From Methyloceanibacter sp. wino2 (lineage in GTDB: Bacteria > Pseudomonadota > Alphaproteobacteria > Rhizobiales > Methyloligellaceae), in NCBI RefSeq assembly GCF_003071365.1, contig NZ_CP028960.1, positions 1,488,001 through 1,552,000 of the forward strand: 64,000 bases of DNA. Reading direction: 5' to 3'. Below are positions 1 to 64,000 of this stretch, piece after piece (position 1 is the first letter of the stretch; each line of letters opens with the position of its first letter). Below the pieces are notes generated by a model. It was not told where the DNA came from and searched no databases. It saw only the letters and a program-made list of their open reading frames with translations. The position numbers and the translations under genes are program-made.

Positions 1-32
1 CACTGAGACAAAACGACATTCCGGACGAGGTC

Positions 33-1262
33 ATGCGGCTCGCAGAGGAACTCAATGCCGCTTCGTCCTTCGGCTATAGACTGGCGGCAGCCAATACGGA
101 CCAGACCGCGTCCTCCCTCGCCCGGCGTTTCGCACCTGATAGCGTCCGGCAACGCGCCTCTGCCGCCGATCCCACCCGGCTGGCGCCCGTTGAACCCTCG
201 TCAAACCGTCCGGACACCAAGCCCCGGCGCTTTGTGCGGACAGCTGCCATCGGCCTTGCCTCTGTTGCGGCCTTGGCCGGCGGGATGATGTGGCTCGGGG
301 GTCTCGGCGATCTCGACCTGGATCGCGCGTTCCACGATGCGGGCCTCGTCACGCAAACGGACTCCGCGCCGCGCACATCCGCGGCGCTATCGATCGACGT
401 TCTTCCGCCTCGCTTCTCCGACCCGGCCCTCGCGCCGGACGGAGACGGCAAGGTCCGTACGGCGGCCCGGCCTGATGTGGCTCCCCCACTTTCGTCTGGG
501 TTCGCCGTGCGGGCCGGGGAGTCCGATCGCGTCGAAGGCTTGATGGCGCACGGGCAGAAGATGATCGACGTGGGCTACCTCGCCGGCGCGCGGGCCTATT
601 ACCGCCGGGCGGCGGAAGCCGGCAGCGGCGAGGCCGCCATCGCGGTGGGCGCCACCTACGATCCGAAGATCATCGCGCGCCTGGGCGTCCAGGGCATCAA
701 GCCCGACAGAACGGAAGCCGCCAAATGGTATGCGCGGGCCGCGGGCCTCGGCATTGCCGATCGGGAGACGACGCTCCAGGCTCTGACCGAACACTGGGGC
801 CAAGAGCCGCCAACTCCCAAGCAGACGGAGGTCATGGCGGCGGCCAGCCCCGCACTTGTCGTCTCCGCGCCCATCAAGAACCCTCTTGTGGGAACGCGGA
901 AGCCGCAGGTTGCCGACGACGTTGCGGAGCGGCAGCGACTTGCCAGCAACAGCGCCGCCCGGGCGAGCTCGGTCAGGCCGCAATTGCTGGCGTCCGAGGA
1001 AGAGCCGAAACCGGGGCCCTTGACCATGCTCATGCGCGCGGCCACCGGCCAGTCGGCTCAGGAAGAGTGGATGGAGGTCGCCAGCCCCGTGAACATTCGC
1101 AAGGGGCCCTCCTCGACCGCCGGAACCGACAAGGTTGCCCCGAGGGGCGCCAAATTCCGCGTGGTCGGCCGCGAGGGGAATTGGATCCGAGTCGCGGACC
1201 CGAAAACGGCAAAGGAGGGCTACATCTACAACCGCTTCCTGAAAGAGAGCAGCGCGCCCTAG
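33..1262 (+). CDS. Membrane-anchored Sel1-like/SH3 domain protein
   Basis: Unrecognised envelope protein of 409 residues as called. A single hydrophobic segment lies at about residues 70-91, after an N-terminal region rich in Ala, Arg and Ser. Residues about 160-255 look like Sel1/TPR-type helical repeats (YYRRAAEAGSG, AAKWYARAAGLG). Residues about 343-405 form a bacterial SH3 domain (VNIRKGPSS, GNWIRV, GYIYNRFL), a fold often used to bind cell wall peptides. The expected topology is cytoplasmic N-terminus with the repeats and SH3 in the periplasm, suggesting a cell-envelope scaffolding role (inference). The reading frame stays open to the left edge of the window, so the true start may lie outside and the gene may be 5'-partial here. 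Its stop overlaps the end of the convergent gene at 1259 by 4 bp. Confidence 0.75.
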   Translation: MRLAEELNAASSFGYRLAAANTDQTASSLARRFAPDSVRQRASAADPTRLAPVEPSSNRPDTKPRRFVRTAAIGLASVAALAGGMMWLGGLGDLDLDRAFHDAGLVTQTDSAPRTSAALSIDVLPPRFSDPALAPDGDGKVRTAARPDVAPPLSSGFAVRAGESDRVEGLMAHGQKMIDVGYLAGARAYYRRAAEAGSGEAAIAVGATYDPKIIARLGVQGIKPDRTEAAKWYARAAGLGIADRETTLQALTEHWGQEPPTPKQTEVMAAASPALVVSAPIKNPLVGTRKPQVADDVAERQRLASNSAARASSVRPQLLASEEEPKPGPLTMLMRAATGQSAQEEWMEVASPVNIRKGPSSTAGTDKVAPRGAKFRVVGREGNWIRVADPKTAKEGYIYNRFLKESSAP

Positions 1263-1849
1263 GCGTCCTTGACCGCAGGCGCCTTGTGCACCTGCCACGC
1301 GAGATAGGTGAGCGCGGCGCCTTCGCTGACGAGCAGTATGCCGAGCATCAATCCCAGGACCCAACTGGCCGTGAGCGGCATGTTCGCCCAAAGGATGAAG
1401 GCGAGGACGATGCCGACGACACCGCTTGCCAGCACCCATCCCCAATTGGGGAACGGGCGGATCGTCAGGGCGAAGATCACCTTCGCGATGCCTTCGACCA
1501 TGAAGTAGACGATCAGCAGCATCGTCATCACGAGAAGCCCGCTTTCGGGCGAGCGGAGCAGCAGCACGCCGATCAGGACCGCGAGCACGGCCGAGATCAG
1601 TTGCAGCCAGAAATGCGGGACGTTGGTAGCGCCGATCAAGCCGACCGCCTGCAGCACCCCGCTGATGATCAGCACCCATCCCAACAGGGACACGATCGCG
1701 ACGGACGCGAAGACGGGTGAAATGATCGCGAGCACGCCCGCGACGACGAGCAACACGCCCTGAATCAGGTACCAAAGGGAGTAACGCTTTACGGTCTCGC
1801 GCATCGCTTCGCGAAGCGCCGCAGCAGCTGCATCCACTGGAATAGCCAT
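1259..1849 (-). CDS. HdeD family membrane protein (DUF308)
   Basis: Small integral membrane protein of 196 residues with about six hydrophobic segments arranged as three similar helical pairs, the layout of the HdeD/DUF308 family. E. coli HdeD is linked to acid resistance at high cell density, but the biochemical role is unknown and may differ here. The start is chosen at the ATG preceded by AGGAGGG about 8 nt upstream. The protein begins with a short cytoplasmic tail followed by the first hairpin (LIQGVLLVVAGVLAIISPVF). It is convergent with the SH3 protein to the left and divergent from the MFS gene to the right, so it is probably monocistronic. Confidence 0.8.
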   Translation of the reverse strand: MAIPVDAAAAALREAMRETVKRYSLWYLIQGVLLVVAGVLAIISPVFASVAIVSLLGWVLIISGVLQAVGLIGATNVPHFWLQLISAVLAVLIGVLLLRSPESGLLVMTMLLIVYFMVEGIAKVIFALTIRPFPNWGWVLASGVVGIVLAFILWANMPLTASWVLGLMLGILLVSEGAALTYLAWQVHKAPAVKDA

Positions 1850-1924
1850 GGGTCGGGCCCTCCTCTAGGGTGTCGGTCGAATCACTCCTGTTCTTCACAG
1901 CAGCATACGCCAAGCGGAACCTCG

Positions 1925-3220
1925 ATGAAGCGTCATACAGACGAAGCCCTTGTGTCCGCGATCCGCAAAGCGACGTTCCGGCTGATTCCGTTCCTGTGCC
2001 TTGCGTATACGGTGAATTTTCTCGACCGGGTCAATGTGGGCTTCGCCGCCCTGCACATGAACGAGGATCTCGGGTTCTCGCCGGCGGTCTACGGCTTCGG
2101 CGCCGGGATCTTCTTTCTCGGCTACATCGCCTTCGAGATTCCGAGCAATCTCGCACTCCGGCGTTTCGGCGCCCGGATTTGGATCGCGCGCATCATGATC
2201 TCGTGGGGCATTGTCGCCTGCGCCATGGCGTTCGTTCACTCGGAGACTAGTTTCTACGTGACCCGCGCGCTGCTCGGCATCGCCGAAGCGGGCTTCTTCC
2301 CGGGCATCATTCTATATCTGACGTACTGGTTCCCGGCGGCCGAGCGCGCCCGCATCGTCGCGCTGTTCATGGCCTCGGTGCCGCTCGCGACCGTAGTCGG
2401 CGGCCCGATCTCGGGCGCTTTGCTCGAAATGCACGGCTTTCTCGGGTTCAAGGGCTGGCAATGGCTGTTCGTGATCGAAGGCTTGCCGGCGATCATTCTT
2501 GGCATCCTCTCGTTGAAGGTTCTCACCGACCGGCCGTCCGAGGCGGCATGGCTGACTCTCGATGAGAAAACCGCGCTGTCGGGCGCACTGGCCCGCGAAG
2601 CGAAGGAGACGGAGGCGGTGGGCTACGCGGACCTGCGCACGGCGTTGACGCGCCCGCGCGTGCTGGCGCTGGGCTGCCTCTACTTCCTCATGGTCACCGG
2701 CCTTTACGGCATCGGCTTCTGGATGCCGCAGGTTATCAGCGGTTTCGGACTGGACTCGCTCGCCGTCGGTTTTCTAACCGCGATCCCCTACCTGTTCGCC
2801 GCCGTCGCCATGGTGGTTTGGGGCCGGCATTCGGACCGCACGGGCGAGCGGCGCTGGCACATCGCCCTGCCGCTCTTCCTGGCCGCCGCGTCCTTCGCGT
2901 GGTCGGCCTATTCGGGTCCGCTCGTCCCCACCATGGTCGCGTTGACGATTGCCACGCTCGGCTTCTATGCGGCTTTCGGACCGTTCTGGGCGCTTCCGAC
3001 GGCGCTCCTGACGGGGGCCGGTGCGGCGGCTGGCATCGCCCTCGTCAACTCCATGGGGAACGCCGCCGGTTTCGCCGGACCCTATATCGTCGGTTTGCTG
3101 AAGGAGGCGACGGGAAGCTTTTCGGCAGCGCTCCTGTTTATTGCTGTCGCGCTCGCCCTCGGCGGTCTGATGGCGCTGGGATTCCGGGACCCGCGACCCG
3201 CCGCCGAAACGCCGGCCTAG
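1925..3220 (+). CDS. MFS transporter, anion:cation symporter (ACS) family
   Basis: Inner-membrane secondary transporter of 431 residues with about 12 membrane segments. The N-terminal part carries the ACS-family signature region (FLDRVNVGFAALHM, then GAGIFFLGYIAFEIPSNL), typical of proton-coupled carriers for organic anions such as tartrate, phthalate, glucarate or 4-hydroxyphenylacetate. The substrate cannot be told from sequence, and no catabolic genes lie next to it to suggest one. Length matches the family (about 420-450). The gene ends overlapping by 4 bp the end of the convergent AI-2E family gene, so it is probably a single-gene transcription unit. Confidence 0.85.
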   Translation: MKRHTDEALVSAIRKATFRLIPFLCLAYTVNFLDRVNVGFAALHMNEDLGFSPAVYGFGAGIFFLGYIAFEIPSNLALRRFGARIWIARIMISWGIVACAMAFVHSETSFYVTRALLGIAEAGFFPGIILYLTYWFPAAERARIVALFMASVPLATVVGGPISGALLEMHGFLGFKGWQWLFVIEGLPAIILGILSLKVLTDRPSEAAWLTLDEKTALSGALAREAKETEAVGYADLRTALTRPRVLALGCLYFLMVTGLYGIGFWMPQVISGFGLDSLAVGFLTAIPYLFAAVAMVVWGRHSDRTGERRWHIALPLFLAAASFAWSAYSGPLVPTMVALTIATLGFYAAFGPFWALPTALLTGAGAAAGIALVNSMGNAAGFAGPYIVGLLKEATGSFSAALLFIAVALALGGLMALGFRDPRPAAETPA

Positions 3221-5229
3221 GTCGCCGTAGCCGGGGACGCGTTCTGGCTCTGCACGGTGTCATCGGACGGGGTGAGCGGCCTTCCCATCGCGGCGTCCTC
3301 GCAAATCCCGACCGCTTCATGCAGCGTTGATGCATAGGCATCCGCATGCACCACGTCGAGGAGCTTGCGCCGGGACTCGGCGTCCTCGTCCTCATCCTCC
3401 CGCTCCCAGTAGGCGACCAGGATCAACGTTCCATCGGGCAAGATGCGGCGCAGGCGCCGCACCACGTAGCGAATCTCGACTGGCCCTCCGCCGAAGCCGA
3501 GATAGGACAGGCACACGAGTTTCGCGGGCGTCTCGGTCAGGGCCTCGATCGCGCCGGCGGCGAGCGCGCCGGGTCCGCGCACCTCGGCCTTCATGCCACG
3601 TTTCTCCAGTGCGCGGCCGAGAGCTAGCGCCGCTGCCTTGTCGAGACCGTTCCGCCCGCCAATGCACAAGATCGGTGTGTCGACGGTCCACCCGGCTGCG
3701 AAGTCGTTCGGGTCGACCACCTGAGCGTCCTCGGTCTCGGGCTCGTCGGCGGGCTTGCCGTTCTTGACGGGATCGGCGCCAACCCGTTCCAGGTGACGGC
3801 GCAGCCGCGAGAACCAACGCTTCGGTTCGTACTCGTCGAGATTCTCGAGGATCTCGGAAACCGTGGTCGCGATCCGCTCTGTTTGCTTTTCGCTCAGAGT
3901 CCCGCGCGCCAGGTCCCGCTCGGCGATCCCGAGCCCGCCAAGCGCAACCTCATCGAGATAGGTGAGAAGGCTCTGGTCCTTGAGCGCGAGTTCGGCCTGG
4001 TAGGTCGCGTTGGAGGAATCGCCGATCAGAACGTGCCGGTAGAAGCTTTCCGATGGCAGCAAGGCGGGCTGGTCCCCAAGCAGCACGTCGAAGAAGCGCA
4101 ACCCATCCACATGGCGGCCGAGCACCGCGAGACAAACCGTGATGGGCGTGGCGATGATGAGGCCGACCGGTCCCCAAAGCCACGTCCAGAACACTTGGCT
4201 GACGATCACGGCGACCGGCGTCACACCGGTACCGCGCCCATAGACCAGCGGCTCGACAATCTGCCCCATGGTGAATTCGCCCACCACGAACAGGGCGATC
4301 ACCACGAGAACGAGAGTCCAGCCTGGATCGATGGCCGCGGCGATCAGGACCGGGATGGCGGCGGCAATGTAGGAGCCCACGTAGGGGACGAAGCGCATCA
4401 CCATCGCAAGGATGCCCCAGGCGACGGGACTGGGCATGCCGACGGCCCACAGCGCGATGCCGATGAACGTGCCGTAGGCCGCATTCACGAGCACCTGGCG
4501 CAGGAAGTAGCCGCTGAGCCGCGTCGCGGCCTCGCTCATGGTCGACGTCGCGCGCTGCAGGTCGGTACCGCCGAACAGGCGGATGATCCTGTCCCGCAAG
4601 TCCTCGCGCTCGAGAAGAAAGAAGACCACGAACAGAAGGATGATGCCTGCCGTCGCGAGCGGCGGCAGAACCTTGCCCGCTATGGATCGGTAGAAATCGA
4701 GACCCGTGGGCGCGGGCACACGGATCTCGACCGGGATGGGCTCCGGTTCGGAGCTGTCCTCGGTAATCTCGACGTGACCGGGCTTGGTGCCCTCGACCTC
4801 CGTGGGCCGGTCCAACTGGCTCTCGAGCTCCGAGAGTACGTCACCCGCCTTTGTGAGCACCTGGGACTCCGCCGTGGTCTCCCGCAGCATCTGGATCTTT
4901 TGCGACAGCGTAAAGCGGTAGCTCGGCAGGTTACCCGCAAGCTTCGTCGCCTCGTGGGAGATCATCCAGCCGAGGCCGCCGAGAATCGAGAATGCCACCG
5001 CCACGACGACGACCACGGCCAGGATTCGTGGCACTTTGATGCGCTGGAGAAGAAGCAGCGGCGGCGTGAGCACGAAGCTCAGCAGGATCGCGACCGCCAA
5101 GGGGAGCAGGACTTCTTGTGCGAAATACAGGCCGCCGATCACGATGGCCGCGATCAGAAGCCCTTGGAGAACATTGGCACGGCTGTCTGCCGCGGTCTGC
5201 CCGGCCGGCAAAGGCGAACGGGGCGTCAT
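3217..5229 (-). CDS. AI-2E/PerM family transporter with C-terminal Rossmann-like extension
   Basis: Protein of 670 residues, roughly twice the usual family length. Residues about 20-385 are the AI-2E transporter (PerM/YdiK/TqsA) fold with several long hydrophobic helices and the conserved region around GPVGLIIATPITVCLAV. The periplasmic-type loop between the second and third membrane groups contains a Glu/Pro-rich stretch (about residues 140-175). After a linker, residues about 513-620 look like a cytoplasmic alpha/beta domain (TPILCIGGRNGLDKAAALAL, LVCLSYLGFGGGP, GTLILVAYW) resembling B12-binding or response-type Rossmann folds but lacking the DxHxxG cobalamin motif. The start ATG has GGGAG 6 nt upstream. 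The family name reflects E. coli TqsA; many members export other solutes or ions, so quorum-sensing function should not be assumed. Confidence 0.82.
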   Translation of the reverse strand: MTPRSPLPAGQTAADSRANVLQGLLIAAIVIGGLYFAQEVLLPLAVAILLSFVLTPPLLLLQRIKVPRILAVVVVVAVAFSILGGLGWMISHEATKLAGNLPSYRFTLSQKIQMLRETTAESQVLTKAGDVLSELESQLDRPTEVEGTKPGHVEITEDSSEPEPIPVEIRVPAPTGLDFYRSIAGKVLPPLATAGIILLFVVFFLLEREDLRDRIIRLFGGTDLQRATSTMSEAATRLSGYFLRQVLVNAAYGTFIGIALWAVGMPSPVAWGILAMVMRFVPYVGSYIAAAIPVLIAAAIDPGWTLVLVVIALFVVGEFTMGQIVEPLVYGRGTGVTPVAVIVSQVFWTWLWGPVGLIIATPITVCLAVLGRHVDGLRFFDVLLGDQPALLPSESFYRHVLIGDSSNATYQAELALKDQSLLTYLDEVALGGLGIAERDLARGTLSEKQTERIATTVSEILENLDEYEPKRWFSRLRRHLERVGADPVKNGKPADEPETEDAQVVDPNDFAAGWTVDTPILCIGGRNGLDKAAALALGRALEKRGMKAEVRGPGALAAGAIEALTETPAKLVCLSYLGFGGGPVEIRYVVRRLRRILPDGTLILVAYWEREDEDEDAESRRKLLDVVHADAYASTLHEAVGICEDAAMGRPLTPSDDTVQSQNASPATAT

Positions 5230-5359
5230 GGCGATCTCCCGGCCGCGGCGGAGCGCGCGGCATCAGAGCCTAGAGTGCCGTTCCTGTCAGGAAAGCTCAA
5301 GCAAGGACGCAGGCGAGCCGGGCGCTGTCTGTGGACGATTCACCGCTCGGAACGAGGGC

Positions 5360-6295
5360 CTAGCCGAGTTCGTCGCCGCGCTCCATGGGCCGGAACATCT
5401 CGCCCGTGTCCAACGTTTCGGCGTTGCAGAAATACTGGAAGATCGTGCGGCGGCGGCGGTCGAAGACATCGTAATAGCCGGCTGCACCCCAGACGAGGAT
5501 CGTCGCTTCGCCATTCGTCACGCGGTCGGCTAGCTTGGGCGTCGAGTCGCATTGCACGATCAGTGTCGTGGTCCCGTCCCGGCCGACACGCGGACGCGAC
5601 GATGCGGGCGCCGAATCATCGGGAACGGCCTTTACCGGCAGGTCCGCTTCGTCGGCAATGTCGACGACCTCCATCTCGGCCAGGGTTTCGAGCTTGAACG
5701 CCGGCGTATGACCCGAGTTGCGGAAGGTGACCTTCACTTTGACGATGCCGTCCGCCTCCGGCGTCTCGACGAATTCGAGCGAGTCCACATCCACATAGGC
5801 GCGCAGCTCGGCTTCGTGGTCGCCGGTCCTCGGCGCAGGCGTCAACCGCGCCGGCGCGGCGCCGCCCTCGGCGGCCCGGCGTGCCGCGAGCGCGGCGGTG
5901 ATGATGGGCCACAGCATCAGGAGCAAGATCACAAGGGCAACCAGGCCGATCAGCATGATCAGCCGCGTCAGCCGTGCCGTGCTCTCGGATGCGTCCGCCG
6001 CACGCGATTGCTGGCAGACGTCGGCTTGATAGGGATGCTGGACGTTCGCGCACGGTTTCGAGATGTCCCATGCAGCCTTCGGCTCTTCGGCGTCCTCTTC
6101 CGCTTCTTCGCTCGTTGGCTCGGTTTGCTCCGTGGCGGTCTCGGCATCGTCCGGCGCGTCTTGGGCCCGAGCCGCAGGGGTCCCTAAGACGATCAGGCAG
6201 AGCGACAAGAACACGGCGAAGGTGAAACAAGACCTGCCGAGACAAGACCCGGCGAGACAAACCCTGGCGAAGGCTTTCTGAAGCGAAGACGTCAT
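5360..6295 (-). CDS. Secreted or membrane protein of unknown function
   Basis: Unrecognised protein of about 311 residues. The chosen ATG is followed by a signal-like hydrophobic segment ending at ARAQ, an acidic linker rich in Glu/Thr/Ala, a Cys pair (KPCANVQ and DVCQQS) and then one membrane helix (IMLIGLVALVILLLMLWPII). The C-terminal half looks like a beta-sandwich (RAYVDVDSLEF, VKVTFRNSGHTPAF) similar to domains found in many alphaproteobacterial membrane proteins with an immunoglobulin-like tail. The reading frame continues upstream to 6403, but the residues there are charged and unlike a leader, so the internal start is preferred; no strong ribosome binding site supports either. Function unknown. 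Confidence 0.6.
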   Translation of the reverse strand: MTSSLQKAFARVCLAGSCLGRSCFTFAVFLSLCLIVLGTPAARAQDAPDDAETATEQTEPTSEEAEEDAEEPKAAWDISKPCANVQHPYQADVCQQSRAADASESTARLTRLIMLIGLVALVILLLMLWPIITAALAARRAAEGGAAPARLTPAPRTGDHEAELRAYVDVDSLEFVETPEADGIVKVKVTFRNSGHTPAFKLETLAEMEVVDIADEADLPVKAVPDDSAPASSRPRVGRDGTTTLIVQCDSTPKLADRVTNGEATILVWGAAGYYDVFDRRRRTIFQYFCNAETLDTGEMFRPMERGDELG

Positions 6296-6430
6296 GATGA
6301 TGCGCTGAACAATTTCCCCAACCGCGCCGATCCTATGCGCCGAAACGCGGCTTGTCTCGCCCCGCGGCCCGCTTTCGGCAAACTTCTTTTCAAATTGTCT
6401 CAAATTGAAACGATTTGCCGATGAGCCAAC

Positions 6431-6460
6431 AAAAAGGCCCCGGGCATGGGCCCGGGGCCT
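6431..6460 (-). terminator. Rho-independent terminator of the amidase gene
   Basis: A perfect 11-bp stem (AGGCCCCGGGC / GCCCGGGGCCT) with a 4-nt loop lies 25 nt downstream of the amidase stop at 6486. On the minus strand it is followed immediately by TTTTT, the classic intrinsic terminator layout. Confidence 0.9.
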
Positions 6461-6485
6461 GAACGATCCATTCGTCTACCGCCGG

Positions 6486-7604
6486 CTAGTTGGCCGAGAC
6501 AGGCTTCCCGTCGCCGGAAACATCCTCAACTTCTTGCTCGGAGTCCTGCACGTTGATGATGCTGATCTTACCCTTGGCTGTTTCGAGGGCCGTCTTCAGG
6601 TCGATCATACGAATCCCCTGATCCTGACGCGTGCGCACGTAGTACCGCAGATTTTCCAGGTCGTTGACGCTAGTCCACTCGGTGATCTCGGGAGGAAGCT
6701 TCGGGTTGCCGTAGATGATCGAGCCTTTCGGAAGGTCGAACTGGTTCAGGATATGGAACGCCGAGAACACGGCGTCCTGCGCCGTCTCACTCGGTGTCGC
6801 GTTCTGGCTAAAAAGCGCGGCGCGCACGAAGCGCGACGGCGGCGTGAAGTCGCCGGGCAGGCCGAGCATGCCGGACCCCGATCCGGTCTGCTTGATCGTG
6901 ATCGGACCCAGCTTCTCCGTGCCCACGTCCTTAGGCGTCAGGTTCACGTAGTTCCCCAGATTGGTCATCTGCCAGTCGTAGGGCGGCGTGTTGGTCATGA
7001 CGCCCAGCGGAGCCTCGGTGACTTTGAGTTCGCCGTCGATAGGCTCCACGGCGATGGACTTGCCCGTCTTGTCCTGCACGAAGAAGTGCACGGGGAGCGA
7101 CTGACCCTCGGCGCTGCCGAAGCCGGGCATGGGCGTGTCCACCATGTCAATGTCCTTGACGGCATCCGCGACCTCGTCGACCGTCGCGAAGTTGCCGAGA
7201 ACCCAGGCGCCGAAATCCTGCGGAGCGAGCGACTTGTCGGCATTCTCCTTCGTCGACTCCGCGTATTTCGCGTCGCCCGGAAAATAGAACAGGCCGATCG
7301 ACAACCCTTGCTCGTTCAGACCGTCAGCGATCAGGTAGGTCGACCCGATGCCGTTCATGCCGGCGAAGCCGTACTTGGCCTTGTAGCTCATTCCCTTGCT
7401 TCCGTCGGGAAGCGTAGCGGCGAACTCGTTGCCGGCCGGCACGACGAGAACGTTAGACTTGAGGGGAAAACCGAACTCGAGAGTACGGCCACGAATGGCG
7501 GCGCCATCTTGCGCCTTGAGGCTAATGCCCGTGCAGGAAAAAGCCGGCGTTGTCGCTAACGCGAGCGAAGCGGCAAAGACGTAAGTTGCAGCGCGTCGGA
7601 TCAT
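6486..7604 (-). CDS. Periplasmic linear amide C-N hydrolase (choloylglycine hydrolase/penicillin V acylase family)
   Basis: Ntn-hydrolase of 372 residues. A Sec signal peptide ends at PAFS, exposing Cys24 as the new N-terminus (CTGIS); this Cys is the catalytic nucleophile of the bile salt hydrolase/penicillin V acylase family. Further family landmarks are AAIRGRTLEFGF just after the nucleophile, NTPPYDWQ in the middle, and GLPGDFTPPSRFVRAA, closely like the GLPGD-SRF-R motif that supplies the conserved Arg. In Gram-negative bacteria such enzymes hydrolyse amides such as N-acyl homoserine lactones or penicillin V; the substrate here is unknown. The start ATG at 7604 has AAGGAG about 7 nt upstream, and upstream in-frame codons lack a leader. 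The gene is monocistronic, with its own terminator at 6431-6460. Confidence 0.88.
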   Translation of the reverse strand: MIRRAATYVFAASLALATTPAFSCTGISLKAQDGAAIRGRTLEFGFPLKSNVLVVPAGNEFAATLPDGSKGMSYKAKYGFAGMNGIGSTYLIADGLNEQGLSIGLFYFPGDAKYAESTKENADKSLAPQDFGAWVLGNFATVDEVADAVKDIDMVDTPMPGFGSAEGQSLPVHFFVQDKTGKSIAVEPIDGELKVTEAPLGVMTNTPPYDWQMTNLGNYVNLTPKDVGTEKLGPITIKQTGSGSGMLGLPGDFTPPSRFVRAALFSQNATPSETAQDAVFSAFHILNQFDLPKGSIIYGNPKLPPEITEWTSVNDLENLRYYVRTRQDQGIRMIDLKTALETAKGKISIINVQDSEQEVEDVSGDGKPVSAN

Positions 7605-7790
7605 GGAACATCTCCTTGGACGAAACTCGGCACGAGAATGCGCTGCGGCTGTGAAAGCTGCGTTAAGCGGCCTCGCAACTTCCACAGAAGGTTATCGAGG
7701 ACCGGCGAAACCCACTCGAATTTTCGTAAAAGCTTTGCCGAGCCCGTCGCACCGAACCGACGGCGCGCTCAATGAGAAGACACCTCGACG

Positions 7791-7823
7791 GATAAAGACG
7801 GGACCGCGATACGCGGCCCCGTC
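7791..7823 (-). terminator. Probable terminator of the cytochrome c gene
   Basis: A 12-bp stem with one G-U wobble on the minus-strand transcript (GACGGGGCCGCG / CGCGGUCCCGUC, 3-nt loop) followed by TTTATC. It lies about 68 nt downstream of the cytochrome c stop at 7891. Confidence 0.7.
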
Positions 7824-7890
7824 TCGAGATTTCAGACACGTCAGGTCAGGCGCCGGAACCTGTTCTCAGATACCGCCGCTCTCTCGCGTC

Positions 7891-8223
7891 CTATTTGAGG
7901 GTCTCGATATAGGCCGCGACGTCGGCAACATCGTCATCCGTGCCCAGCATCTTGGCCATGGGGGCCATCTGCTGGCCATGCGTGTCCTTGGGGTTGGCGC
8001 CACGCACACCCGTCTTGAAGTTGTTCAGCTGCCGGACCGTATACCAGGCCGGCATGCCGGCTATCGGCGGCGCGCCGAGCGCCTCGTTGCCGGCCCCGGT
8101 CGGCCCGTGGCAGGCCGCGCAGGTCGCATATAGCTGTTTTCCGTGATCGGCGTCGGCGGCGAAGGCGTCCGACGCGGAGAAAGCCGCAATGGCAGCGGCC
8201 GCAAGTACCAGATGTTTCGTCAT
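7891..8223 (-). CDS. Class I c-type cytochrome, periplasmic
   Basis: Small cytochrome of 110 residues. The signal peptide is MTKHLVLAAA...DAFA, cleaved before ADADHG. The heme c attachment motif CAACH is at residues 35-39, and a distal Met in the QMAPMAKML stretch probably acts as the sixth ligand. The domain closes with the typical helix DVADVAAYIETLK. Such short cytochromes (like cyt c553/c4 halves) shuttle electrons in the periplasm between a dehydrogenase or the bc1 complex and an oxidase; no partner gene is adjacent, so the redox partner is unknown. The gene appears monocistronic with a terminator at 7791-7823. Confidence 0.9.
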   Translation of the reverse strand: MTKHLVLAAAAIAAFSASDAFAADADHGKQLYATCAACHGPTGAGNEALGAPPIAGMPAWYTVRQLNNFKTGVRGANPKDTHGQQMAPMAKMLGTDDDVADVAAYIETLK

Positions 8224-8330
8224 ACCCAGCTCCCGAAACGATTTTTATGCAAACGAAGTCGAGATAGGGCTGATTTTACCGCGTGTTTCCGCGATGGAGA
8301 AGGGACGCATGGGTGGAAATCGGGGCCGGA

Positions 8331-9380
8331 TCAGGCGACATTCGCCCCGAGAAGCGATCCGATGAAGTAGGTTGCCGCTGCCGCGACCGAACCAACGACG
8401 AGCATGCGCGCGCCACCGATAAACGCGTTCTTGCCCGAGAAGAGGCTGAGCGCCGATCCCACACCGAACAGCGCGATCCCTGCCAGGATCGCAGCGATGA
8501 CGATGCCTTCCTTCTCGTAGCCGAGGAGGTAGGGAATGAGCGGCACGCACGCGCCGACACTGAACGTAAGAAAGGACGAGACGGCCGCGCCCATAGGCGA
8601 GCCAAGCTCTTCCGGATTGAGGCCCAGTTCTTCGCGGGTGAGCGCATCCAGCGCCTGTTCCGGATTCGCGATCAGATGCTTGGCCATGTCGCGCGCTTCG
8701 TTGAGGGGAATGCCGCGCGCTTCGTAGATGAGCGCGAGTTCTTCGGCTTCCTGGTCGGGATAACGCTCAAGCTCGTCCTTCTCTTGCGCGATTTGATGCT
8801 CGAACATTTCCCGTTGCGACAACATGGAGATGAACTCGCCCGCGCCCATCGAGAACGCGCCCGCCAGCAGCCCGGCGATGCCGGTCAGCAGAATCTCGCT
8901 CGGCCCAACGCCTGCGCCTGCCACACCCATGACGAGGCACGTATTGGACACGAGCCCATCGTTCACGCCGAACACGCCCGCGCGCAGCGTGCCGCTGGTG
9001 TAGTTCTTGTGCTGACGTCCGATATCGTCGACGGAGGTGGGCCAGGGATGGCCGCTGCCGTCTGTCTTCTCGCCCTTCGGCTCCTCGGCCCTGCCACGAT
9101 AGACGGAGATGCCCCGCACCTTGTGTGCGGACAAGACGTTGCGCATGGCGCGCGGCGGCAGGATGCCCAATAGAAAGACCATGATGCGTGAGCGCATTGA
9201 CGGCGTGAAACCCGGAACCTGCTTGAGGTCCTTGGCGAGGATCGCGGCCTGCGCCTCAGCCGCCTCGGCCATCTTGCGGAACAGTTTGGCGCGCCTGGGG
9301 TCGGGCTCGTTGGCCGCGACGGCGCTGGACAGATAGGCCGCCGTCTTCTCCGACCGCCAACGCTCGAGCACGTCTTCCAT
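8331..9380 (-). CDS. VIT1/CCC1 family iron transporter with N-terminal ferritin-like domain (MbfA-like)
   Basis: Protein of 349 residues. The first about 130 residues are helical and acidic (LERWRSEKTAAYLSS, KMAEAAEAQAAILAK), matching the ferritin-like (Er) half of membrane-bound ferritins. The C-terminal part is the VIT1/CCC1 domain with its signature GVFGVNDGLVSNTCLVMGVAGAG and GAFSMGAGEFISMLSQREM, plus about five membrane helices. MbfA of rhizobia exports ferrous iron and protects against iron and peroxide stress, partly under Irr control (known for the family); transport of Fe or Mn is inferred here. The start has GGAG 7 nt upstream. It lies only 11 bp after the carbonic anhydrase stop on the same strand, so the two are probably cotranscribed. 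Confidence 0.82.
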   Translation of the reverse strand: MEDVLERWRSEKTAAYLSSAVAANEPDPRRAKLFRKMAEAAEAQAAILAKDLKQVPGFTPSMRSRIMVFLLGILPPRAMRNVLSAHKVRGISVYRGRAEEPKGEKTDGSGHPWPTSVDDIGRQHKNYTSGTLRAGVFGVNDGLVSNTCLVMGVAGAGVGPSEILLTGIAGLLAGAFSMGAGEFISMLSQREMFEHQIAQEKDELERYPDQEAEELALIYEARGIPLNEARDMAKHLIANPEQALDALTREELGLNPEELGSPMGAAVSSFLTFSVGACVPLIPYLLGYEKEGIVIAAILAGIALFGVGSALSLFSGKNAFIGGARMLVVGSVAAAATYFIGSLLGANVA

Positions 9381-9391
9381 GGTGTTCTCCG

Positions 9392-10108
9392 TTAGACCAG
9401 ATTCACGGTGCCCGTCTCGAGGTCGTAGACCCCGCCGGCGATCTTCACTTTCCCGGCCGCGACGGCCTCGCCGATGATTTCGGACTGCGTCTTCAGCCGC
9501 GTCATGCCGAGGCGCACGTTCTCCTCGATCGATGCCGCCAGGTAGTCGCCGGGATGCTTGCCGTGTGCCGTGATGACCGCAGGCTGGATCGCCTTGACCA
9601 GCTCGGGCAGATGGCCCGGCAGTTCCTTACGCTGCATGGAGGCGCTGAGCGCGGTCAGCACCGCGCCGCACCCGCTATGCCCCAGAACGAAGATCAGCGG
9701 GATGCCGAGGCTCGTCACGGCGAACTCAAAACTCGCCAGTCCGTAATTGCTGACAACGTTGCCGGCGTCGCGCGACACGAACAGATCGCCCGGCCCCTGA
9801 TCGAAGATGATCTCAGGCGGCACGCGGCTGTCGGCGCAGGAGAGAATGCCGGCGATGGGGTGCTGGGCTTGGACGCGCGCGGCGCGCTCTACCGAGAAGT
9901 CCCTGTCCTTGCCCCCATCGGCCTTGTAGCGGGCGTTGCCCGCCTTCAGGCGCTCCAGTGCCTCGGCGGGAGGAATCGCATTGGGTGGCGGCGCCTTGTC
10001 CTCCGCGTGCGCACCAACGCGCGGCACCATACCGGCCACAACAAAAGCACCGGCGCCGGCGACAAGCGCACGGCGCGACAGCGTTGCGTGTTCGGGGCAA
10101 TCACACAT
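9392..10108 (-). CDS. Beta-class carbonic anhydrase with Tat signal
   Basis: Zinc enzyme interconverting CO2 and bicarbonate, 238 residues. Beta-class motifs are clear: CADSRVPPE supplies a zinc Cys and the Asp-Arg dyad, and HSGCGA supplies the zinc His and second Cys. The N-terminus starts MCDCPEH and then has a twin-arginine leader (SRRALVAGAGAFVVAGM, ending near AHAE), so the enzyme is probably exported folded to the periplasm, unlike most beta carbonic anhydrases. Start at 10108 is supported by TTGGAGAAACGC just upstream; the open frame reaches further upstream but without leader-like sequence. The iron transporter gene follows at 11 bp spacing, pointing to a two-gene operon. Confidence 0.9.
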   Translation of the reverse strand: MCDCPEHATLSRRALVAGAGAFVVAGMVPRVGAHAEDKAPPPNAIPPAEALERLKAGNARYKADGGKDRDFSVERAARVQAQHPIAGILSCADSRVPPEIIFDQGPGDLFVSRDAGNVVSNYGLASFEFAVTSLGIPLIFVLGHSGCGAVLTALSASMQRKELPGHLPELVKAIQPAVITAHGKHPGDYLAASIEENVRLGMTRLKTQSEIIGEAVAAGKVKIAGGVYDLETGTVNLV

Positions 10109-10233
10109 GCGTTTCTCCAATCCCAGTCTTTCTGATTTTCTCTGAAGCGTCCCGCGGGGACCGGTCCCGGTCAAGCCGTTCGCACAAAATTCACGCCGTG
10201 ACCGGCGTGCGACGAACGTCCGACCCGGCACCC

Positions 10234-10659
10234 CTAACGGGTAATGCGAATGGTGGTGTTGCTCTTGCCGTACCGCTGCACGAGAGCGTAAAGACGCGCG
10301 GCGTTGGACGGGTGCAGCCGCACACAGCCATGCGACGCGGGCCGGCCCAAATGCTTCGTCTCATACGAGCCGTGGATCGCATAGCCGCCCTTGAAGAAGA
10401 TCGAGTAGGGCATCGGCGAGCCGTTGTAGATCGTCGACCGATGGTACCTGACGAGACTGTACGGCTTGTACGTCCCAGTCGGCGTCCGGTAGCCCGGCCG
10501 CGCGGTCGAGACTTTCCACGTATAGGCAGGCTTGCCGTTGACATAAACGTGCATCCGCTGGCTCGAGAGATTGATCTGCGCCACGACGCCGGCAAATGCC
10601 GCGGCCGGCAGGCATGCGGCTGCGCCCAGTATCGCGATCAGGACCAAGAAGCGTCGCAT
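10234..10659 (-). CDS. L,D-transpeptidase (YkuD domain)
   Basis: Periplasmic enzyme of 141 residues that would form mDap-mDap (3-3) peptidoglycan crosslinks or attach proteins to the wall. A Sec signal peptide (FLVLIAILGAAACLPAAAFA) is followed almost directly by the YkuD catalytic domain. The catalytic motif is complete: AIHGS, then HLGRPASHGCVRL with the nucleophilic Cys and conserved His and Arg. It lacks a LysM or peptidoglycan-binding domain, giving the minimal single-domain form common in alphaproteobacteria, which carry many paralogues. It is divergent from mepA, which cleaves crosslinks, with about 270 bp between them. Confidence 0.92.
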   Translation of the reverse strand: MRRFLVLIAILGAAACLPAAAFAGVVAQINLSSQRMHVYVNGKPAYTWKVSTARPGYRTPTGTYKPYSLVRYHRSTIYNGSPMPYSIFFKGGYAIHGSYETKHLGRPASHGCVRLHPSNAARLYALVQRYGKSNTTIRITR

Positions 10660-10929
10660 TTGTTGTGTCTCCTCCGTGGCTCAACTCACACTCAGGATCG
10701 GCGGCGCGGACGCGCGTGGGCCCTCAAATCTCCGACTTCGGACCAGTCGAGGGCCTCAGTCTATCTCTATCGGCTGAACATCTCCTGAATGTCCCGTGCG
10801 AGCCGTCCGCGCCCGAAGCCATACCGATTCAACACCCTTAAGAGGCTGCTACTATTGGTCTTGTTTGTGTTAAGCTTTCGCTTTCAACGTCGTCAGTTAG
10901 CGGGGCACATGTCATGTGGCTGGAGGACA

Positions 10930-12225
10930 ATGCGTAGGCTGATCATCGGCCTACCACTTTTGTTCCTGATGACCGGCATCGCCGCGGCAGAGGTAGCCTC
11001 GCCGCAGGCGGCCGTGCGGCCTCAGCACGTCGCGCCGCCCGGCGCGGATACGCCCCAGCAAGACAACACGCTCAACGAGGCGCAACCGGCGGACGGCAGC
11101 CCCGACGACGAGGGCGAAGACGTGGCGGCCCAGGCGGATGTCCCCATGGAGCTTCCCCTGCGCCGGCCCGATCCGCCTAAGAATATTCCCCCGGCGAAGC
11201 TCGCTCCGGCCAACGATCTGTTCGGATCGGTCGCGGACCCGGCCCCGCTCGCCGCGCGGGCGATCGGCGGCTACACCAAGGGCTGTCTGTCCGGCGGCAT
11301 CTCGCTGCCCATCAACGGTCCGGACTGGCAGGTGATGCGCGTATCGCGGAACCGCAACTGGGGAGCGCCGCAGCTCATCGACTATATGGAACGGCTCGCC
11401 AGCGACGCGCATGCCCTTGACGGGTGGCCCGGGCTGCTGGTCGGGGACCTCTCTCAGCCCCGCGGCGGCCCCATGCTCACCGGTCACACCAGCCATCAGA
11501 TCGGTCTCGACGCGGACATTTGGCTGACGCCCATGCCAGACCGTGTGCTGACGGAAGACGAGCGTGAGGAGATGACGGCCGTCTCGATGCTGAAGGACCC
11601 CTTCACCGTCGATCCCGAAGTCTTCACCGATTTGCAGATAAAGCTCATCCGGCGTGCGGCGTCCTACCCGCAGGTCGGGCGCATCTTCGTCCATCCCGCG
11701 ATCAAGAAAGCGCTTTGCGCGCGGGCGGATGTGGCCGGCAAGAACAAGGCGTGGCTCGCGAAGGTCCGCCCCTGGTGGAATCACCACTACCATTTTCATG
11801 TCCGCCTGAACTGTCCGCCGGGAATGTCCGGGTGCGACAGCCAATCACCGGTGTCAGGTGACATCGGCTGCGACGACAAAGCCTTCGTGTATTGGGACAA
11901 GAAGCTGAAGATCTCGGCCAAGTGGCAAACCGACCACGGCTTCAGCCCCTTGGACCCGATCCGGCGCCGGCCCAGCGTTTCCGACCGGAAGAAACGCGGT
12001 AAACTCGGGGATCTTCCGAAAGACTGTCAGACCGTCCTGACATCTGGCGGCGTGGAGCCGCTTAAAGTGGGTGACGAGCTACCTGAGATCGCCGTCGAGG
12101 CCGCGACCAGCAAGGACGCAGGTCCCGGCGTGCCGGTCCTCACCAAGGAGGAACTCGCCGCGTTCCTGGGGACGAAGCCCAAGAAAGTCTCGATGCAGGT
12201 GCCCGAGCGCAATCCCATACGTTGA
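10930..12225 (+). CDS. mepA: Penicillin-insensitive murein endopeptidase MepA
   Basis: Periplasmic zinc endopeptidase of the LAS family (peptidase M74), 431 residues, which cleaves D-Ala-mDap and mDap-mDap crosslinks in peptidoglycan. The signal peptide is RRLIIGLPLLFLMTGIAAA. A low-complexity acidic/Pro linker follows (about residues 20-90). Metal-binding motifs are HTSHQIGLDADIW (His186, His189, Asp196) and the His-rich WWNHHYHFHVRL (His 285-290). A long C-terminal tail after about residue 330, with KKRGKLGDLPKDC and a Thr/Lys-rich end, exceeds the E. coli protein (274 residues). Start at 10930 is chosen because TGGAGG lies just upstream and a leader begins there. It is divergently arranged with the L,D-transpeptidase. 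Confidence 0.92.
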   Translation: MRRLIIGLPLLFLMTGIAAAEVASPQAAVRPQHVAPPGADTPQQDNTLNEAQPADGSPDDEGEDVAAQADVPMELPLRRPDPPKNIPPAKLAPANDLFGSVADPAPLAARAIGGYTKGCLSGGISLPINGPDWQVMRVSRNRNWGAPQLIDYMERLASDAHALDGWPGLLVGDLSQPRGGPMLTGHTSHQIGLDADIWLTPMPDRVLTEDEREEMTAVSMLKDPFTVDPEVFTDLQIKLIRRAASYPQVGRIFVHPAIKKALCARADVAGKNKAWLAKVRPWWNHHYHFHVRLNCPPGMSGCDSQSPVSGDIGCDDKAFVYWDKKLKISAKWQTDHGFSPLDPIRRRPSVSDRKKRGKLGDLPKDCQTVLTSGGVEPLKVGDELPEIAVEAATSKDAGPGVPVLTKEELAAFLGTKPKKVSMQVPERNPIR

Positions 12226-12289
12226 CCCGCAGCGTCGCGGCGATGCGCCGTCTTTGCGTGCATCGCTTCTTTCGGGCACACTCCCGGCC

Positions 12290-12685
12290 ATGTTGCAGCG
12301 GCGCTCAAATCCCTTCGAAGGTCAAAAGAACGTCTTCGGCGATCCCCTCAGGCCGTGTTCGGACCGGCCGCTCACGGGGTTCTACCGGACGGGCTGCTGC
12401 CACACCGGCCCCGAGGATGCCGGGCTGCATACGGTCTGTGTCGAGGTGACCGAGGCGTTCCTCACGTTTTCCAAGGCGTGTGGGAACGATCTTTCCACGC
12501 CCGTGCCGGATTTCGGCTTTCCGGGCTTGAAGCCGGGGGACCGTTGGTGCCTGTGCGCGGCCCGCTGGCTCGAGGCGTTCGAGGCCGGTAAGGCGCCACG
12601 GGTCGTCCTTGCCGCGACGCACGAGGCCACGCTCGAGCTCGTGGAGCTCGAAGACCTCAAACGCTATGCCATCGACCTGGCCTGA
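12290..12685 (+). CDS. DUF2237 family protein
   Basis: Soluble protein of 131 residues matching the conserved DUF2237 family: NVFGDPLRPCS, DRPLTGFYRTGCC, GLHTVCVEVTEAFL, then FPGLKPGDRWCLCAARW and ATHEATLELV. The family is widespread and always carries this Cys-containing core; no reaction is known. The Cys positions (SxPLTGFYRxGCC and WCLCAxRW) could bind a metal or form disulfides (inference). The gene starts 64 bp after mepA and may be cotranscribed with it; the ribosome binding site is weak. Confidence 0.85.
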   Translation: MLQRRSNPFEGQKNVFGDPLRPCSDRPLTGFYRTGCCHTGPEDAGLHTVCVEVTEAFLTFSKACGNDLSTPVPDFGFPGLKPGDRWCLCAARWLEAFEAGKAPRVVLAATHEATLELVELEDLKRYAIDLA

Positions 12686-12778
12686 GCGCGGCGGCGACAG
12701 GCACAGAACTGGCTTGTTGCGCCCATCCGGAGGTGGCAGCATGCGCGCCGAGTCCACGAACGGGTACCCTGCGGCGCA

Positions 12779-13327
12779 ATGAGCGAAAAAACAGACGACA
12801 AGAAGTCCACACAGGCGCGACGCCGCCAGAAGCGCCAGATCTACCTCAAGGGTCACAAGCGCAAATTCCTGGTCGTCGTCGACGAGACCCCGGAATGCGA
12901 GAGCGCGCTTGCCTTTGCCGCAAGCCGCGCGGAACGCACCAAGGGCAAGCTCGCGCTCCTCTACGTCATCGAACCCGAGGACGGCGCCATGCACTGGCTC
13001 GGCGTGGAGGAAATCGCGCGCGAGGAGGGTCTGAACAAGGCGAAGGCCGTCTTTCGCCTTTTTGGACGTAAACTCAAAGCTCTAGGGTTCGAAGACCTGG
13101 AGCCCGAGGAGATCGTGCGCGAAGGCTCCAAGGACGAGGAGATCACCAAACTCATCGAAGAGGATCCCGATATCGGCGTGCTGGTCCTCGGCGCTTCGAA
13201 AGATCCGTCCGGCCCCGGTCCGCTGGTTTCGAGCCTCGCGGGCGGACGACTGGCAGGCGTGTTTCCGACGCCGATTACCGTCGTTCCGGGGCATCTTTCG
13301 GCGGAGGAAATTCTTGCGCTCGCTTGA
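12779..13327 (+). CDS. Universal stress protein (UspA family)
   Basis: Protein of 182 residues with a single USP alpha/beta domain: KFLVVVDETPECESALAFAASRA at the start of the domain, KGKLALLYVIEP as strand 2, and the nucleotide-loop-like end VLVLGASKDPSGPGPLVSSLAGG followed by PITVVPG. The motif GxS/T spacing suggests the ATP-binding type rather than the classic UspA, but this is uncertain. The N-terminal 20 residues are Lys/Arg-rich and probably disordered. A usp gene directly before nfu is a common alphaproteobacterial arrangement; the 120 bp gap holds the iron-responsive-looking promoter of nfu. Confidence 0.88.
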   Translation: MSEKTDDKKSTQARRRQKRQIYLKGHKRKFLVVVDETPECESALAFAASRAERTKGKLALLYVIEPEDGAMHWLGVEEIAREEGLNKAKAVFRLFGRKLKALGFEDLEPEEIVREGSKDEEITKLIEEDPDIGVLVLGASKDPSGPGPLVSSLAGGRLAGVFPTPITVVPGHLSAEEILALA

Positions 13328-13402
13328 GGGCGCTGCGGCCTCTCAAGACAGGCAAATCTAGGCTGGTGCCGCCTTGACTTTGAGGTCTTGGAGTCACAAG
13401 TA

Positions 13403-13415
13403 TAGAATAATTCTA
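13403..13415. promoter_or_regulatory. Irr-type iron box in front of nfu
   Basis: Perfect palindrome TAGAATAATTCTA (halves TAGAAT and ATTCTA around a central A), fitting the iron control element bound by rhizobial Irr (TTAGAAnnnTTCTAA pattern). It overlaps a plausible -10 region (TATAGA) downstream of TTGACT at 13374 and lies about 35 nt before the nfu start. Irr normally represses iron-using genes when heme/iron is low; repression of nfu is an inference. Confidence 0.6.
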
Positions 13416-13449
13416 AGCTATTGAGATTCGACTCAGAAGAGGGTCCGTC

Positions 13450-14010
13450 ATGTTCATCCAGACCGAGGCGACGCCAAATCCGGCGACCCTGAAATTTCTC
13501 CCTGGACGAACCGTCCTTGGTGATCACGACGCGCTCGAGTTCCGCGCCGGCGACGAGGGCGAAGCGTCACCGCTTGCCTCGCGGCTGTTCGAGATCGACG
13601 GCATCTCCAGCGTGTTCCTCGGCTCCGACTTCATCAGCGTGACCAAGAGCGACGGCGAGTGGCCGCACCTGAAACCCGCCATCCTCGGCGCGATCATGGA
13701 GCACTACCTGTCCGGCGAAGTCACCGTGGACGAGGCGGACGAGATCCAGCCGGGCGGCGAAGAGTTCTTCGAGCCCGAGGACGAGGACACGGTCAAGACC
13801 ATCAAGGAACTGCTCGATACGCGGGTCCGGCCCGCCGTGGCCCAGGATGGCGGCGACATTACGTTCCAGGGCTATCGTGACGGCGTGGTCTATCTGCACA
13901 TGCGCGGCGCCTGCTCCGGCTGCCCGAGTTCCACGGCGACGCTGCGGCACGGCATCGAGAACCTGCTGCGGCACTTCATTCCGGAAGTGCAGGAAGTCCG
14001 CCCGATTTGA
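13450..14010 (+). CDS. Nfu/NifU-like Fe-S cluster carrier
   Basis: Fe-S delivery protein of 186 residues. The N-terminal Nfu_N domain ([19 protein letters not shown]) spans about residues 1-90. The C-terminal NifU domain contains the cluster-binding CxxC at Cys155 and Cys158 (ACSGCPSS), where a 4Fe-4S cluster is bridged between two subunits and passed to apoproteins. Its length and domain order match mitochondrial NFU1-like proteins of alphaproteobacteria. It heads an apparent operon nfu - nitroreductase - tsaB - rimI, with the next start overlapping its stop by 4 nt. An Irr-like palindrome lies in its promoter region. Confidence 0.93.
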
Positions 14011-14597
14011 CGGACCGCCTCCCAGACGGCTCCTTCGCACAGCTATTTCACGACGCGCGAACGCACAATGCCTGGCAGGATCGGGATGTGCCTAACGCCT
14101 TGCTGCGCGAACTCGTGTCGCTAGTGCTGCTGGGACCGACTAGCGCCAATTGCAGCCCCGCACGATTCGTTTTCGTGAAGTCGCCCGAAGCCAAGGAACG
14201 GCTGAAGCCGTTTCTGTCGGAAGGCAATCGGGAGAAGACCATGCAGGCACCGGTCTGCGCGATCATCGGCCACGATCTCGACTTTCACGAACACCTGCCC
14301 GAGCTGTTTCCGCATACGGACGCGAAGAGCTGGTTTACCGGCAAGCCCGAAAAGATCGCCGAGACCGCCTTCCGCAACGGGACGCTGCAGGGTGCCTATC
14401 TCATCATGGCCGCGCGGGCCCTCGGGCTCGACTGCGGACCCATGTCGGGCTTCGACCCGGCCGGCGTCGACGCCGCGTTTTTCGACGGCACGAACGTCAA
14501 ATCGAACTTTCTATGCAATCTCGGTTATGGCGACAGCTCGGCGCTGCGTCCCCGGTCGCCGCGATTCGACTTCGACCAAGTCGCCCGCATCCTCTAA
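14007..14597 (+). CDS. RutE/HadB-like nitroreductase family protein
   Basis: FMN-dependent oxidoreductase of 196 residues. It matches malonic semialdehyde reductase RutE-type proteins ([20 protein letters not shown], [37 protein letters not shown]). The rest of the pyrimidine-degrading rut operon is absent, so the physiological substrate is unknown; reduction of a small aldehyde or nitro compound is inferred. The start is a TTG that overlaps the nfu stop by 4 nt, with AGGAAG upstream; no closer ATG would keep the conserved N-terminus. Translational coupling to nfu is likely. Confidence 0.85.
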
Positions 14598-14606
14598 GAC
14601 CACCTC

Positions 14607-15299
14607 ATGAATATCTTAGCGCTCGATACGAGCATGGGAGTCTGCTCGGCTGCCGTGCTGCGGACCGGCCCTTCCGCGCAGCTCGAAGTCCTGCGCGAGA
14701 CCGAGATGCTGCGCGGCCACGCGGAAGCGCTGATGCCGATGGTCGAGGCGGTCCTGGCTGAAGCGAGCCTCGCACCAGGTGACCTCGACACGATTGCCGC
14801 CACGCAAGGGCCCGGCAGCTTCACGGGCGTGCGCATTGCCATTGCGGCTGCACGCGGGCTGGCCCTGACCTGCCGGGCCACCCTTTTCGGCACAGACAGT
14901 CTCACGGTGATGGCGCGGCGGGCCCTTCGGGAGGGCCTTGTCCCGGAAAGGCCGTTCGCGATCGCCGTCGATGCGCGGCGGGGCATGCTCTATTTCGGCC
15001 TCTTCGCGCCCGATGGATCGCGGCTCGACGGTCCCGCGCTTCTCACGCCCGAGGACGCCGCAGCCCGTCTGCCCGCCGGCGTTGCCGTCGCTGTTGGAAG
15101 CGGGGCGGGCCTGTTGACCGAAGCGGCTGCGGCAAGGAACCAGGAACTGGCGCCTACCCGGCCTGACCTCCAACCCGGCGCGATGACGCTGGCCGAGCTC
15201 GCCGCCGAGAGCGATGAACGCATTCCGGTCCTGCGGCCGCTGTATTTGAGGCCTCCGGATGCAAAGCCTCAGAACACGGCTCTGGAGCGGCGGCCGTGA
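14607..15299 (+). CDS. tsaB: tRNA threonylcarbamoyladenosine biosynthesis protein TsaB
   Basis: Component of the TsaBDE complex that makes N6-threonylcarbamoyladenosine at position 37 of ANN-decoding tRNAs. At 230 residues it has the usual length. It opens with the ASKHA-fold strand NILALDTSMGVCSAAV, followed by ATQGPGSFTGVRIAIAAARGLAL, the hallmark of the TsaB/TsaD family. TsaB is a catalytically inactive scaffold for TsaD. The gene starts 9 bp after the nitroreductase stop and overlaps rimI by 4 nt (GTGA), an arrangement seen widely in alphaproteobacteria. Confidence 0.95.
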   Translation: MNILALDTSMGVCSAAVLRTGPSAQLEVLRETEMLRGHAEALMPMVEAVLAEASLAPGDLDTIAATQGPGSFTGVRIAIAAARGLALTCRATLFGTDSLTVMARRALREGLVPERPFAIAVDARRGMLYFGLFAPDGSRLDGPALLTPEDAAARLPAGVAVAVGSGAGLLTEAAAARNQELAPTRPDLQPGAMTLAELAAESDERIPVLRPLYLRPPDAKPQNTALERRP

Positions 15300-15793
15300 C
15301 AAGGCACGAAGACGCGGCGGGCGTCCGAATCCGGCGGACAACACCGTTCGACGCCGCGCTCTTCGCCGCTCTCCACCAATCCTGCTTCGCTACAGGCGAA
15401 CAGTCTCACCAGCAGCGCGCCTGGGACGAAGCGGCCATGGCCCAGTTCATCGCAGGCCCCTCAACGCTGTGCCTTCTGGCGACGGTTGGCGCGGAGGACG
15501 CCCAGCCGGCCGGGTTCCTCATCGCACGCGCGGCAGGCGACGAGGCGGAGTTGCTCACGATCGGCGTTGTGGCCGACTTGAGGAAACGCGGCGTGGGCCG
15601 GGCGCTTTTGCGGCACGCGGCCGAGGCCCTCAAGTCGAGCGGAATCCGGGCTCTCTTTTTGGAAGTGGACGAGACCAATGCAACCGCGCTCGCGCTTTAC
15701 CGGCAGCTGGGAGCCGAGGCAGTCGGGCGGCGCCCGGGCTACTACGAGGACGGCGGCGATGCCGCCGTGCTGCGCCTCGACCTTCAGTCCTGA
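15296..15793 (+). CDS. rimI: Ribosomal protein S18-alanine N-acetyltransferase RimI
   Basis: GNAT-fold acetyltransferase of 165 residues, start GTG overlapping the tsaB stop. The acetyl-CoA binding motif A is LTIGVVADLRKRGVGRALLRHAAEAL, followed by LFLEVDETNATALALYRQLGAEAVGRRPGYY, the characteristic end of RimI-like enzymes. It would acetylate the N-terminal Ala of S18, although RimI-like enzymes next to tsaB may act on other N-termini. Ends the nfu-tsaB-rimI operon; the fur gene follows after about 120 bp. Confidence 0.92.
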   Translation: MTRHEDAAGVRIRRTTPFDAALFAALHQSCFATGEQSHQQRAWDEAAMAQFIAGPSTLCLLATVGAEDAQPAGFLIARAAGDEAELLTIGVVADLRKRGVGRALLRHAAEALKSSGIRALFLEVDETNATALALYRQLGAEAVGRRPGYYEDGGDAAVLRLDLQS

Positions 15794-15911
15794 TCTTCGT
15801 TCTTGCCCTTTAGGACCCACGACCCGATGATGCGCGATGTCGCGAACAACCCGAGCCGTGCCGGCGCCGATCATCGGCCGAGCGCCGACCACGTCGCGCC
15901 CGACGAGAGCC

Positions 15912-16361
15912 ATGCCAAAGCAGCCCAGGCGTGAGAGCAGGTTGGAGCGCCTTTGCGCCGAGCGGGGCCTCCGGATGACCGGCCAGCGGCGCATCATCGC
16001 GCAGATTCTGTCCGAGGCGGACGACCACCCCGATGCCGAGGAAGTCTATCGGCGCGTGGCGGAGCGCGATCCGCGCATTTCCCTGTCGACCGTGTATCGC
16101 ACCGTGAGACTTCTTGAAGATGAGGGCATCGTGGAGCGCCACGATTTCGGCGATGGCCGCGCGCGCTACGAACCGGGTGACCACGAGCACCACGATCACC
16201 TCATCGACGTGACCACGGGCGACGTCATCGAGTTCACCAACGAAGACATTGAACGCTTGCAGGAACGCGTCGCGGCTGAGCTGGGGTTCAAGCTGATCGG
16301 CCACCGTCTCGAGCTCTTCGGTAAGCCGCTCAAACCTCAGAACGACAAGAACGAGACTTAG
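15912..16361 (+). CDS. Fur family metalloregulator (Fur/Mur type)
   Basis: DNA-binding metal sensor of about 149 residues. The winged helix is RMTGQRRIIAQIL...SLSTVYRTVRLLEDEGIV; the metal region includes HEHHDHLIDVTTGDVIEF, and it lacks the CxxC pairs of the E. coli type. This pattern and the neighbourhood match rhizobial Mur (manganese-responsive Fur homologue). The C-terminus LGFKLIGHRLELFGKPL is typical. Start at 15912 is preferred over the longer frame at 15837 because homologous proteins begin shortly before the LCAERGLRMT motif and GACGAGAG lies upstream. It could sense Mn or Fe; Mn is the better guess for this order. Confidence 0.88.
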   Translation: MPKQPRRESRLERLCAERGLRMTGQRRIIAQILSEADDHPDAEEVYRRVAERDPRISLSTVYRTVRLLEDEGIVERHDFGDGRARYEPGDHEHHDHLIDVTTGDVIEFTNEDIERLQERVAAELGFKLIGHRLELFGKPLKPQNDKNET

Positions 16362-16416
16362 GCGTCGCCTGTTCCCCGCGCGCGAGGTTTGACTTCCGGC
16401 CCGCCCCGGGACAACG

Positions 16417-16432
16417 TTAACGAAAGGTTAAC
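16417..16432 (+). promoter_or_regulatory. CtrA-type binding site
   Basis: TTAACGAAAGGTTAAC fits the full CtrA consensus TTAA-N7-TTAAC exactly. It lies 18 nt before the start of the small secreted protein at 16451. CtrA is the cell-cycle master regulator of alphaproteobacteria; its position this close to the start would suit repression or a downstream transcription start (inference). Confidence 0.5.
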
Positions 16433-16450
16433 GGGATGAAGGGGTGCGTT

Positions 16451-16822
16451 ATGGGTTTGCGCGTTTTCTTGGCGACGGCGCTGATGCTGCTGACCTCGCT
16501 CGCCTTTGCGGAGCACGCGATCTCGCTCGACGCGGAAGGCCCGCCCACGCCGCAAGCGACAACAACCCCAACCCAGGCAACAGCGCCAAGTCCTGCCACC
16601 GCCGAGCAGGCGCCCGCTGCGGCCCCTGTGAAAGTGGCCTTCCCGTCGCAAATGAACATCACTCTCGTCCAGACCGGACGCCGCGAGGTCTGCGATACGT
16701 TCAATTTCGGCGGGGGCGATGTCCGGACGGAGTGCAGGGTCGAACCGCTGCGGGTCCGCGCCGAAAACCCCGCCTTGCGCGGGATCTGCATCACGCGGTA
16801 TGGGAATCGAACCTGCTATTGA
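16451..16822 (+). CDS. Small secreted protein of unknown function
   Basis: Unrecognised protein of 123 residues. The Sec signal peptide is MGLRVFLATALMLLTSLAFA; a Pro/Thr/Ala-rich linker (about residues 30-60) follows, then a compact C-terminal part with four Cys (REVCDTFNF, TECRVEPLRV, GICITRYGNRTCY) likely to form two disulfides. An in-frame ATG 15 nt upstream is possible, but the internal start has AAGGGG 6 nt upstream. A CtrA-type motif lies just upstream. Conserved Cys at the end suggest a small disulfide-stabilised periplasmic or surface domain. Confidence 0.7.
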   Translation: MGLRVFLATALMLLTSLAFAEHAISLDAEGPPTPQATTTPTQATAPSPATAEQAPAAAPVKVAFPSQMNITLVQTGRREVCDTFNFGGGDVRTECRVEPLRVRAENPALRGICITRYGNRTCY

Positions 16823-16874
16823 TGCTTTGAACTTCTCGTCCGCCGCCGATACTCGCCCGCTTCGCTCCTGACCG

Positions 16875-17669
16875 ATGAAAAACGTGCGCGCATTCCTGGT
16901 GCTGGCGACTTTCTTCGCCTTCACCCTGCCCTTGATGCCCCTGCAGCACCTGTTCGTCCGGTCACGATCTCGGTTCGCCCGCACCTTCCCGCATTGGTAT
17001 CACCGTCAAGTCTGCAGGATCGTCGGCGTCCGCATCAATGTGGATGGTGAGCTTGCGCGCCGGAACGGCGTGCTCGTCGTCTCGAACCACGTGTCCTGGC
17101 TCGACATCACCGTGTTGTCCGCCGTGGCGCCGGTCTCGTTCGTGGCCAAGCAGGAAGTCTCGACCTGGCCCTTCGTGAAATGGCTGGCGAAGCTGCAGCG
17201 CTCGGTCTTCGTTGACCGCGAGCGGCGCACGCAGACAAGCACGAAGGCAAACGAAATTCTCGACCGGCTCGAGGCGGGCGACCATGTGGTGTTCTTCGCC
17301 GAGGGCACATCGAGCGACGGCAATGGGGTGCTGCCCTTCCGCTCGGCGCTGTTCGCGGCGGTGAAGCCGCCCGCAAGCGACACGACGGAGTCCGACGTCT
17401 CCGTTCAGACGCTGGCGCTTGCCTATACCAAAGCTTATGGGTTGCCGCTCGGCCGGCGCGGCCGTCCGCAAGTCGCCTGGTACGGCGACATGGACATGGC
17501 CAGCCACGCTTGGCGGCTGTTGGGGCTAGGGCCCCTCGAAGCCAACATTCGGATTGGACCGCCCGTGCCGCTTGACGACTTTGCCGATCGCAAGGAACTG
17601 GCGCGCTATACGGAAGACAAGATCCGAAGCGACGTCGTCGAGCTGTTGCGCGGACGGCCCACCGAATGA
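16875..17669 (+). CDS. plsC: 1-acyl-sn-glycerol-3-phosphate acyltransferase (PlsC family)
   Basis: Inner-membrane enzyme of 264 residues that would acylate lysophosphatidic acid to phosphatidic acid in phospholipid synthesis. The N-terminal hydrophobic helix is FLVLATFFAFTLPLMPL. The HX4D motif is in VVSNHVSWLDI, and block III is FFAEGTSSDG, the PlsC form of FPEGTRS. In rhizobia a paralogue near fur is OlsA, which adds the second acyl chain of ornithine lipids; with olsB elsewhere in this window (60980), OlsA function is an alternative. Starts about 50 bp after the small secreted protein. Confidence 0.88.
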   Translation: MKNVRAFLVLATFFAFTLPLMPLQHLFVRSRSRFARTFPHWYHRQVCRIVGVRINVDGELARRNGVLVVSNHVSWLDITVLSAVAPVSFVAKQEVSTWPFVKWLAKLQRSVFVDRERRTQTSTKANEILDRLEAGDHVVFFAEGTSSDGNGVLPFRSALFAAVKPPASDTTESDVSVQTLALAYTKAYGLPLGRRGRPQVAWYGDMDMASHAWRLLGLGPLEANIRIGPPVPLDDFADRKELARYTEDKIRSDVVELLRGRPTE

Positions 17670-17679
17670 GACGGCGGCG

Positions 17680-18603
17680 CTAGATCGCGCGCCGCAGCCT
17701 GATCGTGTCCATGACGGAAGCCGGAGCGAAGGTTCCATTCGGCATCTGCCGGATGAAGCCCGCCTTGACGACGTTCATGAGCGTCATGTGCACCGTCCGG
17801 TCCGGGTTGTCGCCTTCGGCGAAGTACCCCTCGTGGATGGCGACACCGCACAAATCGTCCAAGCTCATGTTGCCGACTTCGCCAAGCTTGCGGATCAGGA
17901 AGTCCGCAAGGGGCTGGCGCTGCGCCGGGCCGCGATCTTGCTGCACCGGCTCGTACTGCCGGGGCTGCTCCTCACGGCGCGACGATTCTTGCCGCGCTGC
18001 TTCCTGACGGACGGTCTCCTGACGGGGAGCCTCTTGACGCGGCGCTTCCTGACGCGGCTCGGGTGCGCGGGCGGCAGGCCGATACGGCGCCGTCTCGACC
18101 GGACGCCGTTCCGCTGCCGGCCGCTCCATGGGAATCGGCCGCTGCGGCTGGGCTTCCGCTGTAGCGGGCTGCCGGTGGTCGTCCTCGGCGCGGGCTGCCG
18201 GGCGCGGCGCATAGCGCGGCTCGGGCTCGCGCCGGGCCGGTTCGGCCTCGGCGACCGCAGGCCTGCGATAAGGTTCGTCCTCGGGAAGGTACTCAGATTC
18301 CTCGTCCACGTAGTCGGACTCGTCATACGCTTCAGGCGCGGACGCGACCGGAGCCTGTTCGGGCGCCGGCTGGGGCTGCGTCTGACGGCGCTCCTCCGCC
18401 ACGTCCGGCGCGCTCATGATGCGCCGGTATTCGCGCTCCATGAGCATGCTGACCGCTTCGAGCTCGGCCTGAAGATCGGCGATCTTCGACTCATGCTCGC
18501 GCGTGAACAGCTCCATCCTCTTTTCGAATTGCGCTTGTGCCGCGCCGATCTGCTCCTCTAGGAAGCCAGCGCGGTCTTGTAGGTCCCCGCGAATATCACG
18601 CAT
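17680..18603 (-). CDS. Coiled-coil, Arg/Gln-repeat protein of unknown function
   Basis: Unrecognised protein of 307 residues in three parts. Residues 1-65 form a predicted coiled coil (AGFLEEQIGAAQAQFEKRMEL, AELEAVSMLMEREYRRI). Residues about 70-230 are low-complexity and rich in Arg, Glu, Pro and Gln, with near-repeats of the five-residue unit RQEAP/RQESS at about residues 187-215. Residues about 230-307 form a conserved-looking small domain (PLADFLIRKLGEVGNMSLDDLCGVAIHEGYF, MTLMNVVKAGFIRQMPNGTFAP) that resembles a winged-helix or DNA-binding module. No signal peptide, so cytoplasmic. Convergent with plsC, with only 10 bp between stops. Function unknown. Confidence 0.7.
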   Translation of the reverse strand: MRDIRGDLQDRAGFLEEQIGAAQAQFEKRMELFTREHESKIADLQAELEAVSMLMEREYRRIMSAPDVAEERRQTQPQPAPEQAPVASAPEAYDESDYVDEESEYLPEDEPYRRPAVAEAEPARREPEPRYAPRPAARAEDDHRQPATAEAQPQRPIPMERPAAERRPVETAPYRPAARAPEPRQEAPRQEAPRQETVRQEAARQESSRREEQPRQYEPVQQDRGPAQRQPLADFLIRKLGEVGNMSLDDLCGVAIHEGYFAEGDNPDRTVHMTLMNVVKAGFIRQMPNGTFAPASVMDTIRLRRAI

Positions 18604-18938
18604 CTCTTACCCCCAGAAATCACTGAACCTCAATACAACTGAAATCCGGGCAAGGGGTTCCTGCGGGCCACAACTGACCTCGCCGACCGCCGCCCGGTAC
18701 GTTACGCAGAACTCGTAAACAGGGCGCCGAACTCAGCCTCAGCATCGGCGCCAACACTCAGCATTTTACCGTTAACCGCCTGCAGAGTCTCGCACTTCCG
18801 GACCCCTGCGGTGTCACGCAACAAAGCAACGTCTCATTAACGTTAATCCGGCGGTCTCGGATCAGCCGGCCAAGACAAAACAAAGACGTGCGCTGAACAA
18901 TTGACCAAGATGTGACACCGGAGGGTGTCATTAACTTG
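18604..18938. other. Intergenic region without a recognisable gene
   Basis: About 335 bp between two minus-strand genes. It contains a 12-bp palindrome ATTAACGTTAAT at 18836-18847 and a hairpin TGACACC-ggag-GGTGTCA at 18913-18930 just after the stop of the MFS gene; the latter lacks a T-run, so it is at best a weak terminator. No convincing coding frame is seen. Confidence 0.6.
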
Positions 18939-20216
18939 TCAAGTTTGGGGTGAACCGGCGGCACGCGGCCGCTTCTCCTGCGCCGCCTCTTGGGACGGGC
19001 TCGACATTTCTGGCAAGAATGCCGCGAGCAGCCCGATGGCGGGCAGAAACGCGCAGACGTTGTAGACGAACGTGATGCTCGTCGCGTCGGCCAAGCGACC
19101 GAGAAGCGCCGCGCCAATGCCAGCGATCCCAAAAGCCAGGCCGAAAAATAGCCCGGCGACCATGCCCACCCGTCCCGGCAACAGGCTCTGGGCATAGACG
19201 ATGATCGCGGGATGCGCCGAGGCGAGGATCAAGCCGATGATCACGCTCAGGACGGCCGTCGCGAACAGGCCCACATGGGGCAGCGCCAAGGTGAAGGGCA
19301 ACACACCGAGAATGGACCACCAGATCACGCGGCGCCGTCCGATGCGGTCGCCAATGGGACCGCCGATGACCGTGCCCGCCGCGACCGCCCCCAGGAACAG
19401 GAACAGGTAGAGCTGGGCGGACTGCACCGACAGGTCAAACGTGTGCACCAGGTAGAAGATGTAGAAGCTCGCGATCGACGCCAGATAGAAGTGCTTCGAG
19501 AAGGTGAGCGTAATCAGGATCACGATCGCCTTGGCCACCTTGCGCCGGCCAAGCGCCGCGATCGCCTCACGCTCTTCGGGATGGGAGATCGGCCGGATCT
19601 TGAGCGCCTTGCCGTACCAGGCGCCGACGCCGCCCAGGATCACCATGCCCACCAACGCCACCACCGAGAACCAGGCAATGGAGCCTTGTCCGTAGGGCAG
19701 CACGATGAAGGCCGCGAGCAGCGGTCCCAGCGCCGTGCCGAAATTACCGCCGACCTGGAACACGGCCTGGGCGGTGCCGTGCTTACCGCCGGAAGCCAGC
19801 CGCGCGACGCGCGAGGACTCGGGGTGAAACACCGACGAGCCCATGCCGATCAGCGCGGCGGCGACCAGGACGGTGGTGTAGGTGGTCGCGTAGGCGATCA
19901 GGAGCAGTCCCGCGAGGGACGAGCCCATGCCGGCCACGAGCGAATAGGGCGTGGGGTAGCGGTCGGTGATGTAGCCGACAAAGGGCTGGAGCACCGACGC
20001 GGTTGCCTGAAACGTGAAGGTGATGAAGCCGATCTGCGCGAAGTCGAGCGCGAGCGACGTCTTCAGCATCGGGTAGATCGCCAGGATCAACGACTGAATG
20101 ATGTCGTTCAGCATGTGGCACATGCTGATCGCCGCAAGCACGGTCACGGCCATTTTCTGCGCGGGGCCGTTTGAGGCAGGCGCCGGCGCCGTCGCGATCT
20201 TCGTCTCAGTCGTCAT
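18939..20216 (-). CDS. MFS transporter, fosmidomycin resistance (Fsr) family
   Basis: Efflux-type carrier of 425 residues with 12 membrane segments. It matches Fsr of E. coli: SMCHMLNDIIQSLILAIYPMLK at the start of the membrane domain, then FQATASVLQPFVGYITDRYPTPYSL, GSSVFHPESSRVAR, and QVGGNFGTALGPLLAAFIV. Family members export fosmidomycin and other antimicrobials. Start at 20216 (MTTETK) is preferred; the frame extends 14 codons upstream without a good leader. The gene is divergent from the DUF3617 gene. Confidence 0.88.
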   Translation of the reverse strand: MTTETKIATAPAPASNGPAQKMAVTVLAAISMCHMLNDIIQSLILAIYPMLKTSLALDFAQIGFITFTFQATASVLQPFVGYITDRYPTPYSLVAGMGSSLAGLLLIAYATTYTTVLVAAALIGMGSSVFHPESSRVARLASGGKHGTAQAVFQVGGNFGTALGPLLAAFIVLPYGQGSIAWFSVVALVGMVILGGVGAWYGKALKIRPISHPEEREAIAALGRRKVAKAIVILITLTFSKHFYLASIASFYIFYLVHTFDLSVQSAQLYLFLFLGAVAAGTVIGGPIGDRIGRRRVIWWSILGVLPFTLALPHVGLFATAVLSVIIGLILASAHPAIIVYAQSLLPGRVGMVAGLFFGLAFGIAGIGAALLGRLADATSITFVYNVCAFLPAIGLLAAFLPEMSSPSQEAAQEKRPRAAGSPQT

Positions 20217-20453
20217 CCGATTCGTTCCAGTCCAAGTCCGCCCGCAGGAGTGGGGCAAACGGCCCCCTCAGTGCAAGCCCGGAGTCCGAGGGCGGTCGCA
20301 ATCCGCAGACGGGAAGTTCTTCCCTAGGATTTCCGGGATCATCGCACCTGCATTTTTGGGCACAGGCCCACGCTCCGCGCGTTGGCGGACGCCCCGATGT
20401 CTGCGACCACACGCATATCAGACACAACAAGCACCCCGGTACGGAGGTCACCC

Positions 20454-20900
20454 ATGGAATTCCCGGTACGTCAGTTCATTCTCGCAGCCGCTTTGGGCAC
20501 GGCCGCCTGTTCGCTCGCTGCCGCTGCCGACGTCGCGGCACCGCAGCGCAAGGCCGGTCTCTGGGAGATCACAACCGTGGCGCCCGTGTCCGGCATGACG
20601 ACCCGCAAGGTCTGTGTCGGTGAAAACGACGACATCATCCGGCCCGAAGGGTCGGACTGCACGGAGCCGGAACTCACCCCGCTCAACGAGGGAATCATCG
20701 TCACCGTCGAGTGCAGCAACAAGGACGGCAAACAGATCATCAGCTCCACCTTCACCGGAGACTTCGAGACGCGCTACCACGGCACGATGAAGACCACCTT
20801 CGATCCGCCGATCGGCGCCATCCGCCGCATGGGCGTGAATATCGACGGGAAGTATCTCGGCCCGGACTGTCCGGAGGAGACTGACGACGACGCCGAGTAG
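20454..20900 (+). CDS. DUF3617 family periplasmic protein
   Basis: Protein of 148 residues with a Sec signal peptide (FILAAALGTAACSLAAAADVA) and then the DUF3617 pattern: RKAGLWEITT near the N-terminus of the mature protein, a Cys-containing middle (KVCVGENDD, SDCTEPEL, VTVECSN), a DFETRYHG beta strand and a terminal LGPDCPE with a last Cys. The family is common in proteobacteria, secreted, and has no known reaction. Start supported by CGGAGG 7 nt upstream. A small inverted repeat (AGCACGC/GCGTGCT, 20899-20917) lies at the stop codon and may help end transcription. Confidence 0.85.
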   Translation: MEFPVRQFILAAALGTAACSLAAAADVAAPQRKAGLWEITTVAPVSGMTTRKVCVGENDDIIRPEGSDCTEPELTPLNEGIIVTVECSNKDGKQIISSTFTGDFETRYHGTMKTTFDPPIGAIRRMGVNIDGKYLGPDCPEETDDDAE

Positions 20901-21070
20901 CACGCAATACGCGTGCTCAGACACATTATGGCACTTTTGTTGCACCGCTAATCCCTTTACGCGCCGCGCCGACGGCGGCAATCGCCGTCCGCGACGCACC
21001 CGGCAAGACTTGAGGCCCTGCAAGGTCCGCGTTGGCAGGACGTCAGAGCCAGGAACGAGAGGGAATAGCC

Positions 21071-21985
21071 ATGGATGCGATCCTGAACGAGGAGAAGAAG
21101 TCGAAGAAGGACAAGAAGCCGAAGAAAAACGGCAAGCTGGCCAAGCACTTGTCCGATGAAGAACTCGCTGCCGCCGACCTCGCGGTCGGGGACGTGAAAG
21201 CGAAAACCCGGAAAATCAAGAACGACCTCTACGAAAAGGAACTCGCCAAGCTCCAGGTCGAGCTGGTGAAGATGCAAGAGTGGATCAAGGCTGAGAAGCT
21301 CCGCGTGGTCGTGATCTTCGAGGGCCGCGATGCAGCCGGAAAAGGCGGCGTTATCAAGCGGATAACGGAAAGCCTCAACCCGCGCCTCTGCCGTGTCGTG
21401 GCGCTCGGCACGCCGACGGAACGCGAAAAATCCTCCTGGTACTTCCAGCGCTACGTGCCGCATCTGCCGGCGGCCGGCGAAATGGTCCTGTTCGACCGCA
21501 GCTGGTACAACCGCGCCGGCGTCGAGCGCGTCATGGGTTTCTGCTCCGATACCGAGTATCAGGAGTTCCTGCGGAGTTGCCCGGAATTTGAGCGCATGCT
21601 GGTGCGTTCTGGCATCATTCTCATCAAATACTGGTTCTCCGTCAGCGATGCGGAACAGGAGCGGCGTTTCCAAAAGCGCATGACCGACCGGACCCGGAGC
21701 TGGAAGCTCAGCCCGATGGACGTGGAGTCGCGCTCGCGCTGGGTCGAGTACTCGCGCGCCAAGGACAACATGTTCGCGCATACCGATATCAAGCAGGCGC
21801 CCTGGTATGTGGTGAAGGCCGACGTGAAGAAGCTCGCCCGGCTAAATTGCATCACGCATCTGCTCAGCCAGATCGAGTACGGCGATCTGACCCCGACGCC
21901 GCCGTCGCTGCCGCCGCGGCCCAAGGGCGGCGACTACGTGCGGCCGCCGCTCGAGGATCAGACCTTCATCCCGGACTATTTCTAG
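21071..21985 (+). CDS. ppk2: Polyphosphate kinase 2 (PPK2)
   Basis: Kinase of 304 residues that phosphorylates nucleoside di- (or mono-) phosphates from polyphosphate. The Lys-rich N-terminus (EEKKSKKDKKPKK) is followed by the P-loop (Walker A) VVIFEGRDAAGKGGVIKR, then TPTEREKSSWYFQRYV, Walker B-like MVLFDRSWYNRAGVERVMGF and the lid region KRMTDRTRSWKLSP. Domain length and the RDAAGKGG motif place it in PPK2 class I, which mainly makes GTP/ATP from polyP and ADP/GDP. The start has GAGAGGGAATAGCC upstream; the frame runs 13 codons further but homologues begin near here. Together with GST and cupin genes nearby it may belong to a stress-related neighbourhood (inference). Confidence 0.92.
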   Translation: MDAILNEEKKSKKDKKPKKNGKLAKHLSDEELAAADLAVGDVKAKTRKIKNDLYEKELAKLQVELVKMQEWIKAEKLRVVVIFEGRDAAGKGGVIKRITESLNPRLCRVVALGTPTEREKSSWYFQRYVPHLPAAGEMVLFDRSWYNRAGVERVMGFCSDTEYQEFLRSCPEFERMLVRSGIILIKYWFSVSDAEQERRFQKRMTDRTRSWKLSPMDVESRSRWVEYSRAKDNMFAHTDIKQAPWYVVKADVKKLARLNCITHLLSQIEYGDLTPTPPSLPPRPKGGDYVRPPLEDQTFIPDYF

Positions 21986-21992
21986 CGAGGGC

Positions 21993-23489
21993 CTACCTCA
22001 GCTCGACACCGACGGTGTCGAGCTTCACGCCCTTGGTCTCGATCCGGAACAGCCAGGTGACGAGCGCGCCGAGCAGCGAAGTTCCGACGAGAATGTAGAG
22101 AAGCGCCTGTGTGCCGATATCGGCGAGCAGGATCGGGAAGAGAAAGGCCGTGGTACAGGCGCCGATCTTGGCGAAGGACGCGGCCAGCCCCGCGCCCTTC
22201 GCTCTGACCTTGGTCGGGAAGACTTCGCCCGCGATCAGATAGGTCTGGGCGTTCGGCCCGAGATTGGTCATGAAGTTGAACAGCATGAAGCCGGCGAAGA
22301 TCAGGACGAGCTTCAAGGGATCATCGTTGGAGAACAGCGCCGACTGCGCCGCGATGAAGAGACCGGCGGCACAGCCGACAAAGCCGACTACCTGAAGCTT
22401 GATCCGTCCGACTTTGTCGGACAGCAGCACGGCGATGGCGATACCCAACAGAAGCAGGACGTCGATCATGGCCGCGCCCTTGGCGGCGAGAAGATCGTTG
22501 TGCACCAGATCAGCGACGTTCTGCGCATGCTCGCGTTTGTGTCCCAAGGAGGCGGCGAGGATGGTCGGCGTAAAAATGCCGATACCGTAAGTGCCGAGGT
22601 CCTGAAGGAACCACGGCACCGATGCCAGCACGAGTGCACGGCGGTTCTTCTTCTTGAACAGCGCGCTATAGCCGGATTCCTTCTTTGCGGCTGCCTCGGC
22701 CTTTGCGGCCGGAAGGTTGAACCGGGGCGGATAGGGCGGATGCCGCTGCAGCAGCCGATTGAGCTCGTGCTCGGCTTTTTGATCCTGTCCCATCTCCGCA
22801 AGCCAATGGGGGCTCTCGGTGACGTAGAAGCGGCCGATGAGAACGAGCAGAGCCGGGATGAGCGCGGCGCCGTACATCCAGCGCCACGCGCCGACGTCCG
22901 GGTCGAGGCTCAAGGCGAAATAGCCAACCGCCGTGCCGGCGAGGGCCCCCGCCGCCTGGAACCCAAAGGCGCCGAGCACTAGCCGTCCGCGGATGCGCGA
23001 TGGCGTGCTCTCGGAGATCATCACATGAGCCGTCGGATAGTCGCAGCCGAGCGCAAGACCGAGACCGAACAGGCAGACGATGAACCAGACGAAGCCTGGC
23101 GACACAACGATCAGCGCGAGAAAGAGCGTGAAGAGGCCGATCTCAAAGACGAACATCGGTTTGCGTCCGAAATAATCGGACAGGGCGCCGAGCGCGCTTG
23201 CACCGACGAGAATGCCGAACAGCGTCGCCGCACCGACCATGCCGTGTTGGGCCGCCGTCAGATCCCAGTCCTTGGCGAGCAGCGGGAGCGCGACGCCGGT
23301 CATGAAGACGACCAGACCTTCGAAGAACTTGCCGGCAATGGACAGCCACCAGATCCGCCACTGCATGCCGCTCATGGGCCCGTCGGGCACGGACGTTCCG
23401 TCGGCCCAGAATGGCGTCTCGTCGATGTAGTCCTGGACGGTACGCGCGTCTCCGTCCTTGACCTTCTCCGCAATAACGGCCTGATCCAT
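21993..23489 (-). CDS. MFS transporter (sugar porter / phosphate symporter-like)
   Basis: Transporter of 498 residues with about 12 membrane segments. The loop after helix 2 has the MFS signature GALSDYFGRKPMFV, the N-terminal half has GLGLALGCDYPTAHVMISESTPSRIRGR (like sugar porter family PESPR/RGR motifs), and a cytoplasmic loop of about 75 residues divides the halves. YLIAGEVFPTKVRAKGAG in the second half corresponds to the PETKG-containing region. Substrate unknown; similarity to organic acid, aromatic or phosphate carriers is possible. Start has a GGGGGG-rich stretch 5 nt upstream. Convergent with ppk2 (7 bp between the stops). Confidence 0.87.
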   Translation of the reverse strand: MDQAVIAEKVKDGDARTVQDYIDETPFWADGTSVPDGPMSGMQWRIWWLSIAGKFFEGLVVFMTGVALPLLAKDWDLTAAQHGMVGAATLFGILVGASALGALSDYFGRKPMFVFEIGLFTLFLALIVVSPGFVWFIVCLFGLGLALGCDYPTAHVMISESTPSRIRGRLVLGAFGFQAAGALAGTAVGYFALSLDPDVGAWRWMYGAALIPALLVLIGRFYVTESPHWLAEMGQDQKAEHELNRLLQRHPPYPPRFNLPAAKAEAAAKKESGYSALFKKKNRRALVLASVPWFLQDLGTYGIGIFTPTILAASLGHKREHAQNVADLVHNDLLAAKGAAMIDVLLLLGIAIAVLLSDKVGRIKLQVVGFVGCAAGLFIAAQSALFSNDDPLKLVLIFAGFMLFNFMTNLGPNAQTYLIAGEVFPTKVRAKGAGLAASFAKIGACTTAFLFPILLADIGTQALLYILVGTSLLGALVTWLFRIETKGVKLDTVGVELR

Positions 23490-23630
23490 GACTGCCCCCC
23501 ATGGCTCGATCGCCAGGGGAGCCTAGGGCAGCAACGTTCAACTCTTGTGACAGCGGATCTGCACGATCACGCGCTCATCGAAGCCTCGACTGCGCGACAC
23601 TCTGAATGCGGACGGACTTCTATGCCGACG

Positions 23631-24356
23631 CTATGCCGTCCATTGGAGCAGTTCGCCATAGTCCGGATAGAAGCGTTCGGTGATGCGGCCGACATAGGCT
23701 TTGATATTGTCGTGACGCTCGGCCGCGGTTCGCAGCGGCGTCTCGAAAATGGGGCAGAGCGCGCCAGCGAGAAATGCGAAAGCCGTGGCATCGAGACCGC
23801 TCAGTTCCTCGCCCATCATGTAGGTCTTTTGACCGAGAAACGCCGCGGCCGCATCCAGCGAGCGCGTCCCCAGTTCGACGATCTCCGCATCGGAGTGCCG
23901 TCCAATACCTTGCCCCATGATCTGCGCCTTGAGCTGGCGGCGCGCAATGCGTGGCACGATGAGCCGCATGGGCATCGGCATGCGCTCGAAATAGACCCGC
24001 GGTCCGCGATCGAAATTGCCTTGATCCACCCAGCGCGCATGCAGGAAGGTCCAATAGGCATGATCTTCGAACATGCGCTCGAAGGCCCATGCGGTCGCGC
24101 GCTGTTCCGCATCCAGGCCCTTGTCGAAATCGATGCCGTATTTTCGTTCGATGTGACGCCTGATGAACGTCGAGTCGGCTATCACCTCCCCGTCGTCGTC
24201 GATATACGGGAGCTTGCCCTTCGGCGCCTTGTTGAAGCCGTTTGGGTCCGTGCGGTAGTCGAGACCGGCGAGTTTGAGCAGCATCTCGGCCTTGGTGACG
24301 AACGGGCTCATGTCGGGAAGGCCGAAAGCCGGGCCGAACGTGTAAAGGGTAATCAT
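23631..24356 (-). CDS. Glutathione S-transferase family protein (Fax/metaxin-like)
   Basis: Soluble GST-fold protein of 241 residues. The thioredoxin-like N-terminal part is ITLYTFGPAFGLPDMSPFVTKAEMLLKLAG with GKLPYIDDDGEVIADSTFI carrying the cis-Pro and the glutathione gamma-glutamyl-binding Asp-Ser. The all-helical C-terminal domain ends DATAFAFLAGAL...PNDYGELL-like. The overall pattern resembles the failed axon connections/metaxin subgroup rather than classic GSTs. It could act in detoxification or as a reductase; substrate not predictable. Glutathione synthase is encoded in the same window (51606). Divergent from the cupin gene. Confidence 0.87.
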   Translation of the reverse strand: MITLYTFGPAFGLPDMSPFVTKAEMLLKLAGLDYRTDPNGFNKAPKGKLPYIDDDGEVIADSTFIRRHIERKYGIDFDKGLDAEQRATAWAFERMFEDHAYWTFLHARWVDQGNFDRGPRVYFERMPMPMRLIVPRIARRQLKAQIMGQGIGRHSDAEIVELGTRSLDAAAAFLGQKTYMMGEELSGLDATAFAFLAGALCPIFETPLRTAAERHDNIKAYVGRITERFYPDYGELLQWTA

Positions 24357-24500
24357 GGCGCTCCTCCATCCTCTGGACGGGTTCCACGCTAGTCTTCCCG
24401 CTCGCCCGTGTCAGCATCGTGGCGCGGCGCCAGATGATCGGACAATCGCACTTTCCGGGCGGCGTTGCGCGGCTGCCCCGACTCGCTTACCTCAACGTCC

Positions 24501-24965
24501 ATGCCAAAGATCGACATTCCCGAATGGGCCGAAAAACCGGGCGGCATCAACGCGATCACCGGCGAGGATCATGGCCCGTATGCTGAGATCGTGCTCGGCG
24601 ATGCTGCCGGTCTCAGCCAATTCGGCGTCCGCATGGAGCGGTTGGCGCCGGGTTCGCGGTCGTCCGTGCGGCATTGGCACGAGAACGAGGACGAATTCAT
24701 CTACGTGATTTTCGGACAACTCGTGCTCGTCGAAGACTCCGAGACCGTACTCAACGCAGGCGATGCCGCGGGCTGGAGCGCCGGGACCCCGATCGCGCAT
24801 TGCCTCGAGAATCGCTCCGCTGATCCCGCGATAATCCTCATCGTCGGCACCAGGGCCTCAGAGGAAGTGGTTCACTATCCAGACCATGATGCGGTCCTGC
24901 ATCGCGATGCGACGGGAGTTCGGCTGACCACACCCGACGGATCGCCTTTCAAACGAAAGGCCTGA
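24501..24965 (+). CDS. Cupin domain protein
   Basis: Small double-stranded beta-helix protein of 154 residues. Cupin motif 1 is SVRHWHENEDEFIYVIFGQLVLVEDSETVLNAGD, giving two His and a Glu as metal ligands, and motif 2 is GTPIAHCLENRS. The N-terminus (PEWAEKPGGINAITGEDHGPY) is typical of a family of proteobacterial single-cupin proteins that may bind sugars or metal and have no assigned reaction. Start at 24501 is an ATG following a short non-coding leader; a longer frame starts at 24465 but has no supporting signal. Divergent from the GST gene. Confidence 0.85.
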   Translation: MPKIDIPEWAEKPGGINAITGEDHGPYAEIVLGDAAGLSQFGVRMERLAPGSRSSVRHWHENEDEFIYVIFGQLVLVEDSETVLNAGDAAGWSAGTPIAHCLENRSADPAIILIVGTRASEEVVHYPDHDAVLHRDATGVRLTTPDGSPFKRKA

Positions 24966-25001
24966 GCTGCCTAACGCGCCTGCGTTCGGCTGCGCGGGTT
25001 T

Positions 25002-25124
25002 CTAAGCAGCGGCGTTGCGAAACGCGAGGTCCAATGCGAACGGAACGACGACCGTGACGACAACGGACACAAGAACAGCCGTCGCGGAGGCAAAGTGGAA
25101 TGGATTGATAAAGGCCGTGTCCAT
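25002..25124 (-). CDS. Possible 40-residue membrane peptide
   Basis: A short open frame of 40 codons encodes one membrane helix (FHFASATAVLVSVVVTVVVPFALDL). It has GGGGG about 6 nt before the ATG (gatcgggggcacttc). The longer in-frame version starting at 25202 has a charged, unlikely leader. It sits between the cupin gene and the acyl-AMP ligase fusion. Coding status is uncertain; conservation would be needed. Confidence 0.35.
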   Translation of the reverse strand: MDTAFINPFHFASATAVLVSVVVTVVVPFALDLAFRNAAA

Positions 25125-25235
25125 GAAGTGCCCCCGATCATTTCGCTGTCCTGATATTTTCATCAGCATAGTCGGGGCGGACGACACACGTGTAACGGAC
25201 AAGCCTCGGCCATCGGTGCGGGACGCCGAAGCGCC

Positions 25236-28200
25236 CTAGACCAGGTTCCGGACCTTCAGGAAGCGCAAGATGCCGTCGACGACCACGTCCAACGGCGGGT
25301 CGGCATGAGTGGTCAAGGCCCGGTCGCGGGCGAGCTGATAGTTGCTGCTCTCGTAGCGCTTGAATTCCATGCGCGAGATATTGTCCACGGAGCCGACAAG
25401 AAAGTCGAGCAGCGGATAGAGCGGGTCCGCCCGCGTGCAGCGCCGGATGACCTGGGGCACGAAACTCTTGAGGTCGTACATCTCGAAACACGTGCCGAGG
25501 CGCTGCGCGATGATGTCGGTGATCATCGGCATGGTCTCGTGTTCGTCACGGACGACATGGAATGTCTGGCCTAAGGTCTCTCCCTGGCGCGCGATGGCAA
25601 TCATGTTGCCGGCGGAGATGTCCGCGGGCATGAAGCTCACCTGATTGCCTGCCGTCACCCCGAGCCCGTGCTTCACGATGAAGCTCAGCAGACGCAGTGC
25701 GATGTCGAGATTGCCGCCATTGCCGTTCAGCGCCGGGGTGACGAGCGAAGGCCGGAAGACACGTGCCTTGAGCCCCTGCCGCATGGCGGCGAAGACCTTC
25801 TGTTCGGCGGCCCATTTAGTCTGGCTGTAGCCGAAGTCGAGACGGTCCATGCCGTCATTGTTGTCGCTCTCGTAAAGGAAATCCTTGACCGCCCAGCCGA
25901 AGATGAAGGTGGTCGAGATGTAGTTGAGCACCTTGTCGCGGCCGGTGAAGCACAGGTCCAGCACCTCGGACGTGCCGACGACGTTCGCAGCCCGCATGTG
26001 GTCGTAGGTGAGCAGGTAATTCACCAGCGCGCCGTTGTGGTAGATCGTGTCCACGCCATCGGCGAGGCGAGACCAGGCCGCATCGTCGAGCCCGAGACGC
26101 GGCGCCTCCAGATCCCCAAGGACCACGTGAACCCGCTCCTCGTAAGCCTTGCGGCTTTCGGGATCGACGATGTTCTCGAGAAAGGCCTTGTCCAGCCGCG
26201 CACGGGCCTGCTCCTGGCTACGCCCGCGCACGAGAACGTGCAGGTCCTCGTCCGATTGCTCGAGAAGCGCATCGATCAGGAACGGGCCGAGAAAACCGGT
26301 GCCGCCCGTGAGCAGCGTGCCGATCTTCTGACCGGCAGGAGTGGCGACGCGGCGGTCGACCGCCTTGTAGCTGCGATCGGCCAGCATCTTCTCTTTCTCG
26401 GCGGCGACCCGTGCCTCATAGGCTGACGTGAAGAACTCGGCCATGGCCCGCGTCGCGGCGGCCGGAGCGGTCACGAACTGGCGGACGAGCGCAAACAGAT
26501 CGCGGATGGAGATCGACGACAGAAGGCGCGGATTGACGCGCTCTGCGAGTTCCGGCGCGTTGCGGTCGACGAGCGAGTCTTTGATCCAATTCAGGAACAC
26601 GACGAGATCGAGCGAGTCGATGCCGGCGTCGAAGAGGGTGTAGTCCTCTTCGCCGGTGATGCCGTAGCGGTCCTTCAGAAGCTCCAACTCATAAACATCG
26701 GATTTGCCGTCCGTCCGCACTGCAGCCAAGGCATGGCGCGTGTCGACAAGGATCGGCATTTGCCCCGTTTCCAGAAGCTCGCGCGTGCGGGCGCGGCGCA
26801 CCTTGCCCGAGCTCGTGCGGGCCACCGAGCGCGGCGGCACGAACACGACGCGCGCGACGGGGACCTGCAGCCCTTCGCGGATCACCCGGACGATCTCGAC
26901 CTCGTCGGGCATCTCGTTGCCGCGGGCTATTTCCGCCACGAGCGTAATGTCCATCTCATTGCCGTCGCCGGACGAGAACGCCACGACGCCGTTGCGGCGC
27001 AATTCCGGATAGACCTGCAGCGCAAGCGCCTCGATGTCTTCGGGGTAGATGTTCTGCCCCCGGATGATGATCATGTCCTTGAGGCGGCCGCAGACGAAAA
27101 GTTCGCCATCCTGCGTGAAACCGATATCGCCGGTGCGCAGAAACGGCTTGTCGACGCCGGCCGCATCGACCAGACGCGCATCGAAGATTTCGCGGTTGTC
27201 TTCCGGCTTCTGCCAATACCCCATGGCGCGCCCGGCGCCGGCGCACCAGATTTCGCCGGTCCGGCCGCCAGGCACCTCGATGCCCGTGTCGGGATCGACG
27301 ATCCGGATATCGGTGTCGCCCAGCGCGTGCCCGCAGCTCATGAGAGGCAGCGCATGGCTTACGCCCGTCGTCTCGGTCACGAGCGATGCCTGCCCTTGCG
27401 CGAGACGGCGCCGATCCACGGAGACGGACCGCCGTCCGCGGCTGGATACGGCGAGCGTGAACTCCGCAAGGCCATAGGCCACGAAAAAGGCCTCGTCCTT
27501 GAGGCCGCAGCGCGCGAACTTCCGCCGGAAGGCTTCGAAGGTTTCCGGCGAGACGGGCTCGGCCGCGACCATGAATGTGCGAAGCGTCGACAGATCGTAT
27601 TGGTCGAGCTTGGCTGGGGGCACGTGGCGCTCGTTGAGGCACAGTTCGAGCGCGAAATTGGGGACGGAGGTCGCCGTTGCCTTGTGGCGCGTCAGCAGTT
27701 CCAGCCAGATGGACGGGTTCTGCATGAAGGAGCGCGGCGACAAACCCCAAGTCGTACTGCCCGACAGCACCGCATAGATGTAATAGCCTATCAGTCCCAT
27801 GTCGTGATGCTGGGGCAGCCAGGTCACGGCAACCTCGCCATGCCGAGGAACCGCTGCACCGCAGTTCGCGATCAGGTTCTGATGCGACACGCACACGCCT
27901 TTTGGATTGCTGGTCGAGCCCGACGTGTATTGCAGAAAGGCGATCGGGTGGGGCTTGTCCGGCGCCGCTGCATCCGGATCCGTCTCAATCGCCGTAGTCT
28001 CGATGACCCGCAATGCGTCAAGCCGGTCAGCAGCCGCACGCGGCATCGGGTCGGTGTAGCGCTGGCGGCCTTCGGCGAAAAACTCGCGCGTCCGACCGCA
28101 GGCAAGCCACAGGGCTGCGCCGCTGTCCGCGACGATGTGATCGACCCGTCCGACCCAGGCAACGAAGTCGAAGGCGCTGACGGGCGGTGTCGGAATGGGG

Positions 28201-28475
28201 ATAAGCCCCACCTTCGAACAGGCAAAGAGCGCCGCGACCAATTCGATGCCGGGCTGATAGGCCAGAACGACCCGGTCGCCGGGCTGCAACCCATCTGTTT
28301 CGGCAAGGCGCGCGGCGAGCGTCTCCACGCGCGCCGCGAACCCCGCATAGTCATAGTCCTCGAGCGTCTCGCCCCGGGAGTCGACAAAGGCGAACAACCG
28401 GCGGGCGGGTTGCCGCTCGACCCAATCTCGCAGGATGGAGTTGATATTGACGGATGGGGCGACGTTGATGTTCAC
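25236..28475 (-). CDS. Fatty acyl-AMP ligase - ACP - thioester reductase fusion
   Basis: Multidomain enzyme of 1079 residues. Residues 1-560 are a FAAL-type adenylation domain: TSGSTSNPKG (184-193) is the phosphate loop and PQHHDMGLIG (221-230) a hallmark of fatty acyl-AMP ligases. Residues about 590-660 form an acyl carrier domain with phosphopantetheine attachment Ser621 (GIDSLD). Residues about 710-1079 form a thioester reductase of the extended SDR type: LLTGGTGFLG binds NADPH and YSQTKWAAE supplies catalytic Tyr/Lys at about 882. Such proteins activate a fatty acid, load it on the internal ACP and release it as aldehyde or alcohol. It needs a phosphopantetheinyl transferase from elsewhere. 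It stands alone, with no biosynthetic neighbours. Start is GTG and lacks a clear ribosome binding site. Product unknown. Confidence 0.88.
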   Translation of the reverse strand: MNINVAPSVNINSILRDWVERQPARRLFAFVDSRGETLEDYDYAGFAARVETLAARLAETDGLQPGDRVVLAYQPGIELVAALFACSKVGLIPIPTPPVSAFDFVAWVGRVDHIVADSGAALWLACGRTREFFAEGRQRYTDPMPRAAADRLDALRVIETTAIETDPDAAAPDKPHPIAFLQYTSGSTSNPKGVCVSHQNLIANCGAAVPRHGEVAVTWLPQHHDMGLIGYYIYAVLSGSTTWGLSPRSFMQNPSIWLELLTRHKATATSVPNFALELCLNERHVPPAKLDQYDLSTLRTFMVAAEPVSPETFEAFRRKFARCGLKDEAFFVAYGLAEFTLAVSSRGRRSVSVDRRRLAQGQASLVTETTGVSHALPLMSCGHALGDTDIRIVDPDTGIEVPGGRTGEIWCAGAGRAMGYWQKPEDNREIFDARLVDAAGVDKPFLRTGDIGFTQDGELFVCGRLKDMIIIRGQNIYPEDIEALALQVYPELRRNGVVAFSSGDGNEMDITLVAEIARGNEMPDEVEIVRVIREGLQVPVARVVFVPPRSVARTSSGKVRRARTRELLETGQMPILVDTRHALAAVRTDGKSDVYELELLKDRYGITGEEDYTLFDAGIDSLDLVVFLNWIKDSLVDRNAPELAERVNPRLLSSISIRDLFALVRQFVTAPAAATRAMAEFFTSAYEARVAAEKEKMLADRSYKAVDRRVATPAGQKIGTLLTGGTGFLGPFLIDALLEQSDEDLHVLVRGRSQEQARARLDKAFLENIVDPESRKAYEERVHVVLGDLEAPRLGLDDAAWSRLADGVDTIYHNGALVNYLLTYDHMRAANVVGTSEVLDLCFTGRDKVLNYISTTFIFGWAVKDFLYESDNNDGMDRLDFGYSQTKWAAEQKVFAAMRQGLKARVFRPSLVTPALNGNGGNLDIALRLLSFIVKHGLGVTAGNQVSFMPADISAGNMIAIARQGETLGQTFHVVRDEHETMPMITDIIAQRLGTCFEMYDLKSFVPQVIRRCTRADPLYPLLDFLVGSVDNISRMEFKRYESSNYQLARDRALTTHADPPLDVVVDGILRFLKVRNLV

Positions 28476-28960
28476 GGTCGTAGCTGTTCGTGCGCCGGAA
28501 GATCAGGAACACACCCTTACTTAGTTAGCCGCCCCGCGCCGCATGCACGGTGCATCTCGAAGCATAGCCTCGCTGGCGCCGTCGGCCCGTTGCCCGCGCC
28601 GCCGCAACGCCTCGCTCGCGGCTGCCGCTAAAATCCCGGCTGCTCAAAGCCCCACAAGAGACGCGCCGCACGAAGACATGCGGGATCGTCGTACAGCCCC
28701 TAGCCGTGCCGGAATCACCCAAGGAAATCCGGTTCCCGAACGCCAAATGTGAGAAGCGCCCCCCGGCCGATCCGACCCTGGGCAAATAGGCGACGGGTGC
28801 CGTTTTTGCAAGCAAAACCGCCCCGCGCGCGGCCCTTGCGCGCGAACTCTTCCGGAGAAGTCAAAGGGTTCTGCGGTTTCTCGCGCCCCCGTCACTTGTA
28901 CGAAACTTGCATGTGCCAGCACTGCGCTTTGCGCCCAAGGGGATCCATAAAGGGGGGAAC
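28476..28960. other. Intergenic region between divergent genes
   Basis: About 485 bp between the divergent acyl-AMP ligase fusion and sthA, probably holding both promoters. A weak palindrome TTTTGCAAGCAAAA-like stretch occurs near 28803. No convincing coding frame or RNA gene is seen. Confidence 0.6.
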
Positions 28961-30352
28961 ATGGACAAGGTGGATATGTTGGTGATCGGCAGCGGCCCTG
29001 CGGGCCGGCGCGCAGCCGTGCAATCGGCGAAATTCGGAAAGTCGGTGATGGTCGTCGATCGGGGGCGGCGGCTCGGCGGCGTTTCCGTCCACACCGGCAC
29101 GATCCCGTCGAAGACCTTGCGTGAAACCGTCCTGAACCTGAGCGGCTGGCGTGAGCGCGGATTCTACGGGCGCTCCTATCGGGTGAAGCAGGACATCAGC
29201 GCCGTCGACCTCACCGAGCGTCTCTACAAGACTCTCGATCACGAGGTCGAGGTGCTGGAACACCAGTTCATGCGGAACATGGTCGACTTCGCTCTCGCCA
29301 GTGCACGCTTCATCGGTCCCAACGAGGTCGAGTTGACCACCGAGTCCGACGAAACCTGGACCGTCGGTTTCGACAAGGCCGTGATCGCCGTCGGCACGCG
29401 TCCCTTTCGTCCCGGCCATGTTCCGTTCGACGGCAAGCGCATTTACGACAGCGACGACATCCTGGAGATCGAGCATCTGCCCCGCTCGCTCACCGTGATC
29501 GGCGGCGGCGTGATCGGCGTCGAATACGCAACCATCTTTTCGGCGCTCGACGTTCCCGTCACCCTCATCGAGGGGCGCGACTCCATTCTCGACTTTCTCG
29601 ACAAGGAGGTGGTCGAGGATTTCATCCATCAGATGCGCGACCGGGGCATGATCGTCCGCCTCGGGGCGGCGGTGAAGGACATCACTCAATCCGATCATCG
29701 CGTTTCGATCTCGTTGAACGATGGGCGCAAGGTGTCGTCGGAGTTCGTGCTGTTCGCCGCCGGCCGTGCCGGCAACGTGGAGAGCTTGAACCTCGAGGCC
29801 ATCGGGCTCGAACCCGACAAGCGCGGCCGGCTGAAAGTCGACCCGGAGACGTTTCAGAGCGCCGTTCCCAACATCTATGCCGCGGGCGACGTGATCGGAT
29901 TTCCGAGCCTCGCCTCGACGTCGATGGAGCAAGGGCGTCTCGCCGCCTGCCACGCGTTCGGTATGCCCGCCCCTCCGCCGCCCGAAGCGTTTCCGTACGG
30001 CATCTACGCGGTGCCGGAGATCTCCACCGTGGGGCAATCGGAGGAAGAAGTGCGGACCAGCGGTACGCCCTATGAGTGCGGCGTGGCGCGGTTCCGCGAG
30101 ACATCGCGCGGCCACATCATGGGCGTGGACAACGGCTTCCTGAAGCTGATCTTCGCGCTGGACTCCCGCAGGCTTCTCGGCGCGCACATCATCGGCGAGG
30201 GCGCGACCGAGCTGATCCATATCGGCCAGGCCGTGATCAACCTCAAAGGCACGGTCGATTTCTTCGTCGAGAACACCTTCAACTACCCGACCCTTGCCGA
30301 GGCCTACAAGGTAGCCGGGCTCGATGCGTGGAACCGTATGAGCCAGGTTTGA
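28961..30352 (+). CDS. sthA: Soluble pyridine nucleotide transhydrogenase SthA
   Basis: Flavoprotein of 463 residues catalysing energy-independent hydride transfer between NADPH and NAD. The FAD motif is VDMLVIGSGPAGRRAAVQSAKFG and a second Rossmann motif GGGVIGVEYATIF binds the nucleotide. Where dihydrolipoamide dehydrogenases have the redox Cys pair, this protein has HTGTIPSKTLRE, the Cys-free form diagnostic of SthA. The FAD-binding end (NIYAAGDVIGFPSLASTSMEQGR) and dimerisation domain are complete. Start at 28961 is the ATG after AGGGGGG. The adjacent, divergent NADPH-using acyl reductase fusion makes redox balance a possible link (inference). Confidence 0.93.
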   Translation: MDKVDMLVIGSGPAGRRAAVQSAKFGKSVMVVDRGRRLGGVSVHTGTIPSKTLRETVLNLSGWRERGFYGRSYRVKQDISAVDLTERLYKTLDHEVEVLEHQFMRNMVDFALASARFIGPNEVELTTESDETWTVGFDKAVIAVGTRPFRPGHVPFDGKRIYDSDDILEIEHLPRSLTVIGGGVIGVEYATIFSALDVPVTLIEGRDSILDFLDKEVVEDFIHQMRDRGMIVRLGAAVKDITQSDHRVSISLNDGRKVSSEFVLFAAGRAGNVESLNLEAIGLEPDKRGRLKVDPETFQSAVPNIYAAGDVIGFPSLASTSMEQGRLAACHAFGMPAPPPPEAFPYGIYAVPEISTVGQSEEEVRTSGTPYECGVARFRETSRGHIMGVDNGFLKLIFALDSRRLLGAHIIGEGATELIHIGQAVINLKGTVDFFVENTFNYPTLAEAYKVAGLDAWNRMSQV

Positions 30353-30406
30353 GTCCTGACGGGGGCGAAAGGCTCGGGCACCGGAGGCGTTGATAGGACA
30401 GGCGCG

Positions 30407-31033
30407 TCAGGCCAGTCCGGGCCACAATCCCTTGAAGCCGAGAGCCAGCATCGTGATCGCGATCGTCGCGAGGATCATGCCCATGAGCCGCGTCACGACG
30501 GCCATGCCGGCGACGCCCATCCGGTCGGCAATGGGCTTGGCCATGCTGAAAAGAAGTCCGACCGCAATGCACATGACCAGGACGACAACCGAGATCTCGA
30601 TCCGGCCCATCCACGTCCGGTCTTGGGCCGCGACCAGTACGGTAGCGATCGTGCCGGGACCGGCGACAATCGGGATGGCCATGGGCACGACGCCGATCTC
30701 GGGCCGGGTCTTGGCATCCTCCGTCTCGGCAGCGGTGTGGCGATGCTGATCGTTGTTCGCGAGCATGTTCAGGCCGATCAGGAGAACGATGATGCCGCCG
30801 GCCGCGCGGAGGGCATCGACACTGATGCCAAAGAAGTCCAAGACGTAGTTACCGCCCCAGGTCACGATCAGCAGCGTCACGATACAGGCGATGGCACACG
30901 TCCAGGCCGAATAGCGGATATCGTCTTTGGATGATCCCTCGGTGAGACTGGCGAACACGGCAACATTGCCGACCGGGTTCATGATCGCGAACAGCCCCGC
31001 GACGAACGTAAACAGCGCACCCTCAGTCAGCAT
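30407..31033 (-). CDS. MarC family integral membrane protein
   Basis: Membrane protein of 208 residues with six hydrophobic segments and the MarC/NAAT landmark regions FAIMNPVGNVAVFASLTEG, ALRAAGGIIVLLIGLNML and VVPMAIPIVAGPGTIATVL. Despite the gene name, MarC proteins are not shown to give multidrug resistance; some archaeal homologues transport small neutral amino acids. Role unknown. Start at 31033 (MLTEGALF) is chosen because the upstream extension to 31192 is Cys/Arg-rich and unlike a membrane protein. Convergent with sthA. Confidence 0.88.
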   Translation of the reverse strand: MLTEGALFTFVAGLFAIMNPVGNVAVFASLTEGSSKDDIRYSAWTCAIACIVTLLIVTWGGNYVLDFFGISVDALRAAGGIIVLLIGLNMLANNDQHRHTAAETEDAKTRPEIGVVPMAIPIVAGPGTIATVLVAAQDRTWMGRIEISVVVLVMCIAVGLLFSMAKPIADRMGVAGMAVVTRLMGMILATIAITMLALGFKGLWPGLA

Positions 31034-31490
31034 TGTGTCCCCCGCGCCGCCGTAGGTCCGGCGGTCAATCTCGATGGTGTTGTTGATTCCCCGCAGCGAT
31101 GGGTACTGCACCGCACAGCCAACGTCCAGGAGCGCTCGCACGACCGGCGCTTCGTTGCGCCGAACAAAGCAAACGTTACGTGTTGACGCCAACGCGTCAC
31201 GAAGTCGCCGTCGGAGACGAGGCGCTTGACAATCAGGCCGCTGTGCCCCACGTCAGGGGCACCGCTGCGCTGCCGCGTGAATCAGCCGCGCCCGAAATGC
31301 CGGGCTCAGCAGCACGGACTCCTCTTTCAAGTTCCCCATCACGCAGGGTTCTTCATGCAAAGCCGCGCTTGGGCACGATGCCTACATGCGCCGAGGTTTT
31401 GCAGCACCCTCGTATGTCGCGCTCCCGCGCGGCCATGCAACACGTCCGCGCGGCCGTTGGGGCTTTGGCGCGGCAGTAAAAGGATTCGAT
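31034..31490. other. Intergenic region between marC and the RNA helicase gene
   Basis: About 455 bp of upstream DNA between divergent genes. It contains no convincing coding frame. DEAD-box helicase genes often have long leaders that respond to cold, so a long untranslated leader is possible, but no specific element was recognised. Confidence 0.5.
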
Positions 31491-32750
31491 TTGTTAGACT
31501 TTGAAATGCTCGGCCTCGCGCCGGCTTTGAACGAGGCGCTTTCCCGCGCCGGATTTTCCAAACCCACGCCTATTCAGAACCAGGCGATCCCGTTGGCCCT
31601 CGATGGCCACGACATTCTCGGCCTCGCCCAGACGGGGACGGGCAAGACGCTCGCTTTCGGCCTGCCGCTGATCGAGCACCTGCTCGCCGAGCCGGGACGG
31701 CCCGCACCGAAGACCGCGAAGGCGCTCGTCCTCGCGCCGACGCGCGAGCTCGTGAACCAGATCGCCGACAGTCTTCGCGTTCTTACGGCGAAAACGAAAC
31801 TGCACGTGGCGACCGTGGTCGGCGGCGCGTCCCTCTACAACCAGATCAAGATGCTCGGCCGCGGCACCGACATTCTCGTGGCGACGCCCGGTCGTCTGAT
31901 CGACCTGATGGACCGCCGGGCGGTCGATCTCAGCACCGTGCGTCAGCTCGTCCTGGACGAGGCCGATCAGATGCTCGACATGGGTTTCATCCACGCGCTG
32001 CGGAAGATCGCGCCCCGGCTGGGAACGCCCCGTCAAACCATGCTGTTCTCGGCCACGATGCCGAAGCAGATGGAAGAGCTGAGCCGCGCGTACTTGAACG
32101 ATCCGAAGCGCGTGCAGGTCGCACCGCCCGGCAAGGTCGCCGACAAGATCACCCAGTCGGTGCACTTCCTCGAGAAGTCGGAGAAGCCCGCTAAGCTGCG
32201 CGACATTCTTTCCAGCGATCTCGATGCGACAACGCTCGTCTTCGCACGCACCAAGCACGGTGCCGAGAAACTCTCGAAGAGCCTGATCGCCGACGGCTAC
32301 AACGCGGCCTCGATTCACGGCAACAAGACGCAAGGCCAGCGCGACCGCGCGATCAAGGCGTTCCGTGAGGGCCGCGTGACGGTGCTCGTGGCGACAGACG
32401 TCGCCTCGCGCGGCATCGACATCAAGGGCGTGGCCTATGTCATCAACTACGACCTGCCCGAAGTGCCCGACAGCTATGTGCACCGTATCGGACGGACAGC
32501 GCGCGCGGGCCGCGAAGGCGAAGCCATCGCCCTCTGCGCTCCGGACGAAGCGGGCCTTTTGCGCCAAATCCAGCGGCTGATGAAGTTCGACATCCCTGTT
32601 GCGAGCGGCGAGCTGCCGACCGGGGGGCGCGACGGCAAGCCGGCTCGCCGGCCGAACCAGCACAAGCGTGGTGGCCAGAAACAGGGATTTGGCGCGGCCA
32701 AACCGGCGCGGAGCAAGCGCCGCAGGCCGCCCCGCCGCCGCGCGGCTTAA
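31491..32750 (+). CDS. DEAD-box RNA helicase, RhlE type
   Basis: ATP-dependent RNA helicase of 419 residues. The Q motif is FSKPTPIQNQAIP, motif I TGTGKT, Ia APTRELV, II DEAD (LVLDEADQMLDMGF), III SAT, IV VFARTK, V DVASRGID, and VI HRIGRTARAG, all intact. The C-terminal tail (about residues 370-419) is Lys/Arg-rich and ends with a stretch of Arg, typical of RhlE-like tails that bind RNA. The best start is the TTG at 31491 with AAAAGGA 6 nt upstream; it gives the usual FEMLGLAP beginning, whereas an upstream in-frame ATG at 31386 adds an unlikely Arg-rich leader. Role in ribosome assembly or mRNA decay at low temperature is inferred from the family. Confidence 0.92.
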   Translation: MLDFEMLGLAPALNEALSRAGFSKPTPIQNQAIPLALDGHDILGLAQTGTGKTLAFGLPLIEHLLAEPGRPAPKTAKALVLAPTRELVNQIADSLRVLTAKTKLHVATVVGGASLYNQIKMLGRGTDILVATPGRLIDLMDRRAVDLSTVRQLVLDEADQMLDMGFIHALRKIAPRLGTPRQTMLFSATMPKQMEELSRAYLNDPKRVQVAPPGKVADKITQSVHFLEKSEKPAKLRDILSSDLDATTLVFARTKHGAEKLSKSLIADGYNAASIHGNKTQGQRDRAIKAFREGRVTVLVATDVASRGIDIKGVAYVINYDLPEVPDSYVHRIGRTARAGREGEAIALCAPDEAGLLRQIQRLMKFDIPVASGELPTGGRDGKPARRPNQHKRGGQKQGFGAAKPARSKRRRPPRRRAA

Positions 32751-33070
32751 GGGGCTGAGGGCGCGGCTGCGTTAGGGCCGCGCCAAGCCTCGTAGCCGCC
32801 GTCGACGCTATAGACATCGGCAAATCCGTGCGCGGCGAAGATGCGCGCATAGAACTGGCTCGAATTGCCGTGATAGCAATAGATCACGAGCGGTGCTGAT
32901 TTGGAGAGCTCCTCCACGAGATTGGGGAGCTCCTTCTCGCCGACATTGCGCGCGCCATCTACATGACCTTGTGCGAAGGCACGCGGATCGCGCACATCCA
33001 GTAGCGCCGTGCCCTCGCGCGCGGCGATGGCTTGCGCCTCCGCGATCCCGATACGCTGATAACCGCTCAT
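32747..33070 (-). CDS. GlpE-like rhodanese (thiosulfate sulfurtransferase)
   Basis: Single-domain rhodanese of 107 residues. The active-site loop is CYHGNSSQ with catalytic Cys, the same form as E. coli GlpE (thiosulfate to cyanide or thioredoxin as sulfur acceptor). The CDC25-like motif LLDVRDPRAFAQGHVDGARNV is present near the N-terminus. It ends overlapping the helicase stop by 4 nt and starts 15 bp downstream of an unknown gene on the same strand, suggesting a two-gene operon. Confidence 0.9.
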   Translation of the reverse strand: MSGYQRIGIAEAQAIAAREGTALLDVRDPRAFAQGHVDGARNVGEKELPNLVEELSKSAPLVIYCYHGNSSQFYARIFAAHGFADVYSVDGGYEAWRGPNAAAPSAP

Positions 33071-33085
33071 GTAGTCCTGTCTCCT

Positions 33086-33835
33086 TTAGCGCCGCGCGAG
33101 CGAGCGCAACATGCCTTCAACGTCTTCGTCCAGCTCGATCTCGACGGCGGGCGCCCCGAGCTGCAGCATGTTAGCGATAAAGGGCTCGTCGTTGCGCTCT
33201 TCTTTCAGCGCATCGGTCAGGATCGGCTGGCTGTCCTCGATATGAGCGAGAAAGGACAGGCCGTCGGTGGAGGCCCAGGTCCACAGGTCGCGCGTCCACA
33301 GGGCGAGCGGATACATGATCTCGTTCTTGAAGTTCGACCCACGGGCCAGCTCGAGAAAACGCAGGCCGGTCTCCCAGCACTCGGAAGCCCGCTTCGGCGG
33401 TGGCGGGATCTCGCCCTCGAGCAGTTTCTTGCCGGACGCACCGACGAAATCTTCCAGCGTGACCGGCGCCGCGATCGGATCGCGAAAATGTCTCAAGGCA
33501 AAACTGCCGGGAAACTCATCCCCCATGTCCTCTTTCAGACCGGCTTCGATCTTGTCGACGGCCGCACCGTCGCCTTTCATAGCGGCGGTCGCGCAGAAGG
33601 CCATGACGGTGTCGTTGCCTATTCTGTGCACGGCGCCGTTGGCGAGTTCGGCCTCGGTGAGCGCCGGGGTGATCCCGTCTTCGGGCACCTCCGCCTCGCC
33701 GATCCGCAAGGCGGAAATGAAGGCCGTGATCTCCAGCCAGCGCCGATAGGTGGCGAGGAACCCGTCCGGGTCGACATGCACGATCGCCAGGTTGAGCGGC
33801 AGCTTGCGCTTCGCCAGTTCCGTCATGTCCGTCAT
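33086..33835 (-). CDS. Conserved-looking protein of unknown function
   Basis: Unrecognised protein of about 249 residues without signal peptide or membrane helices. Notable segments are RRWLEITAFISALRIG, AFCATAAMKGDGAAV and ILTDALKEERNDEPFIANMLQLGAPAVEIELDEDVEGML. It is acidic and mostly helical in appearance. Start at 33835 has GGAG about 10 nt upstream; a second Met three codons later is equally possible. The GlpE-like rhodanese gene follows 15 bp downstream, so the pair is likely cotranscribed and may act together in sulfur or stress metabolism (inference only). Confidence 0.6.
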   Translation of the reverse strand: MTDMTELAKRKLPLNLAIVHVDPDGFLATYRRWLEITAFISALRIGEAEVPEDGITPALTEAELANGAVHRIGNDTVMAFCATAAMKGDGAAVDKIEAGLKEDMGDEFPGSFALRHFRDPIAAPVTLEDFVGASGKKLLEGEIPPPPKRASECWETGLRFLELARGSNFKNEIMYPLALWTRDLWTWASTDGLSFLAHIEDSQPILTDALKEERNDEPFIANMLQLGAPAVEIELDEDVEGMLRSLARR

Positions 33836-34105
33836 GGGGCCTGCTCTCCTTCCGTCCAATCCTTCTGCGCGTGGCGGGGCCATCGGCTCGCGATCCCGCG
33901 TCTCGGACAGGGAGAAGCAATTTCCGCACCGACTTCTCTGGTGCGTGATAATTTATTCTAAATCAGTATGTTATGGAGCCTTGCATCCCGGCGTGGAGGC
34001 CTCGGACAGGTGCTCTGTCGGCCGGGAAACGTCCGGATTGTCGGATTGCCGCCACGACTGGGGGAGTCGGCCGCGCTCGATGCCCGGAATCACTCCTGCC
34101 TGGTC

Positions 34106-35050
34106 TCATATGGGCCGGGCGTGAGCCGCGTCCGCGGCGCCGGCGGTTCGCATGAACCGGCCGGGCGGTATTCCGGCGTGACGGCTGAAGGCGGTGCTGA
34201 ACGTGCTCGCCGAGCCGTATCCCACTTGCCGCGCCACTTCGTCCAGTGCGATGCCTCCGTTCCGCAGCAGATCCTTGGCAACGGCCATCCGCCATTGCAG
34301 CAGATACTCCATCGGCCTGACCCCGACCGTGCGGGTAAACCGCACGAAGAAGGCCGACCGGGACATCCCGGCCGCGCGCGCGAGGTCCTTGACCGTCCAA
34401 GGCCGCTCCGCGTCGCCGTGCATCGGCCGCAAGGCAGCCGCGATCCGGGCATCCGCCAGCCCGCGCAGCAGGCCCGGCTGCGCGGCATCACCGGGGACGG
34501 ACCGCAGGGCCTCGATCAGCAGGATCTCGACCAAGCGGGCGAGGACGAGGTCGCGGCCCAGGTCGTCTCTTGCCGCTTCTTCCCCGACGAGGCGAACCAG
34601 CTGCGCCAACCTTGGGACGCCCCGGATATGGATCATCCGCGGCAGCAGTGACACGAGCAGCGCCGCGTCCGGCGACTCGAAGGCGAAGTACCCGCCGAAC
34701 TGCCGCACATCGGGCGGCCCATCCTGCCGGCCGTAGCGAATCTCTCCATCCGCCGCCGGCGGCTGGTGCGGGTCGATGAGCTTTGGCGCCGCCAGCTCCA
34801 AGCCCGACATGGTGAAAGCCGGCGTTGCCGGCAGCAGCACGAAGTCACCCTCTTCGAGCACCACGGGTGCCTCGCCGTCGACGGCGAGACGGCATCGCCC
34901 CTCCGTCACAGCACAGAAGCCCGGCTGGCCGAATTCGGTGTAGCGCACGGCCCAGCGACCGGCGCCGCTGATTCCCTTCGAAAAAACGGCCCGGGGGCGC
35001 AGAAGCCGGATCACCTGGGCCAACGGGTCGGAGGAAAACGGATCAGTCAT
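34106..35050 (-). CDS. AraC family transcriptional regulator
   Basis: Regulator of 314 residues. The N-terminal half is a cupin-type ligand-binding domain (AVTEGRCRLAVDGEAPVVLEEGDFVLLPA). The C-terminal half has two helix-turn-helix motifs: PWTVKDLARAAGMSRSAFFVRFTRTVG and LDEVARQVGYGSASTFSTAFSRHAGIPPGRF. It matches the cupin_6 subgroup of AraC regulators that often controls an adjacent dehydrogenase. It is divergent from an SDR oxidoreductase with 98 bp between, so it probably regulates that gene and itself. The ligand is unknown. Confidence 0.9.
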   Translation of the reverse strand: MTDPFSSDPLAQVIRLLRPRAVFSKGISGAGRWAVRYTEFGQPGFCAVTEGRCRLAVDGEAPVVLEEGDFVLLPATPAFTMSGLELAAPKLIDPHQPPAADGEIRYGRQDGPPDVRQFGGYFAFESPDAALLVSLLPRMIHIRGVPRLAQLVRLVGEEAARDDLGRDLVLARLVEILLIEALRSVPGDAAQPGLLRGLADARIAAALRPMHGDAERPWTVKDLARAAGMSRSAFFVRFTRTVGVRPMEYLLQWRMAVAKDLLRNGGIALDEVARQVGYGSASTFSTAFSRHAGIPPGRFMRTAGAADAAHARPI

Positions 35051-35053
35051 TTC

Positions 35054-35097
35054 GGACTATCTCAAATTAAATTCGGATCATTCATCGATGATAGTCC
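35054..35097. promoter_or_regulatory. Inverted repeat in the AraC-SDR divergent promoter
   Basis: An 8-bp inverted repeat (GGACTATC at 35054-35061, GATAGTCC at 35090-35097) flanks an AT-rich centre; half-site centres are about 36 bp apart. Its location between the regulator and the SDR suggests an operator. The reading is inference. Confidence 0.4.
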
Positions 35098-35148
35098 TGA
35101 TCATGCGCGATATCTCCGTCTCGTCAACAGCGAACACAGGAGATCGGC

Positions 35149-35892
35149 ATGAACACTATTCTCATCACGGGTTGCTCGTCCGGCTACGGACTGGAGACCG
35201 CGCGGCACTTCCACAGGCAAGGCTGGAACGTGGTCGCCACCATGAGGCGCCCGCGAAACGACCTCTTTTCCGCGGCCGACCGCATCCGCATTCTGCCGCT
35301 GGACGTCACCGACGCCGAAAGCATCGCGGAGGCCGTTGCCGCGGCCGGGCCGATCGACGTGCTGGTCAACAATGCCGGCATCGGCGTTGTCGGGGCCTTC
35401 GAGGCGACGCCGATGGCGCATATCCGAAAGGTCTTCGAGACGAACACGTTCGGCACGATGGCCATGACCCAGGAGGTGATCCCGCAGATGCGCGCCCGGC
35501 GCTCCGGCGCGATCGTGAACGTCACCTCGAGCGTCACCTTGGCCCCGATGCCGTTGGCAGCGGCCTACACGGCCAGCAAGCAGGCCATCGAGGGCTTCAC
35601 CGGCTCGTTGAGCCACGAACTCGGCGCGTTCGGTGTGCGGGTCCGATTGGTCGAGCCCGGCTACGCGCCCACCACGCGCTTTGCCGCGAACACGGACATC
35701 GACGTGACCGCTCTCATCCCCGAAGCCTATGCCGGTTTCGCCGCCCCGATCTTTGAAGCCTATGCGCGCCCGGCGATGACGACGAAGGAAAGTGACGTGG
35801 CCGAGGCCGTGTGGCGGGCCGTGAACGATACGACCGGCGAATTGCGTTACGCGGCTGGGGACGATGCGGTGGCTTTGGCCCAGGCAAGTTGA
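35149..35892 (+). CDS. Short-chain dehydrogenase/reductase
   Basis: NAD(P)-dependent oxidoreductase of 247 residues. The cofactor motif is ILITGCSSGYGLETARHFHRQG (TGxxxGxG), with NNAGIG and the catalytic region YTASKQAIEGFTGSL (Tyr and Lys), while Ser lies in NVTSSV. Ordinary classical SDR length. The Arg after strand 2 (MRRPRND) hints at NADP preference. Start supported by AGGAGATCGGC. It is controlled probably by the divergent AraC regulator; the substrate is unknown. Confidence 0.9.
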   Translation: MNTILITGCSSGYGLETARHFHRQGWNVVATMRRPRNDLFSAADRIRILPLDVTDAESIAEAVAAAGPIDVLVNNAGIGVVGAFEATPMAHIRKVFETNTFGTMAMTQEVIPQMRARRSGAIVNVTSSVTLAPMPLAAAYTASKQAIEGFTGSLSHELGAFGVRVRLVEPGYAPTTRFAANTDIDVTALIPEAYAGFAAPIFEAYARPAMTTKESDVAEAVWRAVNDTTGELRYAAGDDAVALAQAS

Positions 35893-35984
35893 TCGTGGGA
35901 TAGCCGGTCATGGAGACCCATGGCCGGCCGCTCCAGAAATGGCCGGCTCGACCGGACCGGGTGGTCAGGGGATCGTGCGGCACA

Positions 35985-36074
35985 TGGCGGAGAGAGAGGG
36001 ATTCGAACCCTCGAGACGGTTACCCGCCTACACGCGTTCCAGGCGTGCGCCTTCGACCACTCGGCCATCTCTCC
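35985..36074 (-). tRNA. tRNA-Ser (GGA anticodon)
   Basis: Reading the minus strand, the 90-nt sequence starts GGAGAGATGGCCGAGTGG and ends with TCTCTCC, discriminator G and an encoded CCA. The acceptor stem GGAGAGA pairs fully with TCTCTCC. The anticodon loop CTGGAAC gives GGA, which reads UCC/UCU serine codons. A long variable arm (TAGGCGGGTAACCGTCT region) is present as expected for tRNA-Ser, and the T-loop is GGTTCGAATCC. The D-loop starts with GCCGAGTGG. Confidence 0.96.
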
Positions 36075-36247
36075 ATCAGGGCGCTTCGCGAAGCGCCGCA
36101 CTATAGCGAAGCGCGTTTCCCGTTCAAGCGAGCGAATGGGCCTTTCGGCAACGAATTCGCAGACGCTTGACCTGCCATTTGAACCGGAAAGGCGGATCGC
36201 GTATCAAAGCGGAAATGCGTTAACGCTATCGGAGCGATTTTCCGCCC

Positions 36248-36565
36248 ATGCGCTTTGTCCTACGAACACTCGGTATCTGGCTACTGTTGCTGGCCATGGT
36301 CGCGGCCGTCGTCGACGCTACGAAGAGCCTGGCGGGCGGCGGGGCCTGGGCGGTCACGCCGCTCGGCGAGCAATGGCGCCAGCTCTTCCCGGAAATGCTC
36401 GACGGTTTCCGTCAGTGGGTGATCAACACCGTGGGCGACTGGCTGTGGGACCCGATCCTGCTGTCGATCCTCGCCGCGCCGACCTGGGTCGTGTTCGGCA
36501 TCCTCGGCGTCTTCCTCTATTGGCTGGGGCAGAAGCGCAAAGAGGTCGAGGTTTTCATCAACTGA
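36248..36565 (+). CDS. Small inner-membrane protein of unknown function
   Basis: Unrecognised protein of 105 residues with two membrane helices: an N-terminal one (TLGIWLLLLAMVAAVVDA) and a C-terminal one (SILAAPTWVVFGILGVFLYWLG), with a conserved-looking amphipathic loop between them (GGGAWAVTPLGEQWRQLFPEMLDGF). Similar small proteins are common in rhizobia next to housekeeping genes. A weak ribosome site (GGAGCG) lies 11 nt upstream. It is followed by msrA after about 50 bp, possibly on one transcript. Confidence 0.7.
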   Translation: MRFVLRTLGIWLLLLAMVAAVVDATKSLAGGGAWAVTPLGEQWRQLFPEMLDGFRQWVINTVGDWLWDPILLSILAAPTWVVFGILGVFLYWLGQKRKEVEVFIN

Positions 36566-36618
36566 CGCTCGCGCAAGGTTGATCGCCGCCCGCGCTGAAT
36601 TCCGCCAGGGGAGTCACC

Positions 36619-37275
36619 ATGTTTGGGTTCATGAGAAAGTCCCTGTCGATCCCCAGCGCCGCGGAGGCCATGACCGGCCGCGATCATGAGATCCCGACGG
36701 CGCAGACTCATTTCGTCAACGGCGCGCCCCTGAAGGGTCCTTACCCGCAAGGCGCGCAGATGGCGCTGTTCGGCCTCGGCTGTTTCTGGGGCGCGGAGCG
36801 GAAGTTCTGGCAGTTGCCCGGCGTGCTCGTCACGGCCGTGGGCTATGCCGGCGGGCCGACGCCCAACCCCACCTATGACGAAGTGTGCACCGGACGGACC
36901 GGCCATACGGAGGCGGTGTTCGTGGTGTTCGACCCCAACGAGATCAGCTACGAAGACCTGCTTAAGGTCTTTTGGGAGAGCCACGACCCGACGCAAGGCA
37001 TGCGCCAGGGCAACGACGTGGGCACCCAATACCGCTCGGCCATCTACACGTTCTCGGACGACCAGGCCGAAGCCGCGAAGAACTCGAAGGCGATGTACGA
37101 GACGGCGCTGAAGGCAAACGGCAAGGGCGCCATCACGACCGAGATCGCCCCTGCGCCGACCTTCTATTTTGCGGAAGCCTACCACCAGCAATATCTGGCC
37201 AAGAACCCGGCCGGCTATTGCGGCCTCGGCGGCACGGGTGTCACCTGCCCCATCGGAACCGGCGTCGAAGCCTAG
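36619..37275 (+). CDS. msrA: Peptide methionine (S)-S-oxide reductase MsrA
   Basis: Antioxidant repair enzyme of 218 residues that reduces methionine-S-sulfoxide in proteins. The catalytic motif is GCFWGAER with nucleophile Cys55; GYAGG and [11 protein letters not shown] follow, and AYHQQYL near the C-terminus is the conserved substrate-side element. The resolving Cys region is [14 protein letters not shown], with two Cys close to the C-terminus. Start with GGGGAG 5 nt upstream. It has no signal peptide, so cytoplasmic. Convergent with trpS. Confidence 0.94.
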
Positions 37276-37288
37276 CTCCCGACGAAGC

Positions 37289-38335
37289 CTAACTTCTAAT
37301 GAAGCCGATGATGTCCTTGGTCTTGGCCAGGATGGGATCGGCCACGCTGTGCGCGCGGGCCGCGCCGTCGGCGAGAATGCGATCGATCTCCACCGGGTCT
37401 GACAGCAGCCGGCGCATCTCATCGCCGATGGGCGTGAGCTTGTCCGTCGCCAGTTCCACCAGCGCCTTCTTGAAGGCCGAGAACTCCCCGCCGCCAAAGT
37501 CCGTGAGCACGGCGCCCTTGTCCGTCCCGGCCAGCGCCGCGTAGATGCCGACGAGATTGTCGGCCTCGGGGCGCTCTTTGAGGCCGGCCACCTCGGACGG
37601 CAGCGGCTCGGGATCGGTCTTCGCCTTCCTGATCTTCTTGGCGATCGTGTCCTGATCGTCGGTCATGTTGATCCGGCTGAGATCGGACGGATCGGACTTC
37701 GACATCTTCTTGGTGCCGTCGCGGAAGCTCATCACGCGCGTGGCCGCGCCCGCGATGACGGGCTCGGGCAGCGGGAAGAAGCCGCCGGGATAGCCGGCGC
37801 GCGCAATCGTCTCGGCGAAGTCGTTGTTGAACTTCTGAGCGATGTCGCGGGCGAGCTCGATATGCTGCTTCTGGTCCTCGCCCACCGGGACATGGGTCGC
37901 GTGATAGAGCAGCACGTCGGCCGCCATCAGGTTGGGATAGATATAGAGCCCGGCGGAGGCCTTCTCGCGATCCTTGCCCGCCTTCTCCTTGAATTGGGTC
38001 ATGCGGTTGAGCCAGCCGATCCGGGCGACGCAGTTCAGGATCCAGGCAAGTTCGGCATGGCCCGAAACCTGGCTCTGATTGAAGATCGTGCTCTGCTTCG
38101 GGTCGATCCCAGCGGCGATATAAGCGGCCGTGACCTCGCGCGTGTTGTGGGTCAGTTCGTCCGGGTCCTGGAACACGGTGATGGCGTGCAGGTCCACCAC
38201 GCAGTACAGGCACTCGTAGTCCGCCTGCATCTCCACGAAGCGTTTGATCGCGCCGAGATAGTTGCCGAGATGGAGATTGCCGGTCGGCTGCACCCCGGAA
38301 AAGATGCGCGTCTTATGTGTCGGTGTGTCTTGCAT
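37289..38335 (-). CDS. trpS: Tryptophanyl-tRNA synthetase
   Basis: Class I aminoacyl-tRNA synthetase of 348 residues that charges tRNA-Trp. The HIGH-like motif is [14 protein letters not shown] and the KMSKS motif is present as GTKKMSKS. Length and domain order are standard for the bacterial type. It is separated from the CoA lyase by about 100 bp and stands in the trpS-(CoA lyase)-murJ-glnD-mutS cluster; in many rhizobia trpS directly follows murJ, so the CoA lyase is probably an insertion into that order. Confidence 0.95.
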
Positions 38336-38434
38336 ATTCTCGCCCTAAACCACGCCGGGTTATGGCGTGGGGCAGGCGCGCACGCAAGACCGCTCTGCTC
38401 AGGAGGCCTGTCTTGTCCGTACTGACCGGCCCGG

Positions 38435-39325
38435 CTAGCCGAGTGACGCTTCCAACTCTCTGATCTGATCGGCGATTTCCACCACGCGTTGGGCCATGGA
38501 GAAATGCAGCCGTTCGACCATGTGGCCTTCAACCACGATGACGCCTTTCTTCTCGTTCTCCGGCCGGCCGAACGCGTCGATGACCTTGCGCGACCATTCG
38601 ACCTCTTCGGTGCTCGGCGAGAAGATCTCGTTGCACGGGCCGACTTGCGTCGGGTGGATCAGCGTTTTGCCGTCCATACCGAGAATGCGGCCCTTCTCGC
38701 ACTCGTCGCGGAACCCTTCCATGTCGCGGAAGTCGTTGTAGACGCCGTCGATGATGTCGAGCCGGTAGGCGCGCGCAGCAGCGAGGGTCATGGCGAGCCA
38801 GGGCACCACGGCGAAGCGGTCATGCAGCGCGCGGGCGCGGCTCTCCTTGATGAGGTCGTTGGTGCCCATCACGAGGCAGTCGAGCCGGTTGTCGTCGTAG
38901 ACGGCTCTGGCGGCAATGGTGCGGGCGTTGAGGATCGCCATGGGCGTTTCCATCATGGCCCAGAGCCGCACCTTCTTGGGCGCATGCACGCTTTGCAGCA
39001 GCTTCGCGGCGGAGATGATGTCGCCGGAGTGGATGACTTTCGGGATGAGGATGGCGTCCGGCGCGGCCACGCAGGCAGCCATGATGTCCGCCGCGCCCCA
39101 GGGAGTCTCGAGCGCATTCACGCGGATCACGACCTCGCGGCCGCCATAGCCGCCATCGGCAACGGCGGCGCAGACCTGCTCCCGGGCCATGACCTTGTCG
39201 TCGGGCGCGACGGCGTCTTCCAGATCGAAGATCAGCGCATCGGCCGGGATCGTCTTGGCTTTTTCCAGGGCCCTGGCGTTGGAGCCGGGCATATAGAGCA
39301 CGCTGCGGCGCGGACGACCTGCCAT
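38435..39325 (-). CDS. HpcH/HpaI-type CoA ester lyase (CitE/malyl-CoA lyase-like)
   Basis: Enzyme of 296 residues in the CitE-like family that cleaves or forms beta-hydroxyacyl-CoA esters, such as L-malyl-CoA, beta-methylmalyl-CoA or citramalyl-CoA. Landmarks are RRSVLYMPGSNARALEKAKTI, DALIFDLEDAVAPDDK (acidic Mg/CoA site), EVVIRVNAL, LWAMMETPMAILNA (Glu for metal) and GKTLIHPTQVGPCNEIFSP. Malyl-CoA lyase of methylotrophs (serine cycle) is one possibility, but no serine-cycle gene is adjacent, so the substrate is undecided. Start at 39325 (MAGRPRRSV) has TTGGGGGAA upstream. Confidence 0.9.
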   Translation of the reverse strand: MAGRPRRSVLYMPGSNARALEKAKTIPADALIFDLEDAVAPDDKVMAREQVCAAVADGGYGGREVVIRVNALETPWGAADIMAACVAAPDAILIPKVIHSGDIISAAKLLQSVHAPKKVRLWAMMETPMAILNARTIAARAVYDDNRLDCLVMGTNDLIKESRARALHDRFAVVPWLAMTLAAARAYRLDIIDGVYNDFRDMEGFRDECEKGRILGMDGKTLIHPTQVGPCNEIFSPSTEEVEWSRKVIDAFGRPENEKKGVIVVEGHMVERLHFSMAQRVVEIADQIRELEASLG

Positions 39326-39412
39326 TCGAGTTCCCCCAAGTGATTGCGCGGATATATTGCACTGCAACATAGCCGCGGCGCAACAGGGGGAGAGGCCGTT
39401 CCTTGGTCTAAT

Positions 39413-40972
39413 TCAGCGCCCTAGGAGGTCCTTGACGAAGGTCCGGGGCTTCACGGCGCCCGTGAGCGTGCCGATGGCGAAATAGAGCGCGAGCCCAAAA
39501 GCGATGAGCGCGGTCAGGGCAACAATCTGCAGAAGGAGTCCGTAACCCGGATCGAAATAGGGCTGGAGCGCGGAGGCCGCCCACCACAGGCCAAGCCCCA
39601 TGGCGGTACTGGCAAGGACGATGCCGAGAAAAGCCGAGCGAAAGCGCTGGTCCAGAATGAACTCGCCCCGTTTCCTCAAGGCCCCGGCGAGCAAAACCAC
39701 GTTGATCCAGCCCGACAGGCTCGTGGCGAGTGGGATACCGGATGGCCCGAGCACGTAGAACAGCACGACGGAGAGCACGGCCCCCAGCGTCATGGCGATC
39801 CCCGAATAGATCATCGGCGTCTTGGTGTTCTCGCGAGCGAAGAAGCTCGGCTGCAGGGCCTTTACGATCACATAGGCCGGCAGCCCCAGCGACAGCATCG
39901 CCAGCATCCCCGCCGACGCTTGGGCATCGGTCGCGGTGAAGGCGCCGCGCTCGAACAGCACGCGGATGATGGGCTCGGCGCACACGAACATGGCAACGGC
40001 CGCCGGCACCGTCAGCAGCAGCGAAAACTCCAGCGCCCTGTTCTCGCTGTCCACAACGGCGTCATGATCACCCGACCGCAGCTTGTGGCTGAGATCCGGG
40101 AGCAGCACGACGCCGACCGCGACCCCGATAAGACCGAGCGGCAGTTGGAAGATGCGATCCGCGTAATACAGCCACGACACGACACGGCCTTCGAGACTGG
40201 CCACGATGGTTGCAATCACAATCGAGATCTGCGCCATGCCGCCGGCAATGATGCCGGGGATGGCGAGGTGCACGAGCCGCTTCATGTCGTCGGACCATTG
40301 CGGCCGCTCGAGCTTCAGCCGCAACCCCGTGCGGAAGGCGGCGAAGACGACTATGGCGACCTGCAGCAGGCCCGAGACGGCCACACCCCAAGCAAGCGCG
40401 ACGCCCGCGACCGTATCTTGACCATATCCCGTCGCGATGAGGCCGAGCAGCACGGAGATCAGGACGAAGTTCAAGATGCTCGGCGCGAAAGCGGCGGCGG
40501 CGAACTTGCCAAGCGTATTGAGTAGGCCCGTGTACAGCGCGACCCAGGACATGAAGAGAAGGTACGGCATCGCGATCCGCACCAGCAGAACGGTTAGGCG
40601 GAACTTGTCCGGATCCTCCGCAAAGCCGGGTGCGAGAAGCAGGACGAGCCAAGGTGCAGCGATCTCCGCCAAGAGCACGACCAAGACCAAAACGGCCGTC
40701 AGCCCGGCCAGCGCCTTGGCGGCGTAGTCCTTGGCGGCCTCTTTCCCGGCCTCATGGAGCTTCTTCGTGTAGAGCGGAATGAAGGCCGCGTTGAAGGCGC
40801 CCTCGGCAAAAATGCGGCGGAACATGTTCGGCACGCGCAGCGCGACGAAGAACGCATCCGAGATGGCCGAGGCGCCGAGAACGGCGGCGATCAGAATATC
40901 CCGCACGAAACCGAGCAGGCGGCTGATGACGGTCATGCCGCCGACGGTTGCGAACCCGCGATAGAGCGTCAT
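39413..40972 (-). CDS. murJ: Lipid II flippase MurJ
   Basis: Essential inner-membrane flippase of the MOP family (519 residues, about 14 membrane helices) that moves lipid II from cytoplasm to periplasm for peptidoglycan synthesis. The N-terminal helix contains TVGGMTVISRLLGFVRDI and FRRIFAEGAFNAAFIPLY, both strongly conserved in MurJ/MviN. It lies downstream of glnD with 50 bp between, the normal alphaproteobacterial order mutS-glnD-murJ. Confidence 0.94.
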   Translation of the reverse strand: MTLYRGFATVGGMTVISRLLGFVRDILIAAVLGASAISDAFFVALRVPNMFRRIFAEGAFNAAFIPLYTKKLHEAGKEAAKDYAAKALAGLTAVLVLVVLLAEIAAPWLVLLLAPGFAEDPDKFRLTVLLVRIAMPYLLFMSWVALYTGLLNTLGKFAAAAFAPSILNFVLISVLLGLIATGYGQDTVAGVALAWGVAVSGLLQVAIVVFAAFRTGLRLKLERPQWSDDMKRLVHLAIPGIIAGGMAQISIVIATIVASLEGRVVSWLYYADRIFQLPLGLIGVAVGVVLLPDLSHKLRSGDHDAVVDSENRALEFSLLLTVPAAVAMFVCAEPIIRVLFERGAFTATDAQASAGMLAMLSLGLPAYVIVKALQPSFFARENTKTPMIYSGIAMTLGAVLSVVLFYVLGPSGIPLATSLSGWINVVLLAGALRKRGEFILDQRFRSAFLGIVLASTAMGLGLWWAASALQPYFDPGYGLLLQIVALTALIAFGLALYFAIGTLTGAVKPRTFVKDLLGR

Positions 40973-41022
40973 GGATGCTGCGCCATCTGCACGCGGGACT
41001 TAGGAGTAATCGGGGCCAGGGG

Positions 41023-43836
41023 TCACAATACCTCCAGCTCCGGCTCTTGGGTTTCTACAAGCACGCGGGTCAGGCGCTCGCGGATGAGGGACTCGCGGCT
41101 CGAACTCCTGATCTTCTTGCCGGTCAGGTCCGTCACATAAAACACGTCCACGGCCTTCTCGCCGAAGGTCGCGATATGCGCCGACGCAATGTCGAGATTG
41201 AGGTTCGATATTTCGCGCGTGATCTCGTACAGCAGGCCGGGACGGTCGAGCCCGTTGATCTCGATCACCGTCAGCGCATCGGACAGCGTGTTGTCGATAA
41301 TCACTTGCGGCTCGACGGAGAAGGCGGACAGGCGCGAGGTGCTCAGCACCTTCGCCTTGATGACATCGACCACGTCGGTTTCGCCCATGAGCATGCGCTC
41401 GATGGAGTTCGCGATCTTCCGGGCGCGCCGCTCCTCGTCCTCGGCGTGATCGAACTCGCGCTGGAGATGGATGGTGTCGAGGGCCATGCCGTCGCGCGTC
41501 GTCGAGATCTGCGCATCGGCGATGTTGGCGCCGGCGCCCGTACAAGCACCGGCCACCATGGCAAGCAGCCAGGGATGGTTCGGCGCAAGCAGGGTAAGCT
41601 GCGTGACCCCGCGGAACGCATCCGTCGCAATGTGCGTCGCAATCACGCTGTTCTGCTGCTCCGCCGAGCGCATGAGTTCGGCGTGCTCCACGATGACGTC
41701 GAGATCGGTCCGGAGCCAGTAGGCCGGATAGTGCCGGTCGACGAAGCGGTCCAGCTCCTCTCGAGGCCAGTCGGCGAGTCTCTCGCGCAAAGCTCCTTGC
41801 GTCCGCTGCAGCCGCTGCGACCGCGTAAGCTCCGTGTGCCCCCCGCCGAGGATCGGCTCAACCTCGTAATAGAGTGTCCGCAAGAGCTGCCCTTTCCAGC
41901 CCGTCCAGGTCCCGGGCCCGACGGCGCAGATGTCGCAAACCGTCAGAATAAGAAGCAGTTTGAGCCGCTCCCGGCTCTGCACGATCGCGACGAAATCGCT
42001 GATCGTCTTCGGATCGTTGAGGTCGCGGCTCTGTGCGAACAGGCTCATGGTGAGGTGCTGCTCGACGAGCCAGGACACCGTCTCGGTCTCCGATGGCGTT
42101 AACCCCAAGCGCGGGCACAATTCGCGGGCTATGCGCGCCCCGGCGATGGAATGGTCCTCGTCGCGCCCTTTGGCCACGTCGTGGAGCAGCGCCGCAACAT
42201 AGAGCGCGCGGCGGTTATCGATGGTCTTGATGATCTCACTCGCGAGCGGGTGCTCTGCGGCCAGTTTTCCACGCTCGATGGCATCGAGATAGCCGACCGT
42301 ACGGACCAGATGCTCGTTGACCGTGAAGTGGTGATACATGTTGAACTGCATCATCGACACGACCCGCCCCCACTCGGGCAGAAAGCGGCCGAGCACGCCG
42401 GCTTCGGTCATCTTGCGCAAGGCGACTTCCGGATCGCGGGCCGATGTCAGCAGCTTCAGGAACAACTTGTTGGCGGTCGGGTCCTGGCGCAGGTCTTCGT
42501 CGATGTAACGAAAGTTCGCGCGGATCTGGCGCAGCACTTCGGGCGACAGCGCGGCCTGGCTCTCGTCCGCCACTACGAAGAGCCGGATGAAGTTCACCGG
42601 GTCGGTCTTGAAGGCGTCCTTGGCGACCGCGGAGATCCGGCCGTTGTCGATTCGGAAGTCGGACGTCCGACGCAGCTTGGCGCGGCGGCGCCAATCGAAC
42701 GGCGCCAGGAGCGCATCGAGCGAGGGGACCGACTTCAGCTGTTTGAGCTCGAGCGCCGTACACACGATGCGCGTTAACTGGCCCACCTCCAGCGCGATCA
42801 TAAAGTAGTGCTTCATGAAGCGCTCGACACCACTGAGGCCCGCGTGATCCCGATAGCCGAGCCTTTCGGCCATCGCGCGCTGCAGATCGAAGCTCAGCCG
42901 GTCTTCTTCCCGGTCCGTCAGAAAGTGCAGGTGACAGCGGACCGTCCACAGAAAGAACTCGCAGCGGCGAAAGCTGGCATATTCGGCATGCGTGAAAACG
43001 CCGGCCTCGACGAACTCCTCCTCGGCCTGATCGGGATAAATGTGCTTGGCCAGCCAATGCAGCGTGTGCAGATCGCGCAGGCCGCCCGTACCTTCCTTGA
43101 TGTTCGGTTCGACGAGGTAACGGGACGCACCCGAGCGCGAATGGCGCGCGTGCTGCTCGGCGAGCTTCGCCTCGACGAACGCGCGCGCATCCACATCGAG
43201 CACTTCGCGGCGATAGCGGTGCAGAAACTCGGCGAAGAGCTTCTCGTCGCCGAGGATCAATCGCGCATCGAGCAGCGCCGTGCGGATCGTCATATCGGCC
43301 ATGCTGAGCCGCACACATTGGCTGATCGTGCGCGCTGCATGTCCCACCGTGAAGCCGAGGTCCCACAGCAGATACAGAATGTATTCCGCGACGCTCTCAC
43401 CCCAGGCGGTCTGCTTGTAGGGGAGCAGGAACAGCAGGTCGATGTCGGACCCCGGCGCGAGCAGGCCACGCCCGTAACCGCCTTGTGCGACCACGGCCAT
43501 GCGCTCCGACTTGGACGGGTTTTCGGCCCGGTAGACGTGGCGCGTGGTGAAGTCGTAAGCCAGCCGGATCAACTCGTCCTGAAAGGCGGACAGGCCCGCG
43601 GCGCAGGCGCGGCCGTCCCCGTCGTCGTCCAGCTGGGCCTTCGCCAATGCGCGGGCCTCTTCCACCCGTGGCTTGAGGAACTCGACCAGCGCCGCACGCA
43701 TCTGCATGTCTTGGCCGGCATGCTTGCGCGCTACGGCATCTGCTTCTTCGCGCAACAGGTCGAAATCGAAATAAGGAGATCTTTTGATAACGGCTTGGTC
43801 CATAGAGGCAGACTTTAGCATAACCACGCTAGGCAT
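41023..43836 (-). CDS. glnD: Bifunctional PII uridylyltransferase/uridylyl-removing enzyme GlnD
   Basis: Nitrogen sensor that uridylylates and deuridylylates PII in response to glutamine, 937 residues. Domains in order: nucleotidyltransferase with GGYGRG (119-124) and [10 protein letters not shown] carrying the catalytic Asps; central HD phosphohydrolase with [16 protein letters not shown] near residue 555; then two C-terminal ACT domains that sense glutamine. The first ATG at 43836 overlaps the mutS stop and has GGAAG 4 nt upstream; a start at 43803 ([14 protein letters not shown]) is also possible. It is translationally coupled to mutS. Confidence 0.94.
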
Positions 43837-46576
43837 CGTCTTCCAACAGCGCCCGCAGGCGATACAGCGCCTCGATGGCCTCTTTCGGCGTCATGGCGTC
43901 CGGATTGAAGCCCCGCAGCGCCTCTTCCAGCCTGGACGGCGACGAAGCCGCTTCTTGCGCCGCGGCCGCCTGAAACAGCGGCAGATCGCCGGCAAGATCG
44001 GTGGGTTTGGGACGGCCGTCGGCCTTTTCCAGCTCGGCGAGGACCGCGCCCGCGCGCTTCAATACCGGCGCTGGCAGCCCCGCCAGCTTGGCCACATGGA
44101 TACCATAGGACCGGTCGGCGGCACCCATTTTCACCCGGTACAGGAAGACGATCTCCTCACGCCATTCCTTGACCTCGACGGTCGCGTTGGCGGCATGCGG
44201 GAGCCTGTCCGCAAGCGCCGTCAGTTCGTGATAGTGGGTCGCGAACAGCACGCGCGACTTGTTGACCTCATGAAGATATTCGAGCGCGGCCCACGCAATC
44301 GACAACCCGTCGAAGGTCGCCGTGCCGCGTCCGATTTCGTCGAGCACCACGAAGGACCGGGGCGTCGCCTGGTTCAGAATCGCGGCGGTCTCGACCATTT
44401 CGACCATGAAAGTGGAGCGACCGCGCGCAAGATCATCCGCGGCGCCGACGCGGCTGAAGAGCCTGTCGACAAGGCCGATATGGGCGGACTTCGCCGGTAC
44501 GAATGCGCCCGCTTGCGCCAACACCACGATCAGTGCGTTCTGGCGCAGAAACGTCGATTTGCCGCCCATGTTGGGGCCTGTGACCACGAGCGCACTCGGA
44601 GCCTCGTTGCGGTCGCCCTCACCGCCGCATAGCCGGCAATCGTTGCCGATGAAGTCGCCGGCCTGCTCGCGCCGCAAGGTCTGCTCCACCATCGGGTGAC
44701 GGCCCTCCTCGATCGCAAACACGGCGCTGTCGTCAACGCGGGGGCGCACATAGCGCAATTCGACCGCGAGCTCCGCGAGCCCCGCATAGTGATCGAGTTC
44801 GGCCAGCGCGGCGCTGGCCGCCGACAGTTGCCGCTCCGCGGCCATGACCTCGGCCGTGAGCTTGGCGAAGATCTCGAGTTCCAGCGCCAGCGCCCGGTCG
44901 GCGGCGGATGTGATCTTGGACTCAAGATCCGAGAGTTCGGTCGTCGAGAATCGCACCGCGTTCGCCATGGTCTGGCGGTGAATGAAGGTTTCCGCATGCG
45001 GCGGCGCCGTGAGCGTCGGCGCATGGAGCGCGGTAACCTCGACGAAATAGCCGAGCACGTTGTTGTGCCGGACCTTGAGCGACTTGATGCCGGTGGCCTC
45101 GGCATACGTCGCCTGCAAGCCGGCGATGACTTTGCGGCTGCCATCGCGCAAGGCGCGCAGCTCATCGAGACCGGCATCGTATCCGGGCTGCACGAAGCCT
45201 CCATCCCGCGCATTGACGGGCAACTCTTCGGCAAGGGCGGCAGACAACGACGTCGCCACGTCCGCCGGCGCTTGCGCCAGGCGTTCGGCGATCCCCATCA
45301 GTTCGCGCGGCAGGCCCAGCGCGTCGCCGGCGCTGAGGAGCCGGGCCGCGAGCGCGTGCGCCGCCCCGATTGCAGCGCCCACAGCGCCGAGATCGCGCGG
45401 CGTACCGCGGCCGAACGCGAGGCGTGAAAGCGAACGGGCGAGGTCCGGCGCGGCTTTCAAGGCATCCCGCAGGTCCTGACGCAGGCGCGGCTCGTCGGCG
45501 AGATAGCCCACGGCGTCGAGCCGGGCGTTGACCAGGGCAACGTCCGTGAGGGGGCTGGAGATGCGGCTGGCCAGTTCGCGCGCGCCGGCCGCCGTGACGG
45601 TCCGGTCGATCGCCGCCAGAAGACTGCCCGCCCGCGTCCCTTGGTTCGACCGGACGAGTTCGAGATTGGTGCGCGTCGCCGCATCGATCAGCAGCAGCCG
45701 GTCCGCCGATTCCCGGCGCGGCGGACGCAAGAGCGGCATGCGGCCGACCTGGGTGAGCTCCACATAGGTGAGGAGACCGGCAAGCGCCGCGAGTTCCGCC
45801 CGCGAGAAATCGCCGAACGCGTCGAGCGTCGCTACGCCGAGACGCTCTTTCAGCGCGCGCTCGCCGCGAGCCGAATCGAAATGGGCGCGCGGGCAGGGCG
45901 TGAGCGCAGCCCCGGCTTCATCGATGCGCGCACGGATGTCGGCATCGCTCGCGAGATCCTCGCCGACGAGGACCTCACCGGGGCGGATGCGCGCCAGCTC
46001 GCCCGGTATGTCCGTGAGTTTGCAGGTCGCCGCGATCAACTCGCCCGTCGAGATATCGATCGAGGCGAGCGCCAGACGCGGCTCGGCGCCGTCGCCTTGC
46101 GGCTCGCGGAACAGGGCCGTGAGGAAGTTGTGGGCGCGCGCATCCAGCAGCGACTCCTCGGTCAGCGTTCCGGGCGTCACCAGGCGCACGACGTCGCGGC
46201 GGACGACCGCCTTCGCGCCCCGCTTCTTGGCCTCGGCCGGGTCTTCGGTTTGCTCGCACACGGCGACGCGGTGACCCAGCGCGATGAGCTTCTGCAGATA
46301 GTCATCGGCGGCATGGACGGGTACGCCGCACATGGGAATGTCCTCGCCGAGGTGTTTGCCGCGCTTGGTGAGCGCGATCCCGAGCGCGCGCGAGGCAACC
46401 GAGGCGTCCTCGAAGAACATCTCGTAGAAATCGCCCATGCGATAGAAGAGGAGGCTGTCGGCGTTGGCGGCTTTGATTTCGAGGTACTGCGCCATCATCG
46501 GCGTGACGCCTTCGGGCGCGCGGAACGGCTCTTTCGTACCGCCGATCATCGTGCCTGTTTCCGCGTCTGTCTTCAT
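43829..46576 (-). CDS. mutS: DNA mismatch repair protein MutS
   Basis: Mismatch-recognition ATPase of 915 residues. The N-terminal domain has GDFYEMF, the Phe-x-Glu motif that inserts at the mismatch. The ATPase domain has Walker [14 protein letters not shown] and the signature [17 protein letters not shown]. Start at 46576 is an ATG overlapping the stop of the upstream gene in ATGA, indicating translational coupling; a longer frame exists but would overlap that gene more. Downstream, the glnD start overlaps its end. The intact gene gives no sign of a mutator state. Confidence 0.94.
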
Positions 46577-47484
46577 GGCCGTCTCTGACCGCATGCCCAT
46601 TTGAGTCGCGCGACCACCTGCGCGCTCAACTGATCGAACCACACGCCGCACAACAGATCCTGGAACTCCGGATTGTCCGCGGCCTCGGCCACCACCGCAT
46701 CGACGACCGGGCCGTCGTCATAGGGTATCAGGTCCTCCAGCATCCCGGCGGAAAGGATGCCGAGCAGGTTCGGGTTGTCTTCGATCTCGAGAATGGCTTT
46801 CACCAAGGCCAAGGCCTTCAACGGCTCGCTTCCGGTCAGGGTGTGCTGGTAATCGTAGAGGTCGTACCACTGATGGTCGCGCTCGATCTCGATATTGGAG
46901 CGCGACATGATCTCTACCCATTTCGTGGCAAGTTCCGGGAGCGGCAGCGCCTCGAACGCGACCGGCTCGGACTTGGGATACGCTGCCTCTTCCCAGGCGC
47001 GATAGGCGGGCTCGTCGCAGATCGGCAGGAGACGCCGCGCCAAATCCGGATCGTCCACCTTGCCGTTCCTTATGGACGCCGCCTGGCGGCCCATCAGCCA
47101 CCGCAGACGCGGCTGCCGCAGCGCAAGCTCTTGCAGGAGAGGCGTCGCCACCGAGGCGCGGAAGACAAGAAGCTGACCGAGCGGCTTGCCCTTGGCGATC
47201 AGATTGAGCACCTCCTCGTCCGGCTCGTGTTGCAGCGCCGCCTCGATGAACGCGACTCCCTGCTCGGGGTCGTCGTGCGACAGGCGGTCGAAATGGGTGA
47301 AGAACGCATAGACGCCGGGTGTTCGATCCCGGAACTTCGTCGTGCAGACCTCACGCCAGGCACGGACCCAGTCGGTCATGGGCATCGCGTCGATCCGCGC
47401 GGCGACCTCGTAGTAGGCGGGCACGGGATCGAGCGCGGCGCCCGAGGGGTCGCAGAACCCCAAAATTTCGTCGCACCAGGCCAT
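46573..47484 (-). CDS. Unknown protein cotranscribed with mutS
   Basis: Protein of about 303 residues with no membrane segments. Features are [17 protein letters not shown] at the N-terminus, [33 protein letters not shown] in the middle, and a C-terminal region ([38 protein letters not shown]) that may belong to the DUF6869-type fold seen in many proteobacterial proteins; this is a guess. The start ATG at 47484 is preferred over a TTG three bases earlier. Its stop overlaps the mutS ATG, so the two are coupled, though no repair function is evident. Divergent from rph. Confidence 0.6.
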
Positions 47485-47630
47485 CAAAGCGTCCTAGCTT
47501 CTCACCGTCGGGCGCACAAGGGCGCGCCCCATGACAGTTGGGGAGGACAGTGGGGGAAAGGGCTTCCCGCGCCTCACCGCGTCCTCTAGGGTGCGCGGCC
47601 TCACCGCTATTTCCGAGGAGAGCTGCCATC

Positions 47631-48344
47631 ATTCGCCCGTCCAAACGCGCACCCGACACGTTGCGCCCCGTGAGCCTCGAACGCGCGGCCTCGCGCCACG
47701 CCGAGGGCTCCTGCCTCGTCCGTTTCGGCGAGACTCATGTCTTATGCACCGCCTCGGTCGCCGAATCGGTTCCCCCGTGGCTCAAGGGGTCCGGGCGAGG
47801 CTGGGTCACGGCCGAGTACGGCATGCTGCCGCGCTCTACTCACGACCGCACCCGCCGCGAGGCGGCCGCCGGCAAGCAGTCCGGGCGGACCCAGGAAATT
47901 CAGCGGCTGATCGGTCGCTCCTTGCGGGCGGTGACCAATCTGGCCGGGATGCCGGACAAGCAGATCGTGGTCGACTGCGATGTGCTGCAGGCCGACGGCG
48001 GCACGCGCACTGCCTCCATCACGGGGGCCTGGGTCGCGCTCCATGACGCGCTCGCCTGGATGGAGGCGCGCAGCATGATCAAGAGCGGCGTCCTGCGCGA
48101 TCACGTGGCGGCCGTCTCCTGCGGCCTCTATGGCGGCGAACCCGTGCTCGATCTCGACTACGCCGAGGACTCCGAAGCCGATGCGGACGCGAACTTCGTC
48201 ATCACCGGCAAAGGCGGAATCGTCGAGGTGCAGGGAACGGCCGAGACCGAACCGTTCAGCCAAGAACAGTTCGATGCGCTGATGGGCCTTGCGCGCGCCG
48301 GCATCGCCGACCTCGTCGAACTCCAGAAGATGACGATTGCCTGA
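47631..48344 (+). CDS. rph: Ribonuclease PH with apparent ATT start codon
   Basis: 3'-to-5' phosphorolytic exoribonuclease trimming tRNA 3' ends, 237 residues as annotated. Core landmarks are [80 protein letters not shown] and [14 protein letters not shown]. Homologues start MRP(S/T)xRAPDxLRPV; here the equivalent codon is ATT (ATT-CGC-CCG-TCC) preceded by GAGGAG 10 nt upstream. The next in-frame candidates are GTG/TTG near 47540-47550, adding about 30 atypical residues. So either AUU is used, as in infC, or a sequence change has occurred. Heads the rph-rdgB-hemW group. Confidence 0.88.
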
Positions 48345-48354
48345 GGAGGCAAAT

Positions 48355-48990
48355 GTGCTCAGTCCCGGCGTCCTCCATCCCGGCTCAAAAATCGTGGTCG
48401 CCAGCCACAACGAGGGCAAGGTGCGCGAGCTCGGCGAGCTGTTCGAACCGCTCGGCATCACGTGCATCTCGGCGGGCAGTCTCGGTCTGCCGGAGCCGGA
48501 GGAGACCGGCGACACGTTCGAGGCCAACGCGCTGCTCAAGGCCCATGCGGCGGCACGCGGGTCCGGCATGATAGCGCTGGCAGACGATTCCGGGCTCGAA
48601 GTCGACGCGCTCGGCGGCGATCCCGGTATTCACTCGGCGCGATGGGGCGGCCCGAACAAGGATTTCGCGCTTGCCATGCGGAAGGTGCACGAGGCGTTGG
48701 AAGCCACCGGCGGTGCCTTCAGCCACGCCAACTTCACCTGCGCTCTGGCGCTCGCGGCCCCCAACGGCGAAGAAGCCGTTTTCACGGGTAAGGTCTTCGG
48801 GCATATCCAATGGCCTCCGCGTGGGGAGCGGGGCTTCGGCTATGATCCCATCTTCGTGCCTGAGGACTACAAGGAGACGTTCGGCGAGATGGATCCATCC
48901 CTCAAGAACGACCTGTCTCACCGTATGCGCGCCTTCGAACAGCTGATCGAGGCGACCTATGCTAAAGCCGACGACGAAAACGCAGTCTGA
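48355..48990 (+). CDS. rdgB: XTP/dITP diphosphatase RdgB
   Basis: House-cleaning pyrophosphatase of 211 residues that hydrolyses dITP, XTP and similar deaminated purines. Landmarks are [19 protein letters not shown], then [37 protein letters not shown] and [14 protein letters not shown], all typical of the HAM1/RdgB fold. The GTG at 48355 is chosen because GAGGAGGC precedes it by 4-5 nt; a TTG upstream at 48337 would overlap rph. The end overlaps the hemW start by about 30 nt. Confidence 0.93.
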
Positions 48991-50140
48991 CGCCAAATAC
49001 GGCGAGCCGTTCGGCGTCTACGTGCACTGGCCGTTCTGCGCGGCCAAGTGCCCCTATTGCGACTTCAACTCCCATGTCCGCCACGGCGGCATCGATCAGG
49101 ATCGTTTCCTCGCCGCCTATCTCAAGGAGCTGGCGCATTTCGCTGCGCTCGCACCGGGACGCACGGTGACGAGCATATTCTTCGGCGGCGGCACGCCCTC
49201 GCTCATGGCGCCGCGCGTCACCGGCGCCATCCTGGACGCCATCGCCAAGTACTGGACGCTGGACGAGGCCGCGGAGATCACGCTCGAGGCCAATCCCACG
49301 AGCGTCGAGGCGGAGAACTTCCGGGGTTACGCGGCCGCCGGCGTCAACCGGTTGTCGCTGGGCGTCCAGGCGCTGGACGATGCCAGTCTGAAGTCTCTCG
49401 GCCGCATGCACACGGCCGAGGAGGCGCTCGCCGCCTTCGCACTGGCGCGGGAATGTTTCGACCGGATCTCGTTCGATCTCATCTATGCGCGCGAAGGGCA
49501 GTCTCTCGATGCTTGGCGGGAGGAACTGTCGCGCGCGCTGACCTTCGCCGCCGATCATCTCTCGCTTTATCAACTGACCATCGAGGACGGGACGCCGTTC
49601 GCCGCGCTGCACGAGGCGGGTCGTTTGCACGTGCCCGAGGGCGAGACGGCGCGGGCGATGTATCTGGCGACCCAGGAGCTTTGCGAAGCGGCGGGGCTGC
49701 CCGCCTACGAGGTTAGCAATCACGCCGTGCCGGGGGCCGAATCCCGTCACAACCTCGTCTATTGGCGCGGGCACGACTATGCAGGCGTCGGCGCGGGCGC
49801 CCATGCGCGCATCACGGCGGACGGCACGAAACGGGCGCTCTCCACGTTGCGGCTCCCCGAAGACTGGCTCGGGCAAGTCGAGGCGCGCGGGCACGGCCTT
49901 GTCAGCGACGAGCCGCTCAGCGCGCGTGAAGCGGCCGAAGAGTATCTGTTGATGGCCTTGCGGCTGGCCGAGGGCATGGATGTGTCCCGCTTTGAAGATT
50001 TCGCCGGCGAGCCGCTCGACGAGACCCGCATCGACGCACTCGCCGCCGAAGGGTTGCTCGTCCGGAACGGCACGCGGCTCACGGCGACACCGGCGGGGCG
50101 GCTCGTGCTGGAACGGCTGATCCTGGAACTTGCCGCCTGA
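48959..50140 (+). CDS. hemW: Radical SAM family heme chaperone HemW
   Basis: Protein of 393 residues with a radical SAM domain: Cys27, Cys31 and Cys34 in [13 protein letters not shown] (CxxxCxxC followed by D-F rather than C) identify the HemW, not HemN, form. The TIM-barrel signatures [12 protein letters not shown] and [16 protein letters not shown] follow, then [19 protein letters not shown] and the C-terminal HemN_C-type domain. HemW binds heme and delivers it to target proteins. The start overlaps rdgB by about 30 nt, implying coupling. Not a coproporphyrinogen oxidase. Confidence 0.92.
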
Positions 50141-50214
50141 AGCCCACGTGCGGAGCCACGCGAATCCGCCTAAATTCCCAACTCCCGGAATACGACGCGA
50201 GAGAAAGACGGAGC

Positions 50215-51141
50215 TTGTTGCAGGACCACGGAACAACGGAAGCCAATGCCAGAACGGTCGCCCGAGCCAGTGAGGCGCTGGCCGAGCTATTGGACCGGCC
50301 GCTCCCGGCGGGGCTCTATCTCGTGGCGACCCCGATCGGCAATCTTGCCGACATCTCCTTGCGCGCGCTTGCGGTCCTGTCCCGCGCCCCGCTGATCGCG
50401 GCGGAAGACACGCGGCACTCCCGCAAGCTGCTGTCGCACTACAACATCTCCGCCGAACTCACGCCCTATCACGAGCACAATGCTGCGCGCGAACGCCCGA
50501 AGCTGCTGGCCCGGATCGAGGCCGGCTATGCCGTGGCGCTGATCTCCGACGCCGGGACGCCCCTCGTCTCGGACCCTGGCTACAAGCTCGTGCGCGAGGC
50601 GCTCGATGCGGGGCTGATGGTGACCAGCATTCCCGGGCCCTCGGCGGCGCTGGCGGCGCTGACGAGCGCCGGGCTCCCGACCGACTCTTTTCTGTTCGGC
50701 GGATTCCTGCCGCCGAAGTCCGGACCGCGCCAGGCGCGTCTCACGGCGCTCAAGGACACGCCCGCAACGCTGATCTTCTTCGAGACGGCGCCGCGCCTCG
50801 CCAAGAGCCTTGCCGACATGAATGCGGTGTTGGGACCGCGCGAGGCGGTGATCGCGCGCGAACTCACCAAGCTGCACGAGACCCTGCATCGCGGGACGCT
50901 GGATGCGCTCGCGGGCGAGATCGAAGCGCAGCCGGTCAAAGGTGAGGTGGCCGTGGTGATCGCGCCGCCACGCGCCGAGGAGGGGCAAGTTGACGATGCG
51001 CGCCTCACGGCGGACTTGGAGGCCGCGCTTGAGACCATGAGCTTCCGCGATGCGGTGCGCGCGGTGACGGATGCGCACGGCGTAAAACGCGCGCGGGTCT
51101 ATGAGCTGGGGCTGTCTTTGACGAAACGGGACAGGTCATGA
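50215..51141 (+). CDS. rsmI: 16S rRNA (cytidine1402-2'-O)-methyltransferase RsmI
   Basis: Tetrapyrrole-methylase-fold enzyme of 308 residues, SAM-dependent. Landmarks are LYLVATPIGNLADISLRAL, LIAAEDTRHSRKLLSHY, ALISDAGTPLVSDPGYKLV, IPGPSAALAAL and FFETAPRLAKSLADM. The start is a TTG at 50215 close to GGAG; a second TTG follows immediately, so the exact start is uncertain. The stop overlaps the yraN start as ATGA, a conserved alphaproteobacterial pair. Confidence 0.93.
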   Translation: MLQDHGTTEANARTVARASEALAELLDRPLPAGLYLVATPIGNLADISLRALAVLSRAPLIAAEDTRHSRKLLSHYNISAELTPYHEHNAARERPKLLARIEAGYAVALISDAGTPLVSDPGYKLVREALDAGLMVTSIPGPSAALAALTSAGLPTDSFLFGGFLPPKSGPRQARLTALKDTPATLIFFETAPRLAKSLADMNAVLGPREAVIARELTKLHETLHRGTLDALAGEIEAQPVKGEVAVVIAPPRAEEGQVDDARLTADLEAALETMSFRDAVRAVTDAHGVKRARVYELGLSLTKRDRS

Positions 51142-51497
51142 GCCGCGCCCGTACACGCGCCTATCGCGACGGCCTCATGGCCGAGACGCTCACCGCCTGG
51201 CTCTTCCGCCTCAAAGGCTATCGCATCGTGGCGAAGCGTTACCGCTCGCCGGTGGGGGAAATCGATCTCGTCGCCACCAAAGGCGAGCGGCTCGCCTTCG
51301 TCGAAGTGAAGCATCGCAAGACCCACGACGAGGCGGCCTTTTCCGTGACGGCGCGGCAGAAGCGGCGCATCGTTCGCGCCGCCCAATATTGGATCGCAAG
51401 CCATCCGGACTTCGTCGGCCGCGACATCGCCTTCGACGTGGTGCTGTGCGCCCCCTGGACCCTGCCGCAGCACGTGGAAAACGCGTTCCCCGTGTGA
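51138..51497 (+). CDS. yraN: YraN family (UPF0102) nuclease-like protein
   Basis: Protein of 119 residues of the UPF0102/YraN family, with a PD-(D/E)XK nuclease-like core: GLMAETLTAWLFRLKGYRIVAKRYRSPVGEIDLVATKGERLAFVEVKHR (the D and E-x-K pattern). Biological substrate unknown; probably DNA. Length is the family norm. The ATG overlaps the rsmI stop by 4 nt. gshB follows after about 108 bp. Confidence 0.88.
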   Translation: MSRARTRAYRDGLMAETLTAWLFRLKGYRIVAKRYRSPVGEIDLVATKGERLAFVEVKHRKTHDEAAFSVTARQKRRIVRAAQYWIASHPDFVGRDIAFDVVLCAPWTLPQHVENAFPV

Positions 51498-51605
51498 GCG
51501 ACACGGCGGCGGATGTGCCGCGCTTGAAATGTGCTGCCCCAGCGCGCAAGTTCCGCGGAACTTGCCCTGGCCCCTCATCTTGGCCCCCAGACCTGACAGG
51601 ACATC

Positions 51606-52553
51606 ATGGCCCTCAAAGTCGCCTTCCAAATGGATCCCATCGAGCTGATCGACATCAACGGGGATTCGACTTTCGCGTTGCTCTTGGAGGCGCAGAGCCG
51701 CGGCCACGACGTCTTCTACTACACGCCGCCCAATCTCTCGCTGAAGGACGGCCGGCTGATCGCGTTCGGCCACAGCCTGACGGTCGAGGACAAGCCGGGC
51801 GATCATTACCGGCTCGCCCATCCGCGCAGCGTGGACCTCGCCGAGTTCGATGTGGTGCAGCTCCGCCAGGACCCGCCCTTCGACATGGCCTATATCACCA
51901 CGACACATCTGCTGGAGCGCCTGCAGCCCGGCACGCTCGTGGTCAACGATCCGGCCTCCGTGCGCAATGCGCCGGAGAAGGTCTTCGTCCTCGACTTCCT
52001 CGATCTCATGCCGCCGACGCTCGTGACCCGGTCCCCGGACGAGATCCGCGCCTTCCGCGCCGAGCACAAGGACATCGTCGTGAAGCCGCTTTACGGCAAC
52101 GGCGGCGCCGCGATCTTCCGCATCGCCGAGGGCGACACCAATCTCAATTCGTTGATTGAGCTTCTCGGCCAGACCTTCCGCGAACCCATCATGGTGCAGC
52201 GATACCTGCCGAGCGTGCGCGCGGGCGACAAGCGTATCATCCTGGTCGACGGCGAGGTGGCCGGCGCCATCAACCGCGTGCCGGCGGCGGACGAGACGCG
52301 CTCGAACCTGCATGTCGGCGGCACGGCGAAAAAGACCACGCTCACTCCGCGCGAGGAGGAAATCTGCGCGCGGCTCGCACCCGAGCTTAAGAAGCGCGGG
52401 CTGATCTTCACCGGCATCGACGTGATTGGGGACTACCTCACCGAGATCAACGTCACCTCGCCGACAGGCATTCGGCAGGTCAAGGAGTTCGGCGGCAACG
52501 ACATCGCCGCCATGATCTGGGACGTGGTCGAGAACAAGGTGGCCGCGCGCTAA
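51606..52553 (+). CDS. gshB: Glutathione synthase
   Basis: ATP-grasp ligase of 315 residues joining gamma-glutamylcysteine and glycine. Landmarks are [71 protein letters not shown] (ATP-binding) and [17 protein letters not shown] (metal site), as in proteobacterial GshB. Length is standard. AGGACATC precedes the ATG. Its stop overlaps the end of the convergent small membrane protein gene by 4 bp. Confidence 0.95.
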
Positions 52554-52753
52554 GACCTGTCGCGCTGTCGCGCGCGACAGCGCCAAACGGCCAGCGCATG
52601 GGCGCCCAGCCCGATGCCCCAGCCAACCGCCACCCACACGAACCAGTGGCGCGGCGGATCATGCGACAGCGCCAGCGCGGCACACAGCCCGACGACGGCG
52701 AGGTAGACGCCGGCGTGGATAAAGAATCCGAGCGGGATCGAATCGTTCTTCAT
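52550..52753 (-). CDS. 2TM domain small membrane protein
   Basis: Protein of about 67 residues with two helices ([22 protein letters not shown] and [22 protein letters not shown]), matching the 2TM domain family seen in many bacteria, sometimes attached to histidine kinases or LytTR proteins but here stand-alone. A slightly longer form could start at the GTG at 52777; neither start has a clear ribosome binding site. Function unknown. Confidence 0.7.
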
Positions 52754-52875
52754 CGGAGGAGACAAACACGATCGCACCGGATTTGGCAGACCCGGCGTTT
52801 GTTCTCTTAATGTTCTTGCGCCTGCCTACCCGCTGAGATAGCATTGCCCTCGAAGATCAAACGGGGGTTCGCCGC

Positions 52876-53520
52876 ATGTTCGCGCGGGTTACGACGGTTG
52901 CATTCGAGGGCATAGAAGCCCGCGCGGTCGATGTGCAGGTGCAGATCAGCTCCGGGATGCCGGCCTTCACCATCGTTGGCCTGCCCGACAAGGCTGTCGC
53001 GGAAAGCCGCGAACGGGTGCGCGGTGCGCTGAACGCCATAGGGCTGGCGCTGCCGCCCAAACGCATCACCGTCAATCTCGCCCCCGCCGACCTCCCCAAG
53101 GAAGGCAGCCATTACGATCTGCCCATCGCCCTCGGGGTGATGGCTTCCGCCGGGGCAATTGCGCCGGACGCGATCGAGGGCCACTGCGTCCTTGGTGAAC
53201 TGGCGCTCGACGGCTCGATCGCGGCCATTGCGGGCGCGCTGCCGGCGGCCGTTGGCGCCAATGCGATGGACAAGGGGCTGATCTGCCCCGGGCCCTGCGG
53301 CGCGGAAGCCGCCTGGGCCGCCGCCGATATGCCGATCCTGGCCCCGGCGGATCTGCTGCAGCTCATCAACCATTTCAAAGGCCTCCAGACCTTGCGGCGG
53401 CCCGAGCCCAATCTGGAGCCGGAAGATGAAGCGATGCCGGATCTGGCCGACATCAAGGGGCAGGAAACCGCGAAGCGCGCCCTGGAAGTGGCGGCCGCCG
53501 GCGGGCATCACTTTTTCATG
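52876..53520 (+). pseudogene. comM: comM 5' fragment (YifB/Mg-chelatase-like helicase), interrupted
   Basis: The first 214-215 codons of ComM: FARVTTVAFEGIEARAVDVQVQI begins the ChlI-like N-terminal domain (Lon-protease-type fold), with GLPDKAVAESRERVRGALNAIG, PPKRITVNLAPADLPKEGSHYDLPIAL and, before the break, ADIKGQETAKRALEVAAAGGHH. The frame then runs into element DNA and stops at 53589 after 22 foreign residues. It lacks Walker A and the whole ATPase half. ComM is a hexameric helicase that drives branch migration during natural transformation. The right part of the gene is at 57521-58414; joining at the shared ATG gives an uninterrupted 511-residue frame. Confidence 0.93.
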
Positions 53521-53585
53521 TTGAGTTTTCAATGCCAAATCCGGCCATCAGACCGAAAAAACTTGACCCAAGATCATTTTTTAAC

Positions 53586-53600
53586 TTGATCTTAGATCAA
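53586..53600. promoter_or_regulatory. Palindromic operator upstream of the element's regulator genes
   Basis: TTGATCTTAGATCAA is a perfect 15-bp palindrome 41 nt before the ATG at 53641; a degenerate half (AAGATCA at 53569-53575) lies just upstream. TTGACC at 53562 could serve as a -35 element. The XRE-type protein encoded downstream is the most likely binder (autoregulation; inference). Confidence 0.6.
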
Positions 53601-53640
53601 CCATCACCACATACTCATCAGAATTCAAGAGGTTCGAACT

Positions 53641-54000
53641 ATGGCGCGAGATTCCGACGGGCCGCCGCAGGGGCACACGGCAACGAACCCCAGCCCGCGG
53701 CAAGAAGAAATTTGGATACGGGCGTTCGTTGAGTACTCGGGCACAGGCGGTGTCACGTGTTTTTGTCAGGCTGATATGGGCGGGGTGTCGCTGACGCGGG
53801 CTATCGAGGCCTTGCAGTTGGGCGAATGCGTCCTCAGTTCGAAGTGCGAAGGCCCGGGAGCTATTTGTGTTTTTGAGCATGAGTCTGAGGACGACACGGT
53901 GGAGGTGACCGTGTTTTTTGACAGTTCGATTCATGCGCTTGAGATTCGTGCAGCGTGCGTGGTTAAGGAGGAAAATGAAGGTGAACCAGATGCAGCATGA
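53641..54000 (+). CDS. Small protein of unknown function in the element
   Basis: Unrecognised protein of 119 residues. The N-terminal 25 residues are polar and probably disordered; the rest looks alpha/beta: EEIWIRAFVEYSG, VSLTRAIEALQLGECVLSSKC, GAICVFEH, and DTVEVTVFFDSSIHALEIRAACVV. The pattern of a helix, then GE(xx)hx, then paired beta strands ending in a hydrophobic strand is reminiscent of MqsR/DUF4258-like small toxins, and it precedes an XRE-type gene as mqsR precedes mqsA; this likeness is weak and unproven. Its end overlaps the next gene by 26 nt. Base composition is AT-rich relative to the host. Confidence 0.55.
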   Translation: MARDSDGPPQGHTATNPSPRQEEIWIRAFVEYSGTGGVTCFCQADMGGVSLTRAIEALQLGECVLSSKCEGPGAICVFEHESEDDTVEVTVFFDSSIHALEIRAACVVKEENEGEPDAA

Positions 54001-54619
54001 CTTCGTTGACGGTCCTGTTGCACGGGACTACAGCGAAATGTTGGGAACACCATTCAAGGTTTTCTTGAGCAATGGTGTCGAGGAGAAGATAGATAAGAAA
54101 TCTGGGAAGTTGAAGACCAGCATAGTTGACCTTCCTGGTCTTATTGCAACCATCGTCCAAGCGCGGGTGTTGCATCCGAGGAAGTTCTCTGGGAAAGACC
54201 TAAAGTACATTAGGTCGGCGCTTGCGATGCGGTCTTTTCAGGTCGCAGAAGCGCTCGATATCTCGCCGGAACATTATAGTAGGTGTGAGTCTGGCACTAA
54301 GACTCTCTCTACTTCCGCAGAGAAGCTATTGCGGATGTGCGCCTTCTATCTTGCCCAGTGCAAGGACGTCTCCTTTCTGGAGGAGCGGAAGGAAGCTAAG
54401 TCGGTATCCGAACTTTCCGATGAGGAGAGGGAGGCCGCAAGAGAAGCAGTTGGAGCTTTTCGAAGCGTATTTTTCGATATGAAGATCGAGAATGTCTTTG
54501 AAGCTGGCAAAGAATTGGAGCTTTCGTTTTCTCGAGGCTGTCGAGAGCACATAGAGGACGAAAGTTGTAACGACGAACGCGGTAAGTGGCGGGAACGCCA
54601 TGAGAAGGTAGCCGCCTAA
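53975..54619 (+). CDS. XRE-type helix-turn-helix regulator of the element
   Basis: Protein of 214 residues. The central part holds a Cro/XRE-like HTH: KFSGKDLKYIRSALAMRSFQVAEALDISPEHYSRCESG, followed by TSAEKLLRMCAFYL, typical of antitoxin or repressor HTH domains (the RKhSGKxLKxIR start is common in rhizobial regulators of this type). The N-terminal 70 residues lack Cys, unlike MqsA zinc domains. The C-terminal 80 residues are acidic and helical. Start at 53975 is strongly supported by AAGGAGG 4 nt upstream, overlapping the preceding gene by 26 nt, so the pair is translationally coupled. Likely controls the operon through the palindrome at 53586; antitoxin role is possible. Confidence 0.75.
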   Translation: MKVNQMQHDFVDGPVARDYSEMLGTPFKVFLSNGVEEKIDKKSGKLKTSIVDLPGLIATIVQARVLHPRKFSGKDLKYIRSALAMRSFQVAEALDISPEHYSRCESGTKTLSTSAEKLLRMCAFYLAQCKDVSFLEERKEAKSVSELSDEEREAAREAVGAFRSVFFDMKIENVFEAGKELELSFSRGCREHIEDESCNDERGKWRERHEKVAA

Positions 54620-54656
54620 GACCGGATACAATGGAAGCGACCTAGAACCTAACAAG

Positions 54657-54690
54657 AGCCCCGCGCCTATTGGTTTGCGGGGCTTTTCTT
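54657..54690 (+). terminator. Intrinsic terminator of the element's plus-strand operon
   Basis: 8-bp stem AGCCCCGC / GCGGGGCT with a 12-nt loop, followed by TTTCTTT, 38 nt after the stop of the XRE gene. Confidence 0.9.
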
Positions 54691-54997
54691 TGCCGCTCAG
54701 ACCGTCTGGCTCGATAGCAGCATGAGCCTCTCCGAATGATGGCCAAATCGGTCTATTGGCCGATAATCCACCTTCCAAAAACGGCTAAACCCTAGTATAC
54801 CTCAGTCTCCCGTCATGGCGGGAACCCATCTAGACCGATATTGACAGACTAGGTTCAAAACTTTCCCGATTTTCAATCTAAGAATGGTGGTTAAGACTAT
54901 GACCTAATACCATATATATACATTTATAGACTTTTGATTGCATTATTATTGTTTTCTACTTACAGGACTGTGCAATTTGCACACTAGTGCTTGCACA
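54691..54997. other. AT-rich intergenic region with repeats inside the element
   Basis: No gene is seen. The left part has a short hairpin TCCCG-tcatgg-CGGGA (54808-54823). Positions about 54890-54960 are very AT-rich (atatatata, tttatagactttt). At the right edge a palindrome TGTGCAAtTTGCACA (54969-54983) overlaps direct repeats (see separate entry). A replication start, a recombination accessory site or a control site are possible. Confidence 0.6.
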
Positions 54998-55001
54998 CTA
55001 G
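54969..55001. repeat. Direct repeat TTGCACACTAG and palindrome at the end of the ParB-like gene
   Basis: TTGCACACTAG occurs at 54977-54987 and again at 54991-55001, separated by TGC; the first copy is also part of the perfect palindrome TGTGCAAtTTGCACA. The second copy runs into the stop codon of the ParB-like gene. Arrangement resembles a small iteron or binding-site cluster, with an AT-rich stretch alongside. Confidence 0.7.
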
Positions 55002-55828
55002 ACATCGAACTCAGTCTCTACCTCGGAAAGCAACTCTACGTCTTTTCCCGTCCAGTAGTGGACTAGTTGCCCAGGAAAGTCCGAATTCAGGATTTCAAGG
55101 GCCATTGCCACGATATCGGCATGCGCCCCAAAGTCGGATGGGAGATGTTTCGCCCACTGACTTGCCCACTTCTGGGCCTTCAACTGCCGCCAATCTCCCT
55201 CGCAGTTGGCAGTTTGCTCATCAAACTGCAGCGTTCGGGCCTGTCGCCAAGTCATGGCGCCAGCCTGGGGGTGCTCTCCGAGAACCTTTGCCATCGTGGA
55301 GACCGTGCGTCTGCTTATGGTCGCCGCCTTGGCAATGGCCGACTGGCTCTCATCGCCCTGGCGAACGAGCCTCCAAGCCGCCTCAAGCTTGTCCCGAGTA
55401 CTTATCGGCAGCTTGTTTTTTGAGTTGCGTTTGAGAGCCTCAACCTGAGCGCCCTTTAGGCCGCCATCGAAGTACTCGACGGGTACTGGCTGACACCAAT
55501 CGACGCTGTGGTACGCGTCAAATCGATGGTGGCCGTCGAGGACGTAGAACCTAGCGCCTATCGGGGCGACCAGGAGCGGGTCTAGCGGAGAAGCGTTGTC
55601 GACCAGGACCCGCACAAGTTCCCTCATGTGTGCGTCGTCCGCCGTCTGTGTCAGCCGCAGGTCGCGCCACTGAAACACCTCCGGCGCGACATGTATTTGT
55701 CCGAGGTCCAGTTTGGGCGGCCTTTCTGTTGGCGGTCGCTCGACCCTCTCAGCCTCCCTGAGCGACTCGTAACCGATTCTGGATTCCCACGAAGGTCGCC
55801 TGATTTCGGGGTATGCTCTTGAGTTCAT
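54998..55828 (-). CDS. ParB-like nuclease-domain protein of the element
   Basis: Protein of 276 residues. The N-terminal 60 residues are charged linker. Then comes a ParB/Srx-like N-terminal domain: PLLVAPIGARFYVLDGHHRFDAYHSV has the GHHR phosphate-binding motif typical of ParB-like proteins (CTP- or ATP-binding fold). A helix-turn-helix follows, ISTRDKLEAAWRLVRQGDESQSAIAKAATISRRTVSTMAKVL. The C-terminal part is Trp/Gln-rich (WRQARTLQFDEQ, WRQLKAQKWASQWAKHL). No ParA is encoded nearby, so plasmid partitioning is unlikely. The ATG overlaps the recombinase stop by one base (TGATG), so it is translationally coupled; a regulatory or recombination-accessory role is inferred. Confidence 0.82.
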   Translation of the reverse strand: MNSRAYPEIRRPSWESRIGYESLREAERVERPPTERPPKLDLGQIHVAPEVFQWRDLRLTQTADDAHMRELVRVLVDNASPLDPLLVAPIGARFYVLDGHHRFDAYHSVDWCQPVPVEYFDGGLKGAQVEALKRNSKNKLPISTRDKLEAAWRLVRQGDESQSAIAKAATISRRTVSTMAKVLGEHPQAGAMTWRQARTLQFDEQTANCEGDWRQLKAQKWASQWAKHLPSDFGAHADIVAMALEILNSDFPGQLVHYWTGKDVELLSEVETEFDV

Positions 55829-57432
55829 CAGCTCGCCCCTTCGCCATCAAACAAGCGGCAATGCCGCGACTGGAAACTAACATTATCCGTGGTCTGAGCA
55901 CTGTGGTGCCAGTGTATCGAGAGGCTCGCAGCCTCCGGGTCCATGACTATCTTGCTAACCGCTTCCCGCAACGCCTTGTTGGCCTGTTCCACGTCAAGCG
56001 GACGCTGCGCTAGAGCGTCCCTGAGCGCAGCGAGCCTTCGCCCCACAAATGGCTGAGCCAATGCGTCTCTCCGGGCTAGAAGCTCTGCTAGGCTGTCTTG
56101 GGCTAAACGAAGCTCATCCTCCTTTTCCAGAAGCAGCCTGCGGAGCGCGGGGCTCTTCGCAACCAGCAATTCATCTGCCAAATCGCGGGCGTCATCGCTC
56201 AGCACGCCCACGATGATGTCCTGCGACTCAATCTCTTCTTCGAGTTCCGCGGAACTGAGCCCACGAGGCGCATCGCGGCAAATAGCCGTTGCGTTCGTGA
56301 CCAGAGCATCCTCGACGTGTCGGTACGGGACGGCGCAATACGCGCAGTCACTAGCGCCCTTTCGGTGGGCCTCTGAACAAACTAGGTAGACGTACTTGCC
56401 CTTAGACACCCTGGTCACCAGACCGCCGCAACGGGCACATCGAATTACACCGGCAAAGATGGAAGCGGGCTTCCTCGACGCATTTCGACCTTTAGGGGCT
56501 ACGGCCAGCATGCGAGCTCTGATGCGCCCAAAGACCTCAGGCTCTATGACAGTTGGAAAGTAACCCTCAATAGGTTCGAGCTTTTCGCGCTTGATTTTGC
56601 CATGACGGTCCTCGCGCTTTTGCTGCGGGGTGAAAGTGCCCACGACGGCCGGATTAGTGAGGAGCTTCTTTACGTAAGAACGGTGCCAGTGCTTTGCTTT
56701 GCGCTGCTTACCGCGTCCTCCCCAGGTTGGAATCTTCTGGTCGTTGAGCCAGGCAGCAATCCTATGCTGGCCCCAGCCTTCGTCGGCTTTGGCAAAAATG
56801 GTCCGCAGGACCTCGGCCCTTTCAGGGATAGCAACGTGCCTCTTCGCCGCATCATCCCACCGGAGCCACCCAGGAAGCATGCGGGTAAACGGCTCCGCTA
56901 GTCCGGCCTTGGCCTTAACTCGCTTGTTCTCATAAACCGCCAGCAGCCTTCTGGATTTCATCGCGCTCTCTTGATGGGCGCGTATGAAGCCAAGAGCCAT
57001 GATGATGAACTCATGGCCACCGTCTTTTTGGAGGGTCTCGGCGTTGTAGACCTTCCCGTCGTAAGACAGGTCAACGAGGTTTATCCCCGCATGCACGATT
57101 TCGTGCATCTTGCCCACGGCCTGCCACACCGTTTCCCGACTAATGCGGTCAAGACTCTCAACGAGCAAATACGAGCCGGTGGCGATAACTCCGGTTCTCA
57201 CCGCGTCGAGAAACTCGCCAAGCTTACCTGACTCTATGTTGAGGCCACGAAACGCGGAGGTCCCTAGGTCCTGGTATGTCAGCGTCTCGTCAAAATCGAG
57301 GTCATGCCGGGCGGCATACTCCCTAGCGGCTTCCATCTGTCTGCGTAGGCTGTCGCCACGAGCCTGCTCGGGGGTAGAGAACCGCACGTAGCTATAGGCC
57401 TTAGGCCGCAAAGCTAGACTCGCATCAGTCAC
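55828..57432 (-). CDS. Large serine recombinase (integrase) of the element
   Basis: Site-specific recombinase of 534 residues. The resolvase domain begins YSYVRFSTPEQARGDSLRRQ, with the nucleophilic Ser in the RFS motif, and has LLVESLDRISRE. A Recombinase domain (LPGWLRWDDAAKRHVAIPERAEVLRTIFAKADEGWGQHRIAAWLN) and a zinc ribbon (CARCGG...VCSEAHRKGASDCAYC) follow, then a long coiled-coil C-terminus with LLEKEDELRLAQDSLAELLARRD. This is the architecture of serine integrases such as phiC31-type and those of ICE/IME elements. Start is a GTG with GGAGGA 6 nt upstream; the first 18 codons of the longer frame are hydrophobic and unlikely. It points toward the ParB-like gene and away from the right attachment end. 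Confidence 0.93.
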   Translation of the reverse strand: MTDASLALRPKAYSYVRFSTPEQARGDSLRRQMEAAREYAARHDLDFDETLTYQDLGTSAFRGLNIESGKLGEFLDAVRTGVIATGSYLLVESLDRISRETVWQAVGKMHEIVHAGINLVDLSYDGKVYNAETLQKDGGHEFIIMALGFIRAHQESAMKSRRLLAVYENKRVKAKAGLAEPFTRMLPGWLRWDDAAKRHVAIPERAEVLRTIFAKADEGWGQHRIAAWLNDQKIPTWGGRGKQRKAKHWHRSYVKKLLTNPAVVGTFTPQQKREDRHGKIKREKLEPIEGYFPTVIEPEVFGRIRARMLAVAPKGRNASRKPASIFAGVIRCARCGGLVTRVSKGKYVYLVCSEAHRKGASDCAYCAVPYRHVEDALVTNATAICRDAPRGLSSAELEEEIESQDIIVGVLSDDARDLADELLVAKSPALRRLLLEKEDELRLAQDSLAELLARRDALAQPFVGRRLAALRDALAQRPLDVEQANKALREAVSKIVMDPEAASLSIHWHHSAQTTDNVSFQSRHCRLFDGEGAS

Positions 57433-57473
57433 TTTCGTTCCTCCACCAAGCCCCAGCGACAACGAACTGCTGA

Positions 57474-57487
57474 GGAGCAAAATCATG
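57474..57487 (+). promoter_or_regulatory. Element-supplied ribosome binding site and ATG for comM 3' part
   Basis: GAGGAG at about 57472-57477 followed 7 nt later by an ATG at 57485 that continues in frame for 12 codons into comM. Together they would let the ATPase half of ComM be translated from a transcript starting in the element. Confidence 0.55.
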
Positions 57488-58414
57488 GGTCATAATTGTC
57501 ATTCAAGCAATAACATTCTGATGGTGGGACCGCCGGGATCGGGCAAATCCATGCTCGCCAAACGCCTGCCCTCGATCCTGCCGCCTCTCGAACCCGCCGA
57601 AATGCTGGAAGTCAGCATGATCCGCAGCCTTGCCGGCGATCTTGCGGGAGGGCGGATCGGGCGCAACCGGCCCTTCCGCGCGCCTCACCATTCCGCCAGC
57701 ATGGCCGCGCTGGTCGGCGGGGGCACCCGGCCCCGCCCCGGCGAAGTGGCGCTGGCCCATCTCGGCGTCCTGTTTCTCGACGAATTGCCCGAGTTCAACC
57801 CCCAGGTCCTCGACGCGCTGCGGCAGCCGCTCGAGAGCGGTGAGACGATCATCGCGCGGGCGAACCACCGCATCGCCTATCCCTCCCGGGTGCAACTCGT
57901 CGCCGCCATGAACCCCTGCCGTTGCGGCCACGCGGGCGAGCCGGGCCATGTCTGCCGCCAGGGGCAATCCTGCGCGGCGCGCTACCAGGCGCGCATCTCC
58001 GGGCCGCTGCTCGACCGGATTGACTTGCAGATCGAGGTGCCGGCCGTCTCTGCCGCCGATCTGGTGCTGCCGCGCGCCTCCGAAGGCAGCGCCGAGGTGC
58101 GGGAGCGCGTGGCTGCGGCACGGTCCATCCAAACGGCGCGCTACCGGAGCCTTGGCCTGCCGCAGGTGCGGACCAACGCGGAGGCCGACGGACAGGTTCT
58201 GGAGAAGGTGGCCACGCCCGATGCGCAAGGATTGGGACTCTTGCGCGATGCGGCGCGAACACTCTCTTTGAGCGCCCGCGGCTATCATCGGACCTTGCGC
58301 GTGGCACGCACGCTTGCGGACCTGGACGGGGCGGAGACCGTCTCCCGCATCCACATCGCCGAGGCGCTCAGCTATCGCGGCGAGGCCCTGCGCCGGACGA
58401 AAGTGGCGGCCTGA
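57485..58414 (+). pseudogene. comM: comM 3' fragment (AAA+ ATPase half), possibly expressed from the element
   Basis: The remaining 298 codons of ComM from 57521 onward: VGPPGSGKSMLAKRLPSILPPLEPAEML (Walker A complete), GRNRPFRAPHHSASMAALVGG, LGVLFLDELPEFNPQVLDALRQPLESG (Walker B-like), CGHAGEPGHVCRQGQSC, and the C-terminal Mg_chelatase_C region RGYHRTLRVARTLADLDGAE. The 12 residues before (MGHNCHSSNNIL) derive from the element. The fragment contains all nucleotide-binding elements but lacks the N-terminal domain, so full ComM function is unlikely from this part alone. The whole frame is intact and not decaying, suggesting a recent insertion or continued use. Confidence 0.88.
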
Positions 58415-58484
58415 AGCCGCAATTCCGCACGATCCTCTCAAGAGTTTCTCAAACTTTCTCTGCCAAGCTCAGCGCCAATGAAAA

Positions 58485-58503
58485 GCCGGGCAAAAAGCCC
58501 GGC
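58485..58503. other. GC-rich hairpin between comM and the histidine kinase gene
   Basis: Perfect 7-bp stem GCCGGGC-AAAAA-GCCCGGC, 71 nt after the comM stop. On the plus strand it is not followed by a T-run, while on the minus strand it is followed by TTTTC; as no minus-strand gene lies here, its role as a terminator is doubtful. Confidence 0.45.
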
Positions 58504-58524
58504 GCATAAACAGGCGTCAAAACA

Positions 58525-60798
58525 GTGCAGTACACGAACTGGCAGAGCTCCGGCGCTGACGGCGCCGGCGGGGTGCGCGCACCCCTGACCATCGCGGCCC
58601 TCGCGCTGGCGCTGATCGGGCTGTGCCTGCTCGGCCTGGGCGGGACCGGAACGCTCGCGCTTGCGCCGCTGCTGCTGGGCTTCGCGCTCTTTGTCGTCGC
58701 CATGCGCATCCAGCCCACGGCCGACCACACCCGGCTCGCGGCCCTGGCCGAGCGGCTCAATACCGACATCGAATCGATCAAGGATCTGCAGTGGGAAATC
58801 CGCGAACGCGAGAGGCGCTATCGCGACCTGCTGGATCACCAGGACGAGGTCATCGCGCGCCGCGATTGGCAAAACAATCTGTCCTTCGTCAACGATGCGT
58901 TTTGCAGAACCTTCGGCGTCGCGCGAGACGACGTTCTCGGTGCGCCGCTGACGCTGCCGATTCTCGACAGCGAATCCGGTTCGAGAAGCGAAGAGACAGG
59001 CGCAGGCCGGAGCACCCGCGTGATCGAGCTGAACACCACATCCGGCCCGCGCTGGTTCGTGTGGGAAGACTTCGTCTTGCCGAGTGAAGACGGAACGGCC
59101 GGCGAGGTTCAGAGCGTCGCCCGCGACGTGACGGAGCAGCGGGCCGCCGAATTGGCTCTGGCGCGCGCGCGCGACGAAGCCATGACGGCGAACCAGGCCA
59201 AGTCGCAGTTCCTCGCTTCGATGAGCCATGAAATCCGTACACCGATGAACGGCATCCTCGGCATGACGGGGCTGCTTCTCGACACCAAGCTTTCGCCGGA
59301 GCAGCTGACCTATGCGCACGCCATTTCGGCGTCGGCGACAACGCTTCTAAGCCTCATCGACGAGGTTCTCGACTTCTCCAAGATCGAGGCGGGTAAGATG
59401 GAGCTGCGCCCCGCGCCGTTCGACCTGTCCGAGGCCATTCAAGGCGTCGTCGAACTGCTCGCTCCCCGCGCCCGCGAAAAGGGATTGGAGATCGGCTGGC
59501 TCGTTGCGCCCGACCTGCCGCAACGCGTGGTGGGGGATGAGATCCGCGTCCGCCAGGTGCTGATCAATCTCCTCGGCAATGCCATCAAATTCACCGAGCA
59601 CGGCGGCGTAAGCCTGTCCGTCAGCCAGGCCGCCGCTTCGTCGGACGCCGGCCGACCAGTCCTCCGCTTCGACGTGACGGACACGGGCCCCGGCGTGCGC
59701 GCCGATGCGCTCGAGCGCATCTTCGCCGAGTTCGAACAAGCCGATCAGGGTCCGACGCGCCGCCATGGCGGGACGGGACTTGGCCTCACGATTTCGAAGC
59801 GGCTCGTGCAGGCGATGGGCGGTGACATCCGGGTTGCAAGCCGGCCGGGCGCGGGAACGACGTTCAGCGTCGACCTCCCGCTCGAGGCCCCTATCGACAC
59901 CCCGCGCCTCGGCGCCGCGTGGCCAAAGCCCATGGCGGGCGAACGTGTGCTCGTCCTGCTGGAAGGCCAGACCGAGGCGACGATCTTGCGGGAGCTCATC
60001 GCCAGCGCCGGTGCGCCTGTGACGTGCGTCTCCCGCGCCGAAGCCGCCCGTGTGGCCCAAGATGCCGCGGGCGAAGGCGCTCCCTTCAGCGGCTTACTGA
60101 CCGATATGGCGAACGCCGAGTACGGCGCGCGGTCCCTCGTTCCGCTGCTCGGCGGCGCTCAAGGCCAGCCGGGACCCCGCGTGGTGGTCGTCATCGACCC
60201 GGGCGAACGCGATGCCTACGCAGCGGTCGCAGGTCAGGGCCATACCGCCTTTCTGGTGCGTCCGGTGCGGCCCGTCTCGGCACTGACGCGCCTGTTCGCC
60301 CCGCTGGAAACGGCCCAGAACTCCGTCCACCGTCTCGGCGGCGCCGGCCCCGCCCGCGACCCTGCAGCAACGGGGCTGTCGGTTCTGCTCGCCGAAGACA
60401 ATGACATCAACGCCTTGTTGGCGCGCACCGTCCTTATGAAGGCCGGAGCCGCCGTGACCCGCGCGCGCAACGGCGCCGAAGCCATCGCGAAAGCCAAGGA
60501 CGCGCTCGGCACTGGATCCGGCTTCGACCTGATCCTGATGGATATCCACATGCCGGACGTCGGCGGGATCGAGGCTGCGGCCCGAATCCGCGCCCTTTAT
60601 CCCGGCAGCGCGGAACCGGGGACCGGGCGTCCGCCGATCGTTGCCCTGACCGCCAATGCCTATGCGGAGGACCGTGAATCCTATCTCGCGGCCGGCCTGG
60701 ACGACTATCTCGCCAAACCCTTCGAAAAACGGGACTTGGAAGAGCTGGTCCAGCGCTGGCAGCGAAACCGCTACACGGCCGGGGCCGGGGCTGCCTAG
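58525..60798 (+). CDS. Hybrid histidine kinase with PAS, HK, degenerate and true receiver domains
   Basis: Membrane-associated sensor kinase of 757 residues starting with GTG. Residues 18-60 carry two short membrane helices. A PAS-like domain ([22 protein letters not shown]) precedes the kinase: HisKA with phosphorylatable His in [15 protein letters not shown], then ATPase boxes [27 protein letters not shown] and [16 protein letters not shown] first receiver-like domain (about 470-590) is degenerate: the acidic pair is weak and the Lys is replaced by Arg in LVRPVRP. The last receiver (about 620-750) is canonical: [23 protein letters not shown] and LAKPF. Input signal and downstream partner are unknown; phosphotransfer to a separate HPt is likely. 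Confidence 0.9.
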
Positions 60799-60979
60799 GC
60801 ACTGGACTCCACTTCAGCCACACGCGGATATCCACCGCCTGTCACATAGGGTTCGAATTGGTTTGCTAACCCGCTTCTGATGTGGCCGAATCGGGGGTGG
60901 CCGGAAGGCCCTGCGATCCGTCGAGAGCTTGGCTTAAGCCTCGCGGTACGATCCCCGAAAATGTCAGGTGGGCAGCACC

Positions 60980-61984
60980 ATGCCGACGAAAACGACTCCG
61001 GGACGCTTTGCAGAGAAGTTTCTGGTGGGAGCCAAATTCCCCGGCTTGAATTTCCGAGGCGTCCCCGGCGGACTGCCCTTCATGGGCAGGGGCGGCGCTT
61101 TGGGCAAAGGCGGATTATCGTCCGGTCTTCGCGGGCGGTTTCAGCCGCCGCAAGTCTACGGGCGGATGGGCTCGCTCGAAGTCCGGCTCGCCCGAAAGAA
61201 GAGCGAAATCCGCCGAGCGCAGCGGCTCCGCTACAAAGTGTTCTACGAGGAGATGGCGGCCACGCCCAACGCGCTGGCCATGCTGTCGCGCCGCGACGAG
61301 GATGCGTTCGATCCGATTTTCGACCATCTCCTGGTGCTGGACCACGGCGATCCCAACCGAAAGGGGTGGAGGCGGCCCAAGGTGGTCGGCACCTATCGCG
61401 TTCTGCGCCAGGATATCGCCGACGAACACGACGGGTTCTACACCCAGGGCGAATACGACATCGAACCGCTCATCCAGTCCAAATCCGGGAACAGCTTCAT
61501 GGAGCTTGGCCGCTCCTGCGTGCTGAAGCCGTACCGCAACCGCCGGACCGTGGAGCTTCTGTGGCACGGCATCTGGTCCTACGTGCGCCAGCACGGCGTC
61601 GACGTCATGGTCGGCTGCGCCAGCTTCCCGGGCGTCGATCCCGCTCAGCATGCGATGGCGCTCAGCTTCCTGCACCACACCGCCAGCCCGCCCGAGGAAT
61701 GGCGCGTCTCGGCCCACGACCATCTGCGTGTCGACATGAACATGATGCCGCAGGAAGCGCTGAACATGCGCGCGGCGCTGAAGGCGATGCCGCCGCTGAT
61801 CAAAGGGTATCTGAGGCTCGGGGCCTATATCGGTGACGGCGCGGTGATCGACCGGCAGTTCGGGACCACGGATGTCCTGATCATCCTGCCGGTGGAGCAC
61901 ATCAATTCGCGCTATTTCGCCCATTTCGGCGCACCGGACGAACTCGCGGCGCCGGTCGCGCATGATTTCGGGCCGCTGAACTAG
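60980..61984 (+). CDS. olsB: OlsB-like L-ornithine N-acyltransferase (GNAT)
   Basis: Acyltransferase of 334 residues matching OlsB, which transfers a 3-hydroxyacyl chain from ACP to ornithine in ornithine-lipid synthesis. Landmarks are RRAQRLRYKVFYEEMAA, the VVGTYRVLRQ strand, FMELGRSCVLKPYRNRRTVELLWHGIWSYV (acyl-CoA/ACP site) and MVGCASFPGVDP, with a C-terminal PPLIKGYLRLGAYIGDGAVIDRQFGTTDVLIILP. Ornithine lipids are common in alphaproteobacteria under phosphate limitation. Start at 60980 is preferred; a GTG four codons earlier is possible. The second enzyme may be the PlsC-like protein at 16875. Confidence 0.87.
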   Translation: MPTKTTPGRFAEKFLVGAKFPGLNFRGVPGGLPFMGRGGALGKGGLSSGLRGRFQPPQVYGRMGSLEVRLARKKSEIRRAQRLRYKVFYEEMAATPNALAMLSRRDEDAFDPIFDHLLVLDHGDPNRKGWRRPKVVGTYRVLRQDIADEHDGFYTQGEYDIEPLIQSKSGNSFMELGRSCVLKPYRNRRTVELLWHGIWSYVRQHGVDVMVGCASFPGVDPAQHAMALSFLHHTASPPEEWRVSAHDHLRVDMNMMPQEALNMRAALKAMPPLIKGYLRLGAYIGDGAVIDRQFGTTDVLIILPVEHINSRYFAHFGAPDELAAPVAHDFGPLN

Positions 61985-62050
61985 TCGGGGCGCTGACGCC
62001 CGCCGCCGATGTCGTTTGACGCCGTGCGGAGCGCTACCTAAATTTCCCGC

Positions 62051-63145
62051 ATGGGTCATACGGACGTCAAAAGCGCCATGGCGGCGGCGGACGCAGCAGC
62101 CGGATTGCGCCAGCTCAACGAACGCTCGCGCGAAATCTTCCGGCGCATCGTCGAGACCTATCTGGAGACGGGCGAACCGGTCGGCTCGCGCAATTTGAGC
62201 CGTGCCCTGCCGATGACCCTGTCTCCGGCCTCCGTACGCAATGTCATGTCCGACCTCGAGGGGCTGGGGCTGATCTACGCCCCGCACACGAGCGCGGGCC
62301 GGCTGCCGACGCAAACCGGCTTGCGGCTCTTCGTGGACGGCCTGCTGGAGATCGGCGACGTCACGGAGGCGGAGCGCAAGGAAATCGAAGCCCGCATCGG
62401 TGCGAGCGGCCGCCACCGGGGCGTGAAGGATTATCTCGCCGAGGCCGGCGAAATGCTGTCGGGCCTGTCTCGCTGCGCCGGTGTGGTCTTGGCCGAGAAG
62501 CAAAGCAAGACGCTGCGGCAGGTTGAATTCGTCAATCTCGGTCAAGGTCAGGCGCTGGCGGTGCTCGTGAGCGAAGACGGGGACGTCGAAAACCGCATCG
62601 TGACGCTACCTCAAGGATTGCCGCCGTCGTCCCTGAACGAAGCGACGAACTACATGAACGCGCGTATCGCCGGCATGACGCTGGAAGAGGCGCGCAAGCG
62701 CGTCGAGACGGAGATCGAGGAACGGCGCGCTCAGCTCGACGAACTGACGGCGCGGGTGGTCACGGACGGACTCGCGACCTGGTCTGGGGAGGCCGACAAT
62801 CGCCAGAGCTTGATCGTGTGCGGCCGGGCGCATCTTCTCGAGGACATCAAGGCAATGGAGGACCTCGAGCGGGTCCGGCTGCTGTTCGAGGATCTCGATG
62901 CCAAAAAAGGGCTGATCCAACTGCTCGGTCTTGCCGAACGGGCCCAGGGCGTCCGGATTTTCATCGGTTCGGAGAACAATCTTTTCTCTCTCTCCGGCTC
63001 GGCTCTGATCGTGTCCCCGTTTGAGGACTCAGAACAGAAGATCGTCGGCGTGCTGGGCGTCATCGGCCCGACGCGCCTCAACTACGCCCGCATCATTCCG
63101 ATGGTGGATTACACCGCGCGGCTCCTCGGGCGGCTCGTCCCGTAA
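62051..63145 (+). CDS. hrcA: Heat-inducible transcription repressor HrcA
   Basis: Repressor of 364 residues binding CIRCE operators upstream of chaperone genes such as groESL. The N-terminal winged helix contains [52 protein letters not shown], the HrcA hallmark. A GAF-like domain ([22 protein letters not shown]) and the [24 protein letters not shown] end are typical. No CIRCE palindrome is visible upstream of hrcA itself in this window. grpE follows after 100 bp, as in most alphaproteobacteria. Confidence 0.95.
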
Positions 63146-63245
63146 GGCCTCCGCCACGGCGATCCCCGCCTTCTCCCTTGATTTTTGTCGCCGCCCGGTC
63201 GATATCCGGGGCTCTTCCTGTCAATCCAAACGCTTGAGAGTTTTG

Positions 63246-63908
63246 ATGCCGGACGAACCTTCCGATACCCGCCCCAATGACAAGCCGCAGGCGCCGCAAG
63301 GCGCACCGGAGGCGTCCGCCACCAAGGACGCCGGCACCGACGTCGCGGGCGATCTCGAGGCGCTGCTGACGGAAAACGCGGACATGCGCGACAAGGTCTT
63401 GCGCACCATGGCCGACATGGAGAACCTGCGCCGCCGCACCGAGCGCGAGAAGGAAGATACCTCACGCTACGCCATCTCGAATTTCGCGCGCGATGTTCTC
63501 ACCATCGGCGACAATCTACGCCGCGTGCTCGAACATGTGCCGGCGGAGGCGGCGGAAAAGGACCCGGCGCTCAAGAGCCTTCTCGAAGGCGTGGAGCTGA
63601 CCGAGCGCGAGCTGCTCAAGATGATGGAGAAGCATGGCGTCACGCGGCTGGAGCCGCTGGGGCAGCGCTTCGACCCGAATCAGGAGCAGGCCATGTACGA
63701 AGTCCCGACCACGGACGTGCCGGACGGCACGGTGGTGCAGGTTATGCAGGCTGGCTTCACCATCGGCGATCGGGTCTTGCGGCCCGCGCTTGTCGCCGTG
63801 TCCAAAGGCGGACCGAAACCGGCCCCGGCGCCGAAAGGCGGTGCGCCTGAGGGCAACGGCTTCGGTACCGGCCCTGCCGCCAACGACGACACCAAAGGCA
63901 AGAGCTAG
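63246..63908 (+). CDS. grpE: Nucleotide exchange factor GrpE
   Basis: Co-chaperone of DnaK, 220 residues. The N-terminal acidic tail and coiled coil (DLEALLTENADMRDKVLRTMADMENLRRRTEREKED) are followed by the four-helix and beta-wing domain (LKMMEKHGVTRLEPLGQRFDPNQEQAMYEVPT, then GTVVQVMQAGFTIGDRVLRPALVAVSKG), matching GrpE. A Lys/Pro/Gly-rich tail closes the protein. The ATG at 63246 is chosen over a longer frame overlapping hrcA. Confidence 0.95.
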   Translation: MPDEPSDTRPNDKPQAPQGAPEASATKDAGTDVAGDLEALLTENADMRDKVLRTMADMENLRRRTEREKEDTSRYAISNFARDVLTIGDNLRRVLEHVPAEAAEKDPALKSLLEGVELTERELLKMMEKHGVTRLEPLGQRFDPNQEQAMYEVPTTDVPDGTVVQVMQAGFTIGDRVLRPALVAVSKGGPKPAPAPKGGAPEGNGFGTGPAANDDTKGKS

Positions 63909-63920
63909 CAGGCAGCGCGC

Positions 63921-64000
63921 CTAAGCGGGCTTTGTGACGCGGCGGAGCGTGAGGTTGAACCGCCCGCCCTCGTCCAGGAGATCGCTCGTCCCGGGCAGCA
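63921..64000 (-). CDS. AlkB-like dioxygenase, C-terminal end only
   Basis: The last 25 residues of a minus-strand gene that continues past the right edge. The visible end (DEGGRFNLTLRRVTKPA) matches the closing strand of 2-oxoglutarate/Fe(II) dioxygenases of the AlkB family (R-x-NLTxRRV), which repair alkylated DNA. Too short for certainty. Confidence 0.55.
   Translation of the reverse strand, partial: LPGTSDLLDEGGRFNLTLRRVTKPA

Follow-up and report, generated by a model that had tools for sequence, protein, structure and literature searches.

A ParB-like gene coupled to a serine integrase in a small comM element is best seen as part of a putative exchangeable ParA-less ParB-site cassette

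Analysis of a 64,000-nucleotide stretch of the Methyloceanibacter sp. wino2 genome, referred to below as the window, revealed a large serine integrase gene joined to a parB-like gene in a mini-island that has integrated in comM. We observed that coupling of the two genes extends throughout one clade of related integrases, and that a DNA element composed of three half-sites, located behind parB, travels with parB and not with the integrase. Our preferred interpretation is that the integrase is combined with an exchangeable ParA-less ParB-site cassette, which would be a variant of maintenance or regulatory modules already known and in which the tripartite binding site is newly predicted here. 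What is shown concerns DNA features and phylogeny; the function that we propose for the cassette is inferred. Coordinates of the features are collected in Table 1.

Table 1. Features of the comM element in the window, and positions of a short open reading frame in related loci.
Feature	Coordinates	Strand	Evidence or remarks
5′ part of comM (Mg-chelatase-like ATPase gene), left flank	52876..53517	+	Pfam ChlI/Mg_chelatase
Whole integrated element, 4003 bp	53518..57520	.	Vacant sites in same-genus genomes L161-L168
Cargo gene 1, 119 AA, no family, probable partner of gene 2	53641..54000	+	ORF
Cargo gene 2, 214 AA, XRE-type helix-turn-helix, overlaps gene 1	53975..54619	+	HTH_31 E 0.001
Tripartite site AGTGTGCAAGCACTAGTGTGCAAATTGCACAGT, putative ParB cognate (parS-like)	54967..54999	-	Half-site, spacer, palindrome (half-3-half); single copy
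ParB-like protein, 276 AA	54998..55828	-	ParB/Srx domain (box II DGHHR), HTH 143-185, helical C-terminal domain
Large serine integrase, 534 AA	55828..57432	-	Resolvase, Recombinase, Zn_ribbon_recom domains (Pfam); phrog_95 integrase E 3e-71
3′ part of comM, right flank	57521..58414	+	Pfam Mg_chelatase and Mg_chelatase_C
ORF of approximately 65 AA, in related loci	L051 6603-6776; L081 9777-9977; L084 9779-9979; L085 9775-9972; L086 9775-9972; L088 9772-9972

The bounds of the element are given by an ATG common to attL (53518-53520) and attR (57521-57523), and the crossover point lies within the Walker A region of comM (GGHH-F-x-M-VGPPG). Fusion of the flanks at the common ATG yields a 511-AA ComM product that aligns gap-free, at 98.8% identity, with the intact L161 protein from the same genus, and comM is unbroken in same-genus genomes (L161-L168). 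As the fused flanks restore comM, the size of the element can be set at 4,003 bp. This position of the integrase and ParB genes within a 4-kb comM insertion had been missed in the first-pass annotation. Judged from its domains and from site-specific insertion at a short common core, with an intact empty site in relatives, the integrase gene product is a large serine integrase; it carries the catalytic SYVRFS motif with the active serine, the arginine motif ESLDRISRE and four zinc-ribbon cysteines. The GTG at 57432 is well supported as its start, by a strong Shine-Dalgarno sequence (GGAGG) 7 nt upstream and by relatives that align from there; the ORF list also holds a longer alternative from an ATG at 57486, reading towards attR. 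The two cargo genes (53641-54619) look like a toxin-antitoxin pair. Cargo gene 1 gave no match in Pfam, PHROGs, NCBIfam or PADLOC, and cargo gene 2 matched an MqsA-family model under the cut-off (E 1e-5). At another locus (L225, pair at 1143-2106) a 41% identical homologue of cargo gene 2 is likewise paired, being preceded by a distant homologue of cargo gene 1 (E 1e-6), and because of this distant homologous pair the cargo genes seem to be mobile and toxin-antitoxin-like.

At the junction the minus strand reads ...GGC GAA GGG GCG AGC TGA/TG AAC TCA, so that the integrase ends with ...EGAS and TGA and the ParB-like ORF opens with ATG-AAC-TCA. Base 55828 is common to the TGA stop and the ATG start, as the first-pass annotation had described (TGATG). 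A single overlap of this kind, taken alone, is unremarkable. Yet in all 12 members of one integrase clade the parB start lies at most 4 nt inside or 8 nt past the integrase stop: the genes overlap by 4 nt in L081, L082, L083 and L085 and by 1 nt in the window element and L084, and are separated by 1-8 nt in L051, L080, L086 (two elements), L087 and L088. Since every clade member keeps the parB start within -4 to +8 nt of the stop, coupling goes beyond chance, and translational coupling of the two genes is probable from this arrangement.

Scanning genome contigs with an alignment of integrases gave 80 loci; in 70 of these the flanking DNA examined contains comM sequence, mostly abutting the integrase. 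In a tree of 85 integrases, parB follows the integrase directly in 12, and these 12 constitute one clade (SH-aLRT 99); a coupled parB was found for 0 of the 73 related integrases outside it. The tree thus points to one origin of the coupling. The first-pass annotation had called for such a survey of gene adjacency, and had held that absence of the ParB-like gene from most similar elements would refute its proposal. For the family as a whole that absence is what we see, 73 of 85 integrases having no neighboring ParB, but within the nearest clade direct coupling is universal, and the proposed module of integrase and ParB-like gene proved to be real, conserved and carried by a mobile element.

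Elements of the clade are approximately 4-10 kb long, come mostly from Bradyrhizobium and hold one or few cargo genes, e.g. for a NucC-like nuclease (L081), an AbiU-like protein (L132) or an Mrr-type nuclease (L086). No relaxase or replication gene was recognized in the clade elements examined. A sub-branch of the same clade inserts at another, second position of comM, close to codon 43 (VGLPDKAV/SEARERV), as seen in L080, L087 and the first element of L086 (REC at 4140-5810); L086 contains two tandem elements in one comM, with differing ParBs (41% identity). A small serine recombinase is present in 33 of the 73 comM-type integrase loci without ParB (L092, L094-L095, L098-L099, L104-L106, L138 and others) and in 0 of 11 loci of the ParB-coupled clade. 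Insertion in comM is itself not new in kind, since the serine recombinase sr1WO of Wolbachia phage WO inserts in a magnesium chelatase gene (PMC9203015). Both are serine recombinase elements that split this type of gene; phage WO differs in being a full prophage, in which sr1WO has no methylase/ParB gene, and neither a coupled ParB nor a tripartite site is reported for it (PMC9203015).

The ParB-like protein matches the PHROGs family phrog_1033, 'ParB-like partition protein' (E 8e-11), while its match to TIGR00180 (E 1e-4) is under the cut-off and its Pfam matches are likewise sub-threshold. In an AlphaFold2 model (pLDDT 88.9), whose top structural matches are Noc, KorB and Spo0J/ParB, a ParB/Srx N-domain is followed by a helix-turn-helix (HTH), the arrangement that defines the ParB/Spo0J/Noc/KorB superfamily. 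With KorB of RK2, Noc and Spo0J/ParB the protein shares this fold and, putatively, a palindromic half-site target; it differs from them in having DGHHR for GERR and three half-sites in the putative target, and the window element has no ParA or KorA partner. DGHHR takes the place of the CTP-binding motif GERRxRA in the window protein and in nearly all of 21 aligned homologues, so that the CTP clamp may be absent. The same replacement is found in the wider ParB/sulfiredoxin/serine-kinase fold, and the sulfiredoxin and serine-kinase matches of the protein were taken as reflecting a common fold only. Used as sole query against genome contigs, plasmids and phages, the window ParB gave no match; a class-wide search with a ParB alignment, in which 6 candidates per genome were scored, added two loci. 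An ordinary plasmid partition gene was rejected, as known plasmids gave just weak matches, and PADLOC did not match the protein as a defense protein. Elsewhere, of 26 loci with a ParB homologue, 19 have a tyrosine integrase nearby and 22 a small serine recombinase.

Just downstream of parB, whichever integrase is present, we found a common layout: a half-site, approximately 10 nt, then a palindrome of two half-sites. In the window the site is GTGCA-AGCACTAGT-GTGCA-AAT-TGCAC, and homologues associated with tyrosine integrases show the same layout with other cores (L062, GTCCA...GTCCA-AAA-TGGAC; L220, GTACA...GTACA-TTT-TGTAC). The site was spotted by eye first and scored later, and some of the 39 homologues are near-duplicates; with this in mind, a three-part layout score of at least 16 was reached in 21 of 39 ParB loci vs. 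1.5 expected from dinucleotide shuffles, and in 0/39 and 1/39 for two control regions. Between coupled elements, with site boundaries drawn by hand, similarity of the site tracks that of ParB (Mantel rho 0.44, p 0.001) but does not follow the integrase (-0.23). The half-site core (TGCA, TCCA, TACA or, as in L051, CCCC) associates, uncorrected for phylogeny, with ParB residues 172-174, which form the start of the recognition helix in the predicted HTH. The site is intergenic, and because the next gene is convergent in the window, L080, L085, L086, L087 and L088, its position in these elements is centromere-like rather than that of a promoter operator. Among other candidates, a simple scan lists no terminator at the site and Rfam gives no match to a known RNA there. 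An AT-rich tract (54850-54990) adjoins the site in the window; a conserved AT-rich origin was dismissed, as the tract is absent in relatives. In L081 a second similar GTGCAAGAAGGAC...TATGCACCC copy occurs downstream of parB (12498-12700), approximately 100 nt after the first.

Taken together, the slot kept clade-wide, the exchange of cassettes, the enrichment and covariation of the site, the association of its core with the HTH, and the fold argue for a parB-parS-like cassette without ParA that would be expressed along with the integrase and would maintain or control the excised circle; we consider this explanation about as probable as all the others together. The cassette would form part of the integrase operon in a comM-targeting mini-island, and ParB would bind the tripartite site through its HTH. 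As parB would be translated from the integrase message, ParB would be made when the integrase is made, i.e. while the element is moving. The complex of ParB with its site may then keep or position the excised circle until re-integration, which could be achieved by tethering to the nucleoid, by a ParA borrowed from the host or a helper, or by exclusion of related elements. The same cassette would serve tyrosine-integrase islands, with cassettes being swapped between integrases. Several features count against the cassette, namely the missing ParA, box II DGHHR, the majority of related integrases without a coupled ParB, and one site copy in the window element vs. several in many centromeres. A more specific form, to which we give distinctly less credence though it remains a serious candidate, is a ParA-independent plug-in for maintenance or exclusion by a single protein, made of the DGHHR-type ParB and a three-half-site centromere, that is used by both integrase chemistries, was captured once and has its partition triggered by translation of the serine integrase.

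Plasmid partition loci are ordered parA-parB-parS. The order integrase-parB-site recalls this arrangement, the integrase standing where parA would be; type I parABS loci have parA in the same locus, whereas no ORF of the 4-kb window element encodes a ParA and none was recognized in the related elements. The integrase of SXT/R391 elements is a tyrosine integrase. In these elements a single promoter drives int together with the partition genes srpM and srpR, and srpMRC resembles the proposed cassette in this joint expression and in stabilizing the excised circle (PMC4489591); it differs in being of ParM type with an actin-like ATPase, and the proteins are unrelated. The first-pass annotation had argued that a ParB without ParA makes little sense for partitioning, a premise which is not safe in view of R388 StbA and SGI1 (PMC3098194, PMC10954446). 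StbA stabilizes plasmid R388 without the ParA-like StbB, and StbA-stbDRs is thus comparable as a single DNA-binding protein with cis repeats and no need for a ParA-like ATPase, although StbA is not homologous to ParB and its direct repeats are upstream of the gene (PMC3098194). SGI1 has parS sites but no Par proteins of its own, these being supplied by the helper plasmid (PMC10954446). The Dehalococcoides ssrA island (DsiB/DsiA/ParBc) also brings together a large serine integrase, a small serine recombinase and ParBc, but has ssrA as target and a ParB uncoupled from the integrase (PMC3146451), and a small serine recombinase is absent from the 11 loci of the ParB-coupled clade. In our loci L062-L076, L178 and L216-L223, genomic islands repeatedly combine a ParB homologue with a DUF6538 tyrosine integrase and a small serine recombinase, a gene set that resembles the Dehalococcoides one.

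It had been suggested in the first-pass annotation that ParB could be the recombination directionality factor (RDF), which would bind the integrase and permit excision. The coupling, constant in one clade, fits this proposal, and the window element does not have the small ORF found ahead of the integrase in most relatives. To our knowledge the known RDFs are mutually unrelated, so that a ParB-like one is possible a priori. An RDF is, however, expected to be inherited with its cognate integrase, whereas the identities of integrase and ParB are uncorrelated over all clade pairs (Spearman -0.05; Mantel -0.09, p 0.78) and the cassettes have been exchanged: integrases of L051, L086 and L088, 81% identical and at the same comM site, are accompanied by ParBs with only 30-34% identity, while L085 and the second L086 element, with 40% identical integrases at different comM places, have ParBs that are 71% identical. 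In the phiC31 family it is the RDF that is better conserved (85% identity vs. 43% across the integrase domains that bind it; PMC11530663). An RDF should also be present in elements that use the integrase family, yet the coupled gene is confined to one clade (12/12) and missing from the 73 integrases around it; moreover, the conserved site adjoins parB and not att. With identities uncorrelated and homologues beside other recombinases, the tyrosine integrases included, an RDF specific to one serine integrase is unlikely, and we regard the RDF role of ParB as improbable.

The main rival to the cassette reading is distant regulation of the KorB or Noc type, where ParB would load at the tripartite site and repress the integrase promoter or the cargo for copy control or immunity against a second element. 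The close fold match to KorB agrees with it, and ParB and site diversify as an immunity specificity would, the 41% identity of the ParBs in the tandem L086 elements included; but the site is at the 3′ end of the operon, approximately 2.5 kb from the integrase start and often between convergent genes, and no second site was found near the integrase promoter, which leaves such a regulator rather unlikely. Alternatively, the ParB/Srx protein might nick or initiate replication at the palindrome, as at an oriT or origin, and so mobilize or replicate the circle. ParB-like nuclease families have the same fold, the site could form hairpins and adjoins the AT-rich tract in the window, and the clade elements are small and, where examined, without a recognized relaxase or replication gene. 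Since that tract is not conserved among relatives and the association of site core and HTH suggests duplex binding, we find this proposal slightly less credible still than an RDF. That the coupling is an accident fixed in one integrase clade, with ParB as cargo that has no role in the life of the element, would agree with the one origin and with the lack of ParB in most sister lineages; it is the least probable account, and very improbable, given that the coupling has been kept in 12 of 12 members despite repeated replacement of parB, the site along with it.

Little is understood about how very small integrative elements persist once excised. If the cassette reading is true, it would describe a minimal ParA-less maintenance or exclusion system tied to an integrase, would account for the orphan ParB genes of genomic islands, and would make parB with the tripartite site a label for finding such islands. 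It would also redirect the search for the RDF, e.g. to a gene of approximately 65 codons upstream of the integrase in most relatives. This conserved ORF, missing from the window element, is situated between att and the integrase gene in 9 of 12 clade members. L082 and L083 are without it; there the integrase N-terminus resembles the start of the ORF, which seems to have been fused to the integrase. Six sequences of the ORF differ mostly at third codon positions (0.29, 0.22 and 0.43 for the three positions), an apparent sign of purifying selection on a real gene, which makes the ORF a better RDF lead than ParB, as a candidate only.
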